Positions 1 to 64,000 of a DNA stretch of 64,000 bases are shown here, piece after piece. Source of the stretch: an uncultured Ectothiorhodospiraceae bacterium (lineage in GTDB: Bacteria > Pseudomonadota > Gammaproteobacteria > UBA6429 > Thiohalophilaceae); assembly GCA_947259575.1 (NCBI GenBank), contig CAMYMU010000002.1, positions 1 through 64,000 of the forward strand, read 5' to 3'. The number at the start of each line of letters is the position of its first letter. The first letter of the stretch is position 1. Made by a program: the position numbers and the translations under genes. The notes under the pieces are model-generated. The model was not told where the DNA came from. It did no database searches and saw only the letters and a list, made by a program, of their open reading frames with translations.

Positions 1-46
1 CAGCCAAAAACAGACATAGTGAAATTAAATGAGAAACAATAAAACA

Positions 47-103
47 CATAACAAGGCACTCCAGCCGACCGCTAACGCACCGGCTGAGTTTAAACGTTAT
101 GTG
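47..103 (+). other. integron attC recombination site 1
   Basis: This is the first complete attC site in the window. It opens with CACATAAC and closes with the exact complement GTTATGTG. The inner arms (ccagccg and cggctg) are also complementary, giving the imperfect palindrome that folds into the single-stranded substrate of an integron integrase. The R' core GTT (96-98) marks the cassette junction, so bases 1-96 are the tail of a cassette that starts outside the window. Confidence 0.88.
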
Positions 104-112
104 TAAAAGAAA

Positions 113-328
113 ATGAATGCTAGAGAAAAATGTAACCTAGAACGCTGGAAAGGATTACGAAATGGTAAGAGTCCATCCTACCTGGATATATTGAAGTATC
201 AGTCACGTGGATTTTATTTTGTTAGCTTAATATCCATATTGGTTGCCATCTATATCGCTACTGAGTTTGGTGTATTCAGCGCACCTTTTGAATATTGGGG
301 TCAGAGTAAAAATAGGCCAGAGTTATAG
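113..328 (+). CDS. small single-pass membrane protein in cassette 1, 3' end inside a repeat
   Basis: This 71-residue protein has a charged N-terminus and one hydrophobic segment (about residues 34-52), so it is probably a small membrane protein. No family is recognised. It starts about 10 bases after the attC junction without a clear Shine-Dalgarno, as several genes in this array do. Its last residues and stop are encoded by the ~65 bp repeat at 286-351, so the original gene may have been longer and been cut by that element. The true C-terminus and function are unknown. Confidence 0.45.
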   Translation: MNAREKCNLERWKGLRNGKSPSYLDILKYQSRGFYFVSLISILVAIYIATEFGVFSAPFEYWGQSKNRPEL

Positions 329-351
329 TTTGAGTTTTAACTCTGACCCCA
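286..351. repeat. ~65 bp inverted-repeat element, copy 1
   Basis: The core begins GGGGTCAGAGT (297-307) and ends ACTCTGACCCC (340-350). The ends are perfect inverted repeats of 11 bases around a ~32 base centre. A diverged second copy lies at 801-864 in the same orientation. Similarity extends left of the inverted repeat (gaatatt). The structure resembles a REP- or MITE-type non-autonomous element. No transposase gene is present in the window. Confidence 0.7.
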
Positions 352-405
352 ATTATTAATCCCACAATAACGAATAACACATAACGACCATTTAAGGGGA
401 AGAGC

Positions 406-783
406 ATGAATAAGGATAATTTAGCAGAAACTCAGGAAGAAGAACTATCAAAGGATGAAAAAAACTGGGGTATGTTTTGTCACCTTTCCAGTTTTGCTGG
501 CTTGTTCATACCTTTTGGAATGATCATTGCTCCATTAGTCATCTGGCTTATGAAAAAAGATGAATACGACTTTGTTGATGACCAGGGCAAAGAGTCACTC
601 AATTTTCAGATTACTATCGCCATCGCAATCCTGGTGAGTTCAACGTTGATAATATTTATCATTGGCTTTTTCCTGATATTCATTGTAGGCCTTTACTGGA
701 TGATAATGGTGATTATCGCAACTATTAAAACTGAGCAGGGAGAAACATATCGTTACCCTATTACGATCAGGTTGATAAAATAA
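406..783 (+). CDS. DUF4870 family membrane protein
   Basis: The 125-residue protein matches what is known of the DUF4870 (Tic20-like) family: an HLSSFAG motif near residue 27, IPFGMIIAPLVIWL as the first membrane segment, then the DQGKESLNFQI motif and two more hydrophobic segments. The function of the family is not established. The start has a good ribosome site (aagggg, ending about 7 bases before ATG). It sits in the compound first cassette between the two repeat copies and has no attC of its own directly downstream. A CACATAAC sequence at 378-385 could be the relic half of a lost attC. Confidence 0.8.
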   Translation: MNKDNLAETQEEELSKDEKNWGMFCHLSSFAGLFIPFGMIIAPLVIWLMKKDEYDFVDDQGKESLNFQITIAIAILVSSTLIIFIIGFFLIFIVGLYWMIMVIIATIKTEQGETYRYPITIRLIK

Positions 784-800
784 CCACCGTATAAAAATAT

Positions 801-864
801 TTGGAATATTTGGGGCAGATTAAAAATAGGCTAGGATTATGGTTTGTGTTTTAACTCTGACCAT
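801..864. repeat. ~65 bp inverted-repeat element, copy 2 (degenerate)
   Basis: This is a diverged copy of the element at 286-351. The common stretch runs from gaatatt through ggggcaga, the identical central taaaaatagg, and gttttaactctgacc at the right end. The left arm has lost bases, so the inverted repeat is imperfect. It directly follows the stop of the DUF4870 gene. Confidence 0.6.
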
Positions 865-1093
865 AGTTACTTTAATAAGGAGTTTGTATGCCTCAATTTT
901 CAGGAGTCCATATCGCAAGCGTACATGGTTAAGGTCAATTTTACCGTGGTTTGTCATAAACCTTGGAATGGCAGACAAGGCTAAGGACTGCGAGAAAAAA
1001 GATGGAGAACACGAGTGGTACAACATTAATAATGAAAAAAGCGGTTGTTATCATTGCCACGTGATTCGGGATGGCCAATTATGGAAGGTCTAA
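839..1093 (+). CDS. small Cys/His protein, start uncertain
   Basis: The open frame encodes 84 residues, but its first ATG lies inside repeat copy 2. A shorter product from ATG 968 (41 residues) is the more protein-like part: it holds a Cys near its start, an H-E-W motif and a C-Y-H-C-H motif, suggesting a tiny zinc-ribbon-like fold. A good ribosome site (aaggag) lies in front of ATG 887 in another frame, but that frame stops after 14 codons, so the 5' end may be damaged. The gene ends just before the attC at 1097. Function unknown. Confidence 0.4.
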   Translation: MVCVLTLTIVTLIRSLYASIFRSPYRKRTWLRSILPWFVINLGMADKAKDCEKKDGEHEWYNINNEKSGCYHCHVIRDGQLWKV

Positions 1094-1096
1094 AAC

Positions 1097-1172
1097 ACAT
1101 AACAAGTCGTTCAAGTCCGTGGACGCTAAACAGCTTCGCTGTTTTTAGCGCCACTTTACTCAAACGTTATGT
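1097..1172 (+). other. integron attC recombination site 2
   Basis: R'' ACATAAC (1097-1103) and R' GTTATGT (1166-1172) bound a long palindrome whose centre includes ctaaacagc/gctgttttta hairpin arms. It is nearly identical to the next attC at 1663-1738, including the whole central hairpin. It ends the compound cassette 97-1166. Confidence 0.93.
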
Positions 1173-1193
1173 TTCAATATATACAGAGGTAAG

Positions 1194-1661
1194 GTGAGAA
1201 CATACGAAAGGATATTTGGATCTGGTCCTAAAGGAACGTTGATATCAATTTCTTTATTGATAGTTTCTTATTATCTAGAAGACTATATTGGGTTACGTAA
1301 AATATTCACAAATGATGTAGCCAAGTACAGTGCTATTATTATACTTTTTCTTCTAGGTGTAGCATTATTGATTTGGAGTTTGAAGTCACTATCGCCGGAA
1401 GATAGGGGCAGGAAATTAGTAATAGAAGGAGCGTATAAATATTTCAGGCACCCACTTTACGCAGCATTTTTGTTGTTTATTAATCTTGGAATCGCATTTT
1501 TATTGGACAACTTAATTTATCTATTTTGGGTCGTAATTTTGTTTCCAATTTGGTCTTCTATTGTTCGGGGTGAGGAAAAATTAATGAAAAATGAGTTTGG
1601 TGAAGAATATCATACGTATTGCAAAAATACGTGGAGGTTTGTACCAAAGCTATGGCATTGA
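1194..1661 (+). CDS. isoprenylcysteine carboxyl methyltransferase-like membrane protein
   Basis: The 155-residue protein has four hydrophobic segments and the C-terminal motif region of the ICMT/PEMT membrane methyltransferase family: GAYKYFRHPLYAAFLL (about residues 80-95), then an EEKLM motif and GEEYHTYCKNTWRFVPKLW near the end, which bind S-adenosylmethionine in characterised members. The substrate is unknown; bacterial members need not act on prenylcysteine. It starts with GTG behind gaggtaag, 28 bases after the attC junction, and forms cassette 1167-1732. An unrelated second member of the superfamily lies at 35363. Confidence 0.78.
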   Translation: MRTYERIFGSGPKGTLISISLLIVSYYLEDYIGLRKIFTNDVAKYSAIIILFLLGVALLIWSLKSLSPEDRGRKLVIEGAYKYFRHPLYAAFLLFINLGIAFLLDNLIYLFWVVILFPIWSSIVRGEEKLMKNEFGEEYHTYCKNTWRFVPKLWH

Positions 1662-1662
1662 A

Positions 1663-1738
1663 ACATAACAAGCCGTTCAAGTCCGTGGACGCTAAACAGC
1701 TTCGCTGTTTTTAGCGCCGCTTTACTCAAACGTTAGAG
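1663..1738 (+). other. integron attC recombination site 3
   Basis: R'' ACATAAC (1663-1669) and R' GTTAGAG (1732-1738) flank a 76-base imperfect palindrome. Apart from the last bases of R' and two internal changes it equals attC 2 at 1097, which suggests both cassettes passed through the same integron background. Confidence 0.93.
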
Positions 1739-1750
1739 TGCTTAAAACAA

Positions 1751-2707
1751 ATGGATTGGCTTCAGCAACACTTTACTGAATCTGATAATTTTCCAAGACC
1801 AAATTGGGATGCAATATATTCGTCCGTCGATAAAAATTACAATGATATCGATCAGCAAGAATTATGGTGCAATATTGCTAGAACATGGATAGATAAATTA
1901 AAAGAAAAGCTCTCCAACGAATATTCATCCCACGAATCTGAAAATTTTATCCTATTAACATCTGAAAACAATAATTATGTCACTAAATTCTTGGCGCATC
2001 TTGAAATAAGTCTTAAGGGTATTCTAAAAGCCTTACCAAACATCGCAAGTGATGAGGGGTATGGAAAATATGTTGTCCTTATATTTGATGATATTGATGA
2101 CTATTACTCATATATGTCTTATTTTTACCCCGAAGAAGGTGAGTTCGGTCAAAGTTCTGGAGTTTACTTAAACCAGGGATATGGTCACTTTGCCTTTCCT
2201 TATCAAGATCTTATGCATGCAGAACCTATTGCCGCCCATGAACTGACACATGCATTGTTAGCACATTTGCCTATCCCCTTGTGGCTCAATGAGGGTCTGG
2301 CTGTAAATATTGAAGATCATTTAACTGGATTCAACTTATTTCGAATAGACAAAGAAATGGTTGAGCGTCATTTGGCATTTTGGGGTGAAGATGAAGTGCA
2401 GGAATTCTGGTCGGGTGATTCATTCAGTCGCATAGATGAAGGTCAAGAGCTAAGCTATCATCTGGCTCAGTTTGCTGTTCAATTTTTATCTCAAGACTAT
2501 GATAATTTTGCAAAATTCGTAAATTCGGCACACTATTCAGATGGAGGAGAATCTGCAGCACATGATTTTTTTGAGGGAAGCCTTAGTGGTCTTATGACGA
2601 ATCTCTTAGGTGATTATGACTGGGCGCCTAAGCCAGAATCTTGGGACGATAAGCACTCTAACAAGGCAGCCCAACCGGACGCTGCACCGCAGCGCCACTG
2701 GCCTTAA
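1751..2707 (+). CDS. HExxH (gluzincin-like) metalloprotease-like protein
   Basis: This 318-residue protein has a HELTH zinc-site motif (about residues 163-167) followed some 17 residues later by NEG in WLNEGLAVNIE. That is the pattern of gluzincin-type peptidases (MA clan), in which the second glutamate is the third zinc ligand. There is no signal peptide, so it is probably cytoplasmic. The substrate is unknown. The N-terminal 150 residues match no family I recognise. It starts 19 bases after the attC junction without a clear Shine-Dalgarno. Its last ~17 codons lie inside the attC at 2656-2716, so the C-terminal tail (rich in A, Q and P) is encoded by the recombination site. Confidence 0.65.
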   Translation: MDWLQQHFTESDNFPRPNWDAIYSSVDKNYNDIDQQELWCNIARTWIDKLKEKLSNEYSSHESENFILLTSENNNYVTKFLAHLEISLKGILKALPNIASDEGYGKYVVLIFDDIDDYYSYMSYFYPEEGEFGQSSGVYLNQGYGHFAFPYQDLMHAEPIAAHELTHALLAHLPIPLWLNEGLAVNIEDHLTGFNLFRIDKEMVERHLAFWGEDEVQEFWSGDSFSRIDEGQELSYHLAQFAVQFLSQDYDNFAKFVNSAHYSDGGESAAHDFFEGSLSGLMTNLLGDYDWAPKPESWDDKHSNKAAQPDAAPQRHWP

Positions 2708-2716
2708 ACGTTAGAT
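2656..2716 (+). other. integron attC recombination site 4
   Basis: R'' CTCTAAC (2656-2662) and R' GTTAGAT (2710-2716) bound a 61-base site with hairpin arms around gctgcaccgcagc. It overlaps the 3' end of the metalloprotease-like gene. Its inner sequence is unlike the 1097/1663 type, so the array mixes attC families. Confidence 0.9.
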
Positions 2717-2730
2717 TTGAAATAAAATTC

Positions 2731-3186
2731 ATGCGCATACTAAATTTCATAATTTTTGCTTTTATATCATTTGGTGTTGTTGCTTCGGAAAATGCGCTGC
2801 AATTAGAAACCCGCAATATTATTAAAAGTATCTATGGAAAAACAGAAATACCATATAAAGATAATTTCACTAATTGCAATAAAGCTAAACTGTTGGACGG
2901 ACAATATCAACGAGCCCCTCTCTGTTTAAAGCTTAATAATAGTAAAATAAATCAATTTACAGTAATTGTGGAATTAACAGACGCCAATACATCAAGACTG
3001 GTTGGTACGTTTAAAGTTTCATCAGGGTTTAGTCAGCTTGAACTACCAATAAATACATTATACCTTGGTGGTGAGGGCTGCTTAGGCAGGAAAATTAAGA
3101 TTGTTGTTATATCAAAAGTCAAAAAAGAGACATACATGACTATAATGAACGAATGGCTTGCATCAAGCTGTGATTATATTCTGTGA
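2731..3186 (+). CDS. secreted protein of unknown function
   Basis: The 151-residue product starts with a typical signal peptide (MRILN, hydrophobic core to residue 18, cleavage likely after VVAS). The mature part has four cysteines (residues about 49, 65, 110 and 146) that could form two disulfides in the periplasm. It is rich in beta-type sequence. No family is recognised. It is the only gene of cassette 2711-3252 and starts 21 bases after the junction. Confidence 0.6.
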   Translation: MRILNFIIFAFISFGVVASENALQLETRNIIKSIYGKTEIPYKDNFTNCNKAKLLDGQYQRAPLCLKLNNSKINQFTVIVELTDANTSRLVGTFKVSSGFSQLELPINTLYLGGEGCLGRKIKIVVISKVKKETYMTIMNEWLASSCDYIL

Positions 3187-3188
3187 GA

Positions 3189-3258
3189 ATCTAACAATTC
3201 GCTCGTGTGGGATGCTACGACACGATGCGGCTTGCACCCCACAGCTTAAACGTTAGAA
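3189..3258 (+). other. integron attC recombination site 5
   Basis: R'' ATCTAAC (3189-3195) and R' GTTAGAA (3252-3258) enclose long arms (tgtgggatgc and gcttgcacccca regions) forming a 70-base palindrome. The R' core also supplies the stop codon (TAA, complement of 3253-3255) of the reverse-strand gene in the next cassette. Confidence 0.9.
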
Positions 3259-3639
3259 TTTGCTGATTATTTTTTCTAGCAATGAATCTTGTTGATAGGG
3301 TTTAATGATGTAATCAGTAACTCCGGCTGAGATTGCCTCTTTAACTTTATCTACGTCGGACGAACCAGTGAGCATTAAAAATGGAATTTCTCTCAATTTT
3401 TCATCAGCCTTTACTTCTTTAATGAGCTCCAGTCCACTTAAATTAGGCATAATCCAGTCACAGATAACAAGGTCAATTGGACGTTTTTTCAGTAACTTTA
3501 GTGCTACTGCACCATCTGGAGCTTCATAAAGATTGTTGAAACCAGCAGCCCTCAAGATAGACTTGGTCATGTTTCGCATTGAAGCAACATCATCGACTAC
3601 AAGCAATGCTTTAGATTTCAATATGTTAGGAACTTCCAT
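3253..3639 (-). CDS. CheY-like single-domain response regulator in a reversed cassette
   Basis: A stand-alone receiver domain of 128 residues with all switch residues in place: the acidic pair in VVDD (residues 15-18), the phospho-acceptor Asp in VICDW (near 59), Thr in MLTGSS (near 92) and Lys in IIKPYQ (near 114). The DWIMPN motif is close to chemotaxis CheY proteins. A good ribosome site (gaggagaataa) precedes ATG. The gene points against the array direction, so it cannot use an integron Pc promoter, and it carries its own sigma-28-like promoter at 3697-3723. An output through flagellar motor control is inferred; another phosphorelay partner is possible. Confidence 0.88.
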   Translation of the reverse strand: MEVPNILKSKALLVVDDVASMRNMTKSILRAAGFNNLYEAPDGAVALKLLKKRPIDLVICDWIMPNLSGLELIKEVKADEKLREIPFLMLTGSSDVDKVKEAISAGVTDYIIKPYQQDSLLEKIISKF

Positions 3640-3696
3640 TTATTCTCCTCGTCATAGCACCAATATTCGTTTGTATTCAGATGGCTTCAAGATACT

Positions 3697-3723
3697 TTAT
3701 CGGCATAAAATCATAGTGATTGA
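3697..3723 (-). promoter_or_regulatory. sigma-28 (FliA)-like promoter of the reversed cheY cassette
   Basis: Read on the minus strand, 3704-3697 is GCCGATAA, an exact match to the sigma-28 -10 element. Exactly 15 bases upstream lies TCAA, matching three of four bases of the TAAA -35 core. The predicted transcript starts near 3690, leaving a ~50 base leader before the cheY-like ATG at 3639. Position, spacing and strand are all right for driving that gene. Not experimentally shown. Confidence 0.6.
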
Positions 3724-3801
3724 GCCTAATCGTCACTTACTGATGTGTAGTCTGTTAAAATTTGGTACATCTATCTGCCAGAAAGCTTCTTTAGAAATTA
3801 T

Positions 3802-3870
3802 TTCTAACAAGCTATTTAACCCGACTGCTAGAAGCGTTTTTTCTCGCAGCTGGATAATTCATCGTTAGGC
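3802..3870 (+). other. integron attC recombination site 6
   Basis: R'' TTCTAAC (3802-3808) and R' GTTAGGC (3864-3870) enclose arms ctgctagaagc and ctcgcagctgg that pair imperfectly. The R' is the classical GTTAGGC form. It closes the cassette carrying the reversed cheY-like gene. Confidence 0.8.
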
Positions 3871-3887
3871 ATTAAAAACAGATATCA

Positions 3888-4595
3888 ATGGGACAGCTCA
3901 CTGAATATATAAAAGATCAGATATGGATACTAGAGTACCCTATAAGATTTGGTGCTATGGATTTGTTTGCTCGGACAACAATAATAAAAATGGATAATGG
4001 AGATTTAATTATTCATGATCCATGCAGAATAGATGACGATATAAAAAATGAGATTGATTCACTTGGTGTAGTTAAGTTCATTATAGCGCCTGGAACTTAT
4101 CATCATTTATTTGTTACTGATTTTCAGGATAAATACCCAGATGCCGAAACTTTTTTATGCCCCGGGTTAGAACAAAAAAGACCAGATATAAAGTTTGATT
4201 GGATCTTAGGGTCTAAACCTGATCCCAGATGGGAAGGAGTTTTCAAGCAAGTTCTCATACAAGGAACTAGGCATATTTGGGAGGTAGCTTTTTTCCATAG
4301 GCCATCGAAGACACTCATTCTCGTAGATTTACTAGAAAATATTGGAGACGATTATAGCCATAAAGCAGGCCTGTTACTGAAGTTCTGGTGGAAAGTAGTA
4401 TTTAGAATGTGGAACAATCCGAAGGCAGCACCAGAATATCAAATGGGTTGGGGTGAAAAAAATATTGTTAAATGCGGGCTAAATAAAATACTTAGTTGGG
4501 ATGCTGAACGGGTAATTCTCGCACATGGAGAAAATATCGAAAGCAATGTAAATAATATACTTCGTACAGCTTGGAAAAGGGTGCTAAATGCCTAA
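3888..4595 (+). CDS. DUF4336 family protein (MBL-fold-like)
   Basis: The 235-residue sequence follows the pattern of DUF4336 proteins, which have a degenerate metallo-beta-lactamase-type fold: a strand pair ending IHDPCRI (about 43-49), then APGTYHHLFV (about 67-76), with His residues where an MBL zinc site would lie, WEVAFFHRPSKTLILVD in the middle and VILAHGENI near the end. Enzymatic activity of the family is not established. There is no signal peptide. It occupies cassette 3865-4650, starts 24 bases after the junction, and its stop overlaps the next attC. Confidence 0.78.
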   Translation: MGQLTEYIKDQIWILEYPIRFGAMDLFARTTIIKMDNGDLIIHDPCRIDDDIKNEIDSLGVVKFIIAPGTYHHLFVTDFQDKYPDAETFLCPGLEQKRPDIKFDWILGSKPDPRWEGVFKQVLIQGTRHIWEVAFFHRPSKTLILVDLLENIGDDYSHKAGLLLKFWWKVVFRMWNNPKAAPEYQMGWGEKNIVKCGLNKILSWDAERVILAHGENIESNVNNILRTAWKRVLNA

Positions 4596-4656
4596 CAAGT
4601 CGTTAAAGTTCGTGGAGGCTAAAAAGCTTCGGCGCCACTTAACTCAAACGTTAGTA
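4590..4656 (+). other. integron attC recombination site 7
   Basis: R'' GCCTAAC (4590-4596) and R' GTTAGTA (4650-4656) bound a site related to the 1097/1663 type (cgttaaagttcgtggaggct and gcgccacttaactcaaac) but with a shortened central hairpin. The stop codon of the DUF4336 gene lies inside R''. Confidence 0.88.
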
Positions 4657-4675
4657 GCCTAAGGAGAGAAGATTC

Positions 4676-5506
4676 ATGAAACTAGAGTCTTGGAGACACA
4701 GGCCCACTGTTATTCTTGCTACAAGATTAATCATCGGCTTAGCTATTGCCATCACATTCGTGATTATCGTTGCAGGTGATGTAAATCAAGGGAAGAAAAT
4801 TTTCACTGAAAATGCAGAAATATTTCTTGCTGTCGCATTTATCGCGCTCGTCATTCCATGGGAAAGAATTCACTGGGAAAATATCCGTCTCTTCAAAGCT
4901 GGACCCTTTCAATTTGAGTTAGAAACAAAGCAAATCGAGATTACCATAAATAAGCTTGACATCGAACGAGTAGAAGATCAGCAGTTGCGTGAGATGCTCC
5001 TAAGCAACATCGACAAAACAGCTGCATTAAAAGGGAGCAGAATACTATGGATTGATGATAATCCCCATAAGATTATGGGGGCGCGTCGTCTGCTAAGGGT
5101 GATAGGTCTGGATATAATAATGTCCGCTTCTAGTGAGATGGCTGAACAGATTCTTGAAACAGATAATGATTTTGATCTAATTATTAGTGACGTGCAAAGA
5201 ATTGGAGAAAGTTACAAAACAACTGATGGTATAGAAATACACGAAGGTGTAAATTTTATTGTGAAAAAACTTTTGACTATGGAGGATCCTTTTATCAAAT
5301 CGATACCCGTAATTTTCTATGCAGCCTATAACTGGGAACGGTTGGTTATGTTTACGGAACCTGCCAGAGAGAAGCATTCGAATGTAGATATATGCAACGA
5401 TGTGATATCGCTTATTAAGAAGGTGATAGTCCATCTTGAAGAGTCACGCAGACAACCCATTATATACCGGACAAGGAAGGAACCAACTTCGGTCTACCCT
5501 GGTTAG
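4676..5506 (+). CDS. membrane-anchored receiver-domain-like protein
   Basis: The 276-residue protein has two N-terminal membrane segments (about residues 15-35 and 45-60), a linker, and from residue ~120 a receiver-like domain: RILWIDDNP supplies the acidic pair, FDLIISDVQ the candidate phospho-acceptor Asp (about residue 166), and IPVIFYAAY the strand with the conserved small/hydroxyl position altered. The usual late Lys is not evident, so phosphorylation competence is uncertain. It has a strong ribosome site (aaggag) and is alone in cassette 4651-5589. A signalling role is inferred; no output domain is present. Confidence 0.68.
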   Translation: MKLESWRHRPTVILATRLIIGLAIAITFVIIVAGDVNQGKKIFTENAEIFLAVAFIALVIPWERIHWENIRLFKAGPFQFELETKQIEITINKLDIERVEDQQLREMLLSNIDKTAALKGSRILWIDDNPHKIMGARRLLRVIGLDIIMSASSEMAEQILETDNDFDLIISDVQRIGESYKTTDGIEIHEGVNFIVKKLLTMEDPFIKSIPVIFYAAYNWERLVMFTEPAREKHSNVDICNDVISLIKKVIVHLEESRRQPIIYRTRKEPTSVYPG

Positions 5507-5537
5507 AGGTCGATTTAAATATAGTGAGAGAGGTAAT

Positions 5538-5595
5538 TTCTAACAATGGGCTCCAAGGACGCTCCGCTTCGCGGCCCTGAGCCAAAGCGTTAAAA
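5538..5595 (+). other. integron attC recombination site 8
   Basis: R'' TTCTAAC (5538-5544) and R' GTTAAAA (5589-5595) enclose a short 58-base palindrome with arms ggctccaaggacgc and gccctgagcc around a cttcg loop. It is a third attC type in the array. Confidence 0.85.
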
Positions 5596-5607
5596 TGAAA
5601 AAGTAAA

Positions 5608-5898
5608 ATGAGAAAATGTCCATATTGTAAAGGCAAAGTTTCTTTCTGGTCTGTAGTTAAGCCGGGGATCTGGAAGAGTGCCAGAATCAAATGTAAAGCT
5701 TGCGGAAAAGAAATATCTGAATATTGGGCCCAAATTAGCATCTTAGTGTGGTTTGTACCTGCCGTGATTACAGTAATATTTATTCAGCTATTAGATAGCG
5801 TTTGGTATATTGAGTTAATTTATATTTTCTTATTTATGTGCTTTTTATCAATTTTAGCTTATTTGTTAATTCCTTTTAAGAAAATTGAAGAGGAATAA
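5608..5898 (+). CDS. small zinc-ribbon membrane protein
   Basis: A 96-residue protein with an N-terminal four-cysteine ribbon (CPYC at 4-7 and CKAC at about 29-32) and two membrane segments (about 44-62 and 68-88). The layout resembles many small bacterial proteins with a cytosolic zinc finger tethered to the membrane; none has a general function. It fills cassette 5590-5971 and starts 19 bases after the junction without a strong Shine-Dalgarno. Confidence 0.65.
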   Translation: MRKCPYCKGKVSFWSVVKPGIWKSARIKCKACGKEISEYWAQISILVWFVPAVITVIFIQLLDSVWYIELIYIFLFMCFLSILAYLLIPFKKIEEE

Positions 5899-5902
5899 TG
5901 CG

Positions 5903-5977
5903 TTATAACAAGTCGTTTAGTCCGTTGACGACTAAATGCTTCACGGTTCTAGGTGTCACTGAACTCAAACGTTATCT
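5903..5977 (+). other. integron attC recombination site 9
   Basis: R'' TTATAAC (5903-5909) and R' GTTATCT (5971-5977) bound a 75-base site. It shares aacaagtcgtt, gtccgt and ctcaaacg with the 1097/1663 sites but has a diverged centre. Confidence 0.88.
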
Positions 5978-5989
5978 GTAAAAAACATA

Positions 5990-6397
5990 ATGAAGAAACT
6001 TTTATTTTCTATTTTATTATTAGTTGTTGGCGCAAGTTTTGGGGCAATAATTATGTGGGTTAATTCATACTATCCTCCAGCTCCATATTCGCAGGATGCT
6101 GCTGCATTTGCCAATATATTAAAACATTCCAATGTTTCTATATCCGATGATAATTATTCTTGTGAGGGAAAACCGGTAACTACGGTAGGTGCTGTATTCG
6201 GCTCAATAATTGAATTTAACAATTTGTATAAAAGAAATATGCTGTCTTATGGTTGTATCAATAACACCTGCGCTCTATCAGTTTCTTCTTGCATGCCCTG
6301 GCAGTCACAGGAATGCGGGAGCAGAATATTAAAATTTGAAATAGACGAAAATAATGTCATACAAACGAATACCTTCGCCTGCATTGACATGCCGTAA
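5990..6397 (+). CDS. exported or membrane-anchored protein of unknown function
   Basis: The 135-residue product begins with a hydrophobic segment (residues 4-24) that is either an uncleaved signal anchor or a signal peptide, followed by a Pro/Tyr-rich stretch. The rest has seven cysteines (a cluster at about 86-112), suggesting a disulfide-bonded periplasmic domain. No family is recognised. It starts 19 bases after the attC junction. Confidence 0.55.
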   Translation: MKKLLFSILLLVVGASFGAIIMWVNSYYPPAPYSQDAAAFANILKHSNVSISDDNYSCEGKPVTTVGAVFGSIIEFNNLYKRNMLSYGCINNTCALSVSSCMPWQSQECGSRILKFEIDENNVIQTNTFACIDMP

Positions 6398-6415
6398 TCG
6401 GTCACGTTGCTTGAT

Positions 6416-6422
6416 GTTAGGC
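6416..6422 (+). other. attC remnant (R' core only)
   Basis: GTTAGGC at 6416-6422 is a classical R' core at the expected place between two cassette genes, but no R'' or hairpin arms are visible in the 18 bases after the previous stop. It looks like a truncated attC, so cassettes 5972-6416 and the DM13 cassette may be fused. Confidence 0.5.
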
Positions 6423-6445
6423 GCAAAACCATACATGGAGTCGTT

Positions 6446-6922
6446 ATGAAAATACGTACCATAGCATTTCTTATTGTTACACACTGCGCTGTTGGTGGTT
6501 TAGGGTTCGGTGCAGGCATCTATATGCTCCCAATTCTTACTGCTCCGCCTGCTCCCAGTGAAGAAGAGATTAAGGCAATGTCTTCGCAAGCTAAGTACAC
6601 AGCACAATTCCGAAGAGATCTTGTAGATAGCGATACTCTGCATTGGGGTGAAGGTACGGTTTCAATTGGTTCTGAGTCCATTGTGCTTATGGGTAAGCTT
6701 GCACCTGGTCCGGATTACAAGCTCTATCTTTCGCCAGAATTCGTTGAGACCGAAGCTGACTTTAATCGCTTGAAGTCCACTATGGTGCGTGTTGGTGATG
6801 TTAAAACATTTGAGAACTTTGTCGTGAAAGTACCAGCAGGAACCGATCCATCAGACTACACTAGCGTTATTATTTGGTGCGAAGCGTTTAGCCAATTCAT
6901 TACATCGGCTAAGTACCAATAA
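6446..6922 (+). CDS. DM13 domain-containing exported protein
   Basis: The start at 6446 (MKIRTIAFL) is preferred because ggag lies 8 bases upstream and a signal anchor follows directly (residues 5-32); an earlier in-frame ATG at 6407 lies in the attC remnant. The domain at about 60-155 matches the DM13 pattern: GEGTVSIG, PDYKLYLSPEFV, a GDVKTFENFVVKVP strand pair and SVIIWCEAFSQFI with the conserved cysteine. DM13 domains have been proposed to take part in redox reactions. Probably periplasmic and membrane-tethered. It is the last cassette gene. Confidence 0.75.
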   Translation: MKIRTIAFLIVTHCAVGGLGFGAGIYMLPILTAPPAPSEEEIKAMSSQAKYTAQFRRDLVDSDTLHWGEGTVSIGSESIVLMGKLAPGPDYKLYLSPEFVETEADFNRLKSTMVRVGDVKTFENFVVKVPAGTDPSDYTSVIIWCEAFSQFITSAKYQ

Positions 6923-7000
6923 TGAAAACAACTTCGCGGTTTTTACGCTGACAGCAGCGCTGAATCGCAAGCGGATCAGGTCAAGAGGTTAGAACCAGGA
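6923..7000 (+). other. degenerate right end of the cassette array
   Basis: The stretch contains a short imperfect palindrome (gctgacagcagc) and a terminal GTTAGAA (6988-6994) resembling an R' core, but no R''. After it base composition rises in GC and genes lose the cassette pattern, so this is read as the boundary between array and stable chromosome. Confidence 0.45.
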
Positions 7001-7014
7001 GGAGAGTATCTGAC

Positions 7015-7869
7015 ATGATCAGAGCGTACTCCAAACGATTGCTACTGCCATATGTCGGTGTAGTCCAGGTCGTCGACCTGGGCTGGGCGCGTGCCCTGAG
7101 CATCGACGGTAAGAACTGGGCGATACGTTATACTCAGGACGAAAACCGGCAAACGTTAAAAGGGCCGCACAGCCATGATCCAAGAGTGAATCTTGCCATG
7201 ATGGTGAACATCGAAGGGGACCAGTTCAAGACTCGCATCATGCGCCCCGCCTTGAATCCAGATCGTGTGCGCTTAGATAGTCAGCGGATATTTGATGCTA
7301 TCAGTACTGTGCAAGTGCCGTTCAAAGCGGCGGACCGTTACGAATACTGGCTGCTGGATGCCAGTGACGAAAGTCCCCTCGCACTCTTACAATCCTGCGT
7401 GAATGAACAAGAGATGACGCGTCCGGCTTCACCCCCAGAGTGGCACGCCATCCCAGCAGCGGAACTCGCGGTACCTGATCCGGATTCCCAGCTGGAGGGA
7501 AACTATGTCCCGCCGGTCAACTACCGTTTGCAGACGATCATCGAAGAACGTGCCGGCAATAAGCCGCAGGCTGCCTGGTTCGAGCGCCAGGAGCCAGCGA
7601 CGGACGATTTTCCTTCCTGTCTGATCAGTGATGAGTGGGAGGACCCGGAATGCCAGCGGCTTTGCGATCTCTATCTGCAGCGGCTCTCACCACGACTGTT
7701 GATGGTGGATGGCCTGCCTCGTATGGTCAGGGAACGTCTGGAACAGGCCGCATGCGATTACGTTTTCGATGTAGAAAAGTTTTATCCCCTGTATCCGGAA
7801 GTGGTCGACAACAGTCTATTAAACACCGCTAGGATTGAGGCACGTATGCGGCGCGCTAACCAGGCATGA
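7015..7869 (+). CDS. conserved-looking protein of unknown function
   Basis: A 284-residue soluble protein without signal peptide, membrane segment or recognised motif. It is moderately GC-rich, unlike the cassettes, and has a strong ribosome site (aggaggag) 8 bases before ATG. Tryptophan- and proline-rich stretches occur around residues 140-190. The C-terminal part (RLCDLYLQRLSPRLL onward) looks helical. It is the first gene right of the array and stands alone in its orientation group. No function is proposed. Confidence 0.6.
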   Translation: MIRAYSKRLLLPYVGVVQVVDLGWARALSIDGKNWAIRYTQDENRQTLKGPHSHDPRVNLAMMVNIEGDQFKTRIMRPALNPDRVRLDSQRIFDAISTVQVPFKAADRYEYWLLDASDESPLALLQSCVNEQEMTRPASPPEWHAIPAAELAVPDPDSQLEGNYVPPVNYRLQTIIEERAGNKPQAAWFERQEPATDDFPSCLISDEWEDPECQRLCDLYLQRLSPRLLMVDGLPRMVRERLEQAACDYVFDVEKFYPLYPEVVDNSLLNTARIEARMRRANQA

Positions 7870-7951
7870 TGGGCTCTTTCTTTATAAATTGCATTCCTGG
7901 GCTATATTAGTATGACCATATCCGAACCTTTTTTCACAAAGGAGATAACTC

Positions 7952-8219
7952 ATGAAAAACACCGAAGAACAATCAGTAATAGACAAAGTTGGTCTGATTA
8001 GCCGCCGTGATGTTTTGCTTGGCCTCTTCGAGCCATGTAAACGCTTATGCAAAGATTTGTGGGTCAGTATGTAAAGAGTGCGCCAAGGAGTGTCGTAAGC
8101 ATGAGCAGCATATTGAGTGTAGAGAATGTGCAGAAGCATGCGAAGCGCTGATTAAAGCAATTGAGAAAAACTTTGCTTCGAGAAATACAGTAAAAAATAT
8201 ATATCAACTCAGTGGCTGA
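7952..8219 (+). pseudogene. broken Csp-like copper-storage (four-helix bundle) protein gene
   Basis: From ATG 7952, behind a good ribosome site (aaggag), the frame encodes a twin-arginine start (ISRRDVLLG, residues 16-24) and then stops at 8072. The neighbouring frame, reachable by skipping one base near 8011-8030, continues as a signal-peptide-like stretch ending NAYA and then a Cys-rich segment (CxxxCxxCxxxC, KHEQH, CxxCxxxC). That segment matches the C-terminal half of Tat-exported Csp1-type copper-storage proteins. The N-terminal half of the bundle is missing, so the gene has both a one-base frameshift and an internal loss. A short product from GTG 8007 is possible but would lack export. 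Confidence 0.65.
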
Positions 8220-8270
8220 TATGAAACGCCGCTGGTTTATAAAATAGAGCAAATAAAAATAAACATATCT

Positions 8271-9164
8271 ATGAGTGAATACGATTTTGATTTTAAAGAT
8301 ATAGTGGATTTCGCAAAAGATGTGATTCTTGTAACCAGGTCAGATCCTATTGATGAGCCAGGACCAGAGATTGTTTACGTAAATAAAGCATTTACTGAGT
8401 TAACGGGATACACACAAGAGGAAGTTCTGGGTAAGAACCCGAGAATACTGCAATCTAAAGGCACAGACGAAGAGACAAAAAAATTAATTCGTCAGGGACT
8501 AGAGCAGCAAATACCTACTAGAGTCACTATTAAAAATTTTTCAAAAAGCGGTGAAGAGTACTGGCTTGATCTGAGTATACTTCCATTGAAAAATTCACAA
8601 GGTAAAGTGACGCATTTTGTAGCGATTGAGCGTGATGTCACTGAACAAAAAAATATCGAACAGAAACTCGAGCTCTTATCCAGAACTGACTCATTAACGG
8701 GATTACTTAATAGAAGAGCATTTGACGAAATATTAGAAAATGAACTTTCACGCTTCAAGCGAAGCGGAGAAATATATTCTCTCCTTATGCTGGATATTGA
8801 TCATTTCAAACGTATCAACGATAAATACGGCCATGCAACGGGTGATGTTGCAATTCAAACCATCACGCAGTCATGTAAATCTGCCCTAAGATCACACGAT
8901 ATAGTTGCAAGGATCGGCGGAGAAGAATTTTGTGTGTTATTACCTTACACCAATAACAAAGTTGCATATGCAGTGGCAGAAAAGTTAAGAGAAATTGTTG
9001 CTAATACTAAAATAGCCGCAACAGCTGAAGACATTGCGATGACAATTAGCATCGGTGTGTCGCAAGTAGAAACAGCAGACACTGATTATACCGCTATCGT
9101 GAAGAGAGCAGATAAGAATATGTATAAAGCGAAGCAAGCAGGTCGTAACCAGGTTTGCATTTAA
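8271..9164 (+). CDS. PAS-GGDEF diguanylate cyclase
   Basis: The 297-residue cytosolic protein has a PAS domain (about 10-125, LOV-like motif GKNPRILQ with Pro where photoactive LOV domains carry the flavin-binding Cys) and a GGDEF domain (about 135-295). The active site is GGEEF with an intact inhibitory RxxD (RSHD) five residues before it, so it should make c-di-GMP from two GTP and show product inhibition. The PAS ligand is unknown. It has no membrane segment and no clear partner. The weak ribosome site suggests low expression. Confidence 0.9.
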   Translation: MSEYDFDFKDIVDFAKDVILVTRSDPIDEPGPEIVYVNKAFTELTGYTQEEVLGKNPRILQSKGTDEETKKLIRQGLEQQIPTRVTIKNFSKSGEEYWLDLSILPLKNSQGKVTHFVAIERDVTEQKNIEQKLELLSRTDSLTGLLNRRAFDEILENELSRFKRSGEIYSLLMLDIDHFKRINDKYGHATGDVAIQTITQSCKSALRSHDIVARIGGEEFCVLLPYTNNKVAYAVAEKLREIVANTKIAATAEDIAMTISIGVSQVETADTDYTAIVKRADKNMYKAKQAGRNQVCI

Positions 9165-9251
9165 ACTACTCGAATCAATCAGACAGGCCACCCAAAAAAG
9201 GCGCACCTTAACTCATAGGCTATGTTTTATAAGAATAAATGAGTGTTACAC

Positions 9252-9264
9252 TTGATAGTATCAA
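9252..9264. promoter_or_regulatory. perfect palindrome upstream of the Ser/Thr kinase gene
   Basis: TTGATAGTATCAA is a 13-base perfect palindrome around a central G, ending 19 bases before the kinase ATG. It resembles an FNR box (TTGAT-N4-ATCAA) but has a 3-base spacer, so a classical FNR site is unlikely. It may be an operator for an unknown regulator. Confidence 0.35.
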
Positions 9265-9283
9265 TGAATAGAGGTGGCTCATT

Positions 9284-10252
9284 ATGCCCATGTTTCAACA
9301 GCCCGGGAAGGAGTACGATCATGTCTTTCTGGAGGACACCGATCAGCCGCTTCCCGAGAAGCTGAATCCAAATACTCGCTACCTGTTCCTTAGCACGGTG
9401 GCAAAGGGCGGGAAGTCGCTGATCAAGTCATGTAAGGACAGGCATCTAAATCGGCTGGTTGCCTACAAGACATTACGCCCTGAATTCCAGGACGATGAAA
9501 TAGAAACCACCCGCCTGCTGCGAGAGGCACGGGTTTCAGCGATGTTACAGCACCCCAACACCATGCCGGTGTATGAGGTAGGCCGTGACAACCGTGGTTA
9601 TTACTACTTTACGATGAAGCTGGTACACGGCTATACCTTGCGCGAGATTATGGATTACCGTGAGCGTTACGACCTGTCCCAGCTGATTGAAGTGATTATC
9701 GATATCGCACGTGCCCTGGCCTATGCCCATGCGCACGGTGTTGCGCATCGCGATATCAAGCCTGAAAATATCCTGGTCGGACCTTATGGCGAGGTCCTGT
9801 TACTTGACTGGGGCCTGGCCAAGGTGTGGCGCAAAGACGGTACGACGCTAGATGAAGATAACGATGAAAGCAATTCCATTGCGGATTCTGACAAGACTAT
9901 GACCGGGCACGGAAAGCTACAGGGTACGCTATGCTACATGTCGCCAGAACAAATCCGCCGTGATCCTGACATTAGTTTTAGCACTGATATCTACAGCCTC
10001 GGTTCTGTGCTCTATGAATTGCTAACCGGTCAGCCGCCCTTTAATAGCGACAAGACTTACGAGATACTGGAGATGGTACAAAACGAGTTACCCCCCAGAC
10101 CCTCAGAGATCAGTCAATACCCGGTACCTAAAGTCCTGGAATCGCTTTGTTTGAAATGCCTGCATAAGGATCCTGCTGGACGACCGGCTTCCATGGAAGA
10201 TGTACTGCAGACCCTGCAACAGAACTGGTCAGTAGAGCTATTAAAGAGTTAA
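9284..10252 (+). CDS. Ser/Thr protein kinase (Hanks type)
   Basis: A 322-residue soluble kinase domain. Visible motifs are the ATP-site Lys in VAYKTL (about residue 66), the catalytic loop HRDIKPEN (about 158-165), DWG in place of DFG (about 178-180), the SPEQ activation-segment end (about 226) and the DIYSLGSVLYELLTG helix. The glycine-rich loop is poor (AKGGKSLIKS). DWG and the extended acidic insert after it recall PknB-like kinases of planctomycete type. There is no membrane or sensor domain and no phosphatase neighbour, so the signal and substrate are unknown. The start has a good ribosome site (agaggtgg). Confidence 0.9.
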   Translation: MPMFQQPGKEYDHVFLEDTDQPLPEKLNPNTRYLFLSTVAKGGKSLIKSCKDRHLNRLVAYKTLRPEFQDDEIETTRLLREARVSAMLQHPNTMPVYEVGRDNRGYYYFTMKLVHGYTLREIMDYRERYDLSQLIEVIIDIARALAYAHAHGVAHRDIKPENILVGPYGEVLLLDWGLAKVWRKDGTTLDEDNDESNSIADSDKTMTGHGKLQGTLCYMSPEQIRRDPDISFSTDIYSLGSVLYELLTGQPPFNSDKTYEILEMVQNELPPRPSEISQYPVPKVLESLCLKCLHKDPAGRPASMEDVLQTLQQNWSVELLKS

Positions 10253-10278
10253 CGTTAAAACTGTTTTAACTGGAGCAT

Positions 10279-10324
10279 AAAAAAAACCGGAGTGACTAAT
10301 TAATTAGCCACCCCGGTTTTTTAT
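10279..10324. terminator. bidirectional rho-independent terminator
   Basis: An A-run, then AAAACCGG paired with CCGGTTTT and an inner palindrome CTAATTAATTAG, followed by a T-run. It sits between the convergent kinase and GSII genes and can stop transcription from both sides. Confidence 0.85.
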
Positions 10325-10358
10325 TTCCGCCTGTTATTACTTTTATTAGGCGCTTAAT

Positions 10359-11381
10359 TTACGCTAGGGCATCCTTGGTGATCTTAACAATGACCGAAGC
10401 GACCTTGTAAGGATCTGCATTGGATGCTGGGCGGCGATCTTCCAGACGGCCTTTCCAACCATCTTCTACTGTACCGATTGGAATACGAATCGAGGCACCT
10501 CGATCAGACACACCATAGCTGTACTGCTCGATGGACTGGGTTTCATGCCTACCGGTCAGACGCTGCTCGTTATGCGCACCGTAGACGGCAATACATGCAG
10601 GAATGTTCGGACCCTTACCGAATTCTTCACAGATCTTGGTGAACACAGTTTCATCACCATCATCGCGCATAGGACCATTCGAGAAGTTGGCGTGCATACC
10701 AGAACCGTTCCAGTCTGTGTCACCTAGTGGTTTTGGATGCCAGTCGACATCAAGGTCATATTTTTCAGCAGTACGTTCAAGCAGGTAACGCGCCAGCCAG
10801 ATTTCGTCACCCGCACGTTTTGCGCTCTTGGCAAAGATCTGGAATTCCCACTGTCCTGCTGCTACTTCTGCATTGATACCTTCAACGTTCAAACCTGCTT
10901 CCAGGCACATATCAAAATGCTCTTCAATCAGGTCACGACAGTAGGCATTGCGTGCGCCCACTGAGCAGTAGTATGGACCCTGAGGTGGTGGGTAACCGCC
11001 AGGTGGAAAACCGGGTGGTAAGTTTGTTTCTGGATTCCAGAGGAAATATTCCTGCTCAAAACCAAACCAGAAATCTTCATCGTCTTCGCGTTCATCGATA
11101 GTTGCGCGGCCATTGGACTCATGCGGTGTACCATCTGCATTCAAAACCTCAGTCATCACCAGGTATGCATTCAGACGACCTGGATCAGGGATGATGGCAA
11201 CTGGTTTCAATAAACAGTCAGAAGCATTGCCTTCTGCCTGCTCGGTGGAACTGCCGTCGAATGACCACATTGGACAATCTTCCAGTTTACCGCCGAAATC
11301 AGACCGGACCATGGTTTTACTACGCAGACTCTGAGTCGGCTTATAGCCGTCGAGCCAGATGTATTCCAACTTACTCTTCAT
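10359..11381 (-). CDS. glnII: glutamine synthetase, eukaryotic type (GSII)
   Basis: ATP-dependent ligation of ammonia to glutamate in the cytosol. The 340-residue length and the signatures MWSFDGSSTEQAEG (about 38-51), FGFEQEYFLW (about 105-114) and DTDWNGSGMHANFS (about 220-233) are those of the short GSII family (decamers in eukaryotes and some bacteria), not the 470-residue GSI GlnA normal in this group. GSII lacks the adenylylation Tyr loop of GSI, so control must be mainly transcriptional, which fits the sigma-54/NtrC elements upstream. A ~240 base leader precedes the ATG. Whether GSI is also present cannot be seen here. Confidence 0.93.
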   Translation of the reverse strand: MKSKLEYIWLDGYKPTQSLRSKTMVRSDFGGKLEDCPMWSFDGSSTEQAEGNASDCLLKPVAIIPDPGRLNAYLVMTEVLNADGTPHESNGRATIDEREDDEDFWFGFEQEYFLWNPETNLPPGFPPGGYPPPQGPYYCSVGARNAYCRDLIEEHFDMCLEAGLNVEGINAEVAAGQWEFQIFAKSAKRAGDEIWLARYLLERTAEKYDLDVDWHPKPLGDTDWNGSGMHANFSNGPMRDDGDETVFTKICEEFGKGPNIPACIAVYGAHNEQRLTGRHETQSIEQYSYGVSDRGASIRIPIGTVEDGWKGRLEDRRPASNADPYKVASVIVKITKDALA

Positions 11382-11620
11382 TTTTTTATAATCTCCAAGC
11401 TTAAAGATAAATTTTTACGCCCCGGCGTAATGTTAAAGACATCATCTGACGAAAACCTTCTAGGACTTCCGGCCTATGACACGAAACTGGCTAGCTCTAT
11501 GCGTGTTTCTAAGGCTATGCCTGGGCTACGCTAGTGCTAGGCAGGGGTAACACACCTTCCCTGCCATGCCCATTTTCGGGCATCAAACCCTCAAATCTTT
11601 GATTACGCAGAGCACTATAT
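11382..11620 (-). other. long, possibly structured 5' leader of the GSII gene
   Basis: If transcription starts ~12 bases after the sigma-54 -12 element, the leader is ~238 nt and holds no gene. On the minus strand it contains several hairpins: gcccgaaaatgggc (complement of 11567-11580), GGCAGGG/CCCTGCC (complement of about 11539-11566), and ttacgccggggcgtaa near 11430, about 45 bases before the start codon. No match to the glnA or downstream-peptide glutamine riboswitch consensus was recognised. A regulatory role is only inferred. Confidence 0.3.
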
Positions 11621-11629
11621 AGTTACATA

Positions 11630-11645
11630 AGCATCATCGATGCCA
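11630..11645 (-). promoter_or_regulatory. sigma-54 promoter of the GSII gene
   Basis: On the minus strand this reads TGGCATCGATGATGCT: the -24 GG and -12 GC are separated by exactly 10 bases, as in the sigma-54 consensus (TGGCAC-N5-TTGC). The -24 pentamer TGGCA is perfect. It lies ~250 bases upstream of the GSII ATG, with NtrC-type boxes further upstream. Confidence 0.68.
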
Positions 11646-11709
11646 CTTTCAAATTTAGCTTTAAAAACAGTAGGTTACTGTATGTCGGGGTAGTTAATCG
11701 CCATAGAGT

Positions 11710-11726
11710 TGCACCAAAATGGACTA
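11710..11726. promoter_or_regulatory. NtrC-type box, promoter-proximal
   Basis: TGCAC-N7-GACTA: the left half and the ATGG before the right half match the NtrC consensus TGCAC-N7-GTGCA, while the right half is degenerate. Its centre is about 99 bases upstream of the predicted GSII start site. Confidence 0.5.
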
Positions 11727-11740
11727 TATCAACGTTTTAT

Positions 11741-11757
11741 AGCACTGTTATGGTGCG
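11741..11757. promoter_or_regulatory. NtrC-type box, promoter-distal
   Basis: AGCAC-N7-GTGCG: the inner GCAC-N7-GTGC is perfect and only the outermost bases differ from consensus. Its centre is about 130 bases upstream of the predicted start site and 31 bases (about three helical turns) from the other box, close to the -108/-140 arrangement of the E. coli glnA enhancer. Confidence 0.65.
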
Positions 11758-11838
11758 CATCTAATGTGGTCTGGTATTTGATGATTGAGGACAGGCTGCG
11801 TGCTTAGCGCAGCTAGAGGATGCGGGGCTGTTATTTGT

Positions 11839-13728
11839 TTACTTCGCTTTTGCTTTAGCTGCGCGCTTCTTTTTCACGGCCTTTTTCTTTACGCGTTTCT
11901 TGCCTTTGGGAGCATCTTTCTTTCGACCTTTAGCGCTTTTCTTACGCTTGTCAGAATGCCGTGGTTTTTTGTCCTTAGGTTTTCTCGACTTAGGCTTGCT
12001 GTCGGATGATTTGCGCTCGCCAGATTTACCGTCAGCTAAACGCGAAATTTGTAATTGCTTACCCGCGACCCAGGCCTTTTTTAGATCATTGAAAATATCT
12101 TTGGGCATGCCTTCCGGTAAGTCGACAATACTGTGATCATCGTGAATATTGATGCGACCAATATGCTGGCTATCGAGTCCCGCTTCGTTGGCAATCGCGC
12201 CCACAATGTTGCCCGGTTTAACCTCGTCATTATGTCCCACTTCCAGACGATAACTCTCCATACCTTCTTCTGGCTTGTGTTGTTTGAATGGGGTATCTCT
12301 TCGCGACGAACGGTCACGTTCGCGACGTGAAGGTCGTTTCGCGCGCGTATCACTATCTTTATCCCAGCCTTTATCGGCCCTGCTTTTGTTTGATTGTCGT
12401 TGAGGTTTGTTTTGTAGAAGAAAAGGTGTTTCACCCTGTAACTGTTGCGCAAGTGCGGCAGCAATCTCGAGTGCGGGGACATTATGTTCCTGCTGATATT
12501 GCTCAATCAACTGATAAAATAAACCCAACTCTTCTGTTGCCAGCGTATCGGTAATACGCTGCTTAAACTTTTCAATACGCTTGTCATTGATAAGCTCAGT
12601 CGATGGTAGTTCCATCATTTCAATCTTTTTCTTGGTCGCTTTTTCTATCGCATGCAATAAACGTTTTTCACGCGGTACAACAAATAAAATTGCATCACCT
12701 TCGCGACCGGCACGACCGGTGCGGCCAATGCGATGCACATAGGCTTCGGTGTCATAGGGGATGTCATAGTTCACAACATGACTGATGCGTTGTACATCGA
12801 GACCACGTGCAGCCACATCGGTGGCGACTAAAATATCCAGTTTACTCTTTTTTAAGTGCTCAATAGTGCGTTCGCGCTGATTTTGGGGAATGTCACCATT
12901 GAGTGGTGCGGTTGCGTAACCACGTGCCTCGAGCTTTTCAGCCAACTCTACGGTGGCCGTTTTGGTGCGCACGAAAATAATCATGGCATCAAACGGTTCG
13001 GCTTCGAGAATACGAGTTAAGGCATCTAATTTGTGAACACCACTAACCGGCCAGAAGCGTTGACGAATTGTCTCGGCAGTCGTGGTTTTAAGTTTGATCG
13101 TGACTTGTTCAGGCTGATTTAAATGATTGGTCGCGATGCGGCGAATCTGAGTTGGCATGGTCGCAGAGAACAAGGCGATTTGTCGGTCAGATGGAATTTG
13201 TTCGAGGACCCACTCTACATCATCGATGAAACCCATACGCAGCATTTCATCGGCTTCGTCGAGCACCAGTGCTTTTAGATTATCCAGTTTTAATGTACTG
13301 CGTCGCATGTGGTCCATGACACGTCCTGGCGTACCGACCACGACATGAACACCACGTTGCAAGGCACGGATTTGACCGCGGTAGTCCTGGCCACCGTAAA
13401 CGGGCAAGACATGAAATCCCTCAAGGTGTTTGGCGTATTTTTGAAAAGCCTCGGCAACCTGAATAGCCAACTCGCGGGTTGGGCAGAGCACTAATACCTG
13501 TGGATCTTTTTGGCTAAGGTCGATGTTGGATAACAGCGGCAGGGCAAAGGCTGCGGTTTTACCTGTGCCGGTTTGCGCCTGACCAATGATGTCTTTGCCT
13601 TCCAGCAACAACGGGATTGTTTGAGCCTGGATCGGGGATGGCGTTTCGTAACCGACTTCGTCCAGGGCTTTTAATAGCTGTTTTTTGAGCGCGAGTTGAT
13701 TAAAAGAGGTGACCGAATCGGTAGTCAT
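11839..13728 (-). CDS. deaD: DEAD-box RNA helicase, CsdA/DeaD type
   Basis: A 629-residue ATP-dependent RNA helicase acting in ribosome assembly and RNA turnover, often at low temperature. Motifs in order: Q motif (FNQLALKKQLLKAL and PSPIQAQ), Walker A AQTGTGKT (about 54-61), DEAD (about 160), SATMP (about 191), and HRIGRTGRAGREG (about 335). A DbpA-type RNA-binding domain follows (about 490-560), then a long Lys/Arg tail that probably binds RNA non-specifically. It is slightly shorter than or similar to CsdA of E. coli (629). It is monocistronic; 315 bases upstream contain no gene. Confidence 0.95.
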   Translation of the reverse strand: MTTDSVTSFNQLALKKQLLKALDEVGYETPSPIQAQTIPLLLEGKDIIGQAQTGTGKTAAFALPLLSNIDLSQKDPQVLVLCPTRELAIQVAEAFQKYAKHLEGFHVLPVYGGQDYRGQIRALQRGVHVVVGTPGRVMDHMRRSTLKLDNLKALVLDEADEMLRMGFIDDVEWVLEQIPSDRQIALFSATMPTQIRRIATNHLNQPEQVTIKLKTTTAETIRQRFWPVSGVHKLDALTRILEAEPFDAMIIFVRTKTATVELAEKLEARGYATAPLNGDIPQNQRERTIEHLKKSKLDILVATDVAARGLDVQRISHVVNYDIPYDTEAYVHRIGRTGRAGREGDAILFVVPREKRLLHAIEKATKKKIEMMELPSTELINDKRIEKFKQRITDTLATEELGLFYQLIEQYQQEHNVPALEIAAALAQQLQGETPFLLQNKPQRQSNKSRADKGWDKDSDTRAKRPSRRERDRSSRRDTPFKQHKPEEGMESYRLEVGHNDEVKPGNIVGAIANEAGLDSQHIGRINIHDDHSIVDLPEGMPKDIFNDLKKAWVAGKQLQISRLADGKSGERKSSDSKPKSRKPKDKKPRHSDKRKKSAKGRKKDAPKGKKRVKKKAVKKKRAAKAKAK

Positions 13729-14043
13729 GTGTTTTACCTGAAGTGGGTGGAAAGTCCTGGATTATCATTTGGAATACCAGGCGTTAGCTGCGTATTCTGA
13801 GAGCCTGTCCGGTGAAAATCTCTGGCATGTCTAAATGACCTGCTGCCTGTGTTGCCTATAGGAGCTGCCCCGGAAAGGCTGCGTAGTGTACCGGTTTATC
13901 CTGGCATATGCATCGTTATTTTGGATATAAATTAGCCGATTTGACCATCCCGAAGCCTATCTATATATATAGTCGTTAGGTGCCAACTGTCGAGTAGCCT
14001 TTTCGGCCAGCATTTGCACCAACAAAGGAGAGTGAGTTAAAGC
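13729..14043. other. divergent intergenic region deaD / unknown gene
   Basis: There is no gene in these 315 bases. On the plus strand TTGACC (13941-13946), a 17 base spacer and TATATA (13964-13969) form a plausible sigma-70 promoter for the gene at 14044, with a start site near 13976. The minus-strand side (about 200 bases) is a long deaD leader, as is common for cold-inducible csdA genes, but no cold-shock motif is obvious. Confidence 0.4.
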
Positions 14044-14673
14044 ATGTCGGACATTCAAAACATCAATATCAACAAGTTTGAGCTGAAGCTCTCGGACACA
14101 GATGACCCTGTTGCCCAGAAAGTCAGTTGGCAACCAGCAAAACACGGTGGGGCGAACTTTAAGACGCAGAAAATCGTGATTACGCCTGAGAAGGTGGTGG
14201 TAAAAAAGACCCTTGGCATGATTCTATTTGGTCTGGTTTTTTTGCTGCCGGGTCTGGGCGGACTCCTGTTTGGTGCACCTTATAATTTTATAAACGGCGA
14301 TAGCGGCGCAGGCATATTCTTTATTGTCTGGGGTTCTGGTTTTGGTGGAGCCGGCCTGTTGATGTTGTATTTTGGTAAACCCTTTACCATCGACAAAATG
14401 CGAGGAGTATTTTACCGCGGTAAAAAATACAGTGGTAACCCCACGGGTAAGAAAAAGACTCAGGGTATGTTGTCAGAGATACACGCAATCCAGTTGCTTA
14501 GCGAACATGTGCAATCAAGTAAAAACAGTTATACGAGTTACGAACTTAATTTAGTGTTTAAAGATGGTAGTCGTATGAATGTAATGGACCATGGTAATGC
14601 TCGTGATATCGAAACCGCAGCGAAAAAACTGGGTGATATGTTGAAGGTGCCAATATGGCAGGCTTCATATTAA
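14044..14673 (+). CDS. two-pass membrane protein of unknown function
   Basis: The 209-residue protein has a cytosolic N-terminus (~55 residues), two Gly-rich membrane segments (about 57-78 and 90-112) and a C-terminal soluble part with strands typical of a small PH-like or bPH-type fold (FTIDKMRGVFYRGKKY, then a LLSEHVQSS turn and LNLVFKDGSRMNVM). Many bacterial proteins with this layout are unassigned. The ribosome site (aaggag) lies 13 bases before ATG, a long spacing, but an in-frame TAA excludes earlier starts. It is alone between deaD and the msh cluster. Confidence 0.6.
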   Translation: MSDIQNININKFELKLSDTDDPVAQKVSWQPAKHGGANFKTQKIVITPEKVVVKKTLGMILFGLVFLLPGLGGLLFGAPYNFINGDSGAGIFFIVWGSGFGGAGLLMLYFGKPFTIDKMRGVFYRGKKYSGNPTGKKKTQGMLSEIHAIQLLSEHVQSSKNSYTSYELNLVFKDGSRMNVMDHGNARDIETAAKKLGDMLKVPIWQASY

Positions 14674-15012
14674 CTGAATAAAAGTACCGTAGCTTCCTAT
14701 TGTTTCTAACTATAGGGAGAATTCGGGTATTTGTTGCAGAATCAGCAAAACAAATAACCTCCCCTTCGATATTGTCAGGCCAAACTCGCCTATGTGATTG
14801 ATATTTGTTCAAACTTTATCCATTTTCTACAAAAAATGCGGTTAATAGCTGAAAACTTTAAAGTTTTTAGTCGCTTATCCGATTTTATACCTATTGGTAG
14901 CTGTTTGATTTTGCAGGGATGAACAGGTGATTAGGGATGATCTGCAGTCCTTCGGCGACCCTCATGCTAGAGACAATGAAGCAGATCCGAATGAGGTCTG
15001 AACGATACTGAC
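14674..15012. other. non-coding stretch before the msh cluster
   Basis: No open frame with gene-like features is seen in these 339 bases. It must contain the msh promoter, but no clear -35/-10 pair or regulator box stands out. A short imperfect stem (cctcat / atgagg, about 14957-14996) lies just before the ribosome site at 15013. No c-di-GMP riboswitch consensus was recognised. Confidence 0.4.
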
Positions 15013-15023
15013 AGGAGGTCAGC

Positions 15024-16001
15024 ATCTTTAACTTATTTAAAAGAAACGCAACCTCGAATCATCTTGTTGGTATCGGCCTAAGTGATGAGGGGATGGCCTT
15101 CGCCCATTTAACGCGTAATAACGATGCCTATCAACTTGAGCACGTCGATTTTGCTGCGGTGACCTCGTTGCATGAGATGGAAGAGAATCTTTCAGAGTGG
15201 GTGAAAGAATTTGACGTTAAAGGTTCGATGGCAAATTTTGTCCTGGCCCAATCACAGGCCGGTATATTTCTTACCGAGGCACCCGAGGTTGAAGACAAAG
15301 AGTTAAACAAGGCGATGCGCTGGAAGCTTAAGGACAACACGGAAGTCGACCTGGAAAAATCAATTGTTGATGTATTTCCAATACCAGGTCAGCGTGAACG
15401 TGGCCGCCAACCGATGGCCTATGTTGTCAGCGCCGATAAAAAATTACTTAAAGGCTATGTCGCCCTGATAGACAAGAGCCATCTCAATTTAAAGAGTATT
15501 GATATCACCGCATTGGCACAACGTAATATTGCTAGCCACATGCAGGAAGATGAAAACGGTGTCGCCTTTTTATCGCTGTACGCGAATAGTGGACTACTTT
15601 CCCTTTCGCGTAAGAGTAATCTTTATCTTGCGCGGGACCTGGATGTTGGTCACAAAAACTTTGCGAGTCAAGAAGCGAGTCAGGCTTCGGGTGGGTTGCA
15701 AGTAGAAGGTTTGCCGGCGGCGACCCAACAAACCCTAGAACAGATCGTTCTGGAAGTACAACGCTCGATGGACTACTACGAGCGTTATTTTGCGCAGCCA
15801 CCTATTCAGGCGTTAGTGCTTGCACCTTTACCGACACCGGTACCAGGTTTGGTCGATGAAATTTCGAATCAATTAGGCATGAAGGTACGCGAGTTGGATC
15901 TGAGTGACATTATTGATACCCAACAATCTATTGAACACAGTTTGCAATCTAATTACCTGCCTGCGATCGGCGCTGCGTTGCGCATGACAATGGCTTCTTG
16001 A
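15024..16001 (+). CDS. mshI: MSHA-type pilus assembly protein MshI (PilM-like), probable ATC start
   Basis: MshI is the cytosolic actin/FtsA-like (PilM-type) protein of the MSHA pilus machine. The first ATG (15093) would remove the first strand of the fold, LVGIGLSDEG, which aligns with the opening strand of PilM proteins. Upstream of it the frame stays open to a TGA at 15009 but contains no ATG, GTG, TTG or CTG. A perfect AGGAGG (15013-15018) lies 5 bases before ATC at 15024, giving IFNLFKRN at the start. I therefore place the start at ATC; 15093 is the conservative alternative. It is the first gene of the mshI-mshN operon. Confidence 0.75.
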   Translation: MFNLFKRNATSNHLVGIGLSDEGMAFAHLTRNNDAYQLEHVDFAAVTSLHEMEENLSEWVKEFDVKGSMANFVLAQSQAGIFLTEAPEVEDKELNKAMRWKLKDNTEVDLEKSIVDVFPIPGQRERGRQPMAYVVSADKKLLKGYVALIDKSHLNLKSIDITALAQRNIASHMQEDENGVAFLSLYANSGLLSLSRKSNLYLARDLDVGHKNFASQEASQASGGLQVEGLPAATQQTLEQIVLEVQRSMDYYERYFAQPPIQALVLAPLPTPVPGLVDEISNQLGMKVRELDLSDIIDTQQSIEHSLQSNYLPAIGAALRMTMAS

Positions 16002-16016
16002 GCGTAAAGCGTAAAA

Positions 16017-16616
16017 ATGCAACAAATTAACTTATTACAGTCTGGGCTCCGCTCGAAGGAAAGTCGCCTTGCCGCCAACAAGGTAATGACTTACATCGGT
16101 GTATTTGTAGCGGTGCTGGGTGTGATTTCCGCATTTCAATGGTGGCAACAATATAGTCAGCAACAAGCATTGCTCGAGGCAAAGCAAGAGAAAGATGAAT
16201 TGCTTAAACAAATTCAGTTCGTCTCGACAGAAATCGCTGCGGTTAGTGATGACTCAGAGTACAAAAATATTCTAGTAACAAAAGAGCAGGAGCTTAAAAA
16301 TAAAAATCTGGTCTTAAGTGTTTTGTCAGGTCAAAAGTTTGGTAATACAAAAGGTTTCGCGGATCAATTTACGGGTTTATCAAGGCAACATGTTGACGGT
16401 TTATGGATCACACAGCTTGATATTCATGCCGGCGGTGAAAAGCTAAATTTACAGGGTAGTGCTTTTAGTCCTGGCCATGTCCCAGACTATCTACAAAGAC
16501 TGGGTAAGGAACCAAGTTTTAATGGTGTGGAGTTCAAGACATTTTTAATGGAGCGTGATGAAGGCTCAAGCCGAATTGACTTTGATATTCGTTCGACGCA
16601 GAAGGAAGCAGGCTAA
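16017..16616 (+). CDS. MSHA pilus assembly protein, PilN-like (second MshI-type gene)
   Basis: The 199-residue inner-membrane protein starts with QQINLL, the PilM-binding motif of PilN proteins, followed by one membrane segment (about 25-42), a coiled coil (about 45-95) and a C-terminal ferredoxin-like domain (HVDGLWITQLDIHAGGEKLNLQGSA). It should join MshI on the cytosolic side with the MshJ protein. It begins 15 bases after mshI and its stop overlaps the mshJ start (TAATG). In MSHA loci this position is usually called mshI2 or similar. Confidence 0.82.
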   Translation: MQQINLLQSGLRSKESRLAANKVMTYIGVFVAVLGVISAFQWWQQYSQQQALLEAKQEKDELLKQIQFVSTEIAAVSDDSEYKNILVTKEQELKNKNLVLSVLSGQKFGNTKGFADQFTGLSRQHVDGLWITQLDIHAGGEKLNLQGSAFSPGHVPDYLQRLGKEPSFNGVEFKTFLMERDEGSSRIDFDIRSTQKEAG

Positions 16617-17317
16617 TGCGTGAAAAATTAGCTGAACTCAAGGAAAAATACGAGGATCTGAGTTTTCGTGAGCAGCTCATGCTTATTGCAACACTTGTAG
16701 CGGCGATGGCATTTATCTGGTTTCAGTTTATTAGCGAACCCATGTACCTGCAAACAAAACAAGCTAGCACAGAATTAGAAAAGCAACAGCAGGCGGTGGA
16801 AAAGTTGCGGGCGCAACATCAATCGCTGATTGCGCGACGTGCAAGCGATCCTCACCGCGACCTTAAAGACAGAATTGTCCTGATCGATCAGGATCTTGTG
16901 AAGATAAATAAAAAGCTTGCTGACAAGTTTCATGGGCTGATTGAACCCAAGCAAATGGCGCAGGTCCTCGAATCAATTTTAAAACAACACAAGGATTTAA
17001 AGTTGTTAAGTGTACGCAGTCTTGCCTCCGAGCAACTCATTCAAGCTGAGCCAGTCGGCGATGAAAATGAAGCAAGTGAAGTTCGTGGCAATGATGACGA
17101 ACAGCAAGCGGCCAGGGTTGAGGTTTTTCGCCATGGCTTACAAATTAAATTCGAGGGAAATTACCTGGCGACTTTGGATTACCTTAGAACCCTGGAAGGT
17201 CTGGACTGGGAGTTTTACTGGGACGCGGTGCAACTCGAGGTGACCGAATATCCAAAATCTACCGTACTGATCACGGTACATACATTGAGTCTGCGCGATT
17301 CCTGGATCGGCGTATAG
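16616..17317 (+). CDS. mshJ: MSHA biogenesis protein MshJ (PilO-like)
   Basis: A 233-residue inner-membrane protein with one N-terminal membrane segment (about 20-38), a coiled coil (about 45-100) and a C-terminal alpha/beta domain, the PilO layout. With the PilN-like protein it forms the periplasmic scaffold linking the inner membrane parts to MshK and the secretin. An acidic insert (about residues 145-160, EPVGDENEASEVRGNDDEQQ region) is a likely loop. It overlaps the previous gene by one base. Confidence 0.85.
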   Translation: MREKLAELKEKYEDLSFREQLMLIATLVAAMAFIWFQFISEPMYLQTKQASTELEKQQQAVEKLRAQHQSLIARRASDPHRDLKDRIVLIDQDLVKINKKLADKFHGLIEPKQMAQVLESILKQHKDLKLLSVRSLASEQLIQAEPVGDENEASEVRGNDDEQQAARVEVFRHGLQIKFEGNYLATLDYLRTLEGLDWEFYWDAVQLEVTEYPKSTVLITVHTLSLRDSWIGV

Positions 17318-17327
17318 GGATCAGGTT

Positions 17328-17678
17328 ATGCACACAATGAATATTAAAATTACGCAAATTTTGCTGCTGATAGTGACAATATTCTGTCACGGTAGCCTTA
17401 TCGCCGAGGTGTTGAAGGACCCTACACGCCCGCCCAGCCACCGTTACAGCGGGATCGAGGCTCCTGGCACAAAAGCTGCACCTCGATGGATATTGTCGTC
17501 GACATTGATCGCGCCTGCGCGCCGTCTGGCGACGATTAATGGCAAAACTGTGGGGGTGGGACAAAAGATTGGAGGTGCAAGGGTAATGGAAATTAACCCT
17601 TCGCATGTTGCTTTGCGGGATGGTGATAAGGACATCATTCTGGAATTGTTACCCACGGATATAAAAAGAGCACATTAG
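17328..17678 (+). CDS. mshK: MSHA biogenesis protein MshK (PilP/GspC-HR-like)
   Basis: The 116-residue protein has a signal peptide (cleavage near LIAE, residue ~27), the DPTRPP motif common to MshK and related secretin partners, and a small beta domain (LIAPARRLATINGKTVGVGQKIGGARVMEI) typical of the homology region that contacts the secretin N-domains. It should connect the MshJ scaffold to MshL. It starts 10 bases after mshJ and ends 3 bases before mshL. Confidence 0.83.
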   Translation: MHTMNIKITQILLLIVTIFCHGSLIAEVLKDPTRPPSHRYSGIEAPGTKAAPRWILSSTLIAPARRLATINGKTVGVGQKIGGARVMEINPSHVALRDGDKDIILELLPTDIKRAH

Positions 17679-17681
17679 AAA

Positions 17682-19412
17682 ATGACAGGACGGTTTATAA
17701 AAGTAGTTGTAGCTTGGAGTATGCCAGCGTTTTTGCTTGCCTGTAGCACAACTACCCCTCCCCCGGATACACGCACCTACAATGCGATTGATAGTGCTCT
17801 GGATCAGGGTATCAGTGGTAATCAACAAATTGCTGCACTGCAACCTCCGCCAGAAACCATCAGTGATGCACTACTCCCACGTATCCAATTAGATTTACCT
17901 GGGCAAACTGGGATTGATACTGAACCACGCTTTGATATTAAAGTGAACCGAACCAATGCACGGCAGTTTTTCATTGGCCTGGTCGAAGGTACACACCACA
18001 ACATGGTGGTTCACCCAAAAGTACGCGGCAAGATAACCCTTGATTTAAAAAATGTCAGCATTCAGGAAGTGATGGATGTAGTGAGGGATGTGTATGGTTT
18101 TGATTATGAGAAATCAGCAACTGCCTATCATGTGTATCCGAATGCGATTCGTACAAAAATTTTCAAGCTTGACTATCTCGCAGTTAAACGAGCAGGTAGT
18201 TCAAAAGTAAGAATTAGTTCTGGCCAGGTATCGCAGGGAACGTCGGGTAGTTCGGATAATAATAATTCAGAATCGGATGCATCGTCTACCAGAGAAACCT
18301 TAGCCGCAAGCAGTATCGATACTGTCAGTGAGTCTGATTTTTGGACGGAGTTACGTGCGTCATTAACAGCAATTGTCGGCAACAAGAAAGGCCGAAGTGT
18401 GGTTGTGAGTCCACAGTCTGGTGTGATTGTTGTAAGGGCGATGCCAGATGAATTGCGTTCAGTCGATCGTTATCTGAGTACTACTCAGAATATTATGCAT
18501 CGTCAGGTGTTACTTGAAGCAAAAGTGATTGAAGTGACCTTGAGCGATGGATTCCAGAGCGGTATTAATTGGGCTGGTTTGAAAGAAAACGGTAGTAGCT
18601 CTATCTTATTAGGTCAGACAGGTGGTGGTAGCCTGTTTGATAATGGTACCAGTATCATCGATGGTAACACCGGTAATTTAAATCCAGGTGCACTGTCGCC
18701 AGTCGATGGTACGGCAACCTCTGCATTTGGTGGTATCTTCACCGCGGCGTTAAATCTTAGTGGTAACTTCGCGGCGTTTATAGAGTTGCTAGAGACACAG
18801 GGTGACGTCCAGGTATTATCCAGCCCACAAGTTTCAACCATGAATAACCAAAAGGCGGTTATTAAAGTTGGTACAGATGAATTCTTTATTACCGATGTAG
18901 AAACTAACACTAACACCAGTACTGCAACGACTAATACCGAAAACAATGTTGAGTTAACACCCTTCTTCTCGGGTGTGGCGTTGGATGTGATTCCACAAAT
19001 TAGTGAAGATGGTTCGATTACTTTACATGTACATCCAACCGTGGTCGACGTAACCGAGAAGATTAAGAACCTTTCAATCTCAGGTTCGACCACACTTAGC
19101 GTACCGTTGGCGGTGAGTTCGATACGTGAGTCAGATACCATTATTCGCGCTATGAGCGGCCAGGTGGTGATCATTGGTGGCCTGATGAAAAATAAAACGG
19201 TCGATAATGAAAACTCGATTCCCTTCTTTGGTGACATCCCTCTGATTGGTGGTCTGTTCCGTCATAACCAGGAGCTGACAGTGAAGAGTGAACTAGTGAT
19301 TCTACTGAAGCCGACCGTGATTGAAAGCTCACAACAGTGGGCGGATGAATTAAAGAAAAGGCGGGACAATATCAAACGCTACCGGCAGCGGCCATTAGCT
19401 CGAGAGAATTAA
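17682..19412 (+). CDS. mshL: MSHA outer-membrane secretin MshL
   Basis: A 576-residue secretin forming the outer-membrane channel for the pilus. A lipoprotein signal ends in LLACS (Cys near residue 21). Then come an STN/N0-type domain (FDIKVNRTNARQFFIGLVEG), an N1 repeat, a Ser/Asn-rich linker (about 185-205, SSDNNNSESDASS) and the C-terminal secretin domain with the VPLLGDIP-type signature here as IPFFGDIPLIGGLFR (about 520-534) and the KSELVILLKPTVI end. It lies in the middle of the msh operon. Confidence 0.94.
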   Translation: MTGRFIKVVVAWSMPAFLLACSTTTPPPDTRTYNAIDSALDQGISGNQQIAALQPPPETISDALLPRIQLDLPGQTGIDTEPRFDIKVNRTNARQFFIGLVEGTHHNMVVHPKVRGKITLDLKNVSIQEVMDVVRDVYGFDYEKSATAYHVYPNAIRTKIFKLDYLAVKRAGSSKVRISSGQVSQGTSGSSDNNNSESDASSTRETLAASSIDTVSESDFWTELRASLTAIVGNKKGRSVVVSPQSGVIVVRAMPDELRSVDRYLSTTQNIMHRQVLLEAKVIEVTLSDGFQSGINWAGLKENGSSSILLGQTGGGSLFDNGTSIIDGNTGNLNPGALSPVDGTATSAFGGIFTAALNLSGNFAAFIELLETQGDVQVLSSPQVSTMNNQKAVIKVGTDEFFITDVETNTNTSTATTNTENNVELTPFFSGVALDVIPQISEDGSITLHVHPTVVDVTEKIKNLSISGSTTLSVPLAVSSIRESDTIIRAMSGQVVIIGGLMKNKTVDNENSIPFFGDIPLIGGLFRHNQELTVKSELVILLKPTVIESSQQWADELKKRRDNIKRYRQRPLAREN

Positions 19413-19416
19413 TATA

Positions 19417-20322
19417 ATGTATCAACAATTTTTTGGCATTAAAGAAATTCCTTTTACTCTCTCGCCTGATACGAGTTATTTTTTTGCTTATGGCCATTAT
19501 GCAAATGCCTTGAATACCTTGTTGGTAGCCCTGAGAACCGGTGAAGGTTTTATCAAAGTAACAGGTGAAGTCGGTACCGGTAAAACACTGTTGTGCCGCA
19601 AGCTGATGAATACTCTGGGTGACAAATTCCAGTTAGTCTACATCCCTAATCCACAACTCTCATCATATGGATTACAGGTTGCCCTGGCGGAAGAACTTGG
19701 TCTGAAAATCACACGTTACGTTCATCGTTTAAATAAAACGATTAGCGATAAATTGCTTGAACTGGCTGCCGAAGGTAAGCGCGTTGTTTTGTGTATAGAT
19801 GAAGCACAGGCGATGCCAGAAGAGACTATGGAGTCATTGCGGCTGTTGACGAATTTAGAGACAGAAAAATCCAAACTGTTGCACGTAGTGCTATTTGGTC
19901 AGCCGGAACTCGATGAGCTGCTAAACAAGAAATCAGTCCGACAGTTAAAGCAACGCATTACTTTTTCCTATCAGTTACAACCATTAGAGCGCCAGGGAAT
20001 GGATGCTTATATTGTTCATCGTTTGGTGGTAGCTGGTTTCAGGAACGGCATGATTTTCGATGATGCAGCGTTAACACGTTTGTTTGTCGCCAGTCGGGGT
20101 ATACCTCGGTTGGTTAATATCTTGTGTCATAAATCACTAATGGTTGCCTATGGACAAGGCACACACCATATCGATGAGGCTATGATCAGAATGGCGATTA
20201 GTGATACCGAAGATACTCAGTTGAGTCGACGAAAAGCGCCATGGTGGCGACGCATGGTAGCAACATTAGCGACTGTTGCCGTGTTGGCGTCGGTCTCTAG
20301 TTTTGTGGTGGCAGTGAGTTAG
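19417..20322 (+). CDS. mshM: MSHA biogenesis ATPase MshM (ExeA-like)
   Basis: The 301-residue AAA ATPase of the ExeA/GspA type has Walker A GEVGTGKT (about 49-56), Walker B VVLCIDEAQ (about 121-129), a sensor region LLHVVLFGQPELDELL and a single C-terminal membrane segment (about 281-299). ExeA-type proteins help insert or assemble the secretin through the cell wall, usually with a peptidoglycan-binding partner. It starts 4 bases after mshL. Confidence 0.93.
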   Translation: MYQQFFGIKEIPFTLSPDTSYFFAYGHYANALNTLLVALRTGEGFIKVTGEVGTGKTLLCRKLMNTLGDKFQLVYIPNPQLSSYGLQVALAEELGLKITRYVHRLNKTISDKLLELAAEGKRVVLCIDEAQAMPEETMESLRLLTNLETEKSKLLHVVLFGQPELDELLNKKSVRQLKQRITFSYQLQPLERQGMDAYIVHRLVVAGFRNGMIFDDAALTRLFVASRGIPRLVNILCHKSLMVAYGQGTHHIDEAMIRMAISDTEDTQLSRRKAPWWRRMVATLATVAVLASVSSFVVAVS

Positions 20323-20326
20323 CCCG

Positions 20327-21463
20327 ATGAGCCTGATTAATCAAGTTTTAAAAGATATCGATGAGCGACGTTCTGCGGATTACAGTGACAATAAAACTGA
20401 TCTAGATGATCTACATTTCTCGCATATTCCAAAGCGAAAATCGAAAGCCAAACCTATTATTATCACGTCTATTGCAAGCCTGTCGCTTGCAGCAATTATT
20501 GTTGTCGCGTTTTATTTTTTACAACAGGGCCAGCCTGATACGAATTTGGCGACTAGCAATGCCGTAGCAGAAGATAGTGCAGCAAAACCAGAACTAACTG
20601 TGGTGGCAAAAGCAACTGCACCAGTATCAGCGCCAATACCGGCGTCAAGAGAAGTAAGCCAAGCTATCGCGAAGCCAAAATCAGAGAAGCAAAAATCAAC
20701 AAACCAACAATTAGCAACAAAAGCTCACAGCGCAGCAAAACCCGTAACAAGTACTACGGCATCAGAAGTTGATAACGATGTTGCTTCAGAAGAAGCAATA
20801 GCAGTATCTGATCTCGCTGAAGAGTCTGATGATACTCCGGTCAAGTTTACACGACAGGTAGTACCCATGCGGCCGGAGCAAAAAGCAGAGCTGTCTTATC
20901 AAAATGGCTATGATCATCTGCGTTCGCAGCGTCATCGTCAGGCAGAGCGGTCATTACGATTGGCATTAGTTGCAGAGTCTGGTCATATAAAAGCACGTGA
21001 ACTTCTATCCGGCATTTATATAAAACAAGGTCGTTGGATTGAAGCCAGTGAGTTGTTGCGTGAAGGATTGACCTATTCTCCAGAGCACCGGACATTTAGC
21101 AAATTGTATGCACGCGCGATGATGCAATTAAATCAGGATGCACAGGCGATCGCCGTTTTGAAAAAATATGCACCAGCGGTTGAAAGTGATCCTGACTACT
21201 TCGCAATTTTAGCCGCACTTTACCAGCGCCAAAATCAACATGGCCATGCCGCTGACCTATATGCGAGACTAGTCAGTGTGAATCCCAACAAAGGAGTGTG
21301 GTGGGTTGGCCTGGGTATTTCACTTGAGGCGATGGGAAGAAAACAAGATGCCCTGCAAGCCTATGGGCATGCCCGCAAAACCGGTAACCTCCATAATGAA
21401 GTCGCCCGCTTCGCCGACAATCGCCTAGTTGCCCTTGAAGAGATCAATTTCCCCTCTGAGTAA
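20327..21463 (+). CDS. mshN: MSHA biogenesis TPR protein MshN
   Basis: A 378-residue single-pass protein. It begins MSLINQVLKDIDERR, the conserved MshN start, followed by a membrane segment (about 47-66), an Ala/Lys/Pro-rich periplasmic linker (about 75-185) and TPR repeats (about 190-370). It is thought to act as a periplasmic assembly scaffold. It is the last msh gene here; 243 bases later ntrB begins, so mshE, mshG and pilin genes must be elsewhere if the pilus is functional. Confidence 0.9.
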   Translation: MSLINQVLKDIDERRSADYSDNKTDLDDLHFSHIPKRKSKAKPIIITSIASLSLAAIIVVAFYFLQQGQPDTNLATSNAVAEDSAAKPELTVVAKATAPVSAPIPASREVSQAIAKPKSEKQKSTNQQLATKAHSAAKPVTSTTASEVDNDVASEEAIAVSDLAEESDDTPVKFTRQVVPMRPEQKAELSYQNGYDHLRSQRHRQAERSLRLALVAESGHIKARELLSGIYIKQGRWIEASELLREGLTYSPEHRTFSKLYARAMMQLNQDAQAIAVLKKYAPAVESDPDYFAILAALYQRQNQHGHAADLYARLVSVNPNKGVWWVGLGISLEAMGRKQDALQAYGHARKTGNLHNEVARFADNRLVALEEINFPSE

Positions 21464-21503
21464 TCCTTTTTACCTTCCAGCATAATTAGCTATTTTCCTA
21501 ATA

Positions 21504-21520
21504 TGCACCATAATTGTGCG
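21504..21520. promoter_or_regulatory. NtrC-type box upstream of ntrB
   Basis: TGCAC-CATAATT-GTGCG matches 9 of 10 bases of the NtrC consensus TGCAC-N7-GTGCA. It sits immediately upstream of a perfect -10 element (TATAAT, 21529-21534), covering the -35 region of that promoter. In E. coli, NtrC represses the sigma-70 glnL promoter from an overlapping site, so negative autoregulation is likely. A further palindrome GTAGTGCG-CC-CGCACTAC follows at 21535-21552. Confidence 0.68.
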
Positions 21521-21528
21521 TGGTTAGG

Positions 21529-21534
21529 TATAAT
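21529..21534 (+). promoter_or_regulatory. -10 element of a probable ntrB promoter
   Basis: A perfect TATAAT. No good -35 is visible at 16-18 bases because that region is occupied by the NtrC box, so the promoter is likely weak or regulator-dependent. The leader to the ntrB ATG would be about 165 bases. Confidence 0.5.
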
Positions 21535-21706
21535 GTAGTGCGCCCGCACTACTTTGGTGAGACTTATCGGTTCATATATGAGCGGCCAATCTGCATACAC
21601 TTTTTAACTTATTGATATTTATGACTATTATGAGCAGTTTTGACGAGCGCGGTTGAAAATCTGCCCTGTGTAAGATTGGTTTAATACTTGCTATATAAAA
21701 GGACAT

Positions 21707-22789
21707 ATGATGGCACTAGCGACGATACAGCCTGAGTTACATCAGCGCATACTGGATAACCTGAGCCTGGCTGTAATGTTGTTTAAGCCAGATTTGACGT
21801 TGATCTATGCCAATCCAGCGGCTGAGATGTTGCTTGGGGTGAGTGTGAACCGATTAGTTGGTTTGCCGTTTGAGGAGATGGTAAAGGCAGAGGCATCGCT
21901 CAAACAACAACTCGTCGAGGCGGTAGAAACTAATCACCCGTTTTCAAGGCATGAGTTGGCGGTGCGCCTGATGAATGAAAATGATATCACCGTAGACATC
22001 ACAGTAAACATCTTGCAGTCCGGTGATGCTGAGAAACAGGTTTTGCTTGAGATGGAACCGATCGATCGGATTTTAAGGATCGCCCGTGAGGATGCGATTG
22101 TTGCACAACAAGCAACGGCGCAGGATTTGATAAGAGGCCTGGCGCATGAGATTAAAAATCCGCTTGGCGGATTGCGCGGTGCAGCACAGTTGCTGGAGCG
22201 TGAATTAGAAAGTGAAGATCAAAAGGAATATACCAAGGTCATCATTGATGAGGCTGACCGTTTACAAAAATTGGTAAACAGGTTGTTGGGCCCAAGCGGT
22301 ATGCCCAGGAACTCAGAGATTAATGTCCACGAAGCGATCGAATATGTGCGTGGGATTGTATTGAATGATAAGCCGGATATTCAATTTGTTCGTGACTACG
22401 ATCCTAGTATTCCAAACATCATGGGCGATCAGGATCTTTTGGTACAGGCCATACTTAACATTGCAAACAACGCAATTGAGGCCATGCAGGGTAAAGGCAA
22501 ATTAATAATTCGGACACGGATTGTACGTAATTTTACGATTGGTCCTAAAAGACGACGACTGGCATTAAGAATCGATGTGATTGACGAAGGGCCAGGGATA
22601 CCGGAAGAAATTAAAGATAAGATATTTTTCCCGATGATTACAGGGCGTGCTGAAGGAACCGGGTTGGGTTTATCAATCGCACAAAGGCTGGTTACACAGC
22701 ACTCCGGTTTAATCGAGTGCAAGAGTGAACCAGGAAAGACAATTTTTTCTATCTACTTACCAGTAGATAACGCTGATGGAGACAATTAG
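21707..22789 (+). CDS. glnL: nitrogen sensor kinase/phosphatase NtrB (GlnL)
   Basis: A 360-residue soluble histidine kinase that phosphorylates and dephosphorylates NtrC under PII control. It has a PAS domain (about 12-105), the H box LAHEIKNPLGGLRGAAQ (phospho-His near residue 146), the N box NIANNAIEA, and G boxes DEGPGIPEE and GTGLGLSIA. No membrane segment, as expected. The ribosome site aaagga precedes ATGATG. It is joined to ntrC with one base between stop and the preferred ntrC start. glnA is not upstream, unlike in enterics. Confidence 0.95.
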   Translation: MMALATIQPELHQRILDNLSLAVMLFKPDLTLIYANPAAEMLLGVSVNRLVGLPFEEMVKAEASLKQQLVEAVETNHPFSRHELAVRLMNENDITVDITVNILQSGDAEKQVLLEMEPIDRILRIAREDAIVAQQATAQDLIRGLAHEIKNPLGGLRGAAQLLERELESEDQKEYTKVIIDEADRLQKLVNRLLGPSGMPRNSEINVHEAIEYVRGIVLNDKPDIQFVRDYDPSIPNIMGDQDLLVQAILNIANNAIEAMQGKGKLIIRTRIVRNFTIGPKRRRLALRIDVIDEGPGIPEEIKDKIFFPMITGRAEGTGLGLSIAQRLVTQHSGLIECKSEPGKTIFSIYLPVDNADGDN

Positions 22790-22790
22790 C

Positions 22791-24188
22791 ATGGAAACGG
22801 TATGGGTAGTTGATGATGATCGCTCGATTCGCTGGGTGCTTGAGAAAGCGCTTAAAGGTGCAGAGATGGAGGTGCAGACCTTTGAGAATGCGGATGGGGT
22901 GTTACAACAACTAAAAGTAGCTAGTCCGGATGTAATTATTTCTGACATCAGAATGCCTGGCATGGATGGGTTGGAGCTGCTTGAAAATATTCATGCAACT
23001 AACCCTGAGTTGCCGGTAATCATTATTACTGCACACTCGGATCTGGGTAGTGCTGTTAATGCTTATCAGGGTGGAGCATTTGAATATTTGCCAAAACCTT
23101 TTGATGTTGATGAGGCTGTAGAGTTAACACGTCGCGCTATAGAAGTTTCGCGCTCACACCCTGATAATGAGCAAAATAACTTAGTTGAAAATACGGAAAT
23201 TATTGGTGCGGCAGCATCGATGCAGGAAGTATTTCGAGCTATCGGGCGCCTTTCAAAATCAAACATCACAGTTTTAATCAATGGTGAGTCGGGTACGGGT
23301 AAAGAACTGGTCGCCCATGCACTGCATAAACATAGCCCACGAGCTGATAAACCTTTTATCGCAATAAATACGGCCGCTATTCCCAAAGACTTACTTGAAT
23401 CTGAATTGTTTGGTCATGAAAAAGGTGCGTTTACAGGTGCACAAAATGCAAGAAAGGGACGGTTTGAACAGGCCGACGGTGGTACTTTATTCCTCGACGA
23501 AATTGGTGACATGCCGCAGGAGCTACAGACTCGCTTACTAAGAGTATTGCAGGATGGTACTTTCTATCGTGTTGGCGGGCATAACCCTATTAAAGTGGAT
23601 GTGCGGATCATTGCCGCGACCCACCAGGACCTTGAACAACGGGTTGAAGAAAAATTATTTAGAGAAGATTTATTCCATCGTCTTAATGTCATACGTATTC
23701 ATGTGCCTGCATTGCGTGAACGTAGTGAAGATATACCTCTATTAGCCAAGTATTTTTTGAAGATTGCGGCAAACGAACTTAATGTTGAGGCTAAGACGCT
23801 TTCACCAGAAACTGAAGCCTATATAAGTCGTTTAAGCTGGCCTGGTAATGTCCGGCAGATCGAAAATACCTGCCGCTGGTTGACGGTTATGTCGGCAGGC
23901 CAGGTAATTAACGTCGAAGATCTGCCACCTGAGTTACAGGAAGATAAGGCAGAACAAACTTCAAACGGTGACTGGCTAGAAGTCTTACGCCGCTGGGTAG
24001 AGCGTCAGTTAGCGCAAGGTGATACGGCAATTTTAGAACAGGCCACGCCTCAATTTGAGCGCGTCATGATCGAGACAGCTCTGAAAAAATCAGGTGGTCG
24101 TCGTCAGGACGCTGCAAAGCTGCTTGGCTGGGGACGTAATACTCTGACCCGCAAGATTAAAGAACTAGGAATGGAGGCTCAAGTTTAA
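22791..24188 (+). CDS. glnG: nitrogen response regulator NtrC (GlnG)
   Basis: A 465-residue sigma-54 activator. The receiver domain has the acidic pair in VVDDD and the phospho-Asp in [12 protein letters not shown] (near 54). The AAA+ domain has Walker A GESGTGKE, the sigma-54 loop GAFTGA and Walker [12 protein letters not shown] Fis-type helix-turn-helix ([24 protein letters not shown] region) ends the protein. The start [10 protein letters not shown] at 22791 is preferred over 22776, which overlaps the ntrB stop. Likely targets in this window are the GSII promoter and its own operon. Its stop overlaps the stop of the convergent gene. Confidence 0.96.
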
Positions 24189-24790
24189 GATTTTTGCCAG
24201 ACTAGAGTCCGATTATTGACTGGCATTTCATGATCTTTAATTAGCTTTAAGCCACACTTAGCGGCAAGTACTTTTAGATCATTGAGATCACGTATTCCAC
24301 TAAGTGGGTCACGCGCTTTTAAGAATTGATCAAAACGCTGATTACTTTGACTGCTGTATTGGCCATCATAGTTAAATGGGCCATAGAGGCAGAAGTATCC
24401 ACCTGTCTTAAGATGTTTTCCTACACCGGTAAACATTGACTCAACCTCTGGCCAGGACATGATATGGGCAGTGTTTGCACTGAAGATACCGTCGAATATT
24501 TTTTCGGGCCATATTTTTTTTGGCCAGGTAGCTTGCTTAACATCTAGTACAAGCGGTCCGCTTAGATTAGTACCCGTATAATCGGCTAGCCATTGTTTGA
24601 TCCCATCATGATAAAGTTCCTGATCACTACAGTACCAATGTACCTGCGGTAGATGTTGTGCAAAAAAAACTGCATGCTGGCCTGTGCCACTACCAATTTC
24701 CAATATAGATTCAGACTTTGAAAAATAGCTGGAGATGACCGCTAGAATCGGCTGTTTATTTTCTTCGCAGGCATCAGAGAAGGGTTTCAT
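24185..24790 (-). CDS. DUF938 family SAM-dependent methyltransferase
   Basis: The 201-residue protein has the class I methyltransferase motif ILEIGSGTGQHAVFFAQ (about 29-45), an acidic residue after strand 2 (WYCSDQEL), the DUF938 hallmark SANTAHIMSWPEVE (about 108-121) and KTGGYFCLYGPFNYDGQ. The substrate is not known for the family. It ends with a 4 base overlap with the convergent ntrC stop and has 52 bases to cyaA upstream, also on the minus strand. Confidence 0.85.
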   Translation of the reverse strand: MKPFSDACEENKQPILAVISSYFSKSESILEIGSGTGQHAVFFAQHLPQVHWYCSDQELYHDGIKQWLADYTGTNLSGPLVLDVKQATWPKKIWPEKIFDGIFSANTAHIMSWPEVESMFTGVGKHLKTGGYFCLYGPFNYDGQYSSQSNQRFDQFLKARDPLSGIRDLNDLKVLAAKCGLKLIKDHEMPVNNRTLVWQKS

Positions 24791-24842
24791 AGCAATAAAC
24801 CGTTGCTGGGATATTTATGGAGATTGTAACGGTTTTGAGGCC

Positions 24843-27704
24843 TTATGCCGAGCCCTCTAGAATAGCTTGTAATTTATTTTCGAAGTATTTTTTATAGTTG
24901 AGGTAGTGTATAGACTGAATCGTTGCTGACTCGTTTCCGATCAAAGACGGTGCAAGATCAATGTCGGTGATATACATAGGATAGTCGTTGTTGCCCGAAC
25001 GTTTGGTGAGAATATGATTCGCGATCAGTTGATAAAGCTGTTCGCCATGCTCAAGGGTTGAATACTCCTTCCCTTCCAGGTAAACCTTGAACATAATGTT
25101 ATCGCCAACCTTACTACCGATAACCTGTAGATCAAGATACTTTTCCTGTTTAAATAGATTGTTATTGTGTTTAAGTATTTCCCACTCAAAGCGATTATTT
25201 TTTTGCACATAGCAGTATTCAAAATTGATGGGTTTGCTGTCTCCGGATTGTTCTTCCTGAAGAAATGACATGCGTTTTGCTGTGGAATCAAAAAACTTTT
25301 CATAGTGATTAACCAGCGACACGGCATCATAGAATTGAGTGTCATGTACGAATAATGAACCCTTCTCATCGATTATATAAGTGTGAACGTAATTTCCCTT
25401 GATATGAAAGTAGATTTGCACCATGTCTGGACGATTGAGTGAGTACAACAACGGCAAAACATCGTCATTTAAGGTCTCAGAATCAAAAATGACATGTTGG
25501 TAGTGATTGCTTGCTGATGAAAGGTAAGCTTTTAGGCTCTGTAAATTACCTGCATTATGATAGTGCAATGTGTCATCTTGCATGCTTAACACATAATAGT
25601 CCCACTCAATGGCCATGACGAAACGTGTGCCAGGTGGATTGCGCGGATCGTAAAAACAGTTTAATACGGTCTGAAAAAGTCTTTCAGTACGTTGAGCAAT
25701 TGCATCACCACGGTAACAAGAATAACTCACTGAGTTAATCGCTGGAGGACGCACGCCCTGTGAGGGAGGCATCCATTTCATATAATCATGCAGACACTGG
25801 AATAGACCTTCAATTCCCGTATAGCGAACGGTTAAGACCTCATGCCAGGAGGTTACTATGACTTGATCAATACTATTAGTCAGGTTTTCAAGGCGCCCAC
25901 CATAACGCAATGAGTCAGTTTGATCGCTGGTCAGGTGTTGTCCGCGACGCGTGTGCCGACTAAACGGATCATTACCTGTATTCACTACGGTTAAAATATC
26001 TTTAATATACGCAGGCCGTCGCAGTTCTTTGATGTTGTCCTTATCCAGTGCTTGATGCGCAAAGGTGGTGGACATCGCAGATGTCAGTGATTTGATCTCT
26101 TTTTCAGTTATATGACTGTCTTCTGCATAAATAGCTGTTGTGGTAGTTGGAGTGATGATTTTATTAAAGTAGCACCATGCTAATAATTCCATCAGGCTAT
26201 AGGCTCGCTTGAGCGGTGGATATAGAGTTACCTCATCTTCATTCACAATTCCATTGAAAACTCCCCAGAATGAAGTTCCATCTGCAGCCTGCGTCTGATG
26301 GATGGTCAGATGAGTTTCATTGAGATCATGGGTGATACCACGGTAAATAATATCTACTTTGCCGGCTTTACGCTCAAATGCGGCATATAGTTTTCGTCCT
26401 AGTAGATTAAGCTCTTTTGGATCAATAAGGTTTGACTCAGAATATTTACGCGCAAAGGTAGAGAGAAAACGGTAGCTATGAGTTAGTTCATTCATTAGCG
26501 CATTTCTTTCCTCGATTACGCGTGTAATTTTCCAGTTCTCTTTGCTATCGAGCAAGTACAGTTGACTGTTCGACCAGCGCCAGGCATTGGTAAGTTCTTC
26601 TAATAGCTCCCGTCGCCAGTTATTATCTTTATTAGAGTCTTCACTTAATTTTTCATTGACCTTGAAATAGAAACTTCGGCGTACAAGCTCAAGTCGATCC
26701 GCTTGGTTGTTTTTGTTTAAGTATTCTTCCACCTTATGCAACATCATTAAATAAGGGTCGAGTTTGTTTAGTTCGTTTTCCCCATTATAAATTGCCTTTT
26801 TAAAACGCAAACCTAGAATGTCAATGTTTGGGTATTCACTCGCATAGGCTTCCATTAGTGATGTTTTTAGAACGGATTTATAGGGAGAGTTGATTCCCTT
26901 GTATAGCAACCACAGTGTGGCTCCATAAAACTCCTCGGCTGGAACCTTATCGAGCCCGCCAAAATCAATATTATCCTTGCCGTGGATAAATCGTTTTGTT
27001 TTTATGTTGCTAACAAACTCGTCATAGTTATGTTCTTGCTCAGGAGGTACTAGCCACCATACTGGGTAGCGTCCAGCGAGTAACAGACTGGTACGATAAA
27101 ACTCTTCAAGCAATAAGTAATGTAACGCGGTACCACTGCTTTCGGTATTCAGCGCATCGTGTTTTCCTTCTCGAAACTCTTCTGGATTAACAAGAAATAT
27201 GTGTGCATCGATTTCCAGTGTTTGTGCCCACTGTTCGATAGCCTGAGATTTTTGTTGTAGCGATTCTATTTGGTCTTTTTTCAGCGAGCTGTCGTAGCAA
27301 ACCCATATATCAAAATCACTTTTGTTCGAGTAGGCAATTGTACCGGTGCTGCCCATCATATATAAGGCCTGGATGTGATAACGACGGTAGGCACGCTTTT
27401 TATACTCGAAACTCTTGGCCAGTTTTTTACTCAGGTTGAGCGTGGTATTGCTCGGTGAGTAATCTGGGACACCCGCGGGAGTTGTTTTGGAGACATAACC
27501 TGGCAGAGTGGGATGGTTGATGTGATAGAGCAGGGGTAACAGGTCGACAAATTCCTGCTGGCGCTGGCGCAATTCTGACAGGGTGCGCTTGAGGCGGGCT
27601 TTATTTATATCGAGAAAACGCTGTTTGATTTCTTTGAAATCAAACGACTTATCCTCTTCGAGTGTTGGGGCCAGCCTTGCCATATTATTATTATCGGCAC
27701 CCAA
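24843..27704 (-). CDS. cyaA: class I adenylate cyclase
   Basis: A 953-residue cytosolic enzyme converting ATP to cAMP. The N-terminal catalytic part carries the nucleotidyltransferase signature YMMGSTGTIAYSNKSDFDIW (about 114-133, GS...SDxD) and a second acidic site IDAHIFLVNP, as in enterobacterial CyaA. The long C-terminal region (from about 540) is the regulatory half. Length fits class I enzymes (850-950). It is divergent from a PAS-GGDEF-like gene across 253 bases. No CRP box was recognised in that gap. Confidence 0.95.
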   Translation of the reverse strand: MGADNNNMARLAPTLEEDKSFDFKEIKQRFLDINKARLKRTLSELRQRQQEFVDLLPLLYHINHPTLPGYVSKTTPAGVPDYSPSNTTLNLSKKLAKSFEYKKRAYRRYHIQALYMMGSTGTIAYSNKSDFDIWVCYDSSLKKDQIESLQQKSQAIEQWAQTLEIDAHIFLVNPEEFREGKHDALNTESSGTALHYLLLEEFYRTSLLLAGRYPVWWLVPPEQEHNYDEFVSNIKTKRFIHGKDNIDFGGLDKVPAEEFYGATLWLLYKGINSPYKSVLKTSLMEAYASEYPNIDILGLRFKKAIYNGENELNKLDPYLMMLHKVEEYLNKNNQADRLELVRRSFYFKVNEKLSEDSNKDNNWRRELLEELTNAWRWSNSQLYLLDSKENWKITRVIEERNALMNELTHSYRFLSTFARKYSESNLIDPKELNLLGRKLYAAFERKAGKVDIIYRGITHDLNETHLTIHQTQAADGTSFWGVFNGIVNEDEVTLYPPLKRAYSLMELLAWCYFNKIITPTTTTAIYAEDSHITEKEIKSLTSAMSTTFAHQALDKDNIKELRRPAYIKDILTVVNTGNDPFSRHTRRGQHLTSDQTDSLRYGGRLENLTNSIDQVIVTSWHEVLTVRYTGIEGLFQCLHDYMKWMPPSQGVRPPAINSVSYSCYRGDAIAQRTERLFQTVLNCFYDPRNPPGTRFVMAIEWDYYVLSMQDDTLHYHNAGNLQSLKAYLSSASNHYQHVIFDSETLNDDVLPLLYSLNRPDMVQIYFHIKGNYVHTYIIDEKGSLFVHDTQFYDAVSLVNHYEKFFDSTAKRMSFLQEEQSGDSKPINFEYCYVQKNNRFEWEILKHNNNLFKQEKYLDLQVIGSKVGDNIMFKVYLEGKEYSTLEHGEQLYQLIANHILTKRSGNNDYPMYITDIDLAPSLIGNESATIQSIHYLNYKKYFENKLQAILEGSA

Positions 27705-27957
27705 CGCAGGATCTTAAAAACCTTAGGTATTACAATAACATGCCGGTGATCACAGTATTTATAGTAGTTATTTTGAGTCTGCTTAAGTCGTTGTTTAATT
27801 TGGTAATATTAACCATGCTCATAATAAGGTAATAATCTACAAATTCTGTTTGTATTTAGCAGCTCGGTAGATGAAATATTTTAAATGCAGGCTATGATCT
27901 GTAATACCCCCTTTGGATGGCCTCTTACATCAATGCATACTTGAAGGACCCTTGATT

Positions 27958-28803
27958 ATGTTACAGCACTTACCACCTGAACTTGCTCAGCAATTCCTCG
28001 ATTCCCTGCCAGCTGCACTGGTCCTGGTAGATAAAAATGATGAAATTCTTTGGGCAAATAATAGTTTTATGCGTGTTTCTACACTCACTGAGAGCCAGGT
28101 TATTGGCAAGCCACTGAGTAGCCTGGGGGCAGATGTTCAGGAGATGTTTAAAGAGGGTCATGTCTACCTGAATGCCACCAATAAGCGTGATGCCTATTGG
28201 ATGGCGTGTATGTCAGTGCCACTAGGTGAATACCGCTTACAATACTGCAGCGATGTAACGCAGTTGCAGAGTTTGATCGAAGATCGTGAAGGACTGAAGA
28301 CTAAAGTTGCAGAACTGAATCCCATTGATCAGATTACCGGGATGCCGAATCGCCGTGCCCTGTTTCAAAATCTTGAACAACAAGCATCGCGTAGTCGGCG
28401 ATATGGCAATTCGCTATCGACGATGATTTTGCGTTTAAGTAATCTAACCGATTACATCAAACAGTTTGGCAATGACAATGCCAACCAATTATTACTAAGT
28501 GTTAGTCAAATGCTAAACGATCAAATGCGCTGGGCAGACGTTATTGGTCGTTTGGATAAAAATGAATTCTTATTTATCTTGCCAGAGACAGAAGAGTCTG
28601 TAACGAGTGAGTTGCGCGACAAGATCAAGGAACACCTGGAACAGATAAGGTTACCTTCAATAGAGGGAGTAGAGGCTGAAGAGTTTAAGCTTATCCCTGA
28701 GTTTGGCATGGCGCAGTGGCGCAAAGGAGATGACGTAGCATTATTAATGGAACGTGCACGTGAGAGTCTTGAAGGAAAAGGCGATAGTAAAGTTGCCGTC
28801 TAA
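27958..28803 (+). CDS. PAS protein with degenerate GGDEF domain
   Basis: A 281-residue soluble protein. The start at 27958 (MLQHLPPELAQQF) is preferred since gaagga lies upstream and the extra residues from 27913 look non-coding. The PAS domain spans about 12-110 and the GGDEF-type domain about 125-275. The active-site loop reads LDKNEF instead of GGDEF, so cyclase activity is very unlikely, yet the RxxD inhibitory motif (RWAD) stays at the correct distance. It may have become a c-di-GMP or nucleotide sensor. It is divergent from cyaA. Confidence 0.82.
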   Translation: MLQHLPPELAQQFLDSLPAALVLVDKNDEILWANNSFMRVSTLTESQVIGKPLSSLGADVQEMFKEGHVYLNATNKRDAYWMACMSVPLGEYRLQYCSDVTQLQSLIEDREGLKTKVAELNPIDQITGMPNRRALFQNLEQQASRSRRYGNSLSTMILRLSNLTDYIKQFGNDNANQLLLSVSQMLNDQMRWADVIGRLDKNEFLFILPETEESVTSELRDKIKEHLEQIRLPSIEGVEAEEFKLIPEFGMAQWRKGDDVALLMERARESLEGKGDSKVAV

Positions 28804-28856
28804 ACGAATTAAATATTGAGCCTAAAAGCCAAGTCTAAAATACCTGGTTTTTTTGT

Positions 28857-30548
28857 TTATAATTGTTTTTTTATTACCTCAGCAACACGAAAGGCATTGG
28901 CATAGATAGTCCAGGTATAAGGCACACTACCACCCGTCGGCATCCAGGAACCATCGGTAACAAACACGTTTTCTGCTGTATGGATTCTGCATTCAGGGTC
29001 AAGCACCGAGTTAGCCGAGTCATGACCAAAACGACAACCTCCTGCCTGTAAGTTAGCCGGCGGGGAACCACTAACACTACCACTTATATCTTTTGCCCCC
29101 ATGCGCTTAAACACATGTTTGGTTTTATCCAGAAGATATCTACCGACGACTAGATCATGATCATGATAACCAACACGCAGTTTGGCTACTGGGCTGCCCC
29201 ACTTATCTTTCTCATTGTTCGCAAGTGAAACAAAGCAGTCATCCGTCGGCAACCAGTCGCAAAAGATCTCATAACGTAAACTCTGTCGTTCAGTGAATTC
29301 TGTTTTGAGTTGTTGCTTTAGTTTGCTGCCCCAGACCAGTTTATCGTTTTCATCCCACTTAACATTATTTGCTTTAGAAATAGGGTTTGGGTGGCGCAGC
29401 AGTAACTCAACAGTGCCGCCTTTTAAGCGGCCTAGCTTTTTATCGTTGATAACATACCAGTCTTGTAAATAACGATTAACAAATGGGCCACGAAGTTTTA
29501 ATTGTTCGGCAAGTTCGGGGCTATAGTCCTGGTAATAAAATTCGCCATAACCTGAGCCACCGGCAGAGAACACTATGTTTTTACCAACCTGCCCTGAGTG
29601 GTTGCCTAAGCCATGAGTGTGTTTCGGTCCAGTAGAGAGCAATAATAAGCGCGAGGTCTCAATGGCCTGGCAGGCGACAACAAATATCTTAGCGCTAATG
29701 CGCTGTGTTGTATTTTTGTTATCAATATATTCGGCATGTTTCACCTTGCCGGTTTGATCGCTGACAAGTTTTGTAACTTTCGAGTTGGCGAGCACGGTGC
29801 AGTTGCCAGTAGCAAGGGCAACATTGATCAAGGCCTCACGGCTGCTGCCCTTGGCGCCACTAGCACAGCCATAACTGCCACAGTAGCCCGAGTATTCACA
29901 GCTATTACGTGCATTGAGTTGTGGCGTCGATAAGATTGCACGCGGCGTGCGTAACGAATTTAAATTCATCGCATCACAGGCGCTATCAATGAAACCAGTG
30001 ATCGGGTGTTCCTGAGTGGGCGGATAGGGAAAGTCTTTGCTTGAACGTGGTTCCTGAAATGGGTGTGGTTTGATTTCGCCAGAGATACCGACAATGTTTT
30101 CTACCATAGTGTAATAAGGTTCGAGATCTTCATAGCTAATCGGCCAATCAACGACATTGGCATCCTGGATAGCACCGAACTCCGTTTTAAGGCGAAAATC
30201 TTCGGGTTTAAGTCGGTGAAAAAAGCCACTCATTAAATTGGTTGCACCGCCAACCATGTTACCGTTCCAGAAATCCCAACCTGATTGCGTGGTGGATTCA
30301 CTACTCCATTTATAGTTACCCGAATCGTCTTTACCGTCGTAGTCTTCGATGACATGATGCTCATCCTTTAAGTCGGGCGTATATACGCTACGGCGACAAC
30401 AGGCGAGTTCATCTTTATATAAATCCTCACGTTTAAGAAAAGGGCCTTTTTCCAGTACTAAAACGTCATAACCGGCTTTACTGAGTTGCAGCGCCACTGG
30501 CCCACCGCCGGCACCACTTCCAATAATACAAACATCATAGTCTTTCAT
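28857..30548 (-). CDS. GMC family FAD oxidoreductase (gluconate 2-dehydrogenase-like large subunit)
   Basis: A 563-residue flavoenzyme with the N-terminal dinucleotide motif GSGAGGGPVALQLSKAG (about 10-26), an acidic end of strand 2 (LVLEKG), GGATNLMSGFFHRL, and the C-terminal GMC segment DGSWMPTGGSVPYTW (about 535-549) where the catalytic His/Asn region lies. It has no signal peptide. The 4 base overlap with the small-subunit gene upstream suggests the pair is co-translated and exported together via the Tat signal of the small subunit. The sugar or alcohol substrate is not predictable. Confidence 0.87.
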   Translation of the reverse strand: MKDYDVCIIGSGAGGGPVALQLSKAGYDVLVLEKGPFLKREDLYKDELACCRRSVYTPDLKDEHHVIEDYDGKDDSGNYKWSSESTTQSGWDFWNGNMVGGATNLMSGFFHRLKPEDFRLKTEFGAIQDANVVDWPISYEDLEPYYTMVENIVGISGEIKPHPFQEPRSSKDFPYPPTQEHPITGFIDSACDAMNLNSLRTPRAILSTPQLNARNSCEYSGYCGSYGCASGAKGSSREALINVALATGNCTVLANSKVTKLVSDQTGKVKHAEYIDNKNTTQRISAKIFVVACQAIETSRLLLLSTGPKHTHGLGNHSGQVGKNIVFSAGGSGYGEFYYQDYSPELAEQLKLRGPFVNRYLQDWYVINDKKLGRLKGGTVELLLRHPNPISKANNVKWDENDKLVWGSKLKQQLKTEFTERQSLRYEIFCDWLPTDDCFVSLANNEKDKWGSPVAKLRVGYHDHDLVVGRYLLDKTKHVFKRMGAKDISGSVSGSPPANLQAGGCRFGHDSANSVLDPECRIHTAENVFVTDGSWMPTGGSVPYTWTIYANAFRVAEVIKKQL

Positions 30549-31174
30549 CGCTTTAATAACTCAGTATAGATTTTGTCGGTAGGCGGTTGAGGAAAACCAG
30601 GCTTGTGTTCTAACCATTGCCAGCCGATGCCATTGGGGTTTGCGCCATAGGCTGGGTCGGTGAGGAGTGCTTCTAATATATAGAGCAGTAAGAATGATAA
30701 CCAGCGCTCCCCCGATTGGCTGCTGGCAATCTGCGTGATTAAACTATTTTGTTGTTCGAGGTTCGTTTCGATAAAAGGTTTTTTGTGGTGCGTTTGGGAG
30801 AGTTGGTTAAGCCAGCCGACACCTTTGAGAATAAACTGACGATCATCCTGATCCGTGTCGGGGGCATCGAGTACGAATTTTAAATAAGCCGTTGCATTTA
30901 AATCCATTGCACTAGGCCCGTTGTTATCAGCAGGAAATAGAATTAGCTGGACGGCTGCCAGGCTTGTCCAGGGTTCATGCTGAATAATTTGTGCCTGACT
31001 GATTTGCGGGGTTTGATCACAGGCGCTAAATAATGCAATTGAGGGGAGCAGGCTCAGTCCAGCCGTGGCCTTACAGCTGTCATGTAAAAAACGGCGCCGA
31101 TCCAGGTTAGTTTGCAGGCGCTCAAGTTGAGCCTGGCCGAGACTTTGGTTCCACTTGTTGAGAACGTCATCCAT
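30545..31174 (-). CDS. gluconate 2-dehydrogenase subunit 3 family protein, Tat-exported
   Basis: The 209-residue small subunit has an N-terminal twin-arginine region (DRRRFLHDSC, about 25-34) followed by a hydrophobic stretch ending LFSAC, which looks like a Tat lipoprotein signal. The body matches the small (gamma) subunits that accompany GMC-type dehydrogenases. It should carry the FAD subunit across the membrane and anchor it. It is the first gene of the pair; no cytochrome c subunit gene is adjacent, so the electron acceptor is unclear. Confidence 0.82.
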   Translation of the reverse strand: MDDVLNKWNQSLGQAQLERLQTNLDRRRFLHDSCKATAGLSLLPSIALFSACDQTPQISQAQIIQHEPWTSLAAVQLILFPADNNGPSAMDLNATAYLKFVLDAPDTDQDDRQFILKGVGWLNQLSQTHHKKPFIETNLEQQNSLITQIASSQSGERWLSFLLLYILEALLTDPAYGANPNGIGWQWLEHKPGFPQPPTDKIYTELLKR

Positions 31175-31224
31175 ATCTTAATAATGACAGATCTGCGAAG
31201 ATAAGTTCAGCAGTTTGTGGAAAC

Positions 31225-32607
31225 TTAAACCCGTTTGCGGGCGCGTTTAACTGCAGCCTTGACCTGTGCGGGCGCAGTGCCACCAATATGATTTCGGGCT
31301 GCAACGGAACCTTCCAGGGTGAGGACTTCGAAGACGTCTTGTTCGATCGCATCAGAAAAGTTTTGCAGTTCCGAAAGGCTCATCTCAGATAAGTCTTTAT
31401 CCTGTTCTATACCAAAGCGCACGGCACTGCCTACAACTTCGTGTGCATCCCGGAAGGCAACGCCTTTTGTTACCAGGTAGTCAGCAAGATCGGTGGCGGT
31501 GGCAAAACCTTTGAAGGCAGCCTGATACATATTTTCTTTTTTAACCTGGATGTTAGGCACCATGTCGGCAAAGACTTTCAGTGAACCCTTGAGGTTATCG
31601 ATAGTATCGAACAAGGGTTCCTTGTCTTCCTGGTTATCTTTGTTATAGGCCAGGGGTTGTCCTTTCATGAGGGTAAGCAGCCCCATCAGGTGACCGAAGA
31701 CACGACCACTCTTGCCACGAATCAATTCTGGTACATCCGGATTTTTCTTTTGTGGCATGATCGATGAACCGGTACAGAAACTCTCACCGAGTTCGATGAA
31801 GTCAAATTGTGCCGCACTCCATATAATAAGTTCTTCAGAAAAACGTGACAGGTGCATCATGATGAGGGATGCTGCTGAGGTGAACTCAATAACAAAGTCA
31901 CGATCGCTGACTGAATCAAGCGAGTTTTCTGTGACACTGTCGAAGCCTAGCAGACCAGCGGTATATTCCCGATCGATTGGATAAGTTGTGCCAGCCAGTG
32001 CGGCTGAACCTAATGGCAAAACATTCATCCGCTTCAAACCATCTTCTAGCCGAGACTGATCACGTTGCAGCATTTCGAACCAGGCCAGTAAGTGATGGCC
32101 AAAGGTAATGGGCTGCGCGGTTTGTAAATGAGTGAAGCCGGGCAATATGGTATCAGCGTGTTGTTCAGCCAGGTCAATCAGGGCAACTTGTAGTCGCTTT
32201 AACTCGCCAAGAATTAACTGGGTCTCGTCCCGTAGATAGAGGCGAATATCGGTTGCGACCTGGTCATTTCTGGAACGACCCGTATGTAATTTTTTACCAA
32301 CATTGCCGATGTTCTCGGTCAGCGCCGACTCGATATTCATGTGTACATCTTCAAGCCGGGTTGACCAGGTGAAGTTGCCGTCACTGATTTTTTGCTCAAT
32401 GTGTTTGAGCCCGTCGACAATCAGCTTACACTCATCCTTGGTCAGCACGCCCACCTTGGCCAGCATGCTGGCATGCGCAATTGAGCCCGCAATGTCCTGC
32501 CGGTACATGCGTTGATCAAAACCCACTGAGGCGGTGAAGGCCTCAACAAATGCATCAGTCGGTTCATTAAACCGCCCTGCCCAGGGTTTGTCGCTATCTT
32601 GGCTCAT
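31225..32607 (-). CDS. argH: argininosuccinate lyase
   Basis: Last step of arginine synthesis: argininosuccinate to arginine plus fumarate, cytosolic tetramer. From [13 protein letters not shown] (start at 32607, preferred over 32652 because it matches the family start) the protein has 460 residues. Signatures: [12 protein letters not shown] (about 112-123), [13 protein letters not shown], and the fumarase/lyase loop [12 protein letters not shown] (about 281-292) with the catalytic Ser. It is divergent from algZ, a conserved arrangement in Pseudomonas-like genomes. Confidence 0.97.
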
Positions 32608-32851
32608 GAGATTTCCAGTACTGTCGATATCAAAGAAGAATAAAGGGGCCACTGATAAAGTTGATTAAGCGTGCAGAGGTTCCCTTTAGCCGATATTCCA
32701 AGTTGTCTTTATAAAGTATATCGGCCTGCATCACAATATTTCGTCTGCCAGAGGGTATTGTGAGTAGCGAAGCTCGTCATTGAGGCTAAGTTCCGCTATG
32801 TTTATCTGGTAGTACGAAATCGGACAACATTTATCGGATTAGCAGTAGGTC

Positions 32852-33940
32852 ATGAGTCAAACAGAATCCTCGAATAACGCGGTATCAAGAAAAGACAGCA
32901 TGGACCAGTGCTTTTTGCCAAATTTTTGTGGTCTGCGCATGGTGTTCGTGGTTGTTATGATTGCTCAGTTGTTCGCATTTCTTGTGGTGCTGATTCCACA
33001 GCCTGCGAACTTTGCTTCAAAATGGCAGGATTTGGGGCTGATCTCGCTTTATGTACAGTGGTGTGCTCTTGCCAGTAGCGCGTCGCTATGCCTGCTTAAG
33101 CCCTTTATTTGCCATTTGAGTCAACGTACTGTCGCGATGATCAGCTATCTGGTGGTGTTGCTGGTTGTCCTGGCCGTCAGTGAACTGGCGTATTGGTATG
33201 TGTACCCAGGCGCAACTAGCAAAATGACACACTGGTCTTTTGTTCTAAAAAATGTCGCTATTGCGATTATTCTAACAGGCCCGATTCTGCGTTATTTCTA
33301 TGTGCAACATCAATGGCGTGCCAAGGTGCGGGCCGAGGCAGAGGCGCGCTTACAGTCTTTGCAATCCAGGATTCGACCTCACTTCTTCTTTAATAGTATG
33401 AATACTATCGCCAGTCTGACACAAACCAATGCTGATCAGGCAGAGGCGGCGGTGCATGATCTGGCGGATCTGTTTCGTGCTTCGCTAGCTGATGCGCGCA
33501 AATTTCATAGCTTCCGGGAGGAGCTGGAACTCTGTGAGCGCTACCTTGAGATTGAAAAATTACGCCTGGGTGAACGGTTGCAGCTTGAGTGGCAGATATC
33601 TGAGATACCATTAGATAGTTACGTGCCACCACTGCTGATTCAGCCTCTACTTGAGAATGCAATTTATCACGGTATAGAACCTAGAACCGAAGGTGGTACG
33701 ATTACAATTAGCGGTAAAAAAGAAAATAATCAGATAAGTTTAACGATCGAAAATCCTGTACCAATTTCGAAAGATGAAACTAAATCAGGAAACAGCATTG
33801 CACAGGATAATATCAGGTCCAGACTAACTACCATGTTTGGTCGTCGTGGTGTAATGGACGTCTCGGAAAAAGAAGATGTCTATAGTGTAAGTTTGAAATG
33901 GCCTTGTCGGAATGAATTTGATGAAGATACTGATCATTGA
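32852..33940 (+). CDS. algZ: LytS-type sensor histidine kinase, AlgZ/FimS-like
   Basis: A 362-residue membrane kinase with four hydrophobic N-terminal segments (about 28-150) and a HisKA_7-type kinase domain: phospho-acceptor box LQSRIRPHFFFNSMNTIASL (His near 177) and a degenerate ATPase with LLENAIYHGIEP (N box). It has no periplasmic sensor of note. With AlgR it regulates type IV pili and exopolysaccharide genes in Pseudomonas. The gene overlaps algR by 20 bases. Confidence 0.9.
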   Translation: MSQTESSNNAVSRKDSMDQCFLPNFCGLRMVFVVVMIAQLFAFLVVLIPQPANFASKWQDLGLISLYVQWCALASSASLCLLKPFICHLSQRTVAMISYLVVLLVVLAVSELAYWYVYPGATSKMTHWSFVLKNVAIAIILTGPILRYFYVQHQWRAKVRAEAEARLQSLQSRIRPHFFFNSMNTIASLTQTNADQAEAAVHDLADLFRASLADARKFHSFREELELCERYLEIEKLRLGERLQLEWQISEIPLDSYVPPLLIQPLLENAIYHGIEPRTEGGTITISGKKENNQISLTIENPVPISKDETKSGNSIAQDNIRSRLTTMFGRRGVMDVSEKEDVYSVSLKWPCRNEFDEDTDH

Positions 33941-34655
33941 TGATGAACATCTGGCGCGGCAACGATTGCGTCAGGTGATTGAAGAACTTGGCACTGCTGA
34001 TTTTATTGCAGAAGGCAGTAACGGCGAGCAGGCACTAGCGCTTTGTCAGCAACATCAGCCTGACATCATATTGCTGGATATCAGGATGCCTGGCATGGAT
34101 GGGATTGAAGCGGCACAACACATAATGAAGCTGGAGACACCGCCAGCAATTATTTTTACAACTGCCTATGATCAATATGCCTTATCCGCCTTTGATACCC
34201 ACGCTGTCGATTACTTACTAAAGCCAATCCGAAAAGAAAGATTAATTGAAGCGCTTGAATCAGCAAAGCGTTTAACAAAAGTTCAGATGCAAAGTCTAAA
34301 TCTGGATGAACAGACAGGCTCAAGGCGCAAACATATTAGTGCCCGGCTCGGCGGAGAACTTCGTTTAATTAACATCAGTGACATTCGTTATTTTCTTGCC
34401 GAGCATAAATACGTAACAGTCAGATATACTGAAGGTTCTGTTTTGATCGAGGAATCATTGCGCTCACTGGAAGCAGAGTTTGAAAGTGTGTTTCTTCGCA
34501 TACACCGTAATGCACTGGTAGCCTTGAACGCAATTGAAGCACTGGAGAAATCAAAAAGTGGTGCGCACAAAATTCGAATGACAGGCGTAGAAGAGACGCT
34601 GGAAGTCAGCCGTCGTCACCTGCCGTACATCCGCAAGGTCATGAAATCTCTTTGA
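33921..34655 (+). CDS. algR: LytTR response regulator AlgR
   Basis: Receiver domain (acidic pair in IIDDE, phospho-Asp in [12 protein letters not shown] near residue 54, Lys in LLKPIR near 104) followed by a LytTR DNA-binding domain (about 140-240, RLGGELRLINISDIRYFLAE, FLRIHRNALVAL). The start at 33921 (MKILIIDDE) fits AlgR better than 33912. Translation is probably coupled to algZ. Downstream genes are unrelated until hemC, so this pair is likely its own unit. Confidence 0.93.
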   Translation: MKILIIDDEHLARQRLRQVIEELGTADFIAEGSNGEQALALCQQHQPDIILLDIRMPGMDGIEAAQHIMKLETPPAIIFTTAYDQYALSAFDTHAVDYLLKPIRKERLIEALESAKRLTKVQMQSLNLDEQTGSRRKHISARLGGELRLINISDIRYFLAEHKYVTVRYTEGSVLIEESLRSLEAEFESVFLRIHRNALVALNAIEALEKSKSGAHKIRMTGVEETLEVSRRHLPYIRKVMKSL

Positions 34656-34776
34656 AAATGAGATTCCGAGGCCTGGCTCAGTGTGGCGTGTAATATGTAC
34701 TTTGTTACAGTAGACTAGCTCAACTATATTAATAGAATTGTTAAGTGATTAAGCTTTAAGTTAAAGGGGAAAGCAT

Positions 34777-35391
34777 ATGATCATATTTGGCACCAGAGGT
34801 GTTACTACAACACCAGACAAAGGCGAGTTTCATTGTCCAACCTGTAATTCAAACCAACCATATGGTTTAAAACGGGTTAGACGTTTTTTTACATTATACT
34901 TTATTCCGGTCATTCCACTCGATAGCCTTGGCGAATATGTAGAGTGCTCATCCTGCAAAGACACATATAAAACGAATATTTTAGACTATAATTCAGCTGC
35001 CTCTTCGGAAGAGTTCGAAGCTGAATATCACTCGGCAATTAAAAAGGTCATGATTCATATTCTGTTAGCTGACGGTGTGATCGATGATGCTGAGATTGAA
35101 ACATCCATCGATATCTATAAGAAAATAACCGGTACCGAAATAACCGCAGCAAGCTTTCGTAATGAGATCGATGTAATTCAGGCTAATAAACAGGAAAACT
35201 TATCCGGCTGTCTGCATAATTTACAAGGTGTCCTGAATGATGAAGGTAAAGAGCTTGTCATCAAAGCCGCTTTGTACGTTGCACTGGCGGATGGTGAGTT
35301 CCAGCAGGAAGAACAGGAGTTGCTGGGTAAGATTGGATCTGACCTAGGTATGACTAACGCGCATGTTCAAGGTGTGGTTAGTAGTGCCTAA
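34777..35391 (+). CDS. zinc-ribbon plus TerB-like domain protein
   Basis: A 204-residue cytosolic protein. Residues 1-65 form a zinc ribbon with two CxxC knuckles (CPTC near 22 and CSSC near 53) and the IPVIPL motif of the zinc-ribbon_15 type. Residues 85-200 form a TerB-like helical domain (ILLADGVIDDAEIE and ALADGEFQQEEQELL, the two acidic DG-x-x-D/E repeats that can bind metal). Function of this architecture is unknown. The ribosome site is aaagggga. It overlaps the next gene. Confidence 0.8.
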   Translation: MIIFGTRGVTTTPDKGEFHCPTCNSNQPYGLKRVRRFFTLYFIPVIPLDSLGEYVECSSCKDTYKTNILDYNSAASSEEFEAEYHSAIKKVMIHILLADGVIDDAEIETSIDIYKKITGTEITAASFRNEIDVIQANKQENLSGCLHNLQGVLNDEGKELVIKAALYVALADGEFQQEEQELLGKIGSDLGMTNAHVQGVVSSA

Positions 35392-36058
35392 TAAACGGGT
35401 CCTGGCATTTGCTGCCCTGATCAACCTGGTATTCATTTCTCTACCGCTATTATTCATAGCGGTAGATTTCACTGTATTGTCGAGTAATCCAGTGGTTTGG
35501 ATTTTCTACACATTAATGACTTTGTTTTGCTTACTCGAAAGTCATGCCAGTTTATTGATTGGTAGTGGCGTCGCTGTAAAGGCTGATAAGTCTTTTTTAC
35601 CCTATTTAATTGGCATCATCTTACTTTTGCTTTTCTGGGTTTCGCTTTATGAGTTTGTGAGCAAGCCCTATGTAAGTTGGCTGCACTTGAATTGGCTACA
35701 ATGGCTAACGGCTAGTTGTTTAATGTTGGCAGGGATATATCTGCGAGTGATTTCGATTAGCACACTCAATAAATATTTTTTGAGTCACATCGGCCTGGCA
35801 TCTAAACATCGTTTGATAACCACCGGTATCTACGCGCGTATGCGCCATCCTTCGGAGGCAGGTTTGCTACTGATTTGTATCGCCGTTCCAATCTTACTCG
35901 GTAGTATAAACGGTTTGTTGTTAGCCGTGCTGCTCATCGTTCCGCTATCTTTTTACAGAATGAATAGAGAAGATAAATTAATGCGTGTCCATTTCACTCA
36001 TAGCTTCGATGATTATCGGCAAACGACGCCCGCATTGTTTCCCAAATTAATCAGATAA
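35363..36058 (+). CDS. ICMT/PEMT-like membrane methyltransferase
   Basis: The 231-residue protein has six or so membrane segments and the C-terminal methyltransferase signature region (LITTGIYARMRHPSEAGLLL, about 152-171, and REDKLM followed by HSFDDYRQTTPALFPK). It belongs to the same superfamily as the cassette gene at 1194 but is not close. ATG 35363 lies inside the terB-like gene, overlapping by 29 bases; GTG 35381 (VPNKRVLAF) is an alternative start. Substrate unknown. Confidence 0.75.
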   Translation: MFKVWLVVPNKRVLAFAALINLVFISLPLLFIAVDFTVLSSNPVVWIFYTLMTLFCLLESHASLLIGSGVAVKADKSFLPYLIGIILLLLFWVSLYEFVSKPYVSWLHLNWLQWLTASCLMLAGIYLRVISISTLNKYFLSHIGLASKHRLITTGIYARMRHPSEAGLLLICIAVPILLGSINGLLLAVLLIVPLSFYRMNREDKLMRVHFTHSFDDYRQTTPALFPKLIR

Positions 36059-36064
36059 AGAAAT

Positions 36065-36637
36065 TTACTGAACTTGATTGGCGGCTAACTGCTGGCGAAT
36101 TTTTCTAAGCGAGATCGCCAGGCCTTCGTCCAGATCACCACCATAAAATTCGGTATTGCGAACCCCGAGCAACCGGGGCGAGAGCTCAACACCTTCGTGA
36201 TTTAGAAAAACCACGGTTGGGGTTACATAAGCGCCATAGCGTGCAGAAAAATCGAGACTGGAAATCTTGGTACCATCGAAGTCGATAACATCATCATAGT
36301 CATCGGTCATGACACGGCGGATGATGACTTTGTCGAGGTAGTCCTGATTGCGCAACATGGGTTTGAGGTGTTCTTCCTCAACGAATTCACAATAGGCGCA
36401 GCCTTCCATAGAAAATAAAATCAGAATGGGTTTTTGTGTTTGCTGGGAGAGCTTGCCCTCTGCCCGAAGATCATTGGTACTGACAATATGTACAGCGGGC
36501 AGAATCTCGTCGTCGCTGTTGGCACGTGTGGTGGCAGCGTTAAAAATACTCGTCAGGAGGACAGTGAGAGCAAACAACCCCAAAATAAGGTGTCCCCAAC
36601 AAACCTTCCCCGCAAAAAATCTGACCAATCTCATCAA
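36065..36637 (-). CDS. exported thioredoxin-fold protein with CAYC motif
   Basis: A 190-residue protein with an N-terminal signal anchor (about 14-36) and a thioredoxin-like domain: ILILFSMEGCAYCEFVEEEH with the redox pair C-A-Y-C (about 78-81) and the cis-Pro loop VTPTVVFLN (about 136-144). It resembles SoxW-like or DsbD-gamma-like periplasmic thioredoxins, so thiol reduction in the envelope is likely; the partner is unknown. It is divergent from hemC across 90 bases and convergent with the methyltransferase gene. Confidence 0.8.
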   Translation of the reverse strand: MMRLVRFFAGKVCWGHLILGLFALTVLLTSIFNAATTRANSDDEILPAVHIVSTNDLRAEGKLSQQTQKPILILFSMEGCAYCEFVEEEHLKPMLRNQDYLDKVIIRRVMTDDYDDVIDFDGTKISSLDFSARYGAYVTPTVVFLNHEGVELSPRLLGVRNTEFYGGDLDEGLAISLRKIRQQLAANQVQ

Positions 36638-36727
36638 TACTGCCTGTGAATAATTTAGTGTATTATAAGTACTTGGTCGCCAAATGACGTCTTTTGTTCA
36701 ATAAGTATTATTAATCCCCATATAAAT

Positions 36728-37660
36728 ATGACTAATTCTATATTACGTATAGCGACACGTAAGAGCCAGCTAGCACTTTGGCAGGCCGAGTACGTGTCTA
36801 AAATGCTTAAACACCACCATCCTGAGCTCGAAATAGAGCTAATCAAGATGACCACTCAAGGGGATAAAATTCTCGATACCCCGCTTGCCAAGGTCGGCGG
36901 TAAGGGCCTGTTCGTTAAGGAACTTGAACTCGGTATGCTCGAGGGTGAGGCTGATATCGCCGTGCACTCCATGAAAGACGTGCCCGTTGACCTACCCAAT
37001 GGTCTGCATTTGCCCATCATTTGTCCGCGAGAAGACCCCCGTGATGCCTTTGTTTCAAATGATCACGAGACCTTCTATAACTTGCCCGAGGGTGCACGGG
37101 TTGGTACCTCCAGCCTGCGTCGTCAGTGTCAATTGAAGGCGGCGCGACCTGATCTGGAAATTCTGGATTTGCGGGGTAACGTTAATACCCGCCTGGCCAA
37201 GCTGGATGCGGGTGATTACGACGCGATTATTCTTGCGGCAGCGGGCCTGATGCGCCTGGGTATGGAAGAACGTATTACAGAAAGGCTGTCACCCGAAATA
37301 AGTCTGCCCGCAATTGGTCAGGGTGCAGTAGGTATTGAGTGCCGTTCAGATGATGCGCGTATTAACAACTTGATTCAGCCTCTCAATGATAGAGAAACGG
37401 CTTTTCGCGTTGCTGCAGAAAGGGCGATGAATGCTGGCCTGAATGGCGGCTGCCAGGTACCGATTGCCGGTTTTGCGGAGCTCTCACATGATGCCTTGCT
37501 GCTAAGGGGCCTGGTGGGTGAGCCAGACGGCAGCAATATTATTCGCGCCGAGATTGCAGGGCCGGTCGAAAATGCCCAGGAAATGGGTCAGGTCCTCGCA
37601 GAAGATTTGCTGGCACGGGGTGCGGGTAAAATTCTGGAATCATTGTATGAGCAAGGCTGA
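36728..37660 (+). CDS. hemC: hydroxymethylbilane synthase (porphobilinogen deaminase)
   Basis: Polymerises four porphobilinogens to hydroxymethylbilane in tetrapyrrole synthesis. 310 residues. Signatures are [17 protein letters not shown] (start), [38 protein letters not shown] and [12 protein letters not shown] (about 236-247) with the cysteine holding the dipyrromethane cofactor. It overlaps hemD by 14 bases. The algR-hemC link of Pseudomonas is interrupted here by three genes. Confidence 0.97.
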
Positions 37661-38414
37661 CGCGACTGGCAGTCAGAATCAGCTAGACGGACTCAAAATA
37701 TTGGTGACCCGCCCGGCCGGGCAGGCCACGACATTAATTAATGCGATTCAGGAAAAAGGCGGAATCGCTCATTCCTTCCCCCTAATAGAAATCAGGCCAG
37801 CTACGCGCAGCCCAGATAACCTGGCCAGGATAAGTGACTATGACTGGGTTATTTTCGTTAGTCGTAACGCGGTGGAGTGTGCCTGGCCGCTTTTACCGGT
37901 GTCGGTGCTGCCAGAATCCGTCAAGCTTGCGGCCGTGGGCCAGGCGACCGCCTCCGCTCTGGAACAGAATGGTTGTCCAGCAAACTTAGTGCCCAGCAAC
38001 CATTTCGATTCCGAGGGGCTCCTGGCCATGCCTGAATTGGCAGAGCTGACCGGCAAACAAATATTGATCGTGCGTGGCCAGAGTGGTCGGGAAATGTTGT
38101 CAGAGAGCTTGCGCTCTCGTGGTGCGCACGTAGACTATGCCGAGGTCTATCAAAGGCTACCGACGAAGCAAGCACTCACTTATGAGGATGACGATATTGA
38201 CGTCATTATTATTACCAGCGGTGAAGCGCTGGTACATTTACAGCAGTTGGCAATAGACACGGGCAAGCCCTGGCTGTTTAACAAACAACTGTTGGTTTTA
38301 CATGAACGGATTGCTATGCGCACCAGAGAACTAGGGTTTACACTTAATCCTGTAGTTGCTGATCAAGCTAGTGAAGCTGCCTTGCTAGACGCGCTACAAT
38401 TAATGAACCACTGA
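37647..38414 (+). CDS. hemD: uroporphyrinogen-III synthase
   Basis: Cyclises hydroxymethylbilane to uroporphyrinogen III. The start ATG 37647 ([10 protein letters not shown]) overlaps the end of hemC, as usual; the longer open frame from 37518 runs through hemC and is not used. 255 residues, with the weakly conserved HemD pattern: [14 protein letters not shown] near the start, [26 protein letters not shown] and [21 protein letters not shown]. The second gene of hemCDXY. Confidence 0.92.
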
Positions 38415-38446
38415 TCACAATAACGCTAAATGGAGCGACGCTTTCT

Positions 38447-39808
38447 GTGAGCGAAGAAAAAGATAAAACAGACAAAGAACCTGAAAAGGTTAAAGCTGAT
38501 AAGAAAGCTGAGGCAAAACAACTCTCGCCAACAGACAAGTCCGCTGCCCCCGGTTCGAAAACGGGTGATTCCAAAACTAGTGCTTCGAAGAAGGCTGATG
38601 CTGCTAGCGGTGATTCAGCAAAAAAACATTCGACGCCACACCACACACATCGCAAACGCAAATCGAAGCAGCATGGTACCTCCGGTTGGTTAGTGACTAG
38701 TGTGATCGTTATTGCCTTATTAGTGGGCGCTGGTTGGTATGCAAATCAACAATATCTATCAACACAAAAATCATTTATTGAAATTCAAGAATCACAAGCC
38801 GCTTTAACCAGGCAAAATCGTGAATTCGAGGCGGCATTACTTGAACGCATGCAGGCCATGCAGGCACAACAAAAAGAGTTAACTGATTATATTCAGGTAC
38901 TACGAGATAAGAACCAGCACTTACGCAAAGACTGGTTGTTAATGGAGGCCGAGTATCTGATTCAGCTATCGAACTACCGTCTGTTATTTGAGCGTGATAT
39001 CAATACTGCAATAGCCGCGCTCGAGTCGGCCGATGTGCGTCTGCGTGATACCGGTGACCCTGGAATTTTATCGGTACGCAAAGTGATTGCGGAATCTGTG
39101 CAGGCTCTTAAGCAAGTCCCTCAGGCAGATTTGGCCGGCCTATCATTGACTTTGAGTGCGATTAATAAAGATATTGAAAAGCTACCACTCTCAACACCGG
39201 ATCCAAAATCAAAACAAAATGAGGTCTCACAAGTTAGTGAGGAGACCAAACACGTACAGTCGTGGTCTGAGTTACCGGCGGCAATGTGGCGTGATCTAAA
39301 AAGTCTGGTCGTGATTCGTGATCATGAGGCTCCGATACAACCATTGTTAAGTCCAGAAGAGCGCTTCTTCCTGATAGAGAATTTACGCTTACAGATTGAG
39401 CAGGCGCGTCTCGCTATGCTATCCGGTCAAGCCAGCGTTTATCAAGAACGTTTAACGACATCGATTGGCTGGATCGAGAGACACTTTGATAAGGAGTCAG
39501 CGATAACAAAAAGTACTTTGGATTCACTTAAGCAAATGCAAAGTGAATCGATTGCGCCCAGCTTGCCTGATATCACTAGTACGTACCATGCTCTGCGAAA
39601 TTATCGACTAGGTAGAGAGCCTGCAACGCAACCTATACAAAGCAAACCAGCTCAACCTACGCATTCTGCACCATCCGAATCATCTGTACCGACAGAGCAG
39701 AAATCAGAAACCCAGAAACTAGAATCCCAGCAACCAGAACCCCAGAAACCAGAATCGCAAAAACCTGATACACAGACGCTAGATATACAGACACCAGGGG
39801 CCAGCTAA
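38447..39808 (+). CDS. hemX: HemX-like membrane protein
   Basis: The 453-residue protein starts with GTG, has a Lys/Glu/Ser-rich cytosolic N-terminus (about 1-80), one membrane segment (about 83-102), a coiled coil (about 110-155) and the HemX domain (WLLMEAEYLIQLSNYRLLFERD, about 165-186; and SPEERFFLIENLRLQIEQARLA). The C-terminal 31 residues are five-residue repeats encoded by a 15 bp repeat. HemX of this type is not a proven uroporphyrinogen methyltransferase despite older names. It precedes hemY by 2 bases. Confidence 0.9.
   Translation: MSEEKDKTDKEPEKVKADKKAEAKQLSPTDKSAAPGSKTGDSKTSASKKADAASGDSAKKHSTPHHTHRKRKSKQHGTSGWLVTSVIVIALLVGAGWYANQQYLSTQKSFIEIQESQAALTRQNREFEAALLERMQAMQAQQKELTDYIQVLRDKNQHLRKDWLLMEAEYLIQLSNYRLLFERDINTAIAALESADVRLRDTGDPGILSVRKVIAESVQALKQVPQADLAGLSLTLSAINKDIEKLPLSTPDPKSKQNEVSQVSEETKHVQSWSELPAAMWRDLKSLVVIRDHEAPIQPLLSPEERFFLIENLRLQIEQARLAMLSGQASVYQERLTTSIGWIERHFDKESAITKSTLDSLKQMQSESIAPSLPDITSTYHALRNYRLGREPATQPIQSKPAQPTHSAPSESSVPTEQKSETQKLESQQPEPQKPESQKPDTQTLDIQTPGAS
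39713..39802 (+). repeat. 15 bp tandem repeat in the 3' end of hemX
   Basis: Six imperfect 15 bp units encode pentapeptides QKLES, QQPEP, QKPES, QKPDT, QTLDI and QTPGA. The units are diverged at the DNA level but keep the frame. They form a disordered Gln/Pro/acidic tail. Confidence 0.75.
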
Positions 39809-39810
39809 AT

Positions 39811-41055
39811 ATGCGGTGGTTATTTGGAGCGCTATTTATATTACTGATCGCCGTATCACTCAGCTTACTTGCCTATCAAGACCCAGGTTATGTGCTAATA
39901 GCGTGGGGTTATAAAACAGCTGAATTGAGTCTATCTCTGTTTATCATCTTAGCCGTATTAATCTTTGTCACTATCTATATAGTGATGCGACTGATGGTAA
40001 ATGGCTGGGGTATGCCCAGTGCGTTTAAGGCCTGGAGGCAAAGACAAAGACAGCAGCGGGCACGACGTGATACAAACAAAGGACTGATTGAGCTGGCACA
40101 GGGCAATTGGACGCACGCAGAACGTTATCTAGTCAGGCATGTCTCAGACAGCGAAATTCCTCTTATCAATTATTTGTCCGCGGCCAGGGCTGCGCAAAAG
40201 CAGGATGTTCCTGAGCGACGTGATAACTATCTGGCGCTTGCACATAAAAATATGCAGGGCGCCGGTTTTGCAGTACAGCTTACTCAAGCTGAGTTGCAGC
40301 TGGTACACGGCCAGCTAGAACAGGCACTAGCGACCCTGGTGCAACTGCACTCGAGTTCACCAAAACACCCTCATGTGTTGTTTTTACTGGCCCGCATTTA
40401 CGAGATGCTAAGAAGTTGGGGTGATCTGAAGAAAATTATTCCTGACTTGAAAAAACATAAGATCATCAGCAAAGAACAGCTAGCAGAACTTGAGCGTGTG
40501 GTACATCGAGAGATGATTACGATTGCCACCCAACGCGGTAAGCTCGAGCAACTTAAGGCATCGTGGCAACATGTACCAAAGCCGTTGCGCGCTGATTTAA
40601 CAATGGCGCAACACTATACGCGTTGCTTGCTGACACTTGATGCGCACAATGATGCTGAGGCCGTTGTCAGAGAGACATTAAAACGTAACCGTGATGATCA
40701 ACTTGTCTATCTCTATGGCCTGATTGAATCAAGCGACCCAGACCGACAGCTGGCAACCGCAGAAAACTGGTTAAAGGGTAATGAAAATAACCCGGTATTG
40801 TTATTAACCCTGGGCCGTTTGTGTAAGCGTAACAAGCTCTGGGGTAAGGCACAGTCTTATCTTGAGGCCAGTATTGGGGTGCAAGCACGCTCAGATTCTT
40901 ATAAAGAACTTGGCCAGTTAATGGAACAGCTGGAAGAACCGGATAAGGCATCCAGTTACTTCCGGCAGGGTTTGTTGCTCGCGCAGGAAGAAAAGCTGGA
41001 CGACATGCTATCGGTCACACCTACAAGCTTGCCTATTTTGCCCTCGGTCGTCTAA
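39811..41055 (+). CDS. hemY: HemY-like TPR membrane protein
   Basis: A 414-residue inner-membrane protein of the proteobacterial HemY_N family (not protoporphyrinogen oxidase). Two N-terminal membrane segments (about 2-20 and 38-62) are followed by TPR repeats, with WTHAERYLVRHV and HPHVLFLLARIYEMLRSWGDLKKIIPDLKKHK typical. Its role is linked to late heme synthesis but not defined. It is followed after 7 bases by the PilN-like gene, so the trio downstream is probably co-transcribed with the hem genes. Confidence 0.92.
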   Translation: MRWLFGALFILLIAVSLSLLAYQDPGYVLIAWGYKTAELSLSLFIILAVLIFVTIYIVMRLMVNGWGMPSAFKAWRQRQRQQRARRDTNKGLIELAQGNWTHAERYLVRHVSDSEIPLINYLSAARAAQKQDVPERRDNYLALAHKNMQGAGFAVQLTQAELQLVHGQLEQALATLVQLHSSSPKHPHVLFLLARIYEMLRSWGDLKKIIPDLKKHKIISKEQLAELERVVHREMITIATQRGKLEQLKASWQHVPKPLRADLTMAQHYTRCLLTLDAHNDAEAVVRETLKRNRDDQLVYLYGLIESSDPDRQLATAENWLKGNENNPVLLLTLGRLCKRNKLWGKAQSYLEASIGVQARSDSYKELGQLMEQLEEPDKASSYFRQGLLLAQEEKLDDMLSVTPTSLPILPSVV

Positions 41056-41062
41056 GACCCTT

Positions 41063-41572
41063 ATGCAGAGCATATTAGCATTTATAAAAAATCATAAGTT
41101 TATTGTTCTCATCACCCTCCTTGGGCCTCTGTTCTATAATTCCTGGCTCTATTACGATTACAGGCAAAAAGTAGCGGCGCAACGCGAAGTTAATGCTTAT
41201 CTCGAGACGGAAATTTTTGAGACTGAAAGATGGTTAGAGCCGATTAAAGACTTAGACAGGCTGAAAGCTGAGTTGCTTGCAAGAATAGAAATCTCACAAG
41301 GTCTGACCGGCCCAAATCGTAAAAAATTTCAATTGTTAGTTTTGCTGTCAGCTTTACCAGAAGGCATTAGTTTGCAGGTATTAAAGATGCAAGAGGCTGA
41401 AGTTAATATTTCTGGTACCGCAACCTCTACGGCACCACTAGCACAATTGGTAGATACATTAAATAAAACATCGATATGTGAATCGGGCAAGGTGTATCCC
41501 AAACCAGGTAAGAAACCGGGTAGTTTTTTAATAAATTGTTATTTTGGTTATGGCTATTACGATGACATTTAA
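41063..41572 (+). CDS. PilN-like inner-membrane protein
   Basis: The 169-residue protein has one N-terminal membrane segment (about 13-32), a helical coiled stretch (about 35-85) and a small alpha/beta domain whose core LLVLLSALPEGISLQVLKMQEAEVNISGTA pattern is that of PilN C-terminal domains. Unlike PilN it starts directly with MQSILAFIKN and lacks the INLLP motif that binds PilM, and no pilM gene is near. It is read as a scaffold protein of an envelope machine. Genes for PilO- and PilP-like proteins follow with overlaps. Assignment rests on fold pattern and order. Confidence 0.6.
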   Translation: MQSILAFIKNHKFIVLITLLGPLFYNSWLYYDYRQKVAAQREVNAYLETEIFETERWLEPIKDLDRLKAELLARIEISQGLTGPNRKKFQLLVLLSALPEGISLQVLKMQEAEVNISGTATSTAPLAQLVDTLNKTSICESGKVYPKPGKKPGSFLINCYFGYGYYDDI

Positions 41573-42161
41573 AAATATCGTTATAGCCATAGTCGTTGTC
41601 TACATCAACTTTGCCTTATACCTGGCCGGATATGTTTTCCTTAATGTAACGATTGTAGACGATTTAGAGTTATCAGAACGTAATACTTACTATTTAAAAG
41701 AAGACTTCAAGGTAGCCTGGAATAAAAGAGTAAATAGGGATGACTACGAGCTTCAGCAACGTGAAATTATTGAGCGGTTAACAAAGTTGATGAAGAATCT
41801 GCCTGACAGCCTAAATAAGGAACAATTGAAAGAATCTGTTGTTAAAAGAAAAGATGACTTCAAACTTGAAATAAAGGACTTTAGCTACCAGACAGTGACT
41901 TCCTTTGAGTTTTACTCTATTCATGAAATAAATATGCAATTAATCGGTCACTATAAGGATATTACGAAATTCATGCATGACTTGGAAACCGGTAGTGGCA
42001 TCATTATCGCAGCATCTGAGTTTTCCATGTCAGCGATCGAAGGCGATAAAATTCAACTCACAGGTATTTTTCATGGTTACCATTATCATGCGGAGCCGGA
42101 TACCAAAGAGATTTATGAAAAATGGGTGAGAGAATATAAAGACTATGATCAAGCCTTATAA
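41562..42161 (+). CDS. PilO-like inner-membrane protein
   Basis: One N-terminal membrane segment (about 6-27), a helical linker (about 30-85) and a C-terminal ferredoxin-like domain (INMQLIGHYKDITKFMHDLETGSGIIIAASEF and IQLTGIFHGYHYH) match the PilO layout, in which the domain pairs with PilN. The start at ATG 41562 (MTFKNIV) overlaps the previous stop by 11 bases; ATG 41550 or TTG 41544 are alternatives. 199 residues from 41562. It overlaps the PilP-like gene by 17 bases. Confidence 0.65.
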   Translation: MTFKNIVIAIVVVYINFALYLAGYVFLNVTIVDDLELSERNTYYLKEDFKVAWNKRVNRDDYELQQREIIERLTKLMKNLPDSLNKEQLKESVVKRKDDFKLEIKDFSYQTVTSFEFYSIHEINMQLIGHYKDITKFMHDLETGSGIIIAASEFSMSAIEGDKIQLTGIFHGYHYHAEPDTKEIYEKWVREYKDYDQAL

Positions 42162-42441
42162 AATAGCGGCGTTTTCATGTGTATTATTTTTATGTGCCTG
42201 CTCGCAACCAGAAGATGTAGTCGATGCAGATGATGGGATGGACATGGCATCAGTGAAACAGTTTGTGAGTAATACAAAAGAAAGTGATAAGCACCCGGTG
42301 GAACCAATGCCTGATATAAAACCAGGTAAGGACTTGCCAATATTGACTAACGAACCCTTTCGATTAATTGCGCCATTAGTTAAAGAAGACTGGCATAAGC
42401 ATGGTAGCGAACTAAAAGGTAAAGGAAGAAGTAGCCGTTGA
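42145..42441 (+). CDS. truncated PilP-like lipoprotein
   Basis: A 98-residue lipoprotein with signal and lipobox LCAC (Cys near residue 19). The segment VKQFVSNTKESDKHPVEPMPDIKPGKDLP (about 38-66) carries the PilP N-terminal motif (E-P-[ML]-P-[DE]-I-K-P), the part that binds PilN-PilO. The beta-sandwich domain that contacts the secretin PilQ is absent; the protein ends about 30 residues later with a basic tail. No pilQ follows. The end directly abuts the convergent anti-sigma gene. Confidence 0.68.
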   Translation: MIKPYKIAAFSCVLFLCACSQPEDVVDADDGMDMASVKQFVSNTKESDKHPVEPMPDIKPGKDLPILTNEPFRLIAPLVKEDWHKHGSELKGKGRSSR

Positions 42442-43212
42442 TCAGGGCTTCGTTAGTGTCTCGCCCGGATAGTATTCAGGATAGAGTTTAATATATTGCT
42501 CAGCCAATTTGTCTTTTCCGGCTTTGTATAAAGTGGATACTTGCGTTTGCCACTGTTGACGTGTCCAGGTCTTAAGTACTTCAGCAGGTAGGACTTCATT
42601 TTGTGCACCGGCATTAGTTGACTGCATCATGTCACGCAGGTGGGGGGGCAGCTCGAAGTCGGTAGGTTCCTCTGCGACCTGTAATGTACTTTGTGTTGGG
42701 CTTTGTAGCGTTGGTGCAGGTTTCTCGCTTACAGATTCTCTTGGTAGTCTGGTATCAGTTTGTTGCATCGGTTTAGTTTTAATAGCTGGGATTGTCTCTG
42801 TTTTTTGTGTCTCAGGTTGAAGGACAATAGTATCTTCAACGCTCGCGGTCTGTTGTGGTGGTGTAACCCCATCCTGAGGGAGTGGCAATGCTTGAGGCGC
42901 GGTGTCTATGTCCTTTTTCGCGATCTGATTAGTTTCGTCAATATTCTGAAAATCAACAAAGAAAACCAGGCTGACAGTAATGATCACAGTTGCGGCGATT
43001 GAAAGCGGCACCAACCAGACATCTTTGCGGACGACTGGACGCTCGTTGTTGGGGGGATTGTTTTCTGCTTCACGCGCCATGCGCTTTATGGCAAAGGCAA
43101 GGTGTTCCGGCGCTTTAAGATCCTTTTCTTCAGCATAGGTTGCTGATAGATCAGTTTCACCATTTAGATATTGTTCAATATCTTCATCGCTGATTTGAGT
43201 TTTATCATTCAT
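42442..43212 (-). CDS. probable anti-sigma factor (single-pass membrane protein)
   Basis: The 256-residue protein has an N-terminal cytosolic part (about 1-66) beginning with an acidic helix as in anti-sigma domains, one membrane segment (about 69-88), a Pro/Gln/Thr-rich periplasmic linker (about 100-195) and a short helical end (ADVLKTWTRQQWQTQVSTLYKAGK region). No zinc-binding HxxxCxxC motif is present. The assignment comes mainly from its 4 base overlap downstream of an ECF sigma gene. It could equally be a structural partner. Confidence 0.65.
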   Translation of the reverse strand: MNDKTQISDEDIEQYLNGETDLSATYAEEKDLKAPEHLAFAIKRMAREAENNPPNNERPVVRKDVWLVPLSIAATVIITVSLVFFVDFQNIDETNQIAKKDIDTAPQALPLPQDGVTPPQQTASVEDTIVLQPETQKTETIPAIKTKPMQQTDTRLPRESVSEKPAPTLQSPTQSTLQVAEEPTDFELPPHLRDMMQSTNAGAQNEVLPAEVLKTWTRQQWQTQVSTLYKAGKDKLAEQYIKLYPEYYPGETLTKP

Positions 43213-43781
43213 GCGAAACGCCTCATTCCACTACGCAGTCTTTGCAATGCATATCGCAAACGACTCTTTACAGTGTCTCGAGAAACACTCATTACTTCAG
43301 CGATCTCGACCAGTGTCATCCCGGCTTCTTCATGCATTAAAAATACATCTCGTTGTGCTGCCGGTAATTTTTCTAGCAATGTCAGCAAGTGGTTATATTT
43401 ACTTTGTACATCAGCATGATGCTCAATGCTCTTATTGCTCTGCTCCTCAATGATCATCTCATCCTGTTGCTCATCATAAGAGACGATATCCGATTTTGTA
43501 TTTTGCTTACTTCGGTAAAAGTCGATTAACTTGTTGTGCGCAATATGAAACAGATAAGTCTTAAACTTTGCTTTAACCGTGTAGTTCTTACGATGTTTAA
43601 TCAGTGCAGCCCAGGTCTCCTGGAATATCTCTTCAGCGATGGCAAAATTACCGGTCTGGCGGGCCAGGTATCGATACAAAATATCCTTAAATCGATTGAA
43701 CAGCTGATCGAAGGCCTGCAGATCACCATCGCGATAAATTTCCATCAACTGCTCATCAGACTTTTCTTCAGACAAAAGCAC
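43209..43781 (-). CDS. ECF sigma factor (sigma-70 family, RpoE-like)
   Basis: A 190-residue factor with region 2 (FDQLFNRFKDILYRYLARQTG and AEEIFQETWAALIKHR, YLFHIAHNKLIDFYR) and region 4 (LEKLPAAQRDVFLMHEEAGMTLVEIAEVMSVSRDTVKSRLRYALQRLR helix-turn-helix area), without region 1 or 3. It starts with GTG at 43781. It shares an operon with the presumed anti-sigma gene and is divergent from a secreted trypsin-like protease, which suggests control of an envelope response. Its target promoter sequence is not recognisable in the 225 base gap. Confidence 0.92.
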   Translation of the reverse strand: MLLSEEKSDEQLMEIYRDGDLQAFDQLFNRFKDILYRYLARQTGNFAIAEEIFQETWAALIKHRKNYTVKAKFKTYLFHIAHNKLIDFYRSKQNTKSDIVSYDEQQDEMIIEEQSNKSIEHHADVQSKYNHLLTLLEKLPAAQRDVFLMHEEAGMTLVEIAEVMSVSRDTVKSRLRYALQRLRSGMRRFA

Positions 43782-44006
43782 AACATAATTCTGCTAATTC
43801 GAGAAGCGCTAAGCCTACCATACCCGGTCTTGTGAGCAGAATGCCTGGCAAGCAAAAGACCATCCAAATTAGATCCTTTAGCCGTATTTATGTCCGCTAT
43901 ATGGTTTTCAACGCCGTATTCCGCATACTGGGTCTAAATACTTGCTGGTTTTTCAGGTAAAATAGGCTTAGACAGCTAACTCAATGATTTATTTAGTAAA
44001 AACAAT

Positions 44007-45332
44007 ATGTTAAGAGTAAATACGCATTGCTTCACTAACTTCCAACACCATTTATTGAGTGTGTGGGTACTTTGCGCCAGTGCCCTGCTATATAGCAGTT
44101 CCTCGCATGCGGCTGACGATAAGCTAGAACAAGAGACCTCGGTTTATTCAGCGATGAGCATGGGTTCAGGTTGGGCCCTGACTCAACGCCATATCGTTAC
44201 CAATTACCATGTGATTGATGGCATGCAAAATCTCAGACTAGTGACACCAGAACAAAAAGAGATAGCGGTTGAAGTTGTGCTGGCAGATAAGAAAAATGAC
44301 CTCGCGATTTTAGCGATTCGTAATAAGAATATTCAGATCACACCGCTACCTCTGGCCTTGACCAAGCCACGCCTTGGCAGCCAGGTCTTTACGATCGGCT
44401 ATCCTCACCCAAACCTAATGGGAACCAGTCCGAAACTCACCAGTGGTTTCATCAGTGCGACCAATGGCCTGGCCGACGACCCACGTACCTTTCAGGTCTC
44501 GGTGCCAGTGCAGGCAGGTAATAGTGGTGGACCATTGCTTAACATGCGCGGCGAAGTGGTCGGGGTGATCACCTCAAAACTCAGTGCGCAAAAAATGTTT
44601 GAGTGGACCGGCGATATTCCACAGAATGTTAATTATGCGATCAAAGTTAATCATCTTAGTTCGTTGATCAGTGAACTGGAAACAGATGAACAGGTAAAGG
44701 CAGGTAGTGGTCACCAGGAACAAAACCTGGAATCACTTGCGGAAAAGATCGTGGATTCAGTGATCATTGTGGCGGGTGATGGTGATCAGCGTGATAGCGA
44801 GCAAAGCCACGAATTATTCAGTACCCAACAGCATCATGACCAACCTAAAGTAGAGAACAAGTCAACGATAGTTGTTTATTCTTTTGCTGAACCAGGTAAT
44901 TATGATTTACTGGAAGAGATAAATGGTTCTGATACAGTGGCAGATTACTCGGACAACACGGTTAATGTCCTTGAGCAACAATTGAAACAGCAGTTTGGTG
45001 GCAACATAAAATTTGTCTCGAGAGGTGGTAAGGAGGTCAGCAAAATTTTTTACCAACTCAAGGATATTAATTATAGTAAGGCTCTGTGCAATAAACATAG
45101 CGCCAGTAATATTGTTGCGAGCTATTCTGAAAATGCCTCCGGTCATGGCACACACTTTCGTAATGTAACTTATAGAATGATTGATTGTGTAACCCTGAAA
45201 GAGTTTATCAAAGGTTACTATATCGAGCGAGATGAAATTAACGATCGATTTGGATATGAAGTGGCGCTATACACAACCTTTAAAGATTTTCTAATTAAAA
45301 CCCCGCCGTATGTAAGCTGGGTTAGCCAGTAA
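44007..45332 (+). CDS. secreted trypsin-like serine protease (S1C type) with unknown C-terminal domain
   Basis: A 441-residue periplasmic protein with a signal peptide (cleavage near SSHAAD, residue ~36). The chymotrypsin-like domain (about 45-215) shows His in TNYHVIDG, Asp in KKNDLAIL and Ser in AGNSGGPLLN (about 170-179), the DegP/HtrA-type triad. No PDZ domain follows; residues 230-441 match nothing I recognise. Divergence from the ECF sigma/anti-sigma pair suggests a link to that regulon. It ends at a strong terminator. Confidence 0.85.
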   Translation: MLRVNTHCFTNFQHHLLSVWVLCASALLYSSSSHAADDKLEQETSVYSAMSMGSGWALTQRHIVTNYHVIDGMQNLRLVTPEQKEIAVEVVLADKKNDLAILAIRNKNIQITPLPLALTKPRLGSQVFTIGYPHPNLMGTSPKLTSGFISATNGLADDPRTFQVSVPVQAGNSGGPLLNMRGEVVGVITSKLSAQKMFEWTGDIPQNVNYAIKVNHLSSLISELETDEQVKAGSGHQEQNLESLAEKIVDSVIIVAGDGDQRDSEQSHELFSTQQHHDQPKVENKSTIVVYSFAEPGNYDLLEEINGSDTVADYSDNTVNVLEQQLKQQFGGNIKFVSRGGKEVSKIFYQLKDINYSKALCNKHSASNIVASYSENASGHGTHFRNVTYRMIDCVTLKEFIKGYYIERDEINDRFGYEVALYTTFKDFLIKTPPYVSWVSQ

Positions 45333-45336
45333 ATAT

Positions 45337-45375
45337 AAGTTGGCCGGCCCATATTCCATGAGTGCCGGCCAACTT
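45337..45375. terminator. bidirectional terminator after the protease gene
   Basis: A perfect 12 bp stem AAGTTGGCCGGC / GCCGGCCAACTT with a 15 base loop, flanked by a T-run at 45381. It lies between two convergent genes and can serve both. Confidence 0.85.
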
Positions 45376-45385
45376 AAGCATTTTT

Positions 45386-45964
45386 CTACCAGTGTCTCTT
45401 GCTCTTTGTGGTACGACAGGCGCTTGCGTGGCGACCACGTTGCTTACCAATTTTACCCGTGACTGGATCGATGTCTGTGTTAGTGCGGACATTAGTGGCT
45501 TCCAGGGTAAGTATTGATTCATCAGCTGACCAGTCAAACACAGTTTGTAAAGGACGATTAGCACGACCCTGTTGTGGTATCAGATCGGCAATCCGCACAT
45601 TCGCGGTTTGACGGGCGTCCAGGCCATTATCAACAGCACTGATAACGCCATTATATGAGGCTGGGATTCCACTGACATCAGAATCAAACAGAATCGCACC
45701 GGTTGCACTATAGACGCGAACACGATCTAGGTAGATGGTTCCTGCATCTGAAAGATTGCGGATAACGTAGGTGCTACGTTGAATTTCTGTACCGCCGTTA
45801 CGGACATAGTAGGCACCACCGCAGCTCACTGTGCCCTCAATGGCTTTTCTGCCTTTGTCTGCGGCCGCGGCATTCGCTGTCGACTGAATAGCCATACCTG
45901 CAATAAGTCCACCGATTAACACACCTGAAATTGCTTTTTTTGAGTTAACTAACATTTGTTTCAT
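45386..45964 (-). CDS. secreted protein of unknown function
   Basis: From ATG 45964 (MKQMLVNSKK) the 192-residue protein has a signal peptide (cleavage near ANAAAA, residue ~32), then a beta-rich domain with a cysteine near its start and motifs TYVIRNLSDAGTIYLDRVRVY and LDARQTANVRIADLIPQ. The C-terminus is basic (KQRGRHASACRTTKSKRHW). The ORF extends 8 codons upstream but the later ATG follows a better ribosome site (gggaga). No family is recognised. The strong stem-loop at 45337 ends it. Confidence 0.6.
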   Translation of the reverse strand: MKQMLVNSKKAISGVLIGGLIAGMAIQSTANAAAADKGRKAIEGTVSCGGAYYVRNGGTEIQRSTYVIRNLSDAGTIYLDRVRVYSATGAILFDSDVSGIPASYNGVISAVDNGLDARQTANVRIADLIPQQGRANRPLQTVFDWSADESILTLEATNVRTNTDIDPVTGKIGKQRGRHASACRTTKSKRHW

Positions 45965-46176
45965 CTCCCATATAAAGTTTTTAAACAAAATTTTTAAGTT
46001 GGCTCACTCTGGGATTATCACTCCCAAAGTTGTATTAGCCAGAATCGATTGCTTGATCTGGCTGTTGTATGGGCTTGAACGCCTGACTGGGGAGAGTGGG
46101 TCTAACTTTTTTTAGGGGTGTGGGGCTGACTGTATTGTGTTCAGTTGTATTTATACTATTAAATAGCTAAAACGCT

Positions 46177-47187
46177 TTAGTCGTTAGAAAACTCAAAGGC
46201 ATCTGAATAGTAGTGTTCTGGGTTCATACCGTAGGGTACAAAAGCATCACGGCCTGCATAGACCATGACGGGTGGGCCAGATGCATAAACTTCTACGTCA
46301 GAAAAATCATTAAAATCTTTTAAGACAGCATCGTGAACATAGCCTGTTTGTCCCTGCCAGTCAGGATCTTGTTCAAGATTATCGAGGATAGGGGTGTAAG
46401 TGATATTTTCGTTTTCACTAGCCCATTGTTTTACTTGCTCATGAAAATATAAGTCAGTTAAAGATTTTGCTCCCCAATAAATATGAAACTCCCTTTTTAT
46501 GTTTTTATTAAGAGCATGCTCGATGATACCTTTGATAGGCGCAAAGCCTGTGCCACCGGCCATTAGAATGACAGGGCGATCTGAATCTTCTCTTAAAAAG
46601 AAGCTACCAAGCGGACCCTCTATGCGAACAATATCTTTTGGTTTCATATGATCAAATATTTCACCAGTAAATTCACCGCCCTGAATGTGTCTTACATGTA
46701 GTTCTATATGTTTATCTTCATGCGGAGCATTGGCAATCGAAAAGCTCCGACGCCGTCCATCATCAAGTATAAAATTAATATATTGTCCTGCAAAAAACTG
46801 CATACGAACAGTAGGCGATAAGGACATGATTATTTGCATAACATCATGGCTTAAATGTTTTATGCTTTTAATCTTAGCTGGGAATTTCTTTAACGGAACA
46901 TCTTTAGTATGTCTGAGTTCCTGAACATTAAGTATCAGATCACTTTTCGCATAAGCCTGGCAAAATACGGCTAAACCAAGATCCTTTTCATCTTGAGTTA
47001 GTATTGCGGGTGGTTTTTTGTAGCTGACCTGCCCTGAACTCACCTGGCCGATGCAGGAACCACATTCTCCATCCCGACACCCATAAGGCAGGCCAATACC
47101 TTGTCGAATTGCAGCATCGAGAATAAGCTCATCTTCTTCAACTAGAAAACGTGTGGTAGATTGATTAAAGGTCACCTGAAAAGTCAT
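46177..47187 (-). CDS. 2Fe-2S ferredoxin/FAD reductase (CDP-6-deoxy-glucoseen reductase-like)
   Basis: The 336-residue oxidoreductase has an N-terminal plant-type [2Fe-2S] domain (GCRDGECGSCIGQV, cysteines near 36, 41, 44, and FCQAYA near 75) and a ferredoxin-NADP reductase module with the FAD motif RRRSFSIANAP (about 144-154) and NAD(P) motif MAGGTGFAPIKGI. It is named after AscD of dideoxysugar synthesis, but this clade commonly sits near ubiD and has no sugar cluster here. An electron-transfer role for another enzyme is inferred. Confidence 0.82.
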   Translation of the reverse strand: MTFQVTFNQSTTRFLVEEDELILDAAIRQGIGLPYGCRDGECGSCIGQVSSGQVSYKKPPAILTQDEKDLGLAVFCQAYAKSDLILNVQELRHTKDVPLKKFPAKIKSIKHLSHDVMQIIMSLSPTVRMQFFAGQYINFILDDGRRRSFSIANAPHEDKHIELHVRHIQGGEFTGEIFDHMKPKDIVRIEGPLGSFFLREDSDRPVILMAGGTGFAPIKGIIEHALNKNIKREFHIYWGAKSLTDLYFHEQVKQWASENENITYTPILDNLEQDPDWQGQTGYVHDAVLKDFNDFSDVEVYASGPPVMVYAGRDAFVPYGMNPEHYYSDAFEFSND

Positions 47188-47239
47188 AGTCTGGTAGTGT
47201 ACTGCACAGTTACAGAATTGAGCTGAGTATTATCTCTTA

Positions 47240-48145
47240 GTGAACACGCAAATTACACCCTACGCTCATGTGTATATCGCTGGTTGTGGCGATATAGGCC
47301 GACGTGTAGCCTGGCGCTGGCAGGCCAAGGGCTTGCCGGTAACAGGGTTGGTGAACAGCACCGCATCATTAAATACACTTAAAGAACATAAGGTTAAAAC
47401 GGTACAGGTCGATCTGGATGAAGAGTGTCCAGTGTTCCCTGAGCTTGCGGCTAATAGTCTTATCTACTATTTTGTACCGCCACCGAGCCAGGGTGTGGTC
47501 GATAGCCGTTGCCAGCATTTTTTAGTCGCACTCAGTGCCCAGAGTGTTAAACCAAAGCGCATCGTGGTGATTAGCACAACAGGTATTTATGGAGACTGTG
47601 GTGGTGCACTCATCAATGAAGAGCAGCCTGCGAATCCAATGGTGGATAGAGCAAGGCGTCGGTATGACATGGAACAGCAACTCAAGCACTGGTGTGAACA
47701 ATATGCTGTTGAATTAATTATATTACGGGTAGGTGGCATCTATGGCCCGCAGCGTTTACCGTTAAAAAGAGTTCGCGAGGGGATTCCTGTTTTAGATGAG
47801 GCGCTGGCGCCAAAAACCAACCGTATTCATGAAGAGGACCTCGCCGATATTTGTTTTGTAGCAGCAAGGGTCAATTTTGATTTTCGAATTTATAATGTCA
47901 GTGATGGAAGTAACAGCAACATGACTGAATACTTTTACACACTTGCCGATCACTTTAACTTACCCAGACCACCAGCAGTTGACTGGCAAGAGGCGGAGCG
48001 CGTCATGAGTAAAGGTATGTTGTCTTATCTTAAAGAATCGAGACGGATTGATAATGCGCGAATGCTAAAAGAGCTGGAGATAACACTAAGCTACCCTAGT
48101 TTGGAAATAGGTCTAAGTGAAATTGATCCTGACTATTTTGAATAG
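47240..48145 (+). CDS. SDR-family NAD(P)-dependent sugar epimerase/dehydratase-like protein
   Basis: A 301-residue Rossmann protein starting with GTG. The nucleotide motif is VYIAGCGDIGRRVAWRW (about 10-26), followed by VVISTTGIYGDCGG (about 109-122) and the extended SDR region RRRYDMEQQL with the Tyr (about 137), and LRVGGIYGPQRLP. It matches the YeeZ-like family of uncertain substrate. It is divergent from the flavin reductase gene and its stop abuts the ubiD stop directly. Confidence 0.8.
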   Translation: MNTQITPYAHVYIAGCGDIGRRVAWRWQAKGLPVTGLVNSTASLNTLKEHKVKTVQVDLDEECPVFPELAANSLIYYFVPPPSQGVVDSRCQHFLVALSAQSVKPKRIVVISTTGIYGDCGGALINEEQPANPMVDRARRRYDMEQQLKHWCEQYAVELIILRVGGIYGPQRLPLKRVREGIPVLDEALAPKTNRIHEEDLADICFVAARVNFDFRIYNVSDGSNSNMTEYFYTLADHFNLPRPPAVDWQEAERVMSKGMLSYLKESRRIDNARMLKELEITLSYPSLEIGLSEIDPDYFE

Positions 48146-49609
48146 TTAAATACCCAGTTCATCCCATAAATCGTCGATACGCAATTTAACTTCTTTGCTC
48201 ATCTGGATCGGTCTGCCCCATTCACGATTAGTCTCGCCTGGCCACTTATTAGTAGCATCAAAACCTATCTTGCTACCAAGACCTGATACCGGCGAGGCAA
48301 AGTCGAGATAATCGATCGGCGTGTTTTCCACAATAGTTGTATCACGACCAGGATCCATGCGTGTAGTCATGGCCCAAATCACGTCTTGCCAGTCTCTGAC
48401 ATTTACGTCCTCGTCAGTAACAATGACAAATTTTGTGTACATAAATTGTCGCAGGAAGGACCAGACACCTAGCATGACGCGCTTGGCATGGCCTGCATAT
48501 TGTTTTTTCAGGCTGACAACAGCAACGCGGTAAGAGCAGCCTTCCGGTGGCAGATAAAAGTCGATGATTTCAGGAAACTGTTTTTGCAGTATTGGTACAA
48601 ACACTTCATTTAAGGCAACCCCAAGTACTGCAGGTTCATCGGGAGGCCGGCCAGTATAAGTCGAGTGATAAATCGGTTTGTCGCGATGGGTGATGCGTTC
48701 GATAGTAAAGACTGGGAACTGATCGACCTCATTGTAATAGCCGGTGTGATCACCAAACGGGCCTTCGTCTGCCATTTCATCTGGGTGAATCACTCCCTCG
48801 AGGACAAATTCTGCAGAAGCGGGTACTTGCAGATCATTACCGATACTTTTAACGACTTCGGTTTTATCGCCACGGAGCAAACCGGCGAAGGCATACTCTG
48901 ACAGGCTATCCGGTACTGGAGTGACGGCGCCGAGGATCGTCGCTGGGTCAGCACCCAGTGCCACCGTCACGGGGAAAGGTTCACCAGGGTGGGTCTCTTT
49001 CCATTCTTTGAAATCAAGTGCGCCACCACGATGGGCTAACCAGCGCATAATCACTTTGTTCTTAGCAATTACCTGTTGGCGATAAATACCAAGATTTTGC
49101 CGCTCTTTAGATGGCCCTTTGGTAATGACTAAGGCCCAGGTGATAAGCGGTCCCGCATCTTCAGGCCAGCAAGTTTGAATCGGTAGCTTGCTGAGATCGA
49201 CATCGTCACCTTCAATAACATTGGCCTGACAAGGTGCTTTTTTCATGACCTTGGGTGACATGTTAAGGACCTGTTTAAAGATCGGTAGTTTTTCCCAGGC
49301 ATCCTTCATGCCTTTGGGCGGCTCAGGTTCTTTGAGCATTGCGAGTAACTTGCCGACCTCGCGCAGCGCCTCGACGGATTCCTCGCCCATGCCCAGCGCG
49401 ACACGCTCGGGGGTACCGAATAGATTGCCTAATACCGGGATGTCTGAGCCTTTTGGGTTTTCAAAAAGTAAGGCCGGGCCTTCGGCACGTAAGGTGCGAT
49501 CACAGATCTCGGTCATTTCAAGCTTTGGATCGATTTCCTGGCTAATACGCTTCAATTGGCCGCGTTTTTCCAGAATATCAATAAAATCACGTAGGTCTTT
49601 GTATTTCAT
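48146..49609 (-). CDS. ubiD: 4-hydroxy-3-polyprenylbenzoate decarboxylase UbiD
   Basis: A 487-residue prenyl-FMN enzyme removing CO2 from the ubiquinone precursor. It begins [19 protein letters not shown] and shows [44 protein letters not shown] (prFMN region), the catalytic [11 protein letters not shown] (about 274-284) and [11 protein letters not shown]. Full family length. It needs prFMN made by UbiX, not in the window. It is convergent with the SDR gene with no space for a terminator. Confidence 0.97.
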
Positions 49610-49638
49610 AGTCAGGCATTTTAGCGGAAAATAGTTAA

Positions 49639-50280
49639 ATGGCGATCACTTTTATCCGAATTGGCTTTTTAAGTTGTGTGCTGTTGCTGTATATGCCAGC
49701 TGTTTCGGCACAGCAGTGTAGTTACTCGACCTGGAGCTGGAATGTGCACGCAAAGAAAGCCGTTCAATATCGCACCGTGAAGAAGGACTTTCGTGAGCTG
49801 GCCCCTTTTGAGCGTGATCCTGTTTCGGGTTGTAGCGTATGCGAACAGGATCAGTTAGAAATTCGCCTGCCAAACTTGAAGCCATTTAAAATCTGCAAAC
49901 ATGTTGCCGCTAACGTTGAAAATAACTTACGCAATTTAATTAAAACAGGTGAGCCTATTAAAACAGTAATTGGTTATCGTGTTGGTTTAACTCGCGGTCC
50001 GTTGGATGCACAAGGTAATCGTACCCAATTTAGTAATCACTCATTCGGTGTCGCGCTGGATATCAACCCTGAGCACAATGGTTTATACACCAATTGTTTT
50101 CAGTTTGGGCCACACTGTAAAAAAATACGCGGTGGTGATTGGCAACCATATAACAATCCACTAAGCATTAAGCCACACGGATCTGTTGTCAAATCGTTCA
50201 AAGCTATTGGGCTAAAATGGGGTGGAGAAATTCAGGGGCGACAAAAAGACTTCATGCATTTTTCAATAACCGGGTATTAA
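49639..50280 (+). CDS. exported M15-type (VanY/extensin-like) peptidase
   Basis: The 213-residue protein has a signal peptide (cleavage near VSAQ, residue ~24) and a C-terminal M15-like zinc peptidase domain: [18 protein letters not shown] (His and Asp ligands, about 136-149) and DFMHFSI (about 205-211) with the last His ligand. Such enzymes cleave D-Ala-D-Ala bonds or peptidoglycan-linked peptides. Four cysteines in the N-terminal part may form disulfides. It is divergent from ubiD and ends in a terminator. Confidence 0.78.
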
Positions 50281-50310
50281 AAAAGGCCGCATGTTGCGGC
50301 CTTTTGTTTT
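50281..50310. terminator. rho-independent terminator after the M15-type gene
   Basis: AAAAGGCCGC / GCGGCCTTTT stem with a 5 base loop (atgtt) followed by a T-rich run (gtttt). It can also act on the convergent gene ending at 50329 because of the A-run on its left. Confidence 0.85.
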
Positions 50311-50328
50311 GGTATTGTGAAACAAGGA

Positions 50329-51261
50329 TTACTGATAAGTAATATTGTTTAACTCAAAGTAACCACCATCACCATGAATACGTTTGACCATGCCAATACC
50401 AGGACAGTGCCACTCGACGCGTTCAATCTCTCTTGCGCCAAAACTAATATTGGCGTGATGCATTACTTGTGTCTTGATGCAGCCTTCGAATTTTGTTCCA
50501 CCATTATAAGGCACAGTCACGGATTCAACGCTGGCTAACAAAGTTTTTTGTACATATGTACCTGAAGCAATAAAGTTACCTAAACTGTCAGTAAGCGTCG
50601 TTGTTGTCGCATCAGCAGAAGCCTTGCCAATTTCCATGCTACTGGAACGCATTAATGCAGGGCTATCAAGCGTTACAGTTGAATTTAAAGTCGACCCGCT
50701 GCGGTTAAAAGATTGCGTCCCAGTGCGATAGTAACCATCAGGTGTCGCACGGAATGTAAAGGTATGATAGCGACATGGACCTCCAGCAACAGTACGGACA
50801 CGTGTCATAGTGATATCAGTAACATCGCCTGAGGTTATTCTGCTAAATAAACGTGTTTCTGTATCACAGCCTGAGATATTACGAATATTGTATGTCTTAG
50901 ATGCAATATTTGCTGCAACCGAATAGTCACTGTAGTTGTATGTTGGTTCGCCAGCTTGTAATGCAGTGATGGCTGCGGCATTTTCTTCAACAGCAGCATT
51001 CGTTACACCGATTGCTGAGCTATTTTCACCGATGGCAGCACTGTTAGTGTTGATAGCTGTAGTATTTGCGCCAATGGCTGCGGCGTTTTCATCAATGGCA
51101 TCATTAACGCCACCGAGTCTGTAGTTCATTTTGTCTTCTAAATCATGCATGCCTTTAGCATACCCATCTTGAAAGTCTTGCTCATCGGCAGATGCAAATG
51201 GTGCTGCTGAGAGTAAACCTATACTTGAGACGAGCAGAGTTGATGTGATTAATTTCTTCAT
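50329..51261 (-). CDS. exported protein with trimeric-type heptad repeats
   Basis: The 310-residue protein has a signal peptide (cleavage near PFASAD, residue ~25), a short helix, then seven near-perfect heptads (about 56-103) with the pattern I-x-x-N-x-x-A (IDENAAA, IGANTTA, INTNSAA, IGENSSA, IGVTNAA, VEENAAA, ITALQ). Asn at every d position is the 'N@d' layer known from trimeric autotransporter stalks. A ~200-residue beta-rich C-terminal region with three cysteines follows. No YadA anchor is present, so it is probably a soluble or weakly attached trimeric surface or periplasmic protein. Family not recognised. Confidence 0.7.
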   Translation of the reverse strand: MKKLITSTLLVSSIGLLSAAPFASADEQDFQDGYAKGMHDLEDKMNYRLGGVNDAIDENAAAIGANTTAINTNSAAIGENSSAIGVTNAAVEENAAAITALQAGEPTYNYSDYSVAANIASKTYNIRNISGCDTETRLFSRITSGDVTDITMTRVRTVAGGPCRYHTFTFRATPDGYYRTGTQSFNRSGSTLNSTVTLDSPALMRSSSMEIGKASADATTTTLTDSLGNFIASGTYVQKTLLASVESVTVPYNGGTKFEGCIKTQVMHHANISFGAREIERVEWHCPGIGMVKRIHGDGGYFELNNITYQ

Positions 51262-51454
51262 TTTGATTCCCCTAAGTGATACAAATTAATACTTATGTAA
51301 TGAATCGGATAAGGTGCACCGAACATTATTGTTGTTAGTATTAAGAGGTTACCATAATAAAACAGGGGTTGTGTGACATATTTTTGAATACATATATAAA
51401 AATATGTGTTGAACCAAATACAAAACCTGATCTAAAGGTCAGGATTGGATTTTT

Positions 51455-52258
51455 CTAAAGACGGAAGCCGCCGTGTTTGCGCCGATGGTGGTAGTCAATC
51501 CATAGCACCCCTGCGGCTGCACCGACAATCAGCATGGCAATGAGTAACAACCAGTACCAGAAAGGAAAGCTGGGGCGTATTGCAGCGAGCTCTGCTGCAG
51601 TGGGTACGGTTTCACCTTTAAGGTTCGCAAGGGCTGCTTCAATACGTACTTGAAATTCTTTATTCTGGTTTTGTAGTTTTTCAAGTTCTATAACAGCCGT
51701 ATCGCCGCTTTGGTCGGCAAGGTCACTTTTTTCTTTTTCAAGCAAGGCTACTTTTTCCTCGAGTGCTTTTATCTGTGCTTCTGTCTCAGGATTATCAGTT
51801 GGCGTTGCCGCTACAGGTTGATCGCTACCTGCATCCTTAAGTGCTTTACGTAAATCTTTTATCGTACTTTTTGCATTTGAGATCTCGTCGCGACGTATCT
51901 GAACCTCGCGTTCTTTTTTAGCAAGGTTTTCAGATAATGTTTTGTTGGTTGCTTGTGCTTTTTGTAATTGTGCATAGATTTTATCAAGCTCAGCAGTGGC
52001 TGGTTTTTCTTTTTTAAGATAGCTGGCAATCACCCAGCCTTCTTTGCCGCTGTCGAGTTTGATTTTTACAAAACTATCCTGGCGCTGGATGACGGTTACT
52101 TTTGTTCCGCTAGTGATCGATTCAATTACCGGACTGGTTTCACTTGCCTGCTGGTGGACACCCAATAAAATACGATCGGTAACAAAAAGTGTTTCAGCAA
52201 ACAAAGATGCACTACCAAATAGCAGCACTAGCATTAGAGAAATAGATTTTATATTCAT
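51455..52258 (-). CDS. YgiM-like SH3-domain protein (TIGR04211 type)
   Basis: A 267-residue envelope protein with a signal peptide (cleavage after LFAE, residue ~22), a bacterial SH3 domain (about 25-85, TDRILLGVHQ, GKEGWVIASYL), a long coiled coil (about 90-215) and a C-terminal membrane segment (about 233-253) ending in a short basic tail. This layout is that of the YgiM family. The role is not defined. It lies 22 bases downstream of prlC on the same strand. Confidence 0.87.
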   Translation of the reverse strand: MNIKSISLMLVLLFGSASLFAETLFVTDRILLGVHQQASETSPVIESITSGTKVTVIQRQDSFVKIKLDSGKEGWVIASYLKKEKPATAELDKIYAQLQKAQATNKTLSENLAKKEREVQIRRDEISNAKSTIKDLRKALKDAGSDQPVAATPTDNPETEAQIKALEEKVALLEKEKSDLADQSGDTAVIELEKLQNQNKEFQVRIEAALANLKGETVPTAAELAAIRPSFPFWYWLLLIAMLIVGAAAGVLWIDYHHRRKHGGFRL

Positions 52259-52280
52259 ACCGTCTTAATCATTTTTGTTA

Positions 52281-54335
52281 TCAGGCTGCGATACCACTGT
52301 GCCTTAGTAGAGCATCGATACGGGGCTCGCGTCCGCGAAACTTAACAAACAATTCCATTGGCTCTCGGCTACCGCCTTGCTCAAGAATGCACTCCAGGAA
52401 TTCTGTTCCTGTTTTCTGATCAAATATGCCATTTTCCTCAAATTTAGAAAAGGCGTCTGCAGACAGCACTTCTGCCCATTTATAGCTATAGTAACCGGCT
52501 GCGTAGCCACCTGCAAAAATATGCGAGAAGCTGTTCTGGAAACGGTTAAAGGCCGGTGTTTTTATAACTGCAACTTGTTTGCGTACCGCATCAAGCGTTT
52601 CCTGAACACGGGCACCTTTTTGCGGCTCGTATTCAGTGTGCAATTTAAAGTCAAACAAGGAAAATTCCAGCTGTCGTACCATTTGCATACCCGACTGGAA
52701 GTTTTTTGCGGCCTGCATTTTAGCAAAAAGATCATCAGGAAGCGTCTCACCGGTCTCAAAATGGCCAGTAATCAGCTCCAAAGCCTCGCGTTCCCAGCAC
52801 CAGTTTTCCATGAACTGACTCGGTAGCTCGACGGCATCCCATGCCACACCATTAATTCCTGAGACGCCAACGTGATCGACCTGGGTGAGCATGTGGTGTA
52901 AGCCATGTCCGAATTCATGAAATAAAGTGGTGACTTCGTCATGCGTGAACAAAGCAGGTTGGTCGCCGATGGGTTGTGTGAGATTGCAGGTTAGAAAAGC
53001 GACCGGGGTCTGCGAGCTGCCATCGGCCAGGGTATTTCTACCCATGCAGTCATCCATCCAGGCACCACCGCGTTTTTTCTCGCGCGAATATAAATCTAGA
53101 TAGAATTGGCCACGTAGTTTTCCATCATGATCTTTGATTTCATAAAAGTGCACATCTTTGTGCCAGGTATCGATGCCTTCTACTTCAGTGATATTAATAT
53201 CATAAAGTCGCTTAACAACTTCAAACATGCCGGGTACAACTTTAGTTTCAGGAAAATAAGGTTTTAAAATTTCCTGATTGATGGCGTACTCATGTTCGCG
53301 TAATTTTTCACTGTAGTAGGTTAAGTCCCAGGCATTAAGATGATCCTGGTTATGATGTTGCTTGGCATAGTTAACCAGATCGGCATAATCTTGCTTTGCA
53401 ACTTTATGTGATTTTTCAGCGAGTTCATTTAAAAAAGAAATAACATGTTCCGGGCTGTCAGCCATTTTGCGTGCCAGCGAACGCTCAGCAAAATTTGCGA
53501 AACCCAAAAGTTGTGCAGCCTCGTGACGTAGTGCAAGAATCTCTTCGGTCACCTGGGTGTTATCAAATTCACCCGCGTTAGGGCCTTGATCAGAGGCGCG
53601 AGTTACAAATGCCTGATACATCTCATGGCGTAACTCTGAATCATCGGCATGGCTCATGACTGCAAAATAAGAGGGAAAATCAAGGGTAAAAAGCCAGCCC
53701 TCTTTTTCTTTTTGCTCTGCCATTTGTTTGGCCATTGCCTTTGCAGAGTCCGGCAAACCGGTTAATAGCGACTCATCTGTAATGTGTTTGCTCCAGGCGT
53801 GAGTAGCATCCAGGACATTTTCTTCAAACTTGGTTGTCAGTTTGGAAAGTTGTTGTTGGATTTCTTTAAAGCGTTGTTTTTTTTGTTCCGGTAGATCAAA
53901 ACCTGACAGTTTAAAATCTAGTAATGCATTCTCAATAATTTTCTTTTGTGCAGTACTGAGCTTATCAAATTCTTGCGTGTTATTTTTTAAGTTGTTAAAG
54001 GCATGAAATAAATCTTCGTTCTGCCCCATTTCAGTTGCGTAGTCACTCAACTTGGGTAGACATGCATTGTAAGCATCACGTAACTCGTCAGAGTTAACCA
54101 CAGAGTTCATGTGACTAATTGGTGACCAGACTCGATTTAGACGATCGTCTGCTTCTTCAATGGGTTGCACAAAATTATCCCAGCTGATGTCGGCCGGGTC
54201 GCTCAGGTTGGCGAGCAAATCATGAATCAGCTTACGATTGTTGCTGAGTAATTCATCAACCGCGGGTTCAACATGTTCGGGCTTGATTTGTGAGAATGGG
54301 GGAAGACCCGTAAATGTTAAAAGTGGATTACTCAT
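52281..54335 (-). CDS. prlC: oligopeptidase A
   Basis: A 684-residue cytosolic M3 zinc metallopeptidase degrading short peptides, including cleaved signal peptides. The zinc motif is FHEFGHGLHH (about residues 472-481; HExxH), with the third ligand Glu ~28 residues later in the ELPSQFMENW segment. It begins MSNPLLTFTGLPPFSQIKPEHV, the family start. Full length. It is likely in one unit with the SH3-domain gene downstream. Confidence 0.96.
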   Translation of the reverse strand: MSNPLLTFTGLPPFSQIKPEHVEPAVDELLSNNRKLIHDLLANLSDPADISWDNFVQPIEEADDRLNRVWSPISHMNSVVNSDELRDAYNACLPKLSDYATEMGQNEDLFHAFNNLKNNTQEFDKLSTAQKKIIENALLDFKLSGFDLPEQKKQRFKEIQQQLSKLTTKFEENVLDATHAWSKHITDESLLTGLPDSAKAMAKQMAEQKEKEGWLFTLDFPSYFAVMSHADDSELRHEMYQAFVTRASDQGPNAGEFDNTQVTEEILALRHEAAQLLGFANFAERSLARKMADSPEHVISFLNELAEKSHKVAKQDYADLVNYAKQHHNQDHLNAWDLTYYSEKLREHEYAINQEILKPYFPETKVVPGMFEVVKRLYDINITEVEGIDTWHKDVHFYEIKDHDGKLRGQFYLDLYSREKKRGGAWMDDCMGRNTLADGSSQTPVAFLTCNLTQPIGDQPALFTHDEVTTLFHEFGHGLHHMLTQVDHVGVSGINGVAWDAVELPSQFMENWCWEREALELITGHFETGETLPDDLFAKMQAAKNFQSGMQMVRQLEFSLFDFKLHTEYEPQKGARVQETLDAVRKQVAVIKTPAFNRFQNSFSHIFAGGYAAGYYSYKWAEVLSADAFSKFEENGIFDQKTGTEFLECILEQGGSREPMELFVKFRGREPRIDALLRHSGIAA

Positions 54336-54492
54336 ACTGACCTCTTAATCGTGTTATGGTGCCTAGTTACTGTAACGGTATCTTACTAAGGCATAATATA
54401 AAGTGCATTCCTCAACAGCAATGCTATAAATACTAAGGTTCCTTAAGCGGTAGTAAACCTTTTTAAAACGAGCATAATTACGCGCTGAATAT

Positions 54493-55482
54493 ATGGTTAC
54501 TGAGACTCAAACAGCACCCTATGAACGCCTCACACCGGATCTGATTTTACAGGCAATAGAGTCTGTTGAGTTGGAGCCGACCGGCAGCCTACTGGCTCTG
54601 AATAGTTACGAAAACAGGGTTTATCAAGTCGAACTTAGCGACCACAGTTTCATTATTGCCAAGTTTTATCGCCCCGAGCGTTGGTCTGATGCTGCGATTA
54701 TGGAGGAACATCAGTTTTCTTTTGAACTCGGAGACCAGGATATTCCGGTAATCTGCCCGATGATGCGTGAAGGTTATACCCTGCTGGAGCATGAAGGCTA
54801 TCGCTTTGCGCTCTATCCACGCCGTGGCGGGCGCTGGCCAGAGCTTGAAGACCCGCAGACCTTACAGCAATTGGGGCGTTTAATCGGCCGCATTCATGCC
54901 ATTGGCAGGACCGATCGCTTTGAGTATCGACCGCGTTTGAGTGTCGAATCCTATGGCCAGGCCTCCCTGGATTTCCTGCTCGAAAACGACTTTATACCCA
55001 GCGAGTTATTGCACAATTTCCAGCAGGCAGCCGAGGCGTTACTTGCCCAGGTGCAGATCATGTTTGATGCGATCACACCGGCTTATCTGCGTATCCATGG
55101 TGATTTCCATCCGGGCAATATTCTTTGCATGGATCATAATTTTCACTTCGTCGACCTGGATGACTGTTGCACCGGGCCCGCTATCCAGGACCTGTGGATG
55201 ATGCTTTCGGGGGAACAGCATGAGATGGCAGTGCAATTAAAAGAAATCCTGGAAGGCTATGAGACCTTTTCCCCGTTTGATTATAGTGAGATCGCATTAA
55301 TAGAAGCGCTGCGGGGCTTAAGGCTGGTCTATTACTGTGGCTGGCTAGCAAGACGTTGGCAGGATCCGGCCTTTCCAAAACACTTCCCCTGGTTTAACAC
55401 ACCCCGTTACTGGGAAGAGCAAATAATTACTTTCAGAGAACAGCTGGAACGCTGTCATGCGCCTACGCTGGATTTAAAATAA
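54493..55482 (+). CDS. srkA: stress response kinase A (YihE/RdoA)
   Basis: A 329-residue Ser/Thr kinase of the aminoglycoside-phosphotransferase fold. It shows LNSYENRVYQVE (N lobe), the Brenner motif HGDFHPGNIL (about 202-211) with the catalytic Asp, and the metal-binding Asp in VDLDD (about 222-226). In E. coli SrkA counters stress-induced toxin and Cpx-linked death; here this is by homology. It is monocistronic and divergent from prlC. Confidence 0.93.
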   Translation: MVTETQTAPYERLTPDLILQAIESVELEPTGSLLALNSYENRVYQVELSDHSFIIAKFYRPERWSDAAIMEEHQFSFELGDQDIPVICPMMREGYTLLEHEGYRFALYPRRGGRWPELEDPQTLQQLGRLIGRIHAIGRTDRFEYRPRLSVESYGQASLDFLLENDFIPSELLHNFQQAAEALLAQVQIMFDAITPAYLRIHGDFHPGNILCMDHNFHFVDLDDCCTGPAIQDLWMMLSGEQHEMAVQLKEILEGYETFSPFDYSEIALIEALRGLRLVYYCGWLARRWQDPAFPKHFPWFNTPRYWEEQIITFREQLERCHAPTLDLK

Positions 55483-55496
55483 AGTTTCATAGATTT

Positions 55497-56027
55497 CTAT
55501 TTTGCCAGATACTTATTTTTCAGGCGCACGTAGTGCTGGGCGGAATAGCTTAGGTATTCTTTTTCCTCTTCACTGAGCTCACGCAGGCGTTTTGCAGGCC
55601 GACCAATATACAGGTAACCGCTTTCGAGTGTGCGGTCCTGAGTAACCAGGCTGCCGGCGCCGACGATGACCTCGTCCTCGATAATAACTTTATCCATAAT
55701 CACGCTACCCATGCCAATCAAACAGCGATTGCCAATCGTGCAGGCATGTAGAATGACTTGATGACCTACTGTGACATCATCGCCAATGATTGTTGGTACA
55801 CCACCGGGTTGATGTTCACTATCATGGCTCACATGGATGGTGCTGTTGTCCTGTATGTTGCAGCGTTCTCCGATGCGAATTTTATTGACGTCACCTCGTA
55901 CCGAGGTAAACGGCCAGATAGAACTATTGTTGCCAATAACAACATCACCGATCACCGCTGATTGTTTATCGATATAAACATTCTTTCCGATTGTCGGTGT
56001 GATCTTGTTAAAGGCTCTAATTGACAT
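55497..56027 (-). CDS. gamma carbonic anhydrase-like protein (YrdA type)
   Basis: A 176-residue left-handed beta-helix protein made of hexapeptide repeats (VIGDVVIGNNSSIWPF, IGERCNIQDNSTIH, TVGHQVILHACTIGNRCLIGMGSVI). The metal ligand His residues are in TIHVSHD, VGHQVILH (about 66-96). Members trimerise and bind zinc or iron; carbonic anhydrase activity varies. It follows srkA convergently by 14 bases and lies 30 bases downstream of gorA on the same strand. Confidence 0.88.
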   Translation of the reverse strand: MSIRAFNKITPTIGKNVYIDKQSAVIGDVVIGNNSSIWPFTSVRGDVNKIRIGERCNIQDNSTIHVSHDSEHQPGGVPTIIGDDVTVGHQVILHACTIGNRCLIGMGSVIMDKVIIEDEVIVGAGSLVTQDRTLESGYLYIGRPAKRLRELSEEEKEYLSYSAQHYVRLKNKYLAK

Positions 56028-56057
56028 GATAGATGTAAAAATCTTAATCCGCTTTGT

Positions 56058-57401
56058 TTATCGCATAGTCACAAGTTCTTCTGAGCTAGTTGGATGAATG
56101 GCAACGGTATTATCAAAGTCTTTTTTAGTTGCGCCCATCTTGATCGCAACAGAAAAGCCTTGCAGCATTTCGTCAGCGCCCATGCCGATGATATGGCACC
56201 CCACCACTTTTTCTTCGGCGCCAACACAGATGAGTTTCATTGCGGTTTGTTGTGGATGTCCGGCAATTGCATGATACATAGCAGTAAAGCTGGTTTGATA
56301 TGTTTTAACCGCATCGCCATGTTGTTCACGGGCTTGTTGCTCAGTTAAGCCAATGGTGCCGATCGGTGGATGAGAAAACATAACCGTTGGAATATTTTCG
56401 TAATCGAGTTTCCGGTCCGTTTGATTATTGAATAAGCGATCCGATAAACGTCTACCAGCAGCAATGGCGACTGGTGTTAAGGGGGCGCGCCCGGTTGCAT
56501 CACCAAGTGCATAGATGTTGCTTACGTTAGTATTTTGAAATTCGTCAGTTGGAATAAAGCCACGTTTATCCATTTCAATATTGGCTGCAGCCAAATTTAA
56601 ATCTTTTGTATTAGGTGTTCGGCCGATGGCCCAGATAAGTTGATCGACATCTTTAAGACAGACGCCATTATCACATTGAACAGTTAAACGTTTATCATCT
56701 TGTTGTTCTACGGACTGCACATTAATCCGTGTCATTAAATTAACGCCGGCGTTGCTCATTTCTTCCATAAGCGTATCGCGCAACATAGCATCGAAACTGC
56801 CGAGGAAGTGATCACGGCGTAAAAGCATATTCACTTCGCTACCCAGGCCATTCAATACACCGGCGAGTTCTACCGCGATATAGCCTGCGCCGACGACCAC
56901 AACCCGTTTGGGTTGGCTGGTTAATTCAAAAAAACCATCCGAGGTAATCCCATGTTCAGCGCCAGGAACATCCGGCACAGTAGGGTAACCGCCGGGTGAA
57001 ACGACAATATGATCAGCGGTATAGGTTTGATCACCAACTTGTAAGGTTTTGGCATCAACGAAGGAGGCAAAGCCCTGAATATGATCAATCTTGCTATCTT
57101 TTAGATAGTTGCCATACCAGTCGTTAATGCCCTTGATGTATTTCTCGCGTGATTCAACCAGTTTGGCCCAGTCAAAGCGCTTGAGCTTTACATCCAGTCC
57201 GTAGGCAGGCATATCGTGTAGGGCCTCAGCGAGGTGGGCACCAAACCACATAACTTTTTTGGGGACACAGCCCACATTGACACAGGTACCGCCGAGCTTT
57301 TTGCTCTCAATAACGGCCGTTTTGGCACCGTACTCGGCGGCTCGTTCCGCGGCAGAGAGGCCGCCACTACCGGCACCGATGGCGATTAAATCGTAATGCA
57401 T
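56058..57401 (-). CDS. gorA: glutathione-disulfide reductase
   Basis: The 447-residue flavoenzyme reduces oxidised glutathione with NADPH in the cytosol. FAD motif [19 protein letters not shown] (about 6-24), redox pair in [13 protein letters not shown] (about 37-49), NADPH motif [24 protein letters not shown], and the dimer-interface catalytic HPTSSEE (about 437-443). Length is normal. It shares its strand with the gamma carbonic anhydrase gene 30 bases downstream. Confidence 0.94.
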
Positions 57402-57566
57402 GAACTGAACTCCTGGTTAATTGAGTGACAATATTACCATTATCTAATATTGAGGCACTTAATAAATTCTAAATGTCACATCTGACTAAAGAAAAATCAC
57501 TAATGTGACGAAATAAATAGGGTAGTTATCACTATAACTCAATAAATTAGCTAGAGGGACAGGCCA

Positions 57567-58730
57567 TTGGCTTCAAAACTTCAATCAAAGCTTGCAGGGA
57601 TTTTGAGTATGCGTGGCAAGCTGGTCATCTCAGGTTGCGCAGCAGTAGCCGCCTATGCTGTAGGTAATCGCTACGGCCAGGCACTCGCTGACTATCAGGC
57701 GCATGCTTCAGCTGCGGTTAGCCTTTTAGTTTTTATCGCTGGTGTTTGGTGGGCTACTGCACCCTGGTACACAAATCGTAAGGCACTTATAAATAAGTAT
57801 CAGGAGCAAGGTGATTTAGAGGGAAGTCCGACAGATGCCGTTCTATTTGATATCGTGCTAAATGGTGGCAATGCCAAAGATGATGAACTAGAGCGACTGA
57901 TTGCTGATTTTGCTGGTCAGGTTAACGGTGCTGCTACGGATGTGATCAATGCTGTGGCACTAACCGGACAGGGTGTGACTCACCAGAAATCTGAGAGTGA
58001 AGAGCTGAATCGATCCATTGATCATATGGTAGTAGCCGCTGAGTCGGTTACGGGTAACGCAAAAGAAGCAACCGATGCAGCAACGGATGCGGAGTCTAGT
58101 GCCCAAGAAAGTGTGTCTATCTTATCCGAGGCAACGCAGGCGATTCACGATCTAGCATCACAGGTCGATCAATCTTCATCAGTGATTCAGGAGTTGGCGA
58201 ATGATACGGATAGTATTGGCGCTATCCTTGATGTGATCAAAGGAATCGCAGAGCAAACAAACTTGTTGGCGCTAAATGCGGCGATTGAGGCCGCGCGTGC
58301 TGGCGAACAAGGTCGTGGTTTTGCCGTGGTCGCTGATGAAGTGCGTTCACTGGCAAGCCGCACCCATGAATCAACACAAGAGATTGAGACCATGATTCAA
58401 AAGCTGCAACAAGCAGCGCAATCAGCGGTTGGCTCTATGGCCGGTGGTCATGATATTGCGCAAAATGCAGTTAACCAGGTTAATGGTGCAACAGAGTCAT
58501 TAGTGGCGATTACCAGTGCCGTAGACAGTATTCGAAACATGAATGCCCACATTTCCCAAAATGCTGAGCAGCAATCCTCGTTGGCGGCGGATGTGAAGTC
58601 CAAGGTCGAAGTTATCGATGATGTGAGCGAGCTCACCATTGAAACACTCGATGGACTGAATGAGATCAGTAATAGTCTGCAAGGTATGTCTGCGACGTTC
58701 CAGCAAGCAGCAGCCGAGCATCAAAAATAA
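57567..58730 (+). CDS. methyl-accepting chemotaxis protein without periplasmic sensor
   Basis: A 387-residue chemoreceptor starting with TTG (gaggg about 9 bases upstream; no ATG nearby). Two adjacent N-terminal membrane segments (about 17-35 and 44-65) leave almost no periplasmic loop, so the signal is probably sensed in the membrane or cytosol. The signalling domain hairpin tip is [42 protein letters not shown] (about 227-268 area). No HAMP is obvious. No che genes lie nearby. Confidence 0.9.
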
Positions 58731-58819
58731 CCACCTTCTTTGCGGGTGGTATTCAAGCAGCGTAGTCGCTAAAATGGCGAAGCAGTCCCCAACTATAAAA
58801 CAAAAGCAAAGGTAACAAC

Positions 58820-59155
58820 ATGTCAGACGGTGGTATCAGTTTATCCCAGGATTTGATTAATAATTTATTGGAAAGCATTTCTCAGCACGATGCTTCGGCG
58901 CAACAGGACATGATGGTGAATGTTCAGTATCTGGTTGCTATCGCGGGTTATTTAACTGCAGACTATCCTGGTTCAGCGAATGAGCGTGATGAGTTGCTCG
59001 AGCATTTGCATGCCTTTATGAAACACGTCTGTGATGAACGTGCTAACTCACAACAACAACCAGCTTCACCCCAACCCGCTGCTGCGCCAGAAGCGCCGGC
59101 GGGTAGTAGTAGAGAAACAGACGATCCAGCGGTGGGTATCTGGAAGCCAGATTGA
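58820..59155 (+). CDS. small acidic protein of unknown function
   Basis: A 111-residue protein with a helical N-terminal half (about 5-80) and a Pro/Ala/Gln-rich disordered tail ending VGIWKPD. No signal peptide or motif. It follows the chemoreceptor by 89 bases, including a small hairpin (ACCACC / GGTGGT), and starts behind aaaggtaac. Its last codons form the first copy of a 20 bp direct repeat (59141-59160). Confidence 0.6.
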   Translation: MSDGGISLSQDLINNLLESISQHDASAQQDMMVNVQYLVAIAGYLTADYPGSANERDELLEHLHAFMKHVCDERANSQQQPASPQPAAAPEAPAGSSRETDDPAVGIWKPD

Positions 59156-59160
59156 TTCCT
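59141..59160 (+). repeat. 20 bp direct repeat, copy 1
   Basis: TGGAAGCCAGATTGATTCCT encodes the W-K-P-D-stop end of the gene at 58820. It recurs at 59284-59303 with one mismatch. Confidence 0.8.
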
Positions 59161-59283
59161 GAAGCGGCGCTGGTGTCGTTGAAAAGTAACTCTTAATGCT
59201 CATTTACTTGCGTGTAAATTCCGCTTCTTCGTCACTTTTCGCCTAACCATCATCCGCTTGATGAATCAATCTGATTATTTTAT

Positions 59284-59303
59284 TGGAAGCCTGATTGATT
59301 CCT
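59284..59303 (+). repeat. 20 bp direct repeat, copy 2
   Basis: TGGAAGCCTGATTGATTCCT, one base different from 59141-59160. It also reads W-K-P-D-stop, but the frame before it stops after four codons, so it may be the remnant 3' end of a duplicated gene. The two copies flank 123 bases of non-coding sequence. Confidence 0.8.
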
Positions 59304-59322
59304 TCCTAAATTTATTGTTCTT

Positions 59323-60081
59323 TTATTGTCGGGCTTGCATCCAGCGATAGATCTTTCTTGACCGTTTTGTAAAACGTTTAGTGCGCGTCTCCGGATTGTG
59401 ACGAACAGGACTGGGTAAACACGCGGCTAGTTCAGCTGCTTGTTTTTGGTTTAGGGCAATCGCCGGTACACCATAGTAATGTTGTGCAGCCGCTTCAACG
59501 CCGTAGACACCTTCACCAAATTCCGCAATATTTAAATAAGTTTCCAGTATTCGATCTTTTTCAAGATTCCATTCCATTCCCAAAGTAAGTAGTAGTTCAT
59601 GCCATTTGCGTAATGGATTGCGCGAGCTGGTGAAAAAAAGATTTTTAATCGTCTGTTGCGAAATCGTGCTTGCACCATATTTGAATCGCATCAGTTCAAG
59701 ATTGGTATCCATTGCTTCTTGAAAGGCAATCAAATCAAAACCATTGTGATAATAAAAACGCGCATCCTCTGCAGCAATTACCGCATGGTGTAAATGTTTG
59801 GGTATTTGTCGTAGTGGAATGGGTTTCCAACTCAGCCCAGCGTGATAAAGCTGTTCATTCATGTGAGTCTCATAGTCACGGATAAAGCGTGACTTTGGGA
59901 TAGCGCCTTGTTTGAATTCATCCCAGTCAGGCCAGATGATCATGACGTAAAAAACATCGATCACAAAAAGTAACAACAGAATTCGCCAGCTCCAGCGTAC
60001 TGTTTTCCAGAAACGGGAACCTTTGCGTTTTAGCCGTTTTAACTTGCGGCGACGTTGCCAGCGTTGAATGAAGTTTGCCAT
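59323..60081 (-). CDS. mtgA: monofunctional peptidoglycan glycosyltransferase
   Basis: A 252-residue inner-membrane enzyme polymerising lipid II into glycan strands (GT51). One N-terminal membrane segment (about 30-50) follows a basic start. Catalytic Glu lies in HAVIAAEDARFYYHNGFD (about 104-121) and the second motif GASTISQQTIKNLFF (about 136-150), then KDRILETYLNIAEFGEGVYGVEAAAQHYYG. Full length. It is divergent from the cco operon. Confidence 0.95.
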   Translation of the reverse strand: MANFIQRWQRRRKLKRLKRKGSRFWKTVRWSWRILLLLFVIDVFYVMIIWPDWDEFKQGAIPKSRFIRDYETHMNEQLYHAGLSWKPIPLRQIPKHLHHAVIAAEDARFYYHNGFDLIAFQEAMDTNLELMRFKYGASTISQQTIKNLFFTSSRNPLRKWHELLLTLGMEWNLEKDRILETYLNIAEFGEGVYGVEAAAQHYYGVPAIALNQKQAAELAACLPSPVRHNPETRTKRFTKRSRKIYRWMQARQ

Positions 60082-60192
60082 AAATGCAGTCAGACTAATT
60101 TATTGAATATTAAAGCTTATATCGGGCAGTTCACACTTTGTTGAACATGATTTTTGAGGTTATTTGTTAATTATTAACTAATATTTAATTGC

Positions 60193-60206
60193 TTGATCCA
60201 GATCAT
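60193..60206. promoter_or_regulatory. FNR/Anr-type box upstream of ccoN
   Basis: TTGAT-CCAG-ATCAT matches 9 of 10 bases of the FNR/Anr consensus TTGAT-N4-ATCAA. It ends 60 bases before the ccoN ATG, a suitable place for activation at about -41.5. cbb3 oxidase operons are typically induced at low oxygen through FNR/Anr. Confidence 0.75.
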
Positions 60207-60266
60207 ACAAGCTCCCATGGCTGTTTACTAAGGTACACCACAATAAAAACGATTGGAGTAGGGTAT

Positions 60267-61682
60267 ATGCAAGCTGAGACTTATAACTACAAAGTGGTCA
60301 GGCAATTCTCGGTGATGACCATTGTGTGGGGTGTGGTCGGTATACTGGTGGGGGTTATCATTGCCGCCCAATTGGTATGGCCCGCGCTCAATTTTGACCT
60401 TCCCTGGTTACATTTTGGCCGCCTACGACCTCTGCATACGAATGCAGTCATCTTTGCCTTTGGCGGCTCAGCACTATTTGCTACTTCTTATTATATTGTG
60501 CAGCGAACGTGTCAGGTTAGGTTATTTGCGAGTGGCCTGGCGTCCTTTACCTTCTGGGGCTGGAATCTGGTGATTGTGTTGGCTGCGGTGACGCTGCCAT
60601 TAGGCCTGACAAGTGGTAAGGAATATGCCGAGCTAGAGTGGCCTATTGATATATTGATTGCGGTTGTTTGGGTGTCATATGCCATCGTTTTCTTTGGCAC
60701 GATCGTAAAGCGCAGGGTTAAACATATCTATGTGGCGAACTGGTTTTTTGGTGCATTTATCCTGACGGTCGCCGTTTTGCATATCGTCAACAGTGCGGCC
60801 TTACCCGTTAGTCTAACCAAATCATATTCTGCTTACGCTGGCACGACCGATGCCATGGTGCAGTGGTGGTATGGCCACAATGCGGTTGGCTTCTTCCTGA
60901 CCGCCGGCTTCCTGGGCATGATGTACTACTTTATCCCCAAGCAGGCGAATCGTCCGGTCTATTCTTATCGTTTATCCGTGGTGCACTTCTGGACATTAAT
61001 TTCACTCTATATGTGGGCGGGACCACACCACTTACACTACACCGCATTACCTGACTGGGCGCAATCGTTGGGCATGGTGTTCTCGCTGATGTTATTAGCA
61101 CCCAGCTGGGGTGGCATGATTAACGGCATCATGACCCTGTCTGGAGCCTGGCATAAGTTACGCACCGATCCAATTTTGAAGTTTATGGTCGTGTCTTTAT
61201 CGTTTTATGGCATGTCGACCTTTGAAGGTCCAATGATGTCAATTAAGACTGTGAATGCATTATCGCATTACACCGACTGGACCATTGGTCATGTGCATTC
61301 TGGTGCGTTGGGTTGGGTTGGATTTATCACCATGGGTAGCATGTACTTCCTGATACCAAAACTGTTCGGCAAGAAGGAAATGTATTCCTTGAAGCTGATT
61401 GATTTGCACTTGTGGGTCGCCACGATTGGCATTGTGCTTTACATCGTTTCGATGTGGATCGCCGGTGTCATGCAAGGTTTGATGTGGCAAGAGCTGGAAG
61501 CAGACGGCACCCTGGCAAACAGTTTTGTGCAGTCTTTAGAAAGAATGTATCCCTACTACACCGTGCGTCTGTTAGGAGGTGTACTCTATTTGGTCGGTAT
61601 GTTGATTATGGTTTACAACGTTTGGAAAACCATTGCCGGTCCGAGTACTGAGCCCGTCGAACAACAAGTTCAACCAGCATAA
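60267..61682 (+). CDS. ccoN: cbb3-type cytochrome c oxidase subunit I
   Basis: The 471-residue catalytic subunit of the high-affinity oxidase reduces O2 to water and pumps protons. The start ATG 60267 (MQAETYNYK) follows ggagtaggg and avoids the longer 60189 frame, which crosses the FNR box. About twelve membrane segments. Heme b and CuB/heme b3 ligands lie in [37 protein letters not shown] and [13 protein letters not shown]. It is the first gene of ccoNOQP. Confidence 0.97.
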
Positions 61683-61693
61683 GGAGGCAACAC

Positions 61694-62302
61694 ATGTCAC
61701 ATGAAAAAGTAGAAACGAATGTTGGCTTGCTCGCCATCCTGGTCATTCTGGTTATTAGTATCGGCGGTTTGGTTGAGATTGTGCCTCTATTTTTCCTCAA
61801 GGAAACCACAGAGCCGGTTAAGGGACTTAAACCTTATACCGCACTACAACTGGAAGGACGTGATGTTTATATCCGTGAAGGTTGTTATCTGTGTCACTCA
61901 CAAATGATTCGTCCCTTCCGCGCAGAGACTGAACGTTATGGTCATTACTCGGTGGCGGGCGAATTTGTTTACGACCATCCCTTCCAATGGGGTTCAAAAC
62001 GAACTGGGCCTGACTTAGCGCGAGTGGGTGGTCGTTATTCTGATGACTGGCATCGCGTACATCTGACTAACCCACGTCTGGTGGTGCCCGAATCGAATAT
62101 GCCGGGTTTCCCCTGGTTGGAGGAAAACAAACTAACGGGTGAATCAACGCCAGATAAATTGAAGGCGATGAGAACACTTGGCGTACCTTATACCGACGAA
62201 GATATTGCAGGTGCAACAGCAGCGGTAAAAGATAAAACCGAAATGGATGCCATCATTGCCTATCTTCAAGTTTTGGGCACCAGCATTAAGGCGGGGAGGT
62301 AA
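61694..62302 (+). CDS. ccoO: cbb3-type cytochrome c oxidase monoheme subunit II
   Basis: A 202-residue membrane-anchored cytochrome c subunit. One N-terminal membrane segment (about 14-35) and a single heme site CYLCH (about 68-72) with axial Met likely in [10 protein letters not shown] (about 133-142). It passes electrons from CcoP to CcoN. Ribosome site aaggagg. It lies 11 bases after ccoN and 3 bases before ccoQ. Confidence 0.97.
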
Positions 62303-62305
62303 GCA

Positions 62306-62497
62306 ATGGATATTATTGATATACGTTCATGGTTTACGGTGGTCATGATCATCACCTTCGTCTCTATTGTGGTGTGGTCATGGAGTAAAAAGCGCAACAA
62401 AGACTTTAATGAGGCAGCAAACATGCCATTGAATGAGCCAGAAACACCCCGCCCGGTAGCAAAAAACCTGGGAGATAATAATGGAGGTGAAAAATGA
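62306..62497 (+). CDS. ccoQ: cbb3-type oxidase small subunit CcoQ
   Basis: A 63-residue single-span protein (about residues 9-29) with a charged cytosolic tail; CcoQ stabilises the complex and is not catalytic. Its stop overlaps the ccoP start (ATGA), so the two are translationally coupled. The family is poorly conserved and the call rests on size, topology and position. Confidence 0.9.
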   Translation: MDIIDIRSWFTVVMIITFVSIVVWSWSKKRNKDFNEAANMPLNEPETPRPVAKNLGDNNGGEK

Positions 62498-63387
62498 GTG
62501 GTAACTGGAGTCTCTATATAATTATTCTCACGGTAGTGAATATTCTTGGCTGTTTCTGGATCATTCGCTGGACTGCTAAGAAAAAAACGGCCGAAGAGGC
62601 AAAACAGGGTGATACAACGGGACACACCTGGGATGGTGATTTGCAGGAATTCAATAATCCGCTACCACGTTGGTGGTTATGGTTGTTCTACATCACAATC
62701 GTGTTTGCTGGTATTTACCTGGCCTTGTATCCAGGGCTTGGGGATTATGCAGGTAAGTGGGAATGGGATCAGGAGAGCCAATACAAACAGGAAATGGCGG
62801 CAGCGGATAAAAAGTACGGTCCTTTGTATGCAGCTTATGCCGAGAAGCCAATCGAGCAGCTTGCAAAAGACAAAAAGGCAATGGCTTCCGGTCAACGCCT
62901 GTTTCTTAATTATTGCGCAACCTGCCATGGCTCAGATGCAGGTGGTGCAATCGGTTTTCCAAATCTATCCGATAAAGACTGGCTTTATGGTGGTAGTGGT
63001 GATCAGATCAAGACCAGTATTCTTGATGGACGAGTGGGTGCAATGCCGGCCCTGGGTGCAGGTTTAACACCGGAGAGGCTTGATGCGATTACAGCCTATG
63101 TTTTAAAGCTGAGTGGTCGCGAGGCAGATGCAAAACAGGTAGAAGTGGGCAAAGCTGTTTATTCAGAGTTAGCTTGCTTCGCATGCCATGGCCAGGATGG
63201 AAAGGGTAATGCCACTAATGGATTTCCAAACCTGACAGACAATGTTTGGTTATATGGCGGAAGTCCAGGTCAAATTAAAGAAACATTGCAAAAAGGCCGT
63301 ATGGGTAATATGCCTGCACACCGTGAATTTCTTGGTGAACAAAAGGCTCACTTGTTAGCTGCTTATGTTTATAGTTTAAGTAATTAA
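62494..63387 (+). CDS. ccoP: cbb3-type cytochrome c oxidase diheme subunit III
   Basis: A 297-residue protein with two N-terminal membrane segments (about 5-25 and 60-80, the longer CcoP form), then two cytochrome c domains with CATCH (about 141-145) and CFACH (about 228-232) and axial Met in MPALG and MPAH. The first electron entry of the oxidase. It overlaps ccoQ by 4 bases. Confidence 0.96.
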   Translation: MSGNWSLYIIILTVVNILGCFWIIRWTAKKKTAEEAKQGDTTGHTWDGDLQEFNNPLPRWWLWLFYITIVFAGIYLALYPGLGDYAGKWEWDQESQYKQEMAAADKKYGPLYAAYAEKPIEQLAKDKKAMASGQRLFLNYCATCHGSDAGGAIGFPNLSDKDWLYGGSGDQIKTSILDGRVGAMPALGAGLTPERLDAITAYVLKLSGREADAKQVEVGKAVYSELACFACHGQDGKGNATNGFPNLTDNVWLYGGSPGQIKETLQKGRMGNMPAHREFLGEQKAHLLAAYVYSLSN

Positions 63388-63429
63388 CAGCTGTTTGCGC
63401 TTGAACGATGGTGTAGTGAGTGATGTTTA

Positions 63430-64000
63430 ATGAGTAGTAAAGTGCAAGCAGCAGAGGAAGAAGAAAGCAGCGGTTTTTATGCCAAGCATAAGAAGGTTTA
63501 TCCTCGTGAGGTACACGGCCTGTTTGCCACCTTACGTGTGCTCGGTGTTCTGACGCTACTGGGTCTTTATTATGTCGTGCCCTGGCTGTCATGGGATGGG
63601 CACCAGGCTGTTTTGTTTGACCTACCCGCTCGTCGTTTCTATATATTTGGCTTAACCTTCTGGCCGCAAGACTTTTTCTATCTTGCGGTGCTGCTCATTA
63701 TTGCCGCCTTATCACTCTTTTATTTTACTGCACTGGCCGGGCGTCTTTGGTGTGGCTATGCCTGTCCTCAAACGGTATGGACAGAAGCCTTTCTGTGGAT
63801 GGAACGAAAAATAGAAGGTGATCGCAACAAGCAGATCAAGCTGGACAATTCTCCGCTTACTAAAGTTAAATTTTATCGTAAGGCGATTAAACACACTATC
63901 TGGATCGCATTTTCGCTGTGGACCGGTTTTACCTTTGTAGGCTATTTCACACCAATACTTTCTTTAGGCCAATCACTTGTTGCACTTGCTCTAGGTCCAT
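63430..64000 (+). CDS. ccoG: cytochrome c oxidase accessory protein CcoG (5' part)
   Basis: The start of ccoG (also called rdxA/fixG), cut off by the window end. ATG at 63430; about 190 residues visible. Several membrane segments and the motif GRLWCGYACPQTVWTEAFLWMER (about 114-136), typical of this iron-sulfur membrane protein that helps supply copper to the cbb3 oxidase. The ferredoxin motifs would lie beyond the window. It begins 42 bases after ccoP, likely in the same operon or the linked ccoGHIS unit. Confidence 0.93.
   Translation, partial: MSSKVQAAEEEESSGFYAKHKKVYPREVHGLFATLRVLGVLTLLGLYYVVPWLSWDGHQAVLFDLPARRFYIFGLTFWPQDFFYLAVLLIIAALSLFYFTALAGRLWCGYACPQTVWTEAFLWMERKIEGDRNKQIKLDNSPLTKVKFYRKAIKHTIWIAFSLWTGFTFVGYFTPILSLGQSLVALALGP

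Follow-up and report, generated by a model that had tools for sequence, protein, structure and literature searches.

A reduced set of PilN-, PilO- and PilP-like genes behind hemY in a gammaproteobacterium, a candidate scaffold uncoupled from pili

In type IVa pili, the N-terminus of PilN binds PilM, the N-terminal region of PilP (about residues 18-76) binds the PilNO heterodimer and the beta domain of PilP binds PilQ (PMC5805733). In P. aeruginosa, PilN and PilO dimerise both with themselves and with each other (PMC5805733). Homologues of these proteins are also found outside pili. In Campylobacterota, FcpM, FcpN and FcpO belong to a flagellar cage, in which PflD supplies a PilP-like loop and a PilQ-N1 domain (PMC11870540). 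Litorilinea aerophila encodes pilN and pilO without pilM, pilP and pilQ, beside the archaellum (PMC13319060). GspL/GspM of type II secretion and MshI2/MshJ of MSHA also have paired ferredoxin-like periplasmic domains and single membrane helices.

The window, which is the whole stretch of 64,000 nucleotides that was analysed, contains three overlapping genes for PilN-, PilO- and PilP-like proteins behind hemY, the last gene of hemC-hemD-hemX-hemY (Table 1). This reduced trio was pointed out in a preliminary description made from the sequence alone, and it is confirmed by the open reading frames, by Pfam and by a PilP profile. The genes overlap by 11 nt (PilN-like/PilO-like) and 17 nt (PilO-like/PilP-like), and all three frames are intact, while disrupted genes had been named beforehand as the mark of a decaying remnant. 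Only 7 nt separate the end of hemY from the first ATG of the PilN-like gene and no promoter-like match is found on the + strand in 40700-44100, including between hemY and the trio, so co-transcription of the trio with hemY is plausible. Open reading frames and Pfam place neither a PilM nor a PilQ gene at this locus, as described before, with hemY upstream and a convergent anti-sigma-like gene downstream, and the list of open reading frames has no ATPase or secretin gene there.

Table 1. Coordinates of the trio, its surroundings and related features (plain numbers are window positions)
Feature	Coordinates	Strand	Remarks	Basis
MSHA-type operon	15093..21463	+	PilM-, PilN-, PilO-, PilP-like and secretin genes	ORFs, Pfam
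hemY	39811..41055	+	last gene of hemC-hemD-hemX-hemY	Pfam HemY_N
Extra 5.1-kb segment	41056..46176		between hemY and FNR-type reductase; absent in congeners with the junction covered	
PilN-like gene	41063..41572	+	169 aa	ORF, Pfam PilN
PilO-like gene	41562..42161	+	199 aa; start alternatively 41550 or TTG 41544	ORF, Pfam PilO
PilP-like lipoprotein gene	42145..42441	+	98 aa	profile match to PilP N-terminus only
ECF sigma, anti-sigma-like and protease genes	42442-45332			
Secreted protein gene	45386-45988		200 aa; far end of the extra segment	
Canonical pilMNOPQ operon	G000:C2:163600-168598		same contig, separate from the trio	
pilQ 11-bp duplication	L034:6640-6690 (G000:C2 about 166640-166690)			
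Palindromic repeat of G003	L068:7817-7949			

The PilN-like protein matches Pfam PilN (PF05137) with 31.1 bits (cut-off 22.8) and has a transmembrane helix at its very start, followed by a coiled coil and a ferredoxin-like core. The INLLPWR start, which is near-invariant in the canonical PilN rows of the alignment, is missing. Before the first ATG, the stop-free stretch has no ATG, GTG or TTG and consists of hemY read in another frame. A misplaced start therefore cannot conceal the motif, and this check and the alignment both agree with the claim that the protein is without the PilM-binding INLLP start. A literature search found no paper on the INLLP motif with PilN. In the AlphaFold2 model (pLDDT 86.6) a long membrane and coiled-coil helix leads to the ferredoxin-like core, and in the PDB residues 83-165 resemble XcpY/PulL/EpsL (Z 9-10), PilO (8) and Thermus PilN 4bhq (6.7). 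The protein also has two cysteines, in ICES and INCY (window 41472-41543), which lie in or near neighbouring predicted strands and are not conserved among the aligned canonical PilN rows; a disulfide between them is possible.

The PilO-like protein, which is also built of a membrane helix, a coiled coil and a ferredoxin-like core, matches Pfam PilO (PF04350) with 47.7 bits (cut-off 22), and not T2SSM, unlike MshJ of the same window. Its alignment with canonical PilO reveals that the cytoplasmic LDxxNxGxWP segment ahead of the membrane helix is missing, and the frame has room for only few extra residues upstream. The AlphaFold2 model (pLDDT 88.2) again has a long membrane and coiled-coil helix that leads to a ferredoxin-like core, and its best Foldseek match is P. 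aeruginosa PilO 2rjz (E 7e-6). Structure prediction had been proposed as a check of the trio, and by AlphaFold, Foldseek and PDB comparison both proteins, modelled singly, match PilN/O-type folds. The models were guided by alignments of canonical PilN and PilO relatives and therefore cannot count as separate evidence of homology; the family matches themselves can.

The PilP-like protein has a lipobox (LCAC) and a PilP N-terminal segment with EPMPDIKP, and then stops. It has no Pfam match, including to the PilP beta domain (PF04351). Against the canonical PilP profile it scores 17.3 bits in residues 30-63 only, which contain SVKQFVSNTKESDKHPVEPMPDIKP, and this score is above all 2000 shuffles of the protein (best 13.5) and above every other ORF of the window. 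In the alignment the protein ends 38 residues past EPMPDIKP and the beta domain is missing. A lipoprotein that keeps EPMPDIKP without the secretin-binding domain, as was first read from the sequence, is thus borne out by profile, alignment and Pfam. NCBIfam gave nothing useful for the three proteins.

The trio shares with PilN-PilO-PilP of type IVa pili (P. aeruginosa, M. xanthus) the N-O-P order, the fold of N and O and the single membrane helix, and its lipoprotein, like PilP, carries the PilNO-binding segment. It differs from them by the absence of INLLPWR, of the PilO cytoplasmic tail and of the PilP beta domain, by the loss of core motifs, by the lack of adjoining pilM and pilQ and by an identity of about 20-25%. 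Like the trio, FcpMNO-PflD has PilN and PilO homologues outside pili in an own small operon away from pilus genes, and a partner whose PilP-like loop recalls the PilP-like piece of the trio; however, it is part of flagella in another phylum (Campylobacterota) and keeps a PilM homologue (FcpM), which has no counterpart at the trio locus by ORFs and Pfam, and PflD contains a PilQ-N1 domain as well as a membrane helix, both absent from the trio lipoprotein. The Litorilinea aerophila genes are also pilN and pilO homologues without pilM and pilQ, but they are archaellum-linked and from Chloroflexota, the PilO has LysM and a PilP-like piece is not reported. GspL/GspM and MshI2/MshJ are, unlike the trio, within full machines with an ATPase and a secretin, and the trio scores as PilN/PilO and not as GspL/GspM. 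The statement of the preliminary description that no system of this kind has been described was therefore too strong, since the detachment of PilN and PilO from pili is not new (PMC11870540, PMC13319060). What is new is that N and O come with only the N-terminal part of PilP and without their cytoplasmic tails, in a gammaproteobacterium that also keeps the full set.

Following the published contacts of PilN and PilP, the trio keeps the pieces for the N-O-P contact, while the missing pieces face PilM and the cytoplasm on one side and PilQ on the other. That the missing pieces are the contacts to the absent PilM and PilQ had been proposed before and stands for both; the loss of the PilO LDxxNxGxWP segment, which the proposal overlooked, is an addition. 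We consider, with a probability of about one half, that the trio is a set of diverged paralogues of the alignment complex of type IVa pili, reduced to its membrane-plus-periplasm core, which acts as a stand-alone scaffold. The PilN-like and PilO-like proteins would pair through their transmembrane and coiled-coil helices and their ferredoxin-like cores, and the short lipoprotein would lie along this pair by its EPMPDIKP segment, as PilP does. The trimer would stand on the inner membrane by two helices and a lipid anchor. Having lost the start that binds PilM, the cytoplasmic tail of PilO and the domain that binds the secretin, it would lack a known route to PilM or PilQ and would serve as an inner-membrane scaffold for a further partner. 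If the trio works, it would be a natural minimal alignment complex, in which N, O and the N-terminal segment of PilP would suffice as a unit, and one more case, with different losses, among the few PilN/PilO modules reused outside pili. As the contacts to PilM and PilQ are naturally missing together, the trio can also serve as a test construct as it stands.

The order hemC-D-X-Y is the rule in some 30 relatives and the trio is not part of it. Downstream of hemY, most members of the family have a convergent FNR-type reductase, at about 71-131 bp in the congeners G001 and G003; in G002 the contig ends at hemY and the junction is not covered. The extra segment holds the trio, a convergent pair of anti-sigma-like and ECF sigma genes, a trypsin-like protease and a secreted protein. 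Unrelated genes, namely HDOD proteins, a C-terminal-processing-type protease or a MerR-type set, fill the corresponding gap of other relatives, so the place is variable. No relative in this survey has a full pilMNOPQ behind hemY, an arrangement that had been expected if the trio were a remnant.

The PilO-like protein was searched in 58 relatives, an order-level set (40 genomes), 369 class genomes and 398 phylum genomes, as well as in plasmids, phages, viral contigs and GTDB contigs, the last both by protein and by alignment, and the PilN-like protein in the class genomes. Neither these roughly 860 genomes nor any of the other sets yielded a second copy of the trio, so that it is at present a singleton of one genome; class and phylum were sampled, so a rare relative could be missed, and a single-protein scan detects close relatives only. 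Every examined locus of the relatives is a canonical pilMNOPQ, except where the contig or the locus breaks off at one end. In a tree of concatenated PilN and PilO, the canonical proteins of the genome are placed among Gammaproteobacteria and the end branch of the trio is saturated (length 10), so own duplication and transfer cannot be told apart from the tree. Recent transfer has no clear sign, as the G+C of the trio is lower (0.36-0.41 vs 0.44 in the window), yet its codon use is like that of host genes. A mobile-element origin of the segment was also considered and set aside, as the window is without tRNA and its borders are without clear repeats.

The preliminary description had suggested a search for pilMNOPQ elsewhere in the genome, and a full set is found on the same contig, its pilQ being read as frameshifted after some 75 codons by an exact 11-bp tandem duplication (GGTAGTTTTAC) near the gene start. 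pilQ reads through in the relatives G002, G003 and G019, and the duplication may be a genuine slip, which could be reversible, or else a variant of the strain or of the assembly. The MSHA-type operon of the window is a separate machine, related to the trio. The genome has only two PilO-family genes, the canonical one and the trio copy, and three PilN-family genes; 11 matches above cut-off to the secretion ATPase family and five secretins show that it encodes several secretion or pilus machines. N/O-type proteins of the type IVa pilus, of MSHA or of further secretin/ATPase machines could pair with the trio proteins.

Of the columns with a conservation of at least 95% among the canonical proteins, the trio keeps 13/23 (PilO) and 10/22 (PilN), compared with 18/113 and 14/121 of the variable columns. 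The kept conserved positions are mostly of fold-holding kinds (L, P, F, Y, G, Q), and the motifs QSNARVS..MRN of PilN and LPRIVTLHD of PilO are lost. All three frames are open at about 75-80% protein divergence, and when 20% of the sites were hit in a neutral simulation, the open-frame probabilities of the three genes were 0.015, 0.005 and 0.10. Open frames despite extreme divergence, kept fold positions and lost pilus motifs together favour a repurposed module that would have been maintained for long with altered partners, rather than decay. The trio could also be a duplicated or acquired pilus operon which lost pilM, pilQ and the ends of its genes and is now decaying, and this is unlikely: the single genome, the lost motifs, the variable insertion place and the gene ends missing at the two outer flanks of the operon would fit it, but the frames are intact and tightly overlapping after great divergence, the structural conserved positions are preferentially kept, and trimming also affects the start of the PilO-like protein in the interior of the set, for which simple loss of both operon ends would not account. 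The loss of conserved motifs in both cores could mean a weakened function, and it is conceivable that the set ceased to function recently, or that it worked only in an unsampled donor. An assembly chimera or contamination is hardly credible, since the hemCDXY genes and the reductase flank the segment in the order of the relatives and the codon use matches host genes, even though the assembly consists of 70 contigs, its contamination is estimated at 1.2% and the trio has a lower G+C than the window.

Since PilN and PilO homo- and heterodimerise in P. aeruginosa (PMC5805733) and the cell encodes both pilMNOP and an MSHA operon, the trio proteins might instead mix with the canonical PilN/PilO or MSHA proteins, and the mixed complexes, lacking the PilM and PilQ contacts, would tune or block the alignment complexes of the cell's own pili. 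The trimmed copies could then be dominant-negative variants. Such a modulator is doubtful, because the trio is only 23% identical to the own PilN/PilO, a set of three genes that includes a PilP-like piece of its own suggests a self-contained complex, and the own pilQ of the genome is frameshifted as read. The stand-alone scaffold has precedents in the co-option of PilN and PilO outside pili in FcpMNO-PflD and Litorilinea. That it is a self-contained periplasmic N-O-P unit kept for a non-pilus envelope task we hold only tentatively, together with its possible link to the probably co-transcribed HemX/HemY; as nothing stands behind hemY in the congeners, the trio occupies a variable gap and its heme link is one of position. 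That the trio and the neighbouring ECF sigma, anti-sigma and trypsin-like protease form one envelope-stress device is very improbable: they lie in a common segment and abut directly at 42441/42442, but the sigma/anti-sigma/protease set recurs without the trio at other loci in the congener G003 and in G010, and the link was rejected on this basis.

Some minor features of the segment and of its counterparts were also observed. The secreted protein at the far end of the segment has no Pfam or NCBIfam match. The short gap between hemY and the reductase in G003 contains a long palindromic repeat (unit GGGGTCAGAGACG) resembling a small mobile repeat element. In the window, the ECF sigma factor is accompanied by a membrane anti-sigma-like protein and by a trypsin-like protease that carries an additional C-terminal domain. 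The G003 copy of this set (L232) adjoins genes for alpha-2-macroglobulin and heme A synthase; in the G010 copy (L233) the C-terminal domain of the protease is doubled.
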